The notes under the pieces: model-generated
What the model saw: only the letters and a program-made list of their open reading frames with translations
Told to the model about the DNA's origin: nothing
Databases searched by the model: none
Source: a virus
Length of the DNA: 21,870 bases
Strand: one strand, 5' to 3'
IMG/VR virus record: IMGVR_UViG_3300042505_001147
Coordinates: 1 to 21,870 of that record
Program-made: the position numbers and the translations under genes
In this document: piece by piece, positions 1 to 21,870 of the stretch
Layout: the number at the start of each line of letters is the position of its first letter
Numbering within the stretch: position 1 is the first letter of the stretch

Positions 1-156
1 TTCATCTCAAATTACTGCAGGTTCTACTACAAATTTTGCAACTGATGTAAAAACTCAATTAAACTCAAATACAGTAGTTAGTGGTTCATCTCAAATTACA
101 TACGCAAGTATCTCATCTATCCCAGCAGGAATAGTAAGTGGCTCATCTCAAGTAAG
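1..156 (+). repeat. Direct repeats encoding SGSSQ(I/V) in the tail fibre shaft
   Basis: The 15 bases at 1-15 recur exactly at 85-99, and a diverged copy lies at 141-152 within the codons for SGSSQV. The repeat is in frame and gives a recurring SGSSQI motif. It probably reflects a repetitive shaft and can support recombination between fibre genes. The array continues past the left edge, so copy number is unknown. Confidence 0.7.
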
Positions 157-724
157 TTTAGGTTCTGCTAGTGGAAATATCGCATTGGCAACTCAAACAA
201 CCGGTGATTATGTTGCAAGTTTAGTAGCATCAACGGGTGTTACAATCACAAATAATAGTGGTGAAAATGCAACCCCATCAATCGCAATCGGTCAAGCAGT
301 AGCAACTTCATCAAATGTTCAATTTAACTCATTGGGTATCGGTATGGCAGCATCCGCTACTGCAGGTAGAATTGATGCAACAAATGACGTAGTTGCATTC
401 TCATCTTCAGATATTCGTTTCAAAGAAAACATTACTCCAATCGAAAACGCATTGGATAAGATTTCTAAGATTAGTGGTAACACTTATGATTGGAAAGCTG
501 AAAACAAAGCTGAACACGGATACGAAGGAAACGATGTGGGTGTAATCGCACAAGAAATTGAAGCAGTATTACCTCAATTAGTTCAAACAAGAGAAAGTGG
601 TTTCAAAGCAGTTAAATACGATAAATTGGTAGCATTATTAATTGAAGGTATCAAAGAACAACAAACACAAATTCATTCTTTAACAATCGAAATCGAAAAG
701 TTAAAAGAAGCAAAAGGTTTATAA
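2..724 (+). CDS. Tail fibre protein C-terminal part with S74 intramolecular chaperone (5' end outside window)
   Basis: The frame is open to the left edge, so this is the C-terminal part of a longer tail fibre or spike protein. The in-frame TTG at 185 is not a convincing start. The first ~60 codons are low-complexity, Ser/Thr/Gly-rich and contain three SGSSQ-type repeats, typical of fibre shafts. The last ~105 residues match the peptidase S74 (endosialidase-type) chaperone: SSSDIRFKENI (Ser codon 407-409, Asp 410-412), then a GVIAQEIEAVLPQLV segment and a C-terminal coiled coil (EQQTQIHSLTIEIEKLKEA). In this family the domain trimerises the fibre and then cuts itself off just before the conserved Ser, so the mature fibre probably ends near codon 406. 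The next gene starts 3 bases after the stop. The S74 assignment is strong; which fibre of the virion this is cannot be told. Confidence 0.9.
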   Translation, partial: SSQITAGSTTNFATDVKTQLNSNTVVSGSSQITYASISSIPAGIVSGSSQVSLGSASGNIALATQTTGDYVASLVASTGVTITNNSGENATPSIAIGQAVATSSNVQFNSLGIGMAASATAGRIDATNDVVAFSSSDIRFKENITPIENALDKISKISGNTYDWKAENKAEHGYEGNDVGVIAQEIEAVLPQLVQTRESGFKAVKYDKLVALLIEGIKEQQTQIHSLTIEIEKLKEAKGL

Positions 725-727
725 TAA

Positions 728-1726
728 ATGTATGATGTATATTACACCACCGCTGGAGGACCCTGGTTCAACAGTGGTGCTGATATATGGGTAACTAATT
801 GGATAAAAGAAGTGGCTCCTAACTTAGAAGTTAAGCCACTTCTTATTTTCCATAGACACAAACCTATAAATTACGAAGAATTTCCAATTGATATTGACCA
901 TGTTTGGGAAACCAACGAAGATAAAATTATTGAAATCTTTGAAGGTGCAAGACGCATACATATATTACATGGACATTACACCCCAACCAAAGCAGTTCAT
1001 CAAAATTTAGAAAAGATTGATTCAATTGTTTTCCATAATTTAACCAAAGTGTCTTTAATGGCACAGATGGGAAAAGAAGAATATCTACATTGGTACGGAA
1101 ATTGGGAATATGAAAACGAATTAATTGATAAAATTAAAAATAAAGTTTGGGTAGGATTGTATCATTTTCCATATGAAACGGAAAATTTACATCATATTCC
1201 AAATAATTATACATTCACACAAAATAAAGAACTTTCAACATCAGTAGAATTAGGATATGCAGCAAGAGTTGAAGGTAGAAAAAATGTTGAATACATGGAT
1301 GGGTTAGGTGGATTCATTTCTACTAATTCAGAAACATTCAACAAATATTATAAAAAGAAATATGGATACAAATTTGAAAAAGCAAAAATTTACAAGTTTG
1401 ATTACAAATATAAAGAAAGGTTCTATGGACTTGATTGGGGAATATCTCATTCTTGCTTTCAATATGAACCATTTGGATATGGAATATTTGAAGCAGTCGA
1501 TTGGGGTAAATTACCAATATTACATGAAACATGGCATGTTCCACTTGACTATAAGTACAAAGCGATTGATGAGGAAACATTTAAAAAAACCTACGAAACA
1601 ATTTGTCAGGATGATTACGAAACCCGTAAAGTAGAATTTGAAAAACTTAAAAATTGGATGATTAAAAACTTTTCCAATAAAGATGAGTGGAAAGAAAAAC
1701 TTTTAGATATTTATAACGGAGAATAA
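728..1726 (+). CDS. GT-B fold glycosyltransferase (family 4-like)
   Basis: A 332-residue protein expected to transfer a sugar from a nucleotide donor. The strongest sign is the C-terminal EPFGYGIFE segment with E247 and E255, the E-x7-E signature of retaining GT4-type enzymes, followed by AVDWGKLPIL, the usual sugar-nucleotide binding turn. The N-terminus (TAGGPWFNSGADIW) resembles the glycine-rich start of a GT-B domain, HGHYTP (~98-103) fits the inter-strand loop, and YAARVEGRKN starts the second Rossmann domain. No membrane segment or signal peptide is visible. It starts 3 bases after the tail fibre stop and ends 11 bases before the adhesin gene, so it is probably co-transcribed with the fibre. 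It may glycosylate a virion protein or alter a host surface glycan. Acceptor and sugar are unknown. Confidence 0.75.
   Translation: MYDVYYTTAGGPWFNSGADIWVTNWIKEVAPNLEVKPLLIFHRHKPINYEEFPIDIDHVWETNEDKIIEIFEGARRIHILHGHYTPTKAVHQNLEKIDSIVFHNLTKVSLMAQMGKEEYLHWYGNWEYENELIDKIKNKVWVGLYHFPYETENLHHIPNNYTFTQNKELSTSVELGYAARVEGRKNVEYMDGLGGFISTNSETFNKYYKKKYGYKFEKAKIYKFDYKYKERFYGLDWGISHSCFQYEPFGYGIFEAVDWGKLPILHETWHVPLDYKYKAIDEETFKKTYETICQDDYETRKVEFEKLKNWMIKNFSNKDEWKEKLLDIYNGE
1707..1715 (+). promoter_or_regulatory. ATATTTATA box, candidate late promoter for the Hint/LamG gene
   Basis: Exact copy of a 9-base motif found before several structural genes here, 22 bases before the ATG at 1738. It lies inside the last codons of the glycosyltransferase gene (encoding Asp-Ile-Tyr), so chance occurrence is more possible than for the intergenic copies. 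Confidence 0.4.
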
Positions 1727-1737
1727 CACTTTATACT

Positions 1738-3456
1738 ATGGCAAGAACAAATTTATCATTAGGTAATTTATATAGAGCAACAGTGGGTTCGGAAAGAACT
1801 ACACAAGCTTCGTCTTTAAATGCAAGAAACGCATCGGCGGGAACTGCAGCATCAATGTTAGCATTCGCAGTTGATTCTATAACAATAAATCAACCAACTT
1901 TTACATACATAGTAGAAAGCACATCAGAAAATGCAACTTTTTCATTTGGTTCAGCCGGTTCTTTACATGGAACTAGAGTTGGAAGTGTAGCAGCAAACTA
2001 TACAGTATCATTTAATAATGCTAACTTTACAGTAGGTTCTCCAACATTAGGAGCATCTCCATCGTTTCCAATTACACCCGCAGCAATAAACGCATCAAAC
2101 TATTCCGAAGCTCAATCTACTTTGTCAATGACATATGCAGATGGATACAATTTGGCAGCAACAAATTATAATAGTACATCTACAAAAATATTATACGCAG
2201 TAGATGTTTATAATACAATTAACCAACCTGACTTTTGTCTATTGTTTGGTACACAAATAGAATTGGCAAATGGTACAATGGTAAATGTTGAAGATTTGAA
2301 TGTTGGAGATGAAATTAAATCTTGGGTACCTGCAGGATTGCCTGATGAAAATTTAGACCCTGAGAGTGACCAAATTGAATGGAGATTTTATCATTCGGAT
2401 ACTTTGGAAGGTTCTGCACAAAATGTAACAGTTACAGATTTAACTTTCAACTTTGCAGAAGGATATTTTTCACTTAATAATGGTTTAATTAAAGCAACCG
2501 AAACTCACCCTTTATATGTTTGGGATAATGAGATTGGTAAATATAAGTTTAAGAATGTAGGTGAAATTTTACCTGGAGATAAATTAGTAATGCAAGATGA
2601 AACTGAAGTAGAAGTTACTAATATCGAAATCGTAACAGATGATGTTGAAATTGTAACTGTAAATGTTGAAAATGCCGATGTATATATTTCAAATGGTTTA
2701 ATTTCACATAACAAAGGAACAACCACACAACCTTCTATACCTGCAAGTGGATTAAGATTATATGTTGACCCATCAAAAGCATCATCAACGGCAGGTACTG
2801 CAACGGCAGACTGGTTAGACCTTTCGGGTTATAATACCGGTGTAAGACCTGCAGGTGTTGCAAACGCAGCAAGTATTACTGGAGGTAACCCATCGTATAA
2901 TGCAGGAGCAAGTAGAAAGGAAAAATATTGGGCAGGAAATGGTACAAACCAATTTTGGTACAAAGATACTACTACAAATATCAATGGTGGCATTTCCCAA
3001 TTCAATACCAATACTGGTACAATTCATATGTGGATTAGACCTACAACAACATTAGGTGTAGGGTCAAGACATATTTTTGATTACGCAGGATTTTATGGTT
3101 TAGCAATCGAATCAACTGATAGTTCTACATTAAATAGAGTTAGATTCTATGGTAGTACATTAGGAAATAGTGCACAATTAACGACTTCATTATCATCAAA
3201 TGTGTGGTATATGATTTCGGCAACATTCCAACCAAGTGGTACAACTACCGTTTATGTGGATGGAACATCGGTAGGAACATTTACAGCATCTGCATTCACT
3301 GCACCATCTAATACTAATTTTTTAACAATTGGTAGTAATAGTGCAAGAACAACATTTTGGAATGGACAAATCGGACCAGTATTGTTCTATAATGTATTAC
3401 AAAATTCGACAAAAGTAACAGAAACATATAATTATTTCTCACCAACATACAAATAA
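1738..3456 (+). CDS. Tail-associated adhesin with intein-like Hint domain and LamG-like domain
   Basis: A 572-residue protein in three parts. Residues 1-166 are Ser/Thr/Asn/Ala-rich and beta-type with no clear family. Residues 167-325 form a Hint (intein-like) domain: Cys167 in CLLFGTQIELANG (block A), T254-x-x-H257 in ATETHPLYV (block B), then VYISNGLISHN ending at His324-Asn325 (blocks F and G). Residues ~335-572 look like a concanavalin/LamG jelly roll, with GLRLYVDPS, DLSGYN, TIHMWIRP, WYMISATF, TTTVYVDGTSVG and FWNGQIGPVLFYN in the usual order; such folds often bind glycans. Cys167, the block B His and the terminal Asn are all present, so autocleavage is plausible. The residue after Asn325 is Lys, not Cys/Ser/Thr, so ordinary splicing is not expected. 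No homing endonuclease is inserted. Its position next to the fibre and sheath genes suggests a virion surface protein. Confidence 0.8.
   Translation: MARTNLSLGNLYRATVGSERTTQASSLNARNASAGTAASMLAFAVDSITINQPTFTYIVESTSENATFSFGSAGSLHGTRVGSVAANYTVSFNNANFTVGSPTLGASPSFPITPAAINASNYSEAQSTLSMTYADGYNLAATNYNSTSTKILYAVDVYNTINQPDFCLLFGTQIELANGTMVNVEDLNVGDEIKSWVPAGLPDENLDPESDQIEWRFYHSDTLEGSAQNVTVTDLTFNFAEGYFSLNNGLIKATETHPLYVWDNEIGKYKFKNVGEILPGDKLVMQDETEVEVTNIEIVTDDVEIVTVNVENADVYISNGLISHNKGTTTQPSIPASGLRLYVDPSKASSTAGTATADWLDLSGYNTGVRPAGVANAASITGGNPSYNAGASRKEKYWAGNGTNQFWYKDTTTNINGGISQFNTNTGTIHMWIRPTTTLGVGSRHIFDYAGFYGLAIESTDSSTLNRVRFYGSTLGNSAQLTTSLSSNVWYMISATFQPSGTTTVYVDGTSVGTFTASAFTAPSNTNFLTIGSNSARTTFWNGQIGPVLFYNVLQNSTKVTETYNYFSPTYK
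2236..2712 (+). other. Hint / bacterial-intein-like domain (159 residues) inside the adhesin
   Basis: From the Cys167 codon (2236-2238) to the Asn325 codon (2710-2712). It has all splicing blocks but no endonuclease, and Lys326 follows the terminal Asn. Bacterial intein-like type A domains are known to keep the C-terminal His-Asn while lacking a nucleophile at +1, which fits this case best. Expected chemistry is cleavage at one or both ends rather than canonical splicing; this is inference. Confidence 0.75.
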
Positions 3457-3483
3457 GATTTTGTTGTTTTGAGTTAAAAATGT

Positions 3484-3492
3484 ATATTTATA
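3484..3492 (+). promoter_or_regulatory. ATATTTATA box, candidate late promoter for tail sheath
   Basis: Intergenic copy, 35 bases before the sheath ATG. The 71-base gap also holds AAGGAG at 3492-3497, but that is about 30 bases from the start codon and so is not a normal ribosome binding site. Confidence 0.5.
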
Positions 3493-3527
3493 AGGAGAAT
3501 TAATAAATTTAAATTAAAGCATATAAG

Positions 3528-5768
3528 ATGGCAGAAAAATTAGTATCGGCAGGTGTTTTCACAAGAGAAAACGACCTTTCATTCTTACAACAAGGTGTAG
3601 CAGATATAGGTGCAGCATTCATAGGCCCGTTCAACGAAGGTCCAGTAGTTCCAACAATTGTAAATTCACAAGCTGAGTTTGCTGAATTATTTGGAGCAGC
3701 TGATGGAAAATATTATACTCCATTAGCAGTACAAAACTATTTAAGAGAAGCAGGAACTGCAACAATTTGTAGAGTAGCGGGTGTAGGTGGATATACCGCA
3801 CAAAATCCTTTACTATTAACAATAACTACGGGTTCAGTATCAGCATCAGTTGGTATTTTATTCCCTACTGATAAAAATACATTAACAACAGGATTAAGTG
3901 GTTCATCGTTTACAACATTATCAGATGGTGACTTTATCATCAGTATAACTGGTTCAACAAATTTTGCAGGAACATCATCAGTTGATTCCGAAGATACAAA
4001 CGATATTGAATCAACATTTGGTACATCTCCATTGGGAGCTAAAGGTGCATATGTATACGGATTTTTCAAAAACCATAGTGTAACAATTGGTACAAACACA
4101 TCATCTAGTGTAAGTGTATTAGATGACCAATTATTTACATTTGATGCACAAGAAGCATTAACTCCAATGATTAAATCACAAACTATTAGTGGTGACAGAT
4201 TTGATTTATTTCAATTAGAAACATTGGGTGTTGGTAATTCTGCAAATACAAAAGTAAAAATAGGTATTTCAAATATTAAAGCAGCTGGTTCAGTAAACGG
4301 AACAGATTATGGTACATTCACAATTGTAGTAAGAGACTTTGCAGATACTGAAAAGAAAAAAATTGTATTAGAAACTTATTCAAATATAAACTTAGACCCT
4401 AATTCTCCTAACTATATCGCAAGAGTAATTGGTGATAGAAAAAGAGAAATTGCTAATGATGGTAAAATAACTGAAAGTGGTGATTGGGTAAACAATTCTA
4501 AATATGTTAGAGTTGTAATGCCAGCAACATCGGCACCTGTACAATCGGTTCCATTTGGGCATTCGGCTTATACTTTACCAATATCTGCATCTGCAGCAAT
4601 TGGAGCATTGGTTCCATCTGTAACATTTGTAACTGCATCAGCAACACAAAATGGTGGTATCGATTTAGATTTTAATACGGATAATTCAATCTACTTAAAA
4701 GCAATTCCAACAGGAGCAGGTGTAGGTTCTAATTCAGCATTTGGATTGGATGCAGCAAATGGTGGTACATTATCAGTAGGTTCTTCTTTAGCACAATTCG
4801 TTGTAGCATTTCAAGAAGGATTTGATGGTATGAATCCGGCAACTCCAATCTATAAAGATTCGGATATATCTGCAGGAAACTCACAAGGTTTTAACTTAAC
4901 AAATTCTACATCAAGTGGTTCAGTTGCATATATGAAAGCAATTAACGCATTATCTAATACCGATGAATTCGATATTAATATGGTTGTAGCACCTGGTGTT
5001 ACTAAGAATGACCACTCATATGTACATACAGCAATAGTTGATATGGTAGAACAAAGAGCAGATGCTTTCTTTATTACCGAAATGGGTGATTCTGATTTAG
5101 GATTAACTGCAACGGTAACTAAAGCTAGTGAGTTAGATACTAACTACGCAGCAACTTACTACCCTTGGATTAAAACAATCGATATAAATACAAACAAATT
5201 AATCACAGTTCCACCATCAGTATTACTTCCAGGTGTATTCGCATCAAACGATAGAGTAGCAGCAGAATGGTTCGCACCAGCAGGTTTGAATAGAGGTGGT
5301 TTAGTAGGAGCAGTTAGCGTATTGAATAGATTAACTCAATCTGAAAAAGATGAATTATATGAAGGTAAAGTAAACCCAATCGTACAATTCCCAGGACAAG
5401 GTATCGTAGTATTCGGACAAAAAACATTACAAGACAAACCATCAGCATTAGATAGAATTAATGTAAGAAGATTGTTATTGACCGTTAGAAAGTATATCGC
5501 ATCTACTTCAAGATACTTAGTATTCGAACAAAATACTTCAACAACAAGAAACATATTCTTAAATATTGTTAACCCTTATTTAGAATCAATCCAACAAAGA
5601 CAAGGTTTGTACGCATTCCGTGTTGTAATGGACGATACTAATAACACACCAGATGTAATTGATAGAAACATCCTTAAAGGAGCTATCTACTTACAACCAA
5701 CTAAGACCGCTGAATTCATTCAAATTGATTTCAACATCTTACCAACTGGAGCAGCATTTAACGGATAA
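3528..5768 (+). CDS. Contractile tail sheath protein (T4 gp18-like)
   Basis: A 746-residue protein that would form the contractile outer tube of the tail. The N-terminus shows the sheath signature: FTRENDLSFLQQGV, then FIGPFNEGPVVPTIV, AEFAELFG and YYTPLAVQNYLREAG. The C-terminus has the conserved sheath core: VRRLLLTVRKYI, TSRYLVFEQN, LESIQQRQGLYAFRV and the final IQIDFNILPTGA strand. The middle (~110-450) is variable and Ser/Thr/Gly-rich, matching the protruding domains; the protein is longer than T4 gp18 (659 aa). It is followed by the tube gene, the standard order in contractile phages. The ATG at 3528 puts the conserved N-terminal segment in its usual place. Confidence 0.95.
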   Translation: MAEKLVSAGVFTRENDLSFLQQGVADIGAAFIGPFNEGPVVPTIVNSQAEFAELFGAADGKYYTPLAVQNYLREAGTATICRVAGVGGYTAQNPLLLTITTGSVSASVGILFPTDKNTLTTGLSGSSFTTLSDGDFIISITGSTNFAGTSSVDSEDTNDIESTFGTSPLGAKGAYVYGFFKNHSVTIGTNTSSSVSVLDDQLFTFDAQEALTPMIKSQTISGDRFDLFQLETLGVGNSANTKVKIGISNIKAAGSVNGTDYGTFTIVVRDFADTEKKKIVLETYSNINLDPNSPNYIARVIGDRKREIANDGKITESGDWVNNSKYVRVVMPATSAPVQSVPFGHSAYTLPISASAAIGALVPSVTFVTASATQNGGIDLDFNTDNSIYLKAIPTGAGVGSNSAFGLDAANGGTLSVGSSLAQFVVAFQEGFDGMNPATPIYKDSDISAGNSQGFNLTNSTSSGSVAYMKAINALSNTDEFDINMVVAPGVTKNDHSYVHTAIVDMVEQRADAFFITEMGDSDLGLTATVTKASELDTNYAATYYPWIKTIDINTNKLITVPPSVLLPGVFASNDRVAAEWFAPAGLNRGGLVGAVSVLNRLTQSEKDELYEGKVNPIVQFPGQGIVVFGQKTLQDKPSALDRINVRRLLLTVRKYIASTSRYLVFEQNTSTTRNIFLNIVNPYLESIQQRQGLYAFRVVMDDTNNTPDVIDRNILKGAIYLQPTKTAEFIQIDFNILPTGAAFNG

Positions 5769-5780
5769 TTTAGAAAATAG

Positions 5781-5789
5781 ATATTTATA
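5781..5789 (+). promoter_or_regulatory. ATATTTATA box, candidate late promoter for tail tube
   Basis: Intergenic copy followed by TAAAAG, 25 bases before the tube ATG. The gap is 46 bases and very AT-rich. A separate promoter here would allow high tube expression. Confidence 0.5.
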
Positions 5790-5814
5790 TAAAAGAATTA
5801 AAAAATAAAGTAAA

Positions 5815-6306
5815 ATGCCAGAAATATTAGAGTTTGATAAAATTTTCTATAAGAATTTTGAGCCGAAGATGTCCAACAGATTTATAATGGAAATCGATGG
5901 CATCCAATCGTATATTATCAAAACAGCACAAAGACCTACTATCACATCCGAAGTAGTTGAATTAGACCACATCAATGTAAAAAGAAAGCTTAAAGGTAAA
6001 TCAACTTGGGATGATGTAGAAATCACTCTATATGACCCAATTGCCCCATCCGGAGCTCAACAGGTAATGGATTGGATTAGATTATCACATGAGTCAATCA
6101 CAGGTAGAGATGGATACGCTGCATTCTACAAAAAAAGAATTAAATTCTTTTCATTAGGCCCAGTAGGAGATAAAGTTGAAGAATGGACATTAATAGGTGC
6201 ATTTATCACTCAAGCAAACTTTGGTGAAATGGATTGGTCAAACACAACAGACCCAGTTTCAATCACATTGACTTTAGCATATGATTATGCTATCTTAGAA
6301 TACTAA
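5815..6306 (+). CDS. Tail tube protein (T4 gp19-like)
   Basis: A 163-residue protein, the same length as T4 gp19, expected to polymerise as hexamers into the inner tail tube under the sheath. Supporting segments are KMSNRFIMEIDGI near the N-terminus, VELDHINVKRKLKGK with WDDVEITLYDP in the middle, and the C-terminal beta strands ITQANFGEMDW and VSITLTLAYDYAIL, all typical of phage tube proteins. It follows the sheath gene and is closed by a strong terminator, so sheath and tube form their own transcription block. Confidence 0.93.
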   Translation: MPEILEFDKIFYKNFEPKMSNRFIMEIDGIQSYIIKTAQRPTITSEVVELDHINVKRKLKGKSTWDDVEITLYDPIAPSGAQQVMDWIRLSHESITGRDGYAAFYKKRIKFFSLGPVGDKVEEWTLIGAFITQANFGEMDWSNTTDPVSITLTLAYDYAILEY

Positions 6307-6326
6307 TCGTATTAACATTATAAAAG

Positions 6327-6357
6327 AAAAGGATACCCACAAAGTATCCTTTTTTTA
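6327..6357 (+). terminator. Rho-independent terminator after tail tube gene
   Basis: A perfect 10-bp stem (6327-6336 with 6344-6353; core GGATAC/GTATCC) with a 7-base loop, running into a T-rich tract (seven T at 6350-6356, then more after one A). It lies 20 bases after the tube stop codon and before the next candidate promoter. It is the only convincing intrinsic terminator seen in the window. Confidence 0.88.
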
Positions 6358-6373
6358 TTTTTTCAAAAACATA

Positions 6374-6382
6374 ATATATATA
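6374..6382 (+). promoter_or_regulatory. Degenerate late-promoter-like box (ATATATATA)
   Basis: One mismatch from the ATATTTATA motif and followed by ATAAAG, as the copy at 7417 is followed by CTAAAG. It lies 20 bases before the ATG at 6403 and just after the terminator, where a new promoter would be needed. Weaker than the exact copies because AT repeats are common here. Confidence 0.35.
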
Positions 6383-6402
6383 ATAAAGACAAAAGTTATA
6401 TT

Positions 6403-7215
6403 ATGGAACAAAACATTGAACAACAAGTTACAAGAGGATTGGGTGGATTTCAACAACAAGGACAAAAATCATACCCATTCCCAACAGAGATTATTAGTTT
6501 ACCATCTAAAGGATTATGTTATCCTGAATCATCTCCACTATCTAAAGGAGAAATTACAATTAAGTTAATGACCGCAAAAGAAGAAGACATTTTGACTTCT
6601 ACTAATTTAATTCGTAAAGGTATTCAATTAGATAAGTTATTAGAATCTATCGTAGTTGAACCTGGAGTTAATATCAATGATTTATTAGTAGGTGATAAGA
6701 ATGCAATATTAGTTACAAGTAGAATGTTAGCATTCGGACCAGATTACCCAATCACAGTTAGAGATAATGGTACTAGAAAAAACGAAGAAGTAAATGTTGA
6801 TTTATCTAAAATTGAAATAAAAGAAATAGATGAATCACTACTAAATAGACAAAATGAGTATGATTTCGTTTTACCTGTTTCAAAAACACCTATTAAGTTC
6901 AAATTATTAACACATGGTGATGAATTGGCAATAAATAAAGATGTTGAGGCTAGTGAAAAAATAACAAAGCAAGGTAATGAAATTACTGCTAGATATAGAA
7001 AAATTATAATAGAAGTCAATGGTAATAGAGATTTAGGCCATATTAGTAATTTTGTTGCAAATCAATTACTTGCAGGAGATAGTAGAGGTTTGAGAAAATA
7101 TATGAAAAGTATAACACCTGATTTAAACTTAACATTTGAATACACGCATTCAGACGGTGAAACGGAGGCACTAAGAATCCCATTTGGGGTTGACTTTTTT
7201 TACCCTACCGAGTAA
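6403..7215 (+). CDS. Baseplate hub assembly protein (T4 gp26-like)
   Basis: A 270-residue protein recognised as the T4-type base plate protein family (gp26). Diagnostic segments are SLPSKGLCYP (residues 32-41), MTAKEEDIL (56-64), TNLIRKGIQLDKLLE, the LLVGDKNAILVTSRMLAFG segment and a C-terminal region ending in IPFGVDFFYPTE. T4 gp26 is 208 aa; this one is longer. In T4 gp26 acts in hub assembly and is not a major tail component; in many tailed phages the gene at this position, just before the tape measure, is a tail assembly chaperone. Its last 32 bases overlap the next reading frame, which is shifted by +1; a run of seven T lies in the overlap. Confidence 0.8.
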   Translation: MEQNIEQQVTRGLGGFQQQGQKSYPFPTEIISLPSKGLCYPESSPLSKGEITIKLMTAKEEDILTSTNLIRKGIQLDKLLESIVVEPGVNINDLLVGDKNAILVTSRMLAFGPDYPITVRDNGTRKNEEVNVDLSKIEIKEIDESLLNRQNEYDFVLPVSKTPIKFKLLTHGDELAINKDVEASEKITKQGNEITARYRKIIIEVNGNRDLGHISNFVANQLLAGDSRGLRKYMKSITPDLNLTFEYTHSDGETEALRIPFGVDFFYPTE

Positions 7216-7417
7216 TTACTCTTTAATTTTACACGAAAAAATATTTCAAATGATATATTTTGCCAATGGTGGATTTAATTGGCATGATTTATATTATATG
7301 CCTATTAAATTAAGAGAATTTTATTGGAGAGAGTTATTAAAAACAAAAGATTCCGAAAAGAAATCATATGAAAAGGCATCTAAAAAATCAAATACATCAA
7401 AAACCTCTAGAAAGTAA
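7184..7417 (+). CDS. gp51-like baseplate hub assembly protein (short; start uncertain, possibly a frameshift product)
   Basis: The product contains IFQMIYFANGG then FNWHDLYYMPIKLREFY, a pattern I associate with gp51-type proteins that follow gp26 in T4-like phages, and ends in a charged Lys/Ser-rich tail. T4 gp51 itself is much longer (249 aa). The start is unclear. Frame +2 is open from 7175; TTG 7184 would give 77 residues; ATG 7250 would give 55 but cuts off the LHEKIF segment that appears to belong to the domain. Alternatively the frame is entered by a shift from the gp26-like gene. No ribosome binding site precedes either start. The position between gp26-like and tape measure genes supports an assembly role. 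Confidence 0.65.
   Translation: MGLTFFTLPSNYSLILHEKIFQMIYFANGGFNWHDLYYMPIKLREFYWRELLKTKDSEKKSYEKASKKSNTSKTSRK
7195..7201 (+). other. T7 run in gp26/gp51 overlap, candidate translational slippage site
   Basis: In the gp26-like frame this reads GAC TTT TTT TAC. A +1 (or -2) shift here reads on as TTT TTT ACC CTA and joins the two proteins into one. A homopolymer of this type is a plausible slippery site, but no stimulatory structure was identified. Confidence 0.35.
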
Positions 7418-7425
7418 TATTTATA
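7417..7425 (+). promoter_or_regulatory. ATATTTATA box, candidate late promoter for small gene and tape measure
   Basis: Exact copy overlapping the stop codon of the gp51-like gene by one base, followed by CTAAAG, 13 bases before ATG 7439. It would drive the small gene and the tape measure gene, which overlap by one base. Confidence 0.48.
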
Positions 7426-7438
7426 CTAAAGTATTTTT

Positions 7439-7687
7439 ATGCCGAAGAAAACATTGGTAGAAGTTAATATATTTAATAAATTATTTAACTTATTCATAAA
7501 AGCAAAATCCGATAATAAAGAACATGAGTTTATTAGGAATATGCAAAAAAAAGACCCTAAATTGGGTAAATTATATTCAATGTGGAATGATAAGATGGAT
7601 ATTGCATTGAATCAAATGAAAGGTATTTTACAAAGTAAGGGATTGGATACAACTGAAATAGATAAAGTTCTTAATAAAAGATACTAA
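7439..7687 (+). CDS. Small helical protein of unknown function before the tape measure gene
   Basis: An 82-residue Lys-rich protein (MPKKTLVEVNIFNKLFNLF...) that looks alpha-helical throughout, with no membrane segment. I do not recognise a family. Its stop codon shares one base with the tape measure start (TAATG), indicating translational coupling, so it may assist tape measure folding or hub assembly. That role is inferred from position only. Confidence 0.7.
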   Translation: MPKKTLVEVNIFNKLFNLFIKAKSDNKEHEFIRNMQKKDPKLGKLYSMWNDKMDIALNQMKGILQSKGLDTTEIDKVLNKRY

Positions 7688-10266
7688 TGGCTAAACCAAA
7701 TTCAAAAGAACAGCAAGAAGAACTTGAGTTTTTAAAAAAACAAAGAGAGTCTTATGAAAGTGCTATTAAAACAATAAGAGAATTTAATAAAGCATCACAA
7801 CAGAGACGTGGTGAAATGCAAAAAGATTTGGTTGAAGCTAGAAAGATGAGAGAATCATTTGAAGAACAATTTAAATCTTTAAAAAATATAAATACTTTAA
7901 TAGAAAAAACTGCAAAGGGATTTTCTAATATGACGGATGAGTTATCCGACCAACAAAAAAGAGTTCAAGATTTAGGAAAAGATTGGGACGAAATTGATGA
8001 CTTACAAAATAGTATATCATCACATTATGGTAAACAGTATGGTGATATTGGCCAAATACAGAAAAAAATAGATGGAACTAAAGCTTTAATAACTAGTATA
8101 TCGGCTTTATTGGATAAAAACAGTGATGCATATGGTGACCAACTTGATAAAATTTTAGATGCGGCAGAAACATATAAATCATTCCCTGCAACATTTGCAA
8201 CATTAAATAAACAAGTCAAGCAGAGAAAAATAACGGAATCACAAATGGTTCAAATGCTTAAAGAAAATTTGGACGATTTTGATGAAATGGTTTCAAAAAT
8301 TAAAATAATAAATAGTCAAACAGGAGAAGTTGTAGATTTATTTAAAACATTAAATAATGAACAAGATACTTTTAATAAAGCACAAGCACAAAAGTCACAA
8401 TTCAAACCAGCTGCATCGGCATTGATTACCGAATCACCATTAGGTTCTGCACCCGTAGTTGGTGGTGCAATATCAAAAGGGACACAATCATTATTTTCAG
8501 AAGAATCCATAACTGGTGCGGGAACGATTGGGTTATTTTTCATACTAGGAAAAGCATTGGGTAGTCTTGCTGAAATTGAAAAAGCTTTTAGTGCAACTGA
8601 CCAAGAAATTGCAAATAATTTTAAAGGTAGAGAAAGATACTTTGATGCAATTCTTAAACAGACCGACATGTTTATAGAAGCACAAGAAAAGATAACGGAA
8701 AGAGTTGGTGGATTTACGGAAAAATTTGCACAGTTTGACTTTGATACCGAAATGGGAAATTTGGTAATTGATTTTAATAAAGTTTCAAAAACTGCATTTT
8801 TTGGTAGCGCGTTAGGAAGTCCAAAATATGCAAAAGACCAATTGGCATTGGCCGGCATAAGTGCATCAGAAATTGCATCAACCATGTCCGAAATGTCCAC
8901 TGGTGCAAATAGTGCAATGCAAGGATTAGGAGAAGATGTTGCAGTATTCTCTAAAAAAACAGATATAGCTTCTTCACAAGTTGCAGGTTTAACTGGACTA
9001 TTTAGAATGTTGGACAAAACAGGTGGTGCAGATGCATTCAAAAATTTAGAAAAATCTCTAAGTGGTGTAGGACTTAAAGGATTTAATGTTGCAGATATAG
9101 CCAATGAATTAGCAAATTCAAGTGAACTGGCCCTCCACTATAATATAAAAAGTGGTGCAGAACTTGTCAAACAGGTTAAGAATGTTAGAGATATGGGAGC
9201 CTCTTTTGCAAAAATTGCAGAAGCAGGTAAATCTATGGTATTGAATTATAAGGATAGTATTTCTAAAGAAATGGAACTATCTGCAATGTTAGGTGAAAAC
9301 GTAGATTTGTCAGAAGCTAGAGCATTGTTTGCAGCCGGTAGAAGTGATGAGGCTTTTGGTGTATTAAAATCGTCTGGAATATTAGAAAAAGCACAATCAC
9401 AAGGCCTTTTTGCAATGCAATCATTGCAATCTGCAATTGGTGGTATGGATTTGACACAATTAGCTGCTGGTAAATACGAAACAGGACCAAAACAGGGATT
9501 AATTTCTAATACTGGATTTTTATCTGCAACAAAAGAAGCAGACAGAATTGCAAAAATAGAAGCTGCAAATTTTCAAATAGATAGAGCAATAATTCGACTA
9601 ACTGATACGGACTTAGACCAAGCTCTTGCATTTGCACTTGGTACAAATCAAGAAATAACAAGATTGGAATTGGCAAAGATGGGCACAGAAATTCAAAAAT
9701 TTATTGATGTCGAAGGACAGACGGTAATAGATGCATTTTCTCCTTCAACATTTATCGCAGCATCTAGATTGCTATCAGGACAAACCGATTATGGTATGAT
9801 GGGCACTAATTTATTTCCAGGAGGATATGGTACAGGTGCACAAAGAACTTTTACTATTCCAGATGAAATTAAAAAAAATGCACAAACACCGGTTGAATAT
9901 ATTCCAGGTAAATCAGGAGTATCATCAACACAAGCTGGTATAAGTAATTTGACACCTGGAGGACAAAAATATAGTTTTGAAACTTCAAATAAATTAGCAG
10001 CTGCAACTGCAAAAATGCAAGAAAAAGCAACAACAAGTTTGGATTCACAGGGTAAATTATTACAGTCTTCAGATGCATCACTTAAAATGATAAATGCACA
10101 ATCAACTTTACAAACTCAATTATTACAAAATATCCAAGCATTAACTGCTGCAACGTCTAGATTGGGTAATATAGGATTAGGTGATATGAAATTATTATTA
10201 GATGGTAAAGAAGTTAAGAGTAGAATTGAAAAAATAAAAATACAAGAAAAGGGAAAAACTAAATAA
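7687..10266 (+). CDS. Tail tape measure protein (T4 gp29 position)
   Basis: An 859-residue protein. Residues ~1-110 are charged coiled coil (KEQQEELEFLKKQRESYESA...), followed by more helical repeats to ~250. A hydrophobic, Gly-rich stretch with TIGLFFILGKALGSLA lies at ~278-293, as many tape measure proteins have. The rest is Ala/Gly/Ser-rich helix, ending in a Gln/Lys-rich tail. It is the longest coding region of the window and sits after the gp26/gp51-like genes and before the tube initiator gene, as in T4-like phages. At the usual ~0.15 nm per residue it would set a tail of roughly 130 nm (rule-of-thumb inference). The evidence is composition, length and position rather than a specific motif. 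Confidence 0.75.
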   Translation: MAKPNSKEQQEELEFLKKQRESYESAIKTIREFNKASQQRRGEMQKDLVEARKMRESFEEQFKSLKNINTLIEKTAKGFSNMTDELSDQQKRVQDLGKDWDEIDDLQNSISSHYGKQYGDIGQIQKKIDGTKALITSISALLDKNSDAYGDQLDKILDAAETYKSFPATFATLNKQVKQRKITESQMVQMLKENLDDFDEMVSKIKIINSQTGEVVDLFKTLNNEQDTFNKAQAQKSQFKPAASALITESPLGSAPVVGGAISKGTQSLFSEESITGAGTIGLFFILGKALGSLAEIEKAFSATDQEIANNFKGRERYFDAILKQTDMFIEAQEKITERVGGFTEKFAQFDFDTEMGNLVIDFNKVSKTAFFGSALGSPKYAKDQLALAGISASEIASTMSEMSTGANSAMQGLGEDVAVFSKKTDIASSQVAGLTGLFRMLDKTGGADAFKNLEKSLSGVGLKGFNVADIANELANSSELALHYNIKSGAELVKQVKNVRDMGASFAKIAEAGKSMVLNYKDSISKEMELSAMLGENVDLSEARALFAAGRSDEAFGVLKSSGILEKAQSQGLFAMQSLQSAIGGMDLTQLAAGKYETGPKQGLISNTGFLSATKEADRIAKIEAANFQIDRAIIRLTDTDLDQALAFALGTNQEITRLELAKMGTEIQKFIDVEGQTVIDAFSPSTFIAASRLLSGQTDYGMMGTNLFPGGYGTGAQRTFTIPDEIKKNAQTPVEYIPGKSGVSSTQAGISNLTPGGQKYSFETSNKLAAATAKMQEKATTSLDSQGKLLQSSDASLKMINAQSTLQTQLLQNIQALTAATSRLGNIGLGDMKLLLDGKEVKSRIEKIKIQEKGKTK

Positions 10267-10288
10267 TCCCAACAAATTATAATATAAG

Positions 10289-10297
10289 ATATTTATA
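10289..10297 (+). promoter_or_regulatory. ATATTTATA box, candidate late promoter for baseplate genes
   Basis: Intergenic exact copy followed by ATAAAT, 16 bases before ATG 10314. The next three genes are spaced 3-11 bases apart, so it could drive the tube initiator, wedge, hub-like and 14530 genes together. Confidence 0.5.
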
Positions 10298-10313
10298 ATA
10301 AATAAAATTATAA

Positions 10314-11948
10314 ATGGCTCAATTTCTTAGAGATTTATTATTGAATGGATATAATGGTGTTAAACCAATAGAAACTATTCAAAAGAAAAATAATTTAGGA
10401 CAACAAGTTAAAGATGTTGTATCTGCCGAATTGTCAAAAACAGGCAAAAGAGTTTTATTTTACAAACAATTACCAACATTATACGGGTCGGATTTAGTAA
10501 GAATATCAACAAAAGGTTCCGTTGACCCTGCGAGAACTTTGGCTGTAAGTGGTGCAAGATACAAATCAAATGAAGTTTCCGGCGGAGGCCTGAGTAGATT
10601 TGTAGGTAATTTATTGGGAGGTTCTGCAAATAGACCGTCAGACACTATATTTCCTTTAATAGATGGTAATACGAGAATTGCAACTACACCACCTGTATCT
10701 ATAAATGGTCAACCTATAAATGGTGATTATAGTGGTTTAAAGTATGCAATTGAACCTGATAAAAAATATGTAGTATCACAAGAACCTGCAACATCAAATG
10801 CACTTACTGGTTTATTAAAAGGAACACCATCGGACATTGCAAGAAATGCTGCAGGAGCAATTACAGGAGCTGCAAAAAATGCAATAAAAAACGTTGCTAT
10901 AAATGCTTTGACTTCAAGAAGAAAAAATAACATTGGTGATTTATCTAATAAATTAAAAAATTCAAGTAAATTAAATACAATCGGTACATTACCAAATACA
11001 TTAGAAAAACCTGGTAGTAAATTTATAAAGGTAAAAAATTTATTAGGATTACCAGAATTGATTGATGTAGAAAAATTAAAATTAAAAGAACGAAATTATT
11101 TAATACAAAAATCTCAAAATGGATTGTTAAATAGTAGAACATATGATGTTACAAGTTTAAGTAAACTTGTAAAAGAAAATACAGGAAATGATTTACAATT
11201 CATAAAAATTAAAATAGAAGACACATTTGAATATCTTTTATTTCCTGCAGCAATTAGTGGTGATATAAATGATAGTATGACACCGGAGTGGAATTCATTT
11301 AAATATGTTGGGTCTCCATTTAATACATATAGATACAATGGTGTTGAAAGAAAAATATCATTTGATTTTAAAGTATATTGGATTGATAATGGTCAACAAG
11401 TTGTAATGCGTGATAAGTTAAAGTTATTAAGATTATTGGCATATCCATCAACAAATTTAACCGCAATAAAATTAAATGAATCAAATCCATATAAACCAAT
11501 GATATTTACACCAAATACTATTCAACTTAGTATTGGTAAATTTTATACAAACTTAAAAGGATTTGTTTCCAACCTATCAATATCAGTACCACAAGAAGTA
11601 CCATGGGCTTCATCAAATCCAACATTTTTACCTGCAAATTCAAATATAATATATCCACATTATGTCGATGTTTCGTTTGAAATGACAATTATAGAAAATC
11701 ATGAAATAGATTTAGAAACTGAAACAATTACATATAGATTTGATGATGCACCTGAATTTGTACCAAAACCAATTACAGCCAATTTACCAACGGTTCCTTT
11801 TAAAGATGCAATGAATAAAATCAATAATGATAAACTAATAGACAGAACAATGTTTGAATTTAATGATAAACAAATAAAAGAATTACTTAAAGACGTACCG
11901 CAAGTAAACGGCCCGCTAGTAGATGATTCTTATATAAAAAATTATTAA
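10314..11948 (+). CDS. Baseplate tail tube initiator/cap (T4 gp48/gp54-like)
   Basis: A 544-residue protein. Residues ~300-465 carry the gp48/gp54-type domain: YLLFPAAISGDINDS, TPEWNSFKYVGSPFNTYRYN, ERKISFDFKVYW, LKLLRLLAYPS, then FYTNLKGFVSNLSIS, VPWASSN and the IIYPHYVDVSFEMTII strand followed by ENHEID. These follow the order in T4-like tube initiators, which resemble the tail tube protein and nucleate its polymerisation on the baseplate. The N-terminal ~170 residues are an extension with an Ala-rich helical stretch (DIARNAAGAITGAAKNAIKN). T4 gp48 and gp54 are 364 and 320 aa, so this is larger; I cannot tell which of the two it replaces, or whether it does the job of both. Confidence 0.72.
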   Translation: MAQFLRDLLLNGYNGVKPIETIQKKNNLGQQVKDVVSAELSKTGKRVLFYKQLPTLYGSDLVRISTKGSVDPARTLAVSGARYKSNEVSGGGLSRFVGNLLGGSANRPSDTIFPLIDGNTRIATTPPVSINGQPINGDYSGLKYAIEPDKKYVVSQEPATSNALTGLLKGTPSDIARNAAGAITGAAKNAIKNVAINALTSRRKNNIGDLSNKLKNSSKLNTIGTLPNTLEKPGSKFIKVKNLLGLPELIDVEKLKLKERNYLIQKSQNGLLNSRTYDVTSLSKLVKENTGNDLQFIKIKIEDTFEYLLFPAAISGDINDSMTPEWNSFKYVGSPFNTYRYNGVERKISFDFKVYWIDNGQQVVMRDKLKLLRLLAYPSTNLTAIKLNESNPYKPMIFTPNTIQLSIGKFYTNLKGFVSNLSISVPQEVPWASSNPTFLPANSNIIYPHYVDVSFEMTIIENHEIDLETETITYRFDDAPEFVPKPITANLPTVPFKDAMNKINNDKLIDRTMFEFNDKQIKELLKDVPQVNGPLVDDSYIKNY

Positions 11949-11951
11949 TAA

Positions 11952-12248
11952 ATGAGATATAGATATAATAGAATATTAAAGGAAACGGCAACACAAAAAC
12001 AATATTTTGAATCAACCATATACCCAAAAATTAAACCAACCGACAACGATACATACATCATATCAACTCAGTCGGACAGATTGGACTTATTGGCATCAAA
12101 ATATTATGGTAATGCATCTTATTGGTGGATAATATCAGTTGCAAATAATTTAAACGATGCATCCCTATCAATAGAACCGGGTAGACAATTAAGAATACCG
12201 TCGGACATAAATTCAGTATTAAACGAATTTGAAAGAATTAATAGATAA
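11952..12248 (+). CDS. Baseplate wedge protein with LysM-like fold (T4 gp53-like)
   Basis: A 98-residue protein. The core is DRLDLLASKYYG (42-53) followed by YWWIISVANN (57-66) and IEPGRQLRIP (74-83), the LysM-like pattern of gp53 and P2 gpX-type baseplate proteins. T4 gp53 is 196 aa, so this is a minimal version. In T4 gp53 holds neighbouring wedges together around the hub. It begins 3 bases after the tube initiator stop and ends 5 bases before the hub-like gene. Confidence 0.85.
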   Translation: MRYRYNRILKETATQKQYFESTIYPKIKPTDNDTYIISTQSDRLDLLASKYYGNASYWWIISVANNLNDASLSIEPGRQLRIPSDINSVLNEFERINR

Positions 12249-12253
12249 GTTAT

Positions 12254-14518
12254 ATGATTTACTTAGCACCTCTCAAAAAATGGGTAGTAGATATTTTAGA
12301 AGAAAGAGAAAATAATCCTAATATGGCTAATTCAAAAATGCCATTTGTTATTATGACTTCTGGTGCAAAAGTGATTAAGTCCAACGGCCCGATAAAAACA
12401 AAAGATGAGGCTATTGAACGTGCAAAAGAAATTATATCAAATAATACTGGAGTTGAATACCAAGGATGTATAATATCAAATCAAATTAATCCCGCTTTAA
12501 ATTACTCATTACAACAAACCTTAGTTGGATTTGATTTTACTGGAAAACCAATATATGCAGTTGGAGAGTTTGGTAGAAAAATATCTATGCCAATTATAGA
12601 GTCGGTTGATATCAATACCGATGGAACCAATAATACTCTATTAACCGCAATGGTAAATGTTAGATGTTTTTCATTGAAGCAACTTGAAATGTTTGAATTA
12701 TTTTTCTGTAAAGCTGGTATGCATATATTAATAGAATATGGTGACAATTCATCATCATATAAATTAAATTTGGATAATGTAATGATTAATAAATCAGATT
12801 ATGGAAAATTTGTTGAAACCTTTAAATCATTTACCGAACCAACTATAAATCAATTTGGTAAATATTTAGAAGCTTGTAAAACATCAAATGGTTCATATGC
12901 TAGAGTTGCAGGTAAATTAATAAATTATAGTTATTCTATTGAACAAGATGGTACATATTCGGTACAATTGGAAGTTGCACAATCAAATGAATACAATTTG
13001 GCATTACCAAAGGCATTTATTACAAAATACAAAACATATGAGTCACCATCGGCTAATGTAACCGATTGGAAACAATGGACTAATAAATTAGTAAATGATT
13101 TACCTGGATTGAATAAAAGTATGCTTGACAAATTAAAAGAAACCGATTGGAAGCATCATTTTTTCAATTGGGGTAAAACTAATGATGATGAATTAGACAA
13201 AACTGCATCAAATGAAGCATATTTATCTTTAAAATTTATATTAGAAATCTTAGCAAATAATACTGCAAATCAAGGAAATAATTCGGATTTTATTTTATTT
13301 AAAGATGATTATTTTAAAATTAAAGATTCAACCGAAAAAATAATTCCAATAACGATACATAATAATATGATATCTGCAGATAATAATATAATATTTCCAA
13401 ATGAAAATTTACTTCAATTTACATTTGATGAAAATTCTGGTGTAATACAAAGAAAAATAGATGGTGTAGTGGATGGTAGTATTGGTATTGGTAATAATAA
13501 ATTATCTTTAATTCCAAATAAAGAAATATCATTTACAGACCCATTAGGTGAAAAGAAAATACTAAAAATTGCAGAGATAAAAACTAAAAATGGTGAAAAA
13601 TTAACTGATTTAAAAATTGGAAACGCATTAAATATTTTTGTATCTTATAAAGTTGTTGGAGAAGCTTGGGAAAGAAATACAAAAACCATAGATTTTATAG
13701 TTGATATATTAGATAGAATAAATAAAACTTCTTTTGGTTTATTTAAATTAAGAATTGGGTCTTTATATGAGGGTGCAAAACAAACTGTAATAGATACCAA
13801 ATTATATCCATTAAATACTGAACAACCAAATACTAGAAAACAATATAGATTTAAACCAACTACTATCAATTCAAATGTTAGAGATTTCAAATTCAATTTC
13901 GAACTAACGGACCAGGTAGCTGCAGCAACCATATTTAATTCAGCTAAATTTTTGGCGAATAGAAAGGCAATAAAAGAAGGAAATGCAGAAAATAGTGATG
14001 CTATAAATTTGTCGCCAGAATTATATCAAAGTATAGATTACTCCGCATTCTCAACTGCTGATGGCTATTTTTCTTTAAATGAGATAGAATATCAACAACT
14101 TATTAAAACACCGGTAAAGACTAATACTAATGAAGATGATGATAAAAATGTAAAAGAAAAAGTAGAAGCCGAAAAAGAAGCAAAACGTAAATCTTATGAT
14201 AATTTTCAAACTAAATTTAAATTCAAAAAAGGAGATATACGAACATTGATTTATGAAGATTATAGTTTTATAAATACAATACTTGGGTTAAATACTGAAG
14301 ATTTTAGAAGTAGATACGAATTAGTGACTCCAATAAAAGTAAATTTGACAATAGATGGTATTAGTGGTATAACTTGTGGTGAAACATTTAGAATAGATGG
14401 TATACCTGAACAATATAATAAATTAGGACAATTTCAAATAACCAATACTAAAAATGTAATAAACACAGACCAGGGTTGGACTACCGAAATAGAAGGTGAG
14501 TTTAGGTATGGTGTTTAA
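12254..14518 (+). CDS. Large baseplate hub-like structural protein
   Basis: A 754-residue protein. Near residues 145-165 is the segment LEMFELFF...GMHILIEYG, and the C-terminus (~698-750) has VNLTIDGISGITCGETFRI, then IPEQYNKLGQFQI and GWTTEIEGEFRY, a pattern I associate with baseplate hub proteins of contractile tails. In between is a long Asn/Lys-rich beta region and a charged stretch (VKEKVEAEKEAKRK, ~635). The N-terminal 60 residues include KMPFVIMTSGAKVIKS, not assigned. ATG 12323 is an alternative start, but ATG 12254 fits the tight spacing after the gp53-like gene. No lysozyme domain is seen. Confidence 0.6.
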   Translation: MIYLAPLKKWVVDILEERENNPNMANSKMPFVIMTSGAKVIKSNGPIKTKDEAIERAKEIISNNTGVEYQGCIISNQINPALNYSLQQTLVGFDFTGKPIYAVGEFGRKISMPIIESVDINTDGTNNTLLTAMVNVRCFSLKQLEMFELFFCKAGMHILIEYGDNSSSYKLNLDNVMINKSDYGKFVETFKSFTEPTINQFGKYLEACKTSNGSYARVAGKLINYSYSIEQDGTYSVQLEVAQSNEYNLALPKAFITKYKTYESPSANVTDWKQWTNKLVNDLPGLNKSMLDKLKETDWKHHFFNWGKTNDDELDKTASNEAYLSLKFILEILANNTANQGNNSDFILFKDDYFKIKDSTEKIIPITIHNNMISADNNIIFPNENLLQFTFDENSGVIQRKIDGVVDGSIGIGNNKLSLIPNKEISFTDPLGEKKILKIAEIKTKNGEKLTDLKIGNALNIFVSYKVVGEAWERNTKTIDFIVDILDRINKTSFGLFKLRIGSLYEGAKQTVIDTKLYPLNTEQPNTRKQYRFKPTTINSNVRDFKFNFELTDQVAAATIFNSAKFLANRKAIKEGNAENSDAINLSPELYQSIDYSAFSTADGYFSLNEIEYQQLIKTPVKTNTNEDDDKNVKEKVEAEKEAKRKSYDNFQTKFKFKKGDIRTLIYEDYSFINTILGLNTEDFRSRYELVTPIKVNLTIDGISGITCGETFRIDGIPEQYNKLGQFQITNTKNVINTDQGWTTEIEGEFRYGV

Positions 14519-14529
14519 ATATAAATAAT

Positions 14530-14904
14530 ATGTACAAAGACGTTGCAAGAAATATTGAAAACTTTACATTACAAATCCCAAAAACTATAATTCCAATTCC
14601 AAATGAATTTGATTATGATAATGGATTTTTAAGAAGATATTTTATTCAAAAAACAAATGATTCAAATGGTTTTGTTTTTGAAGTATCATCTGAACTTTAT
14701 GATGAATATATAGATAATCCATTTTGGAAAGTTGCAGATTTAAAATGGAGAATAACAGGACCAAAACAAACCATATATAATCAAAAAGGTGAATTGTCTG
14801 ATATTGGAGTTGAAATTACAAATAAACAAATAATCAATTTGACTTCCAACACAATAAGAAATATAGGATTATACTTACCAAACTTATTACAATTTCACAA
14901 ATAA
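14530..14904 (+). CDS. Small phage protein of unknown function, probably tail or baseplate associated
   Basis: A 124-residue protein with FDYDNGFLRRYFIQK, LKWRITGPK and a C-terminal IGLYLPNLLQFH. I cannot name a family. It is the last gene of the baseplate series, 11 bases after the hub-like gene and before the dioxygenase promoter, so a virion or assembly role is likely. TATAAATA, identical to the T4 late promoter core, lies at 14520-14527, but only 2 bases before the ATG. Confidence 0.7.
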   Translation: MYKDVARNIENFTLQIPKTIIPIPNEFDYDNGFLRRYFIQKTNDSNGFVFEVSSELYDEYIDNPFWKVADLKWRITGPKQTIYNQKGELSDIGVEITNKQIINLTSNTIRNIGLYLPNLLQFHK

Positions 14905-14936
14905 TTTGGTATTATAAATTATTTTTAGTATATTTA
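14905..14936 (+). promoter_or_regulatory. Bacteroidota-type promoter for the dioxygenase gene
   Basis: TTTG at 14905-14908, 20-base spacer, TATATTTA at 14929-14936, close to the TTTG/TAnnTTTG consensus of Bacteroidota housekeeping promoters. The spacer ends ATTATTTTTAG, very similar to the other two promoters of this class here. The leader to the ATG is about 22 bases. Confidence 0.7.
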
Positions 14937-14958
14937 AAATATATAAACAAATTAAGTT

Positions 14959-15735
14959 ATGAAAAAATACAAACACTTATCCGAAGAGGAAAGACAACAA
15001 ATGACCTTTGATTGGAGATACAGAGGTTTTACAGTTTTAGAATTATTAACCGAACAAGAGGTTGACGAATTAAACGCAGAATTAGATAGATTGAGGTTAG
15101 AAAGAAATCAAAACGAACCTGAAAAGTGGCAAGAGTTTGAACCAATTATGCACCCACACAAACACTCTGAAAAAATTCAAAAAATGTTTTCACATCCAAA
15201 AATGATTGAAGCATGTGAATTTCTAATGGAAGGTGATATTGTTGGAATGCAAACTTGGGGTTATTATAAACCAAAAGGTGAATTGGGTAGAGATATGCAT
15301 CAAAACGCATTCTATACCGGGTGTGGACATAATGAAATTGTAAATACAGCATTAGCATTAGATAATCACGACCCTGAAAATGGAGCAGTTTGGAATTATG
15401 AAGGTTCTCATAGATTGCCTACATTACCAATTGAAGATAATGAGGAAAGAAAGAAAACAAATACAGGTAATTGGAGAAGTGAGAGAGGCAAGAGTTGTGT
15501 GATGCCGGAAGGACATGATTTCCGTAAAATTGAGGGATATTTAAGAAAAGGACAAGTAGCATTGTTACATTCTCATGTAGTGCATGGTAGTGAACCAAAT
15601 GGTGATACAACAAGAATGAGAAGAAACTTCTTATGTGGTTATTTAAAGAAAGGTGCATATTTCAATCCAGGTAACCAAATGAAAAGAGAACCAATTGACA
15701 TCTATGAGATGAAACAAAAGCATTGGGGAGAATAA
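14959..15735 (+). CDS. Phytanoyl-CoA dioxygenase (PhyH)-like Fe(II)/2-oxoglutarate oxygenase with altered iron motif
   Basis: A 258-residue protein, normal for the PhyH family. The fold is indicated by the N-terminal FDWRYRGFTVLELLTEQEVDEL, then MQTWGYYKPKG, MHQNAFY, ALALDNHDPENGAVWNYEGSHR and the C-terminal KGQVALLHSHVVHGSEPN followed by RMRRNF. In the family the iron is held by H-x-D plus a distal His, with an Arg binding 2-oxoglutarate. Here H114 and the distal H209 are present, with Arg219/221/222 available, but the Asp position reads Asn116. Activity may therefore be lost or changed. The substrate is unknown; phage members of this family have been proposed to act on host metabolites or modified bases. 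It has its own host-type promoter and is not part of the tail operon. Confidence 0.82.
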   Translation: MKKYKHLSEEERQQMTFDWRYRGFTVLELLTEQEVDELNAELDRLRLERNQNEPEKWQEFEPIMHPHKHSEKIQKMFSHPKMIEACEFLMEGDIVGMQTWGYYKPKGELGRDMHQNAFYTGCGHNEIVNTALALDNHDPENGAVWNYEGSHRLPTLPIEDNEERKKTNTGNWRSERGKSCVMPEGHDFRKIEGYLRKGQVALLHSHVVHGSEPNGDTTRMRRNFLCGYLKKGAYFNPGNQMKREPIDIYEMKQKHWGE

Positions 15736-15737
15736 AT

Positions 15738-15768
15738 TTTGTAAATCAAAATATTTTTAGTATATTAG
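15738..15768 (+). promoter_or_regulatory. Bacteroidota-type promoter for the polymerase gene
   Basis: TTTG at 15738-15741, 19-base spacer ending AATATTTTTAG, TATATTAG at 15761-15768. The ATG is only 6 bases beyond the box, so the transcript would have almost no leader. An inverted repeat overlaps the end of the promoter and the start codon. Confidence 0.68.
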
Positions 15769-15806
15769 TAGGGTATGAATCTAATTGAAGATAAACATAC
15801 CCTACT
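15767..15806 (+). repeat. Perfect 11-bp inverted repeat around the polymerase start codon
   Basis: AGTAGGGTATG (15767-15777) is repeated inverted as CATACCCTACT (15796-15806), with 18 bases between. The left arm overlaps the last two bases of the -7 box and contains the start codon. It could be an operator for a repressor, or, if transcription starts upstream, an mRNA hairpin hiding the start codon. Confidence 0.75.
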
Positions 15807-17046
15807 TTTGTTTTTAAAGGGTAATGTAAATATTGACCTTATCATTCCTGTGTGGAGTTCTCATAGAGCACATCCATTAGGAAATCGTTTATCGTTTATT
15901 TATTATAGACAAAGTGACGGAAGTGATGGAATAATTAATTTCAATCACATAGATGCAAAGAAAATAGATATGTTCGACATAACTAAAATAGTTCATGTCA
16001 ATACATTAGTTTTAGACAATAGGTATTTAAACACCATAGGATTGGATTATGAGTGGGTATACTTTGAAGAGAATGGGAAACCATTTATCTTTAATGAGGT
16101 CGTAGAATCGGTTTATAGAGGGTATAGAAACGACTTTAAAGAGTTAAATGATTGTGTACCTTTAATGAAGTGGTATGAAATCTTAAAGACAATCCCAAAT
16201 ATCAGTACAAGAAATGAATGGAATAGAACATATACATCAGCAATTAACACATTGGGAAGGCTGGAAGGGGCTGGGGTAAAAGTCGTTAGAGAAAAATTTA
16301 TTGATAGTTTTAATTTCAACGAGCAATACCTGCGAAAGAATGATATCGTCTATACACAATATAACCCTTACACTACTACCGGAAGGCCATCCAATAGACA
16401 TCTTAACGTAAACTACTCTGCTTTAAACAAATCCGATGGTACGAGAGAAATGTTTATAAGTCGTCATCCACATGGCACATTGATTCAATTTGACTATGAG
16501 TCTTATCACATTCGTTTGATTGCGAAAATGGTTGGGTATGAGTTTCCAACGGGTACTACGGCTCACCAACACCTTGCAAACCTTTATGGGTGTGATGTAG
16601 AGACGGCAAAGAAAATCACTTTTACATATCTTTATGGGGGATTAGATGAGAATGCAAGAGAAATACCATTCTTTCAATTAGTAGATAAATACATTAAGAA
16701 ATTATACCAATCGTTCGTCATTTCTGGAAAACTTACGACACTCTTATATAAAAGAGAAATACCATTCCATAGAATTGAGAGTGCAAACGAACAAAAGGTA
16801 TTCAACTATTTACTACAATCTTTGGAGACTGAAATTAATTATATGAAGATTGGTGAGGTATTGGAGTATTTGGAGGGGAGAATGTCAAAAATGATACTTT
16901 ATACCTATGATGCATTTCTTATCGACACACATCCTATTGAAAGAGAAAATCTTTTAAACGACATTAAAGAGATAATGGAGAAGGGTGGTTTCCCGCTTAA
17001 AGTTGAAGAAGGAGAGAATTATAACAATTTAGAGGTAATTGAATAA
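15775..17046 (+). CDS. Family A DNA polymerase domain protein, no recognisable exonuclease
   Basis: A 423-residue protein; residues ~195-420 hold the polymerase palm and fingers motifs. TTTGRPSN (200-207) with NSALN-like and REMF segments matches the TGRxSS...R..F region. Motif A is FDYESYHIRLIA (D240), motif B KKITFTYLYGG (K279, F283, Y287), motif C YTYDAFLID (D379). Both metal-binding Asp are present. Against E. coli Pol I the positions of E710 (His245), R754 (Val275), H881 (Tyr378) and E883 (Ala380) differ. The N-terminal ~140 residues (SHRAHPLGNRLSFIYYRQ, INFNHIDAKK) may be a decayed or diverged exonuclease-like domain; no DxE metal motif is clear. Possible roles are replication, repair or primer processing. 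CGT/CGA arginine codons and GAG/GGG look commoner than in the virion genes, a by-eye hint of separate origin. Confidence 0.83.
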   Translation: MNLIEDKHTLLLFLKGNVNIDLIIPVWSSHRAHPLGNRLSFIYYRQSDGSDGIINFNHIDAKKIDMFDITKIVHVNTLVLDNRYLNTIGLDYEWVYFEENGKPFIFNEVVESVYRGYRNDFKELNDCVPLMKWYEILKTIPNISTRNEWNRTYTSAINTLGRLEGAGVKVVREKFIDSFNFNEQYLRKNDIVYTQYNPYTTTGRPSNRHLNVNYSALNKSDGTREMFISRHPHGTLIQFDYESYHIRLIAKMVGYEFPTGTTAHQHLANLYGCDVETAKKITFTYLYGGLDENAREIPFFQLVDKYIKKLYQSFVISGKLTTLLYKREIPFHRIESANEQKVFNYLLQSLETEINYMKIGEVLEYLEGRMSKMILYTYDAFLIDTHPIERENLLNDIKEIMEKGGFPLKVEEGENYNNLEVIE

Positions 17047-17052
17047 AAACTT

Positions 17053-17061
17053 ATATTTATA
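17053..17061 (+). promoter_or_regulatory. ATATTTATA box, candidate late promoter for the 17081-21389 block
   Basis: Intergenic exact copy, 19 bases before ATG 17081. It would start late transcription again after the two genes with host-type promoters. The following genes are spaced by 18 and 3 bases, then overlap by 8 bases, so one transcript is likely. Confidence 0.5.
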
Positions 17062-17080
17062 TTAGTAAAATTATATACAA

Positions 17081-17818
17081 ATGAGATTAGTAGATTTAAT
17101 GCCATTACAAGAAATCGACTTTCCAAATCAGAAAGCATTCGACCAATACAATAAAGTACATAAATTAAGACCTGATACAAAAGTAACAGTTGCAGGTAGA
17201 GTAACTACTGCAGGAAGAGCTGCATTGAATACTAAAGATACAAAGGGAACATCAGTTTTCCCTAATGCAAAAAAGAAACCAACTCCACAAGATAATGATG
17301 TTTTCGATGGTGGTGTAGATGTTTTAGATACAGTTTCGGATTTATTACCTCCAGGTACAGGATTTACAAATAAAAAGACTGGTGATAAGATTACCGTTCA
17401 AAGATACGATGATGATAGTATGTATGTTTCATATGACAAAGTTCCTGGAAAAGAATTAAAATGGCCAATGAAACAATTCTTAAAAATGACAGCTAATAAA
17501 GAATTACAATTTACTCCAAAAGATAAATCAACTTCTAATCAACAACAATCATATAATCCAGCTCAAGCTTTCAATCAAAAAGTAAGTAAAATGACTGATG
17601 ATAATCAACATTCTGCAGCCGCAGTTGAATTGGCAATTTATATGGATGATAGAGAATCTTTAGCTAAATTACAACAAATCAAAAAATATCACGATAATAG
17701 AGGATATTTACAACCTGGTGAAGCAAAAGAAAGAGGTGAGATAGTTAATAATCTTTTACAAAGAGCTCAAAAAGAACTTCCAAAGAAAGATTTTGATTTG
17801 GTTAGTGGTGCATTTTAA
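17081..17818 (+). CDS. Unknown protein with capsid-targeting-like N-terminus
   Basis: A 245-residue protein I cannot assign. It starts MRLVDLMPLQEIDF, a short hydrophobic segment ending in L-Q-E, then a basic stretch (KVTVAGRVTTAGRAALN). Residues ~75-150 look beta-rich with DDDSMYVSYDKVPGK. A Gln/Ser/Asn-rich linker follows (TSNQQQSYNPAQAFNQ). The C-terminal ~80 residues are helical (SAAAVELAIYMDD, NNLLQRAQKEL). No transmembrane segment. The late-type box and the neighbours suggest a virion protein, possibly inside the head; this is inference. Confidence 0.75.
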   Translation: MRLVDLMPLQEIDFPNQKAFDQYNKVHKLRPDTKVTVAGRVTTAGRAALNTKDTKGTSVFPNAKKKPTPQDNDVFDGGVDVLDTVSDLLPPGTGFTNKKTGDKITVQRYDDDSMYVSYDKVPGKELKWPMKQFLKMTANKELQFTPKDKSTSNQQQSYNPAQAFNQKVSKMTDDNQHSAAAVELAIYMDDRESLAKLQQIKKYHDNRGYLQPGEAKERGEIVNNLLQRAQKELPKKDFDLVSGAF

Positions 17819-17836
17819 TAAAAACAATAATAGAAG

Positions 17837-20119
17837 ATGTCAATAAATTTCCAAGAAATCCTTAAAGAATTAGAATATCGTGTAGAACATGGTATTATTG
17901 ATTTGAATAAAGAGGAACAAGTTACAAAATTAGCAGAAATACTAAGAGAGAATGGTATTCCTGACGCTAATCAAATGGCACAAAAGACAAGAGTATACTT
18001 CAGTTATATTAACGAAGCTGGCCCTAAAAAAATTAATACACCTAAGAAAGAAGAACCCAAAGCAATTAAAGGTTCATTTCCTGCATATAGTAAATCCGCT
18101 GATAGAATTGTTGTATTTAAAAATAAAAAGAATTTTGATGATGCAATGTCATCTGGCAAATATTCAAAACCAACACCACAACAAATTAAAGCTCAAGCTC
18201 AAAAAGATAAAGTAGGTGATGGTGAAGATGATACAGAAAAGCAAACAGGAACAACTGGAAAAAAACCTGAACAACCTGTTTCAAATATCCCTCCTGCAGA
18301 ATTTAGAAATAGTGCAGAAAAAAGAGCTGCAGCTGCAAAAGATAGTGAACAAGATAAAACTGCAGGTATACGATTTACAACAACGGAACAAAAAGAAGTT
18401 TGGGAAGGATTGAATAATGGTGATATAAATGTATTAGTTGATGTTCAAAATAATTTAAGTGAGCAAAGAGATAGAGGTATTGCAGGAGCAGGTGGTTCCG
18501 TTCCGTCTTATGGTGAGTGTCAACTTACCAATTTTTCAAATGAATTGATTGATGGTGATGGATACGATGGGTACATCAGTAATAATGCAAAAGCAATTGA
18601 ACAATATAAAAATGCATTTGCAGTATCTGGTAAAAATAAAGTTGAACAAAAACAAAAAGATAAAATAATCAACGATACGGCTAAAGCTTTGGGGTTGGAT
18701 AGAACCACCGATTACAAACAAATTCTTACTTATATTGCAGCTAGAAATCATTATGGTGACCAAGAATTAAAAAGATTGAAGGAAAATAAGAAATCCGTTT
18801 GGTATTTGGGTGGTAAAAATGGATTTGGTAAGAATGCAGACGCTCTTAAAGAATGGACTGATGCGGAATTTGATGGTGCAATTTCAACTAATATTTTAAT
18901 CAAAACTAATAGTAATATTGATACCACACAACCACATATTGTAATGCAATCCGTTCCTGCAGGACATGACCAAGGAATATTACAACATTTGAAAACTCAA
19001 TTAAAATATGCAAAAGGTGCAGATAAAAAACACTATGAGCATGAAATTGATGCATTTGAACATTTGGGATTTCATGATACATATGCAGTCGGTTTTGATA
19101 AAAATGGTAGAACAACGGTGTATAGTCTTTCAAATAAAAAAGCTAATAATTTAGAAGATATTTGGAATAACACAACTCCGGCTTATATGTTGGGGTTGAT
19201 TAAAGAATCCTTTGGCCCTAAAGTATCTAATAAAGTTATCAATATCCTACAAAAAGGTGTTGTAATGGCAACCGATAGTAAAAAGGCTACTAATATGGCA
19301 TTTTCCGATGCAAAAATAGATGATGCATTTATTGCAATATGTCAACATCCACAATTATCCAAATATGTGGAGGGAATGCAAGCAAATAAAGCATTTAATA
19401 AATGGTTAGACCAAAATGATATTGCACCTAAGAAAACGGGTGAATGGTTAAAAGCAGCACAAGATTATACAAGGCAGGCCAATGGTGAAGTTGCATATGA
19501 TTCTTTTGGTAAGATATTTACAAAAATTGGAGAACTTACTCAAATAGAAAAATTTAGAAAAGCAAATCCAAATATTGATTATAATTCATTATCAATCAAA
19601 TCGGCAATTGATAATAAAAATAGTGAAAAAAATGTTTTGGATGCAATTCACAAAGATGTTGCAAGTTCAATTGCAAAAGCAGATAAAGAATTAGGATTTC
19701 CAAAGAAAAATGGTAAGAACGGCCCACATACACAGGCATATCTTACAACTATTATGAAATCAATGCACTTTGATATGATGGTTACAAACTACGATAAACA
19801 TTTAGGAGTAGTAACAGGTATAAGGGGAACGACATCAGGAGATTTTAGACAAGGATTGGCAATTGTATCTAAATTCAAAGGAGAGATAAAAACTGAAGAA
19901 GGAAGAAGATTATTAAACAAACATTTGGTAGAGAATTGTAAATTAGACCCACAAACTAGAGCAATTATTATTAAAGATGGTGATAATTCTTATAGTATAG
20001 TTGAAGATACTTGGAGGACGGCCGGAACATCGCAAAAGGTAGAAAAGAAAATAGGAGACCAATTAAGACAAGCTTTAGTTTTACAAGCAGATAATAGAAG
20101 GAAAAAAATACATTATTAA
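17837..20119 (+). CDS. Large unknown protein with capsid-targeting-like N-terminus, candidate internal head protein
   Basis: A 760-residue protein without a family I recognise. It begins MSINFQEILKE, close in pattern to the capsid-targeting peptide of T4 internal protein III (MKTYQEFIAE). Residues ~60-180 are a low-complexity Lys/Gln/Pro/Ala linker. From ~215 it looks globular: AGGSVPSYGECQL, YDGYISNN, HIVMQSVPAGHDQG, HYEHEIDAFEHLGFHDTYAVG, GRTTVYSLSNKKANN and LTTIMKSMHFDMMVTNYDKH. The many His/Asp/Glu are compatible with an enzyme, but no catalytic motif can be named. The C-terminus is basic (ADNRRKKIHY). Shadow reading frames inside it are not genes. Confidence 0.8.
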   Translation: MSINFQEILKELEYRVEHGIIDLNKEEQVTKLAEILRENGIPDANQMAQKTRVYFSYINEAGPKKINTPKKEEPKAIKGSFPAYSKSADRIVVFKNKKNFDDAMSSGKYSKPTPQQIKAQAQKDKVGDGEDDTEKQTGTTGKKPEQPVSNIPPAEFRNSAEKRAAAAKDSEQDKTAGIRFTTTEQKEVWEGLNNGDINVLVDVQNNLSEQRDRGIAGAGGSVPSYGECQLTNFSNELIDGDGYDGYISNNAKAIEQYKNAFAVSGKNKVEQKQKDKIINDTAKALGLDRTTDYKQILTYIAARNHYGDQELKRLKENKKSVWYLGGKNGFGKNADALKEWTDAEFDGAISTNILIKTNSNIDTTQPHIVMQSVPAGHDQGILQHLKTQLKYAKGADKKHYEHEIDAFEHLGFHDTYAVGFDKNGRTTVYSLSNKKANNLEDIWNNTTPAYMLGLIKESFGPKVSNKVINILQKGVVMATDSKKATNMAFSDAKIDDAFIAICQHPQLSKYVEGMQANKAFNKWLDQNDIAPKKTGEWLKAAQDYTRQANGEVAYDSFGKIFTKIGELTQIEKFRKANPNIDYNSLSIKSAIDNKNSEKNVLDAIHKDVASSIAKADKELGFPKKNGKNGPHTQAYLTTIMKSMHFDMMVTNYDKHLGVVTGIRGTTSGDFRQGLAIVSKFKGEIKTEEGRRLLNKHLVENCKLDPQTRAIIIKDGDNSYSIVEDTWRTAGTSQKVEKKIGDQLRQALVLQADNRRKKIHY

Positions 20120-20122
20120 AAA

Positions 20123-20527
20123 ATGAATACACAACTACTTTGCCTTTTTACGACAAAGGGAGAATTGGATAAGTCGGTTGATTTTATATTGACCAATTAT
20201 ACTCTAACTAATCCAAATGTTTTCATTTTAGAAAGTAAGGTGAGACCTGAAGAAGCTTTCATTACTTTTAATGTCGAAAAGGGTTCTAACGCAATCCCTT
20301 CGGAGTGGAAAACTATTCTTGTACATAGAAAGAAACAATCTAATTCGATATACACTATCAATGCACTTAATGAAGTAGTTAAGTCAAAAACGGGTGGTAT
20401 GTTGGATAATTCTTATATGATTGATTGGGAAGAATTTAGAAATTGTATCCTAACTACATCTAATACAGGTTATAAAATGATACCTACAAAAGTATTCAAA
20501 AGTTTTAATACAAATAATAATGCTTAA
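20123..20527 (+). CDS. Small phage protein of unknown function
   Basis: A 134-residue protein (MNTQLLCLFTTKGELDKSVDFIL...). The N-terminal half alternates strands and helices like a small alpha/beta domain; FITFNVEKG and WKTILVHRKKQSNSIYTINALNEVV are its clearest segments, and it contains two cysteines (positions 7 and 108). No family recognised. It starts 3 bases after the preceding stop and overlaps the next gene by 8 bases, so it is translationally coupled to both. It lacks the LxE-type N-terminus of its neighbours. Confidence 0.75.
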   Translation: MNTQLLCLFTTKGELDKSVDFILTNYTLTNPNVFILESKVRPEEAFITFNVEKGSNAIPSEWKTILVHRKKQSNSIYTINALNEVVKSKTGGMLDNSYMIDWEEFRNCILTTSNTGYKMIPTKVFKSFNTNNNA

Positions 20528-21389
20528 ACTTTCCAATATACTTGAAGATATATTAAAAGACGATGACATTGTTAAAAACAAAAAAACAGGCAATGTTTAT
20601 ATGGTTAAAAAAATGGACCCGATTAAACATGTTATACCAACAAAAAAACCTATCAATTCCAAATTAAAACCATCTAAACGAAAAGACTCAAAGGGAAATC
20701 AACTTGGGAGTATTCAAACTAAAAATGGTTCAATATTTTTTGGAATGGAACATTATAATTTAAAAGGAGCACAGGAAGTAGTTAATGATATTCAAAAAAT
20801 ATACCCACAAGATAGTAAAATTGCATTTTTAGGTGAAGGTGGTGATGATGATAATGTTTATGTAAAAGGGTCTGAACAAGAATATATTCACAATAAATTA
20901 AAAGAATATTATCCAAATTTTGTAAATGATAGTTGGGATGGAAAAGACTTAAATGTAATGAACGACCAATCACGTTTATATAAAGAACAAATGAAAAGAA
21001 CTGGCCTACCTCTCAATATTGTAAAAGCAGGAAATTGGGCAAGTATGGTTGGGCAAAATAAAAATACAAACGACTTTTCATCGGTTGATTATTTGGATGA
21101 AACAGGAAAACAATATCTACAAAAGTCAGCAAAAGAAGCCGGATTTCCACCAATACAAAATTTTGAAAAACCAAAGAAAAAGGATTACGATATACTATAT
21201 AGATTATCATTTCCTGCAGATTATAATGATAAAAAAACATCAGTTGGTGAATTAGCAGATACATTTAACGATATTAGAGATGAAAATTTAATTCGTAAAA
21301 CAAAAGAGTGGGAATCGAAAGGATACAAAGTAATTGCACCTGTCGGAGATGGCCATATTGATTTATTAAAAAATAAGAATCAAAAATAA
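20520..21389 (+). CDS. Unknown protein, weakly TraB/EreA-like, with capsid-targeting-like N-terminus
   Basis: A 289-residue protein. The N-terminus MLKLSNILEDILKDDD is an amphipathic segment with I-L-E, followed by a basic Lys/Pro linker to ~60. The globular part has FLGEGGDDDN (103-112), SEQEYIHNKL with E119, NDSWDGKDLNVMND, and near the C-terminus RDENLIRK (253-260) followed by VIAPVGDGHIDLL (271-283). The order GE near the start of the domain, an Arg-containing helix, then a strand ending G-x-G-H resembles the TraB/EreA/TIKI superfamily of metal-dependent hydrolases, but the first motif lacks its usual His. The assignment is tentative; otherwise unknown. Last gene of the 17081 block, followed at once by a host-type promoter. 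Confidence 0.75.
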   Translation: MLKLSNILEDILKDDDIVKNKKTGNVYMVKKMDPIKHVIPTKKPINSKLKPSKRKDSKGNQLGSIQTKNGSIFFGMEHYNLKGAQEVVNDIQKIYPQDSKIAFLGEGGDDDNVYVKGSEQEYIHNKLKEYYPNFVNDSWDGKDLNVMNDQSRLYKEQMKRTGLPLNIVKAGNWASMVGQNKNTNDFSSVDYLDETGKQYLQKSAKEAGFPPIQNFEKPKKKDYDILYRLSFPADYNDKKTSVGELADTFNDIRDENLIRKTKEWESKGYKVIAPVGDGHIDLLKNKNQK

Positions 21390-21421
21390 TTTGGAGATTT
21401 AAAATATTTTTCTTATATTTG
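21390..21421 (+). promoter_or_regulatory. Bacteroidota-type promoter for the 104-residue gene
   Basis: TTTG at 21390-21393, 20-base spacer ending AATATTTTTCT, TATATTTG at 21414-21421: an exact match to TTTG...TAnnTTTG. The ATG is 4 bases beyond the box, implying a leaderless or nearly leaderless mRNA. Best example of this class in the window. Confidence 0.75.
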
Positions 21422-21425
21422 GTTT

Positions 21426-21740
21426 ATGACAAAGAGAAATAGATACACTCCAATTCAAATTCACGCAAACGAACCTTCGGACATTTTTGAACTTAATAGA
21501 CGAGAACTTGCAAAAGCAATCGTAGATGGTATTGCATTCGGAATAAGAAATAAAAAGAAGAGAGTTGATTTCGCAAAAGTCTTAATTAAAGAGGTTATAG
21601 TTATTACATTATCCATTGATAGTAGAGAATTTACAGAATTATTAGAAGAACAATTACAAATCCTTATTGACTTTGAGGAATACGAAACTTGTGCTCTTGC
21701 AGTAAAATTGAAAAACAAATTAGAAACAATTAAAGAATAA
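21426..21740 (+). CDS. Small helical protein of unknown function (early/middle promoter)
   Basis: A 104-residue protein. The middle has a basic patch (GIRNKKKRVDFAK). The C-terminal ~38 residues (EFTELLEEQLQILIDFEEYETCALAVKLKNKLE) form a predicted helical hairpin reminiscent of UVR motifs, where a FE.A/C.L pattern follows a first helix; this is a weak resemblance. Its host-type promoter sets it apart from the late genes upstream. It is followed 3 bases later by another gene. Confidence 0.7.
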   Translation: MTKRNRYTPIQIHANEPSDIFELNRRELAKAIVDGIAFGIRNKKKRVDFAKVLIKEVIVITLSIDSREFTELLEEQLQILIDFEEYETCALAVKLKNKLETIKE

Positions 21741-21743
21741 ATT

Positions 21744-21870
21744 ATGGGTGAACAACATGTACCACTTACATTTGATGAAAACGGATTAGTTACATCAGTA
21801 GGAAAACAAAAAGACGAATTTGACATTTATGAAACCTGTGTTATGTGTGGTGAAGAAACTACTACATTAA
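21744..21870 (+). CDS. Small protein with CxxC motif (3' end outside window)
   Basis: ATG 21744 opens a frame that stays open to the right edge (42 codons): MGEQHVPLTFDENGLVTSV... then ETCVMCGEET. The CVMC pair may be half of a zinc-binding site whose second half lies outside the window. It is 3 bases after the preceding gene and probably shares its promoter. Confidence 0.6.
   Translation, partial: MGEQHVPLTFDENGLVTSVGKQKDEFDIYETCVMCGEETTTL

Follow-up and report, generated by a model that had tools for sequence, protein, structure and literature searches.

A probable +1 ribosomal frameshift joining gp26-like and gp51-like proteins in T4-type phage tail modules

The tail chaperone genes of phages are variously translated with a -1, -2 or +1 frameshift, an arrangement that one review calls conserved 'except T4' (PMC5009743). 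The DNA analysed here, referred to as the window (the whole 21,870-nucleotide stretch, positions 1 to 21,870 of IMG/VR virus record IMGVR_UViG_3300042505_001147), carries a T4-like tail module, as judged from profile matches and its list of open reading frames, in which a gp26-like gene is overlapped at its end by a gp51-like frame. The question that this locus raises is how the second frame comes to be translated.

The gp26-gp51 overlap and its conservation in close relatives

A sequence-only reading had claimed that the gp51-like frame is open from 7175, overlaps the end of gp26 and is shifted by +1, that a run of seven Ts marks a place where the two frames could join, and that the conserved part of gp51 begins before the first in-frame ATG, at 7250. 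All of this held when the open reading frames and letters were examined (that ATG lies within the conserved domain); what the reading had omitted are two in-frame TTG codons, at 7184 and 7190. Its estimate of a fused product of ~342 residues failed, the +1 gp26-gp51 fusion (P0001) being 337 aa long. The register of the T run is GAC TTT TTT TAC CCT ACC GAG TAA. The features of the region are as follows.

3528-5768, sheath gene of the tail module
5815..6306, + strand, gp19-like tail tube protein (PF06841, E 9e-8), immediately 5' of the gp26-like gene
6403..7215, + strand, gp26-like gene, short (gpG-like) form of 270 aa, ending GVDFFYPTE-stop
7164..7168, + strand, GGAGG element, 26 nt 5' of the T run, with Shine-Dalgarno-like letters and an unproven role
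7175-7417, + strand, open gp51-like frame, +1 relative to gp26
7176..7191, + strand, predicted 5' hairpin of 6 bp with a 4-nt loop, ending 3 nt before the first TTT
7195..7201, + strand, putative shift site TTT TTT T (two Phe codons, for the E and P sites, and one further T)
7202..7417, + strand, +1-frame extension (gp51-like domain) of 71 codons and a stop, which would be read after the shift
7439..7687, + strand, 82-aa open reading frame with no assigned function, separating the fused gene from the candidate tape measure gene
7687..10266, + strand, candidate tape measure protein of 859 aa, from position and size only

The window gp26 passes the curated cut-off of PF12322, albeit narrowly (27.7 bits, cut-off 24.5), and matches phrog_150, 'baseplate hub', at E 2e-10. 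The 82-aa frame has no significant match in Pfam or PHROG (best E 0.023 and 0.032) and is probably not part of the frameshift mechanism. The 859-aa protein, assigned from position and size, would be the expected client of a gp26-type chaperone; in Flavobacterium phage immuto the next large open reading frame after gp26 is annotated as a tail tape measure protein. Elsewhere in the window we noted a 572-aa frame (1738-3456) with a LamG domain at 420-556 (PF13385), preceded by a stretch (CLLFGTQIELANG ... GLISHNKG) that by eye resembles a Hint/intein-type insert; a PhyH-type dioxygenase (14959-15735, PF05721) and a partial family A DNA polymerase (15775-17046, PF00476), both inside the structural region; and a Peptidase_S74 chaperone-of-endosialidase domain at 185-724 (PF13884).

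Relatives were taken from a scan of viral contigs, of which the best 80 of 600 were kept, giving with the window 81 sequences (76 distinct coding sequences). The sequence-only reading had proposed looking in relatives for the T run and the overlap, and both are there: the gp51-like frame overlaps gp26 in an open +1 register in 81/81, and TTTTTTT is in place in 80/81, the exception (L055) having TTCTTTT. The FF end is covered by one of the six peptides used in the search, which leaves the choice of codon unbiased. The two Phe codons of the site are TTT in 80/81 and 81/81 sequences, as compared with 49/81 and 62/80 at the other two conserved Phe columns of gp26 and with 734 TTT vs 176 TTC over all gp26 Phe codons, the site included. 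There is, then, synonymous constraint at the TTT codons of the site, and the overlap and heptamer go beyond chance. The codon that follows, which would occupy the A site, is TAC or TGG.

The extension is conserved as protein from the first codon past the T run, with the pattern TLPxNYS..LH..IF.M...NGGF.W.DVY.MP..LR.FY in the clade of the window. As many as 26 of the 81 sequences have no ATG, GTG or TTG in the gp51 frame up to 24 nt beyond the T run. TTG codons are found at -18 and -12 in 28 and 31 of the 81, respectively, and at -30 in 8, the last lying ~3 nt past the usual position of GGAGG. The idea of a gp26-gp51 fusion made through frameshifting is thereby supported by the T run, the frame, the missing starts and the extension domain in 80 relatives; expression is untested, and that ribosomes shift here, and what fraction of them do so, is inferred.

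The host is likely to be a member of the Bacteroidota. Among eight matching genome contigs, all from MAGs, the record titles read Flavobacteriales, Flavobacteriaceae or Winogradskyella in five cases and Sphingobacteriales in one; the best relatives among isolates are Flavobacterium phages. The site is reached by seven of the eight MAG contigs, all of which show TTTTTTT (L305 has eight Ts) together with an open +1 extension.

Signals upstream of the putative shift site

Two elements lie upstream of the T run in this group. GGAGG starts exactly 31 nt before it in 65/81 sequences, against a background of 16 occurrences per 57,018 nt of the same genes further upstream, and is absent within 60 nt of it in 15/81. 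Since 81 of 337 open reading frames of these loci have a Shine-Dalgarno-like motif before their first ATG (9% for random 15-mers), the element need not be a classical Shine-Dalgarno site. The other is a predicted hairpin, with a minimum free energy of -7.0 kcal/mol in the window. Across 64 distinct sequences the last 26 nt before the T run fold with a mean of -6.33 vs -1.26 kcal/mol for controls; 45 of the 64 are more stable than 95% of their own control windows, and the energy minimum falls at the T run. The hairpin is missing or weak in some relatives (0.0 in L064 and -3.1 kcal/mol in L076). Its stem register varies among clades and covariation within clades is weak, with a score reached by 19/500 and 103/500 shuffles for 25 and 17 sequences chosen from the 81, so the case for it rests on energy and position alone, and a role for it is inferred. 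Downstream of the T run there is little excess structure (-4.92 vs -4.15). A pairing of GGAGG with a downstream CCTNCC, suggested by the aligned letters, was rejected, as alifold does not predict it and it is broken in several loci. An Rfam search of window positions 7000-7500 returned just a chance-level match (E 0.11).

Upstream folding was also seen in three other +1 groups: the SP-15 type (mean -4.32 vs -1.44; 20 distinct sequences, 5 at 0.0), a marine group (-5.54 vs -1.93; 10 distinct, 1 at 0.0) and isolates with MAG contigs (-3.95 vs -1.51; 14 distinct, 1 at 0.0). In all, 7 of the 44 distinct sequences of these groups have an upstream energy of 0.0.

Putative shift sites and two-gene forms across the PF12322 family

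All 20 phage records searched hold a PF12322 match above cut-off. Isolate slip sites were read by eye. The +1 frame is open beside a T7 run in Microcystis phage Mel-JY01 and Rhodothermus phage RM378 (without implying the identity of the RM378 domain), at TTT CTT T in Flavobacterium phage immuto, TTT TTT C in Bacillus phage SP-15, TTT TTT A in Listeria phage LIS04 and TTC TTT C in Streptococcus phage GXN1; the -1 frame is open in Xanthomonas phage XacN1 and LR756511, at T TTT TTT / T TTT TTC.

We then classed 212 loci by rule, each scan being capped at 80 loci (the top 80 of 600, 458 and 586 relatives). The census contains 137 loci with a +1 extension, 64 with a -1 extension, 3 two-gene loci, 2 unclassified and 6 cut. 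The +1 sites are TTT TTT T (95), TTT TTT C (18), TTC TTT C (7), CCC A (6), TTC TTT T (3, including L055), TTT CTT T (3) and others (5), and the -1 sites TTTTTTC (57), TTTTTTT (6) and none (1). That last locus, L079, is really +1, having a T7 run with a +1 extension, and L205, although listed among the unclassified, has two genes; the labels of L204 (two-gene) and L206 (unclassified) come from the rule alone, without individual inspection. As site types were assigned from the final slippery quad, mislabelling is possible in a few of them (GAG TTT T, AAT TTT T); L307, which has T7, is an example. SP-15-type loci are mostly +1 at TTT C and jumbo phages -1. Six SP-15-type loci (L128, L131-L133, L137 and L138) have no FF slip site, their last +1-prone quad in the overlap, a possible alternative site, being CCC A; in L123 and L124 the zero frame continues well beyond FFR and the +1 frame still has the extension. 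In the jumbo -1 group neither upstream (-3.29 vs -2.05) nor downstream (-7.38 vs -6.15) folding is clear, and a Shine-Dalgarno-like motif is found in 0/56.

Cyanophage-type loci (best 80 of 586 kept) resemble the window in that the extension domain of their short 'gp51' directly follows gp26, as it does in vibriophages, and differ from it in a putative -1 shift at T TTT TTC, with a GGAGG-like motif 5', a stem-loop 3' and, in most, an ATG at the junction. TTTTTTC is present in 80/80. GGAG, GAGG or AGGA occurs in the 16 nt from -22 to -7 in 72/80 (background 10%), and 42 of 78 distinct sequences have GGAGG at -15. The upstream region is unstructured (-1.93 vs -1.62) and the downstream region strongly structured (-11.78 vs -5.22), with 54 of 73 distinct sequences beating 95% of control windows when folded one by one; an alifold consensus fold of the 3' region gave no structure, for which junction offsets are a possible cause. 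Of the isolates, S-PM2 and P-SSM2 have a strong 3' stem and HTVC008M a weak one (-3.7). In 67/80 loci an ATG is found 5 nt downstream of the first base of the gp26 stop codon, and there is none within 12 nt of the stop in the other 13. The gp51 of S-PM2 is annotated as a gene of its own. Cyanophage and marine vibriophage gp51 have been described as lacking the first ~200 residues, and gp51 as missing in Aeh1 (Sullivan 2010, PMC3037559); the -1 frame of Aeh1 holds the extension domain, with no ATG before +50. This unannotated frame lies between gp26 and the next gene (L331:1036-1201; record 118835-119000).

In T4 itself, genes 26 and 51 are divergent neighbours. Both products match PF12322 (8.2e-65 and 1.8e-53) and each other (E 2e-6 in a two-sequence search without composition correction), which shows them to be paralogues, and the PF12322 part of gp51 covers residues 1-201 of 249, leaving a C-terminal excess of 48 residues. 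T4 is thus like the window in having two PF12322 products, one with a C-terminal extension, and unlike it in using two divergent genes and no slip site. A comparison of hand-picked T4-type phages found two PF12322 copies in T4, RB49, 133 and 44RR and one in KVP40, nt-1, Aeh1, DLP6, S-PM2, P-SSM2, HTVC008M, Cr30 and phiM12. All nine one-copy phages (9/9) have a T TTT TTC/T site at the FF end, beyond which the -1 frame continues, and no such site was found in the gp26 of the two-copy phages (0/4). An ATG is at or near the junction in 8/9 one-copy phages, HTVC008M having none in frame before the domain; strictly read the figure is 7/9, since Aeh1 has none before +50 either. Separate genes with a proper gp51 start had been named by the sequence-only reading as the case that would refute a frameshift, and they do occur, in T4, RB49, 133 and 44RR; because the gp51 of these phages has its own gp26-type domain, they support a model of short and long forms rather than refuting it.

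A second set of two-gene loci (L203, L205 and L209) has a short gene ending LFWPNAKI followed by a second gene with the C-terminal extension in frame. The second gene of L203 is a 327-aa open frame (PF12322 E 2.6e-11), to residues 263-308 of which the window extension profile aligns at E 1.1e-8. Counting the T4 group, at least two groups thus encode the short and the long form in separate genes. The same concept, a short and a long form from two genes, has been described in another system (PMC2147016), without homology to PF12322 being implied.

Single comparisons of extension profiles matched the window type to the SP-15 type (2.6e-11) and to the jumbo type (1.7e-10), and the cyanophage type to the T4 gp51 C-terminus (5.6e-5, probability 66) and the SP-15 type (1.9e-5, probability 78); window and cyanophage types matched at 2.1e-3 (probability 13). 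No match was found between cyanophage and jumbo profiles, or directly between the window profile and T4 gp51, so the link between the window and T4 extensions is indirect, through SP-15-type and cyanophage extensions with modest probabilities. The link of the gp26 part to T4 is firm. An alignment with extension-only rows (A5) was left unused, as those rows seemed misplaced.

Proposed mechanism, rival explanations and meaning

The reading that we consider very likely, on comparison only and without protein or ribosome data, is that a tail-assembly chaperone is made in two lengths through a +1 ribosomal slip at UUU UUU U. Both lengths would start at one codon. Most ribosomes would end at 7213-7215 and yield gp26 (270 aa); in a fraction of them the P-site tRNA-Phe would move from UUU (7198-7200) to UUU (7199-7201), with the weakly paired UUU (7195-7197) in the E site, and these ribosomes would read the +1 frame to 7417, giving the 337-aa fusion. 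The hairpin, re-forming just behind the E site, and perhaps also GGAGG, may push towards +1. A +1 shift at the window needs only re-pairing of the P-site tRNA on UUU-U, and TTT T meets re-pairing one base downstream. After CUU, the codons CCC and UUU are the next most slippery before a stop in +1 shifting (PMC10274946). With 70S ribosomes, +1 shifting was raised and -1 shifting lowered by a hairpin placed beside the E site (Huang 2018, PMC6321510); weak E-site pairing is cited in the same paper as favouring +1, although the limited mutagenesis reported there did not identify pairing in the E site as the chief cause of the switch. We infer that such effects would account both for the hairpin upstream and for the choice of TTT as the first Phe codon. 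A 5' structure in window-type +1 loci as against a 3' structure in cyanophage -1 loci fits the rule of Huang 2018. Against this reading, the A-site codon (UAC or UGG) is not a stop. Canonical prfB +1 shifting has an A-site stop codon and a Shine-Dalgarno sequence ~3 nt upstream. The window shares with prfB a P-site codon able to re-pair one base downstream, and differs in its A-site TAC/TGG and in having GGAGG 26 nt from the T run.

The sequence-only reading had left +1 and -2 open. In a -2 slip tRNA-Phe would move back two bases and re-read UUU, reaching the same frame with one extra Phe; T7 permits this, the first TTT would have to be conserved (as it is in 80/81) and -2 shifting is known in phage Mu (PMC5009743). 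It nonetheless appears unlikely, as the sites TTC TTT C, TTC TTT T, TTT CTT T and CCC A of other lineages bar P-site re-pairing two bases back by standard pairing, and a 5' hairpin is the known +1 arrangement. Transcriptional slippage, in which RNA polymerase slips on the T7 run and mRNAs one base shorter encode the fusion, can draw on the pure T7 of 80/81 window-type sequences. We regard it as very improbable: the +1 arrangement is kept elsewhere without a long run (TTC TTT C, TTT CTT T, CCC A), codon register and hairpin would be superfluous, and other parts of the window tolerate A7 runs on its + strand, in that 18 of the 20 TTTTTTT matches on both strands fall on the minus strand and the + strand, which carries the genes discussed, has only two, at 6350 (intergenic) and 7195. 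(The total of 20 is below a shuffled expectation of 52.) A +1 slip, its direction being inferred, fits better than either.

A different possibility is that gp51 is made separately, from TTG 7184 or 7190 or another non-ATG start, through GGAGG or by re-initiation after the gp26 stop, which could coexist with a frameshift. In its favour are the TTG codons of some window-type sequences, the junction ATG of the cyanophage type and the separate annotation of S-PM2 gp51. Against it stand the 26/81 window-type sequences without a start codon, the 13/80 cyanophage-type loci without an ATG near the stop, Aeh1 with none before +50, the invariant TTT codons, which it leaves unexplained, and the spacing in the window, where GGAGG ends 15 and 21 nt before the two TTG codons. 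We hold it to be most unlikely; as a general mode an independent gp51 start is rejected on the strength of the loci that have no start codon, and it remains a possible addition in cyanophages. That the overlap is incidental and the gp51 frame unexpressed is consistent with the lack of expression data and is otherwise all but excluded, since all four groups profiled show protein-level conservation of the extension, and the two-gene forms carry it in frame.

If the frameshift is as proposed, gp26 and its fusion with gp51 would be the T4-superfamily counterpart of lambda gpG/gpGT, a comparison drawn by analogy from gene position, short/long architecture and recurrence; a set ratio, absence from the virion and binding to tape measure or tube are not shown. 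Like the lambda locus, the window has two overlapping frames before the candidate tape measure gene and a conserved slippery site at the end of the first, the second frame lacking a start of its own in 26/81 relatives (the window has its two TTG codons); it differs in being a PF12322 gene of the T4 superfamily with a +1 site at UUU UUU U and a predicted 5' hairpin. The same analogy would have the shared portion coating the tape measure and the extension bringing in tail tube subunits, with T4 gp26 and gp51 as the same two products, each encoded by its own gene. A chaperone function is inferred. No Pfam tail-chaperone family matched in the window. Predicted structures (mean pLDDT 87.1 for both the L203 long form and window gp26) gave weak VIA-align matches of the L203 long form to YqbN 3klu (Z 5.8 over 100 residues, rmsd 4.6), which we take to be a tail chaperone although the entry title does not say so, and to the HK97 tail assembly chaperone 2ob9 (Z 5.2 over 81 residues, rmsd 5.1; next 3.7), and a weak match of window gp26 to 2ob9 over a different residue range (Z 3.9); these cannot stand alone as chaperone evidence. 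Foldseek against the PDB found nothing at E 0.001 or better, and the sole match among solved structures by sequence was a designed protein (E 0.037). T4 gp26 and gp51 are listed as hub assembly chaperones, and genetic studies also support gp26 in the hub (2010 review, PMC3004832), which would not fit a pure chaperone, as this would not be part of the hub.

A bolder reading, which we think likely, is that the whole T4 superfamily uses a gpG/gpGT-like pair from the gp26 family and has repeatedly switched its route to the long form. The routes would be a +1 slip accompanied by a 5' hairpin, a -1 slip flanked by a GGAGG-like motif on the 5' side and a stem-loop on the 3' side, and duplication into two genes (in the T4 group and separately in the L203 group); T4, long regarded as the exception, would have replaced the frameshift by duplication, and its gp51, a protein without a known function, would be the gpGT counterpart. 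The number and order of switches are not taken from a tree. Frameshifted tail chaperones are known; a case in the PF12322 family, the switching of direction and the two-gene reading of T4 did not turn up in the open-access literature searched. Nor did that literature, passages of PMC13119998, PMC6509524 and PMC9024508 among it, yield a report of a gp26/gp51 frameshift, although a subscription journal may hold one. The records of immuto, Mel-JY01, SP-15, Aeh1 and S-PM2 carry no annotation of the long product. If true, the proposal explains why gp51 is truncated in cyanophages and was reported as absent from Aeh1 (PMC3037559), and T4-like phages would cease to be the exception to the tail-chaperone frameshift (PMC5009743). 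A single gene family that shifts either +1 or -1, with its RNA structure on the 5' or the 3' side to match, would also make a natural comparison.

Follow-up and report, generated by a model that had tools for sequence, protein, structure and literature searches.

Do the genes that follow the polA-like gene near one end of an uncultured viral contig encode proteins that are carried inside the phage head and delivered into the host? The 21,870-bp contig analyzed here (the window, meaning the whole stretch) is a fragment without head genes; it holds T4-like tail genes, a PhyH-type dioxygenase gene and a polA-like gene with a match to Pfam DNA_pol_A, then P0001, P0002, P0003 and P0004 (Table 1), and the host of the phage is probably an aquatic member of the Bacteroidota. 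None of P0001 to P0004 has a significant Pfam or PHROG match, the matches of the window being limited to PhyH and DNA_pol_A; P0001, P0002 and P0004 have zero matches among 50,697 phage records, and no homology of the window proteins to the T4 internal proteins (IPs) was found in Pfam, PHROG or the phage records. Among relatives, the Pfam and PHROG searches, which took in the payload bodies, gave no significant match beyond Peptidase_S77, AAA_33/Zeta_toxin and phrog_2859, the last with weak ParB-like matches. The nearest large relative of the window is G004 (118 kb), which starts within its own capsid gene.

In T4, gp21 cleaves after L/I-X-E and the CTS has 10 residues; the positions important in the CTS of IPIII have been mapped, an aspartate at position 10 blocks processing of IPIII, and by way of the CTS, T4-like phages may be able to package a variety of proteins (PMC9026906). 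We consider it probable that P0001, P0002 and P0004 are, likewise, tag-loaded head-internal (ejection) proteins of a T4-like phage, cleaved by a gp21-type protease, whose cargo is delivered at infection. The N-terminal propeptide of each cargo protein would bind the scaffold core of the prohead, P0001 and P0004 through a short peptide, some 10 residues long and similar to the T4 CTS, and P0002 through a 60-residue helical propeptide with a CTS-like segment at its start. During head maturation, the protease would cut after [LI]-x-E, at E11 of P0001, E60 of P0002 and about E9 of P0004, and the basic, lysine-rich cargo would remain packed with the DNA and most likely enter the cell at infection; injection and early action on the host are proposed by analogy with T4.

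Table 1. Coordinates of the four genes and of the proposed signals and bodies within the window (a slash marks a proposed cut)
Feature	Position	Strand	Remarks
P0001	17081..17818	+	ORF, 245 aa; candidate head-internal protein, short signal
P0001, short targeting peptide MRLVDLMPLQE	17081..17113	+	Start of P0001; proposed cut after E11
P0002	17837..20119	+	ORF, 760 aa; putative long targeting domain and cargo body A
P0002, N60 propeptide (60 residues)	17837..18016	+	Proposed main cut E60/A61 (YINE/AG)
P0002, low-complexity linker with RIVVFKNKKNFDDAMSSGKYSKPTPQQ segment	18017..18436	+	pLDDT mostly below 50
P0002, cargo body A (about 560 aa, residues 201-760)	18437..20116	+	Invariant D414 and N433-K434-K435, near-invariant E227 (alignments A2-A4)
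P0003	20123..20527	+	134 aa; without signal; not in the cargo set
P0004	20520..21389	+	ORF, 289 aa; candidate head-internal protein, short signal
P0004, short targeting peptide MLKLSNILE	20520..20546	+	Start of P0004; proposed cut after E9, the least certain of the three
P0004, post-signal segment DDIVKNKKTGNVYMVKKM	20562..20615	+
P0004, cargo body	20685..21386	+	39-42% identical to the middle of the fusions L239, L244 and L252

Short signals at the starts of unrelated proteins

The first-pass annotation of this DNA had picked out three N-termini, MRLVDLMPLQE at 17081, MSINFQEILKE at 17837 and MLKLSNILE at 20520, and all three are present exactly as claimed. It had also held that no other gene of the window starts in this way, which is not the case: [LI]xE ends at residues 9-11 in 5 of the 20 genes (binomial P about 0.001), the two additional ones being a gp53-like baseplate gene (MRYRYNRILKE at 11952) and the PhyH-type dioxygenase gene (MKKYKHLSEE at 14959). 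Because these two fit as well, the loose rule alone is unable to pick out cargo, and we dropped it as a classifier. By position alone, [LI]xE shows a mild excess at residues 10-11 (10-11 of 410 families, vs about 5-6 elsewhere). A strict signal, ^M.{0,2}[KR][LI].[DNSR][LI].{1,4}E with the glutamate at residue 10-11, fits P0001 and P0004 and is absent from the genes at 11952 and 14959 and from P0002.

The strict expression was defined on eight related contigs and genomes (1,233 proteins in 410 families), where it opens 10 of the 410 families, which are unrelated to one another (shuffled mean 0.8, maximum 5). In held-out loci of related phages, outside the data that defined the expression, the signal stands at 94 of 1,454 protein starts vs 24 of 50,482 internal windows, about 130 times commoner, and opens 8 of 125 families (1.28 on average and at most 5 after shuffling); there, the P0001 family has 54 members, 48 of them with the strict signal. 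Among the 53 MxLxxLIPL-type peptides, almost every second codon position is fixed, in contrast to the many third positions that vary, and selection therefore acts at the level of the peptide. Proteins with the strict signal are found between the portal, protease and scaffold genes (MIRLKDLLSE/AEE..., MRLLDLIPLKE/MENP... and MAKLINLIPVKE/IKKE...), and MRLVDLMPLQE of P0001 is classed with MRLLDLIPLKE, MKLINLIPLKE and MAKLINLIPVKE, which are carried by unrelated head-cluster proteins. The MIKLKDLLKE, MLKLSNILE and M[KR]L[IV][DN]L[IM]PL[KQH]E families all have hydrophobic residues near positions 4 and 7-8.

These signals are like those of T4 IPI-IPIII and Alt in being amphipathic N-termini of about 10 residues that end in L/I-x-E, in being placed on otherwise unrelated proteins with basic cargo, and in the company of a gp21-type protease, here in relatives. 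Unlike MKTYQEFIAE of T4, however, the consensus is M-I-[KR]-L-x-D-L-L-x-E or M-[KR]-L-[IV]-[DN]-L-I-P-L-[KQH]-E, and the cargo is larger than the T4 internal proteins. The proposed site of P0001 is LQE, with isoleucine at P1′; that of P0004 is ILE, with aspartate in the window copy at position 10 (P1′). A P0001-type gene lies directly 5′ of the gene for the long-signal protein in G004 and G012 too, and the P0001 copy of G004 (42487-43551) has about 109 additional residues behind residue 60; P0001 is therefore also modular.

Two further cases were noted. A zeta-toxin/AAA_33 kinase-like protein of G006 (236945-237697; L211:16945-17694) begins MIKLKDLLNSNILNE/G and is a candidate packaged effector. 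In the cultured Flavobacterium phage vB_FspM_immuto (immuto; NC_055915; L256-L259), which grows on Flavobacterium sp. LMO8, five otherwise different proteins, at 1803, 103806, 117631, 118632 and 125241, share the N-terminus MENFDLKKFLVEN(K/R)LTxNSK, most with [LI]xE soon after. The phage also encodes a gp21-type protease, and its capsid protein contains IVSE/A.

The 60-residue domain of P0002 and its bodies

P0002 falls in a second, longer signal class, in which the conserved unit is residues 1-60 (N60) and not residues 1-11, MSINFQEILKE being the first 11 residues of N60. A search with the first 172 residues of P0002 returned a domain whose last residue, in many relatives, is 60 or 61. N60 is present on 72 distinct proteins, with E60 in 72 of 72, leucine or isoleucine at position 58 in 71 (valine in one), a variable position 59 (N/T/D/K/Q) and A61 in 44; this pattern, INE at 58-60 in P0002 itself, agrees with the cleavage rule of T4 gp21. 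The entropy is at most about 1 bit in the majority of columns and jumps to about 2.9 bits past residue 60; residues 1-14 seem invariant partly owing to the search patterns placed there, which did not fix the conservation over 15-60 or its sharp stop. N60 is acidic (pI 4.9), with three helices predicted at modest confidence (H5-17, H26-38 and H44-60), and the bacterial and archaeal genome contigs searched contain no N60. The 760-residue protein had been put forward as the best match to a CTS; its start does resemble the T4 IPIII peptide, but FQEILKE is one residue out of register and lies inside a longer propeptide. The alignments place the likeliest main cut of P0002 behind residue 60 instead of residue 11, with an additional cut at residue 11 possible. 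The N60-like domain at the start of immuto gp078 (116531), near the terminase and portal genes, is a separate observation.

In SPN3US, gp47, gp50, gp53 and gp54 have propeptides of about 80-127 residues, removed after x-x-E (sites such as AVE and ALE) by a gp21-related protease, which probably target the proteins to the head (PMC5694885). N60 is like these in being much longer than the T4 CTS and in its proposed x-x-E-type site; unlike them, it is a conserved 60-residue module with leucine or isoleucine at P3, kept in front of exchanged, unrelated bodies.

Past N60, similarity collapses, and at least four unrelated groups of bodies follow, {A,D}, {B,C}, E and L113. Residues 61-172 of P0002 are still common to G002, G003, G004 and G005, the bodies of which are unrelated; in G004, residues 1-172 are 77% identical to the window and the body is unrelated, while the protein of G009/L245 has 40% identity in N60 and 46% in body A. 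N60 occurs once per genome, flanked, where the contig reaches, by a polA-like (or P0001-type) gene and P0003. Judged by sequence comparison, the position of P0002 is a payload slot, in which the tag is kept and the body swapped between phages.

The two signal types fill the same slot, because the same segment follows each: DDIVKNKKTGNVYxVKKM stands after E60 in many N60 proteins and after the short signal of P0004 and of proteins related to it. Thus, DDIVKNKKTGNVYMVKKM also occurs after E60 of N60 proteins (e.g., L133, L135 and L152) and after the short signal of G006, G007 and G008 proteins. The P0004 homologues begin MIKLTDIFKE (G004) or MIKLKSLLKE (G008), and MIKLTDIFKE, MIKLKDLLKE, MIRLKSLLKE or MIKLKSLLKE immediately precedes the segment in them.

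Body A is also found in fused proteins of 1,409-1,495 aa (L239, L243, L244 and L252), behind a helical N-terminal domain that ends near LxE and is a diverged N60-like domain. The body of P0004 is present in L239, L244 and L252 as well (1,412-1,495 aa); joint delivery of the P0002 and P0004 cargo is supported, since both bodies are fused in nature. By eye, L239 (1445-5680) and L244 contain a ParB-like stretch. Internal L/I-x-E sites between the domains of the four fusions hint at a processed polyprotein, and the polyprotein of about 1,400 residues may be cut at these sites by the prohead protease.

The T-even ip locus encodes diverse injected anti-restriction proteins with the leader alone in common (PMC12373910). 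The slot described here is like it in having one leader and interchangeable bodies, likely shaped by host defences; it differs in that the N60 cargo is about 490-770 residues long, rather than small, and occupies one conserved slot, and in that some phages fuse several bodies into about 1,400 residues. More tentatively, and at somewhat less than even chances, we suggest that this large uncultured aquatic T4-like group keeps a single payload slot with a cleavable 60-residue head-targeting domain and interchangeable, unrelated effector bodies, some members loading a polyprotein of about 1,400 residues that combines several effectors. The effector bodies are possibly nucleases and other enzymes. 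What is new here is a CTS consensus together with a putatively cleavable 60-residue module with exchangeable cargo, within a known CTS/IP-type system.

It is doubtful that the P0002 cargo attacks host or rival DNA as an injected nuclease, with the slot serving as a nuclease-exchange site. The residues E227, D414 and S/T-N-K434-K435 of body A, the order GAG..GE, SD or TD, S-L/C-K-K in bodies B and C, the HNH-like spacing in group E (L128) and in L113, and a weak endonuclease VII match of L113 (E=0.097) would all fit. However, body A has no Pfam, PHROG or PDB-sequence match, and its AlphaFold2 (AF2) model, made alone with 16 sequences (pLDDT 84, pTM 0.75), has no fold match in the PDB; its best BFVD match is the uncharacterized A0A6J5M8Y9 (E=2.4e-8). 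A model of the whole of P0002 (AF2, 13 sequences) was discarded, as with a pLDDT of 56 its fold matches are meaningless. Because hhalign detected no relation between bodies A/D and B/C, we do not assign all bodies to one nuclease superfamily.

Proposed processing, charge and possible role of the tagged proteins

The prohead protease is visible in relatives only, because the window is a 21.9-kb fragment without head genes; similarly, PF03420 has no match in the five nearest contigs because these do not reach the head cluster. A Peptidase_S77 protein of the T4 gp21 type (E=2.6e-30) is encoded on the contig of L056/L134 (L056:5186-5776), which carries N60 and the head cluster, and homologues of the gp21-type protease are present in 6 of 6 large relatives that include the head cluster. 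The L026 contig encodes a capsid protein with 100% identity to the G004 protein and, upstream, the protease ORF. In all 33 capsid-protein sequences of the group, LLDE/ATR stands at residue 59, presumably the counterpart of the T4 gp23 cut. Unlike this capsid-protein site, where P1′ is a small residue, the proposed cuts have I at P1′ in P0001, L after residue 11 in P0002, and D in P0004.

The mature parts of the three proteins are alike in charge: P0001 and P0002 have a pI of 9.2 with 12% lysine, and P0004 a pI of 9.1 with 15% lysine (overall, pI 9.08-9.19 and 12-15% lysine vs phage medians of 5.7 and 8.1%). A pI above 9 is found in 9.5% of phage proteins and in all three mature parts. In T4, lysines of the internal proteins contact the packaged DNA, and mature IPI has 76 residues (PMC3012670).

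The first-pass proposal of capsid targeting followed by prohead cleavage is retained in its core, given the signal on unrelated head-cluster proteins and in front of different bodies, the protease in relatives and the capsid site LLDE/ATR; its loose rule, its residue-11 cut of P0002 and its unbroken gene cassette are not. The last had been drawn as an uninterrupted run of injected proteins over 17081-21389. P0003 carries no signal, is present 3′ of N60 in every relative that reaches it and is a conserved neighbor of the polA-like gene even in immuto, where a P0003-like protein directly follows polA and P0001 and P0002 are missing from that position; the block is interrupted, because P0003 is an ordinary gene.

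Tagged proteins might instead be helpers of the core or scaffold that enter the prohead, are cut, and serve assembly or DNA condensation in the manner of T4 gp67 and gp68, without being effectors. The position of several short-signal families between the portal, protease and scaffold genes, and the lysine-rich mature proteins, would agree with this; but the bodies of P0002 and P0004 are large, conserved within their family and exchanged between phages, their genes lie among tail and replication genes, outside the head cluster, and one tagged protein is kinase-like (zeta-toxin/AAA_33), so that we regard such a role as unlikely. More improbable still is a reading without any link to the head, in which N60 and the short N-termini belong to early or replication proteins of the cytoplasm, as ordinary domains or as features of the translation start. 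The genes do adjoin polA-like, PhyH and replication genes, and [LI]xE by itself is frequent near protein starts; against this stand the constraint on the peptide with third codon positions free, the signal on head-cluster proteins, the invariant E60 with variable P2 and a sharp boundary, the matching capsid-protein site, and an acidic propeptide in front of basic cargo. The exact version of the first-pass annotation, with the P0002 cut after residue 11, would make E60 incidental and has an equally slim chance: FQEILKE recalls YQEFIAE and E11 is retained by most distant homologues, but conservation runs unbroken through residues 15-60 and then stops, P1′ is leucine after residue 11 and mostly alanine after residue 60, and the more distant G009 and L245 have aspartate at residue 11 (ALDD in G009) yet keep YIKE at the boundary.

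If head loading and delivery of P0001, P0002 and P0004 is the right reading, the signals offer a sequence-based way to list the host-entering proteins of uncultured T4-like phages in this group, proteins of a type that went unrecognized by the profile libraries and cultured-phage records searched, and the payload slot would supply candidates for injected effectors and for counter-defence proteins. Should the multi-effector reading also be true, the group would have a dedicated delivery system for injected effectors, well beyond the small T4 internal proteins. Foreign proteins have already been loaded by means of the T4 CTS, and the 60-residue tag might serve as a new packaging handle in the same way.

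Two other genes of the window were noted by eye. The C-terminal part of the product of 185-724 looks like a domain of the peptidase S74/endosialidase-chaperone type (SSSDIRFKENI...DVGVIAQEIEAVLPQLV). A structural-looking protein of 572 aa (1738-3456) has, ahead of its C-terminal part, an intein/Hint-like stretch (CLLFGTQIELANGTMVNVEDLNVGDEI ... VYISNGLISHN), and homologues of similar size lie in G004 (27159-28874) and G002 (4156-5865).
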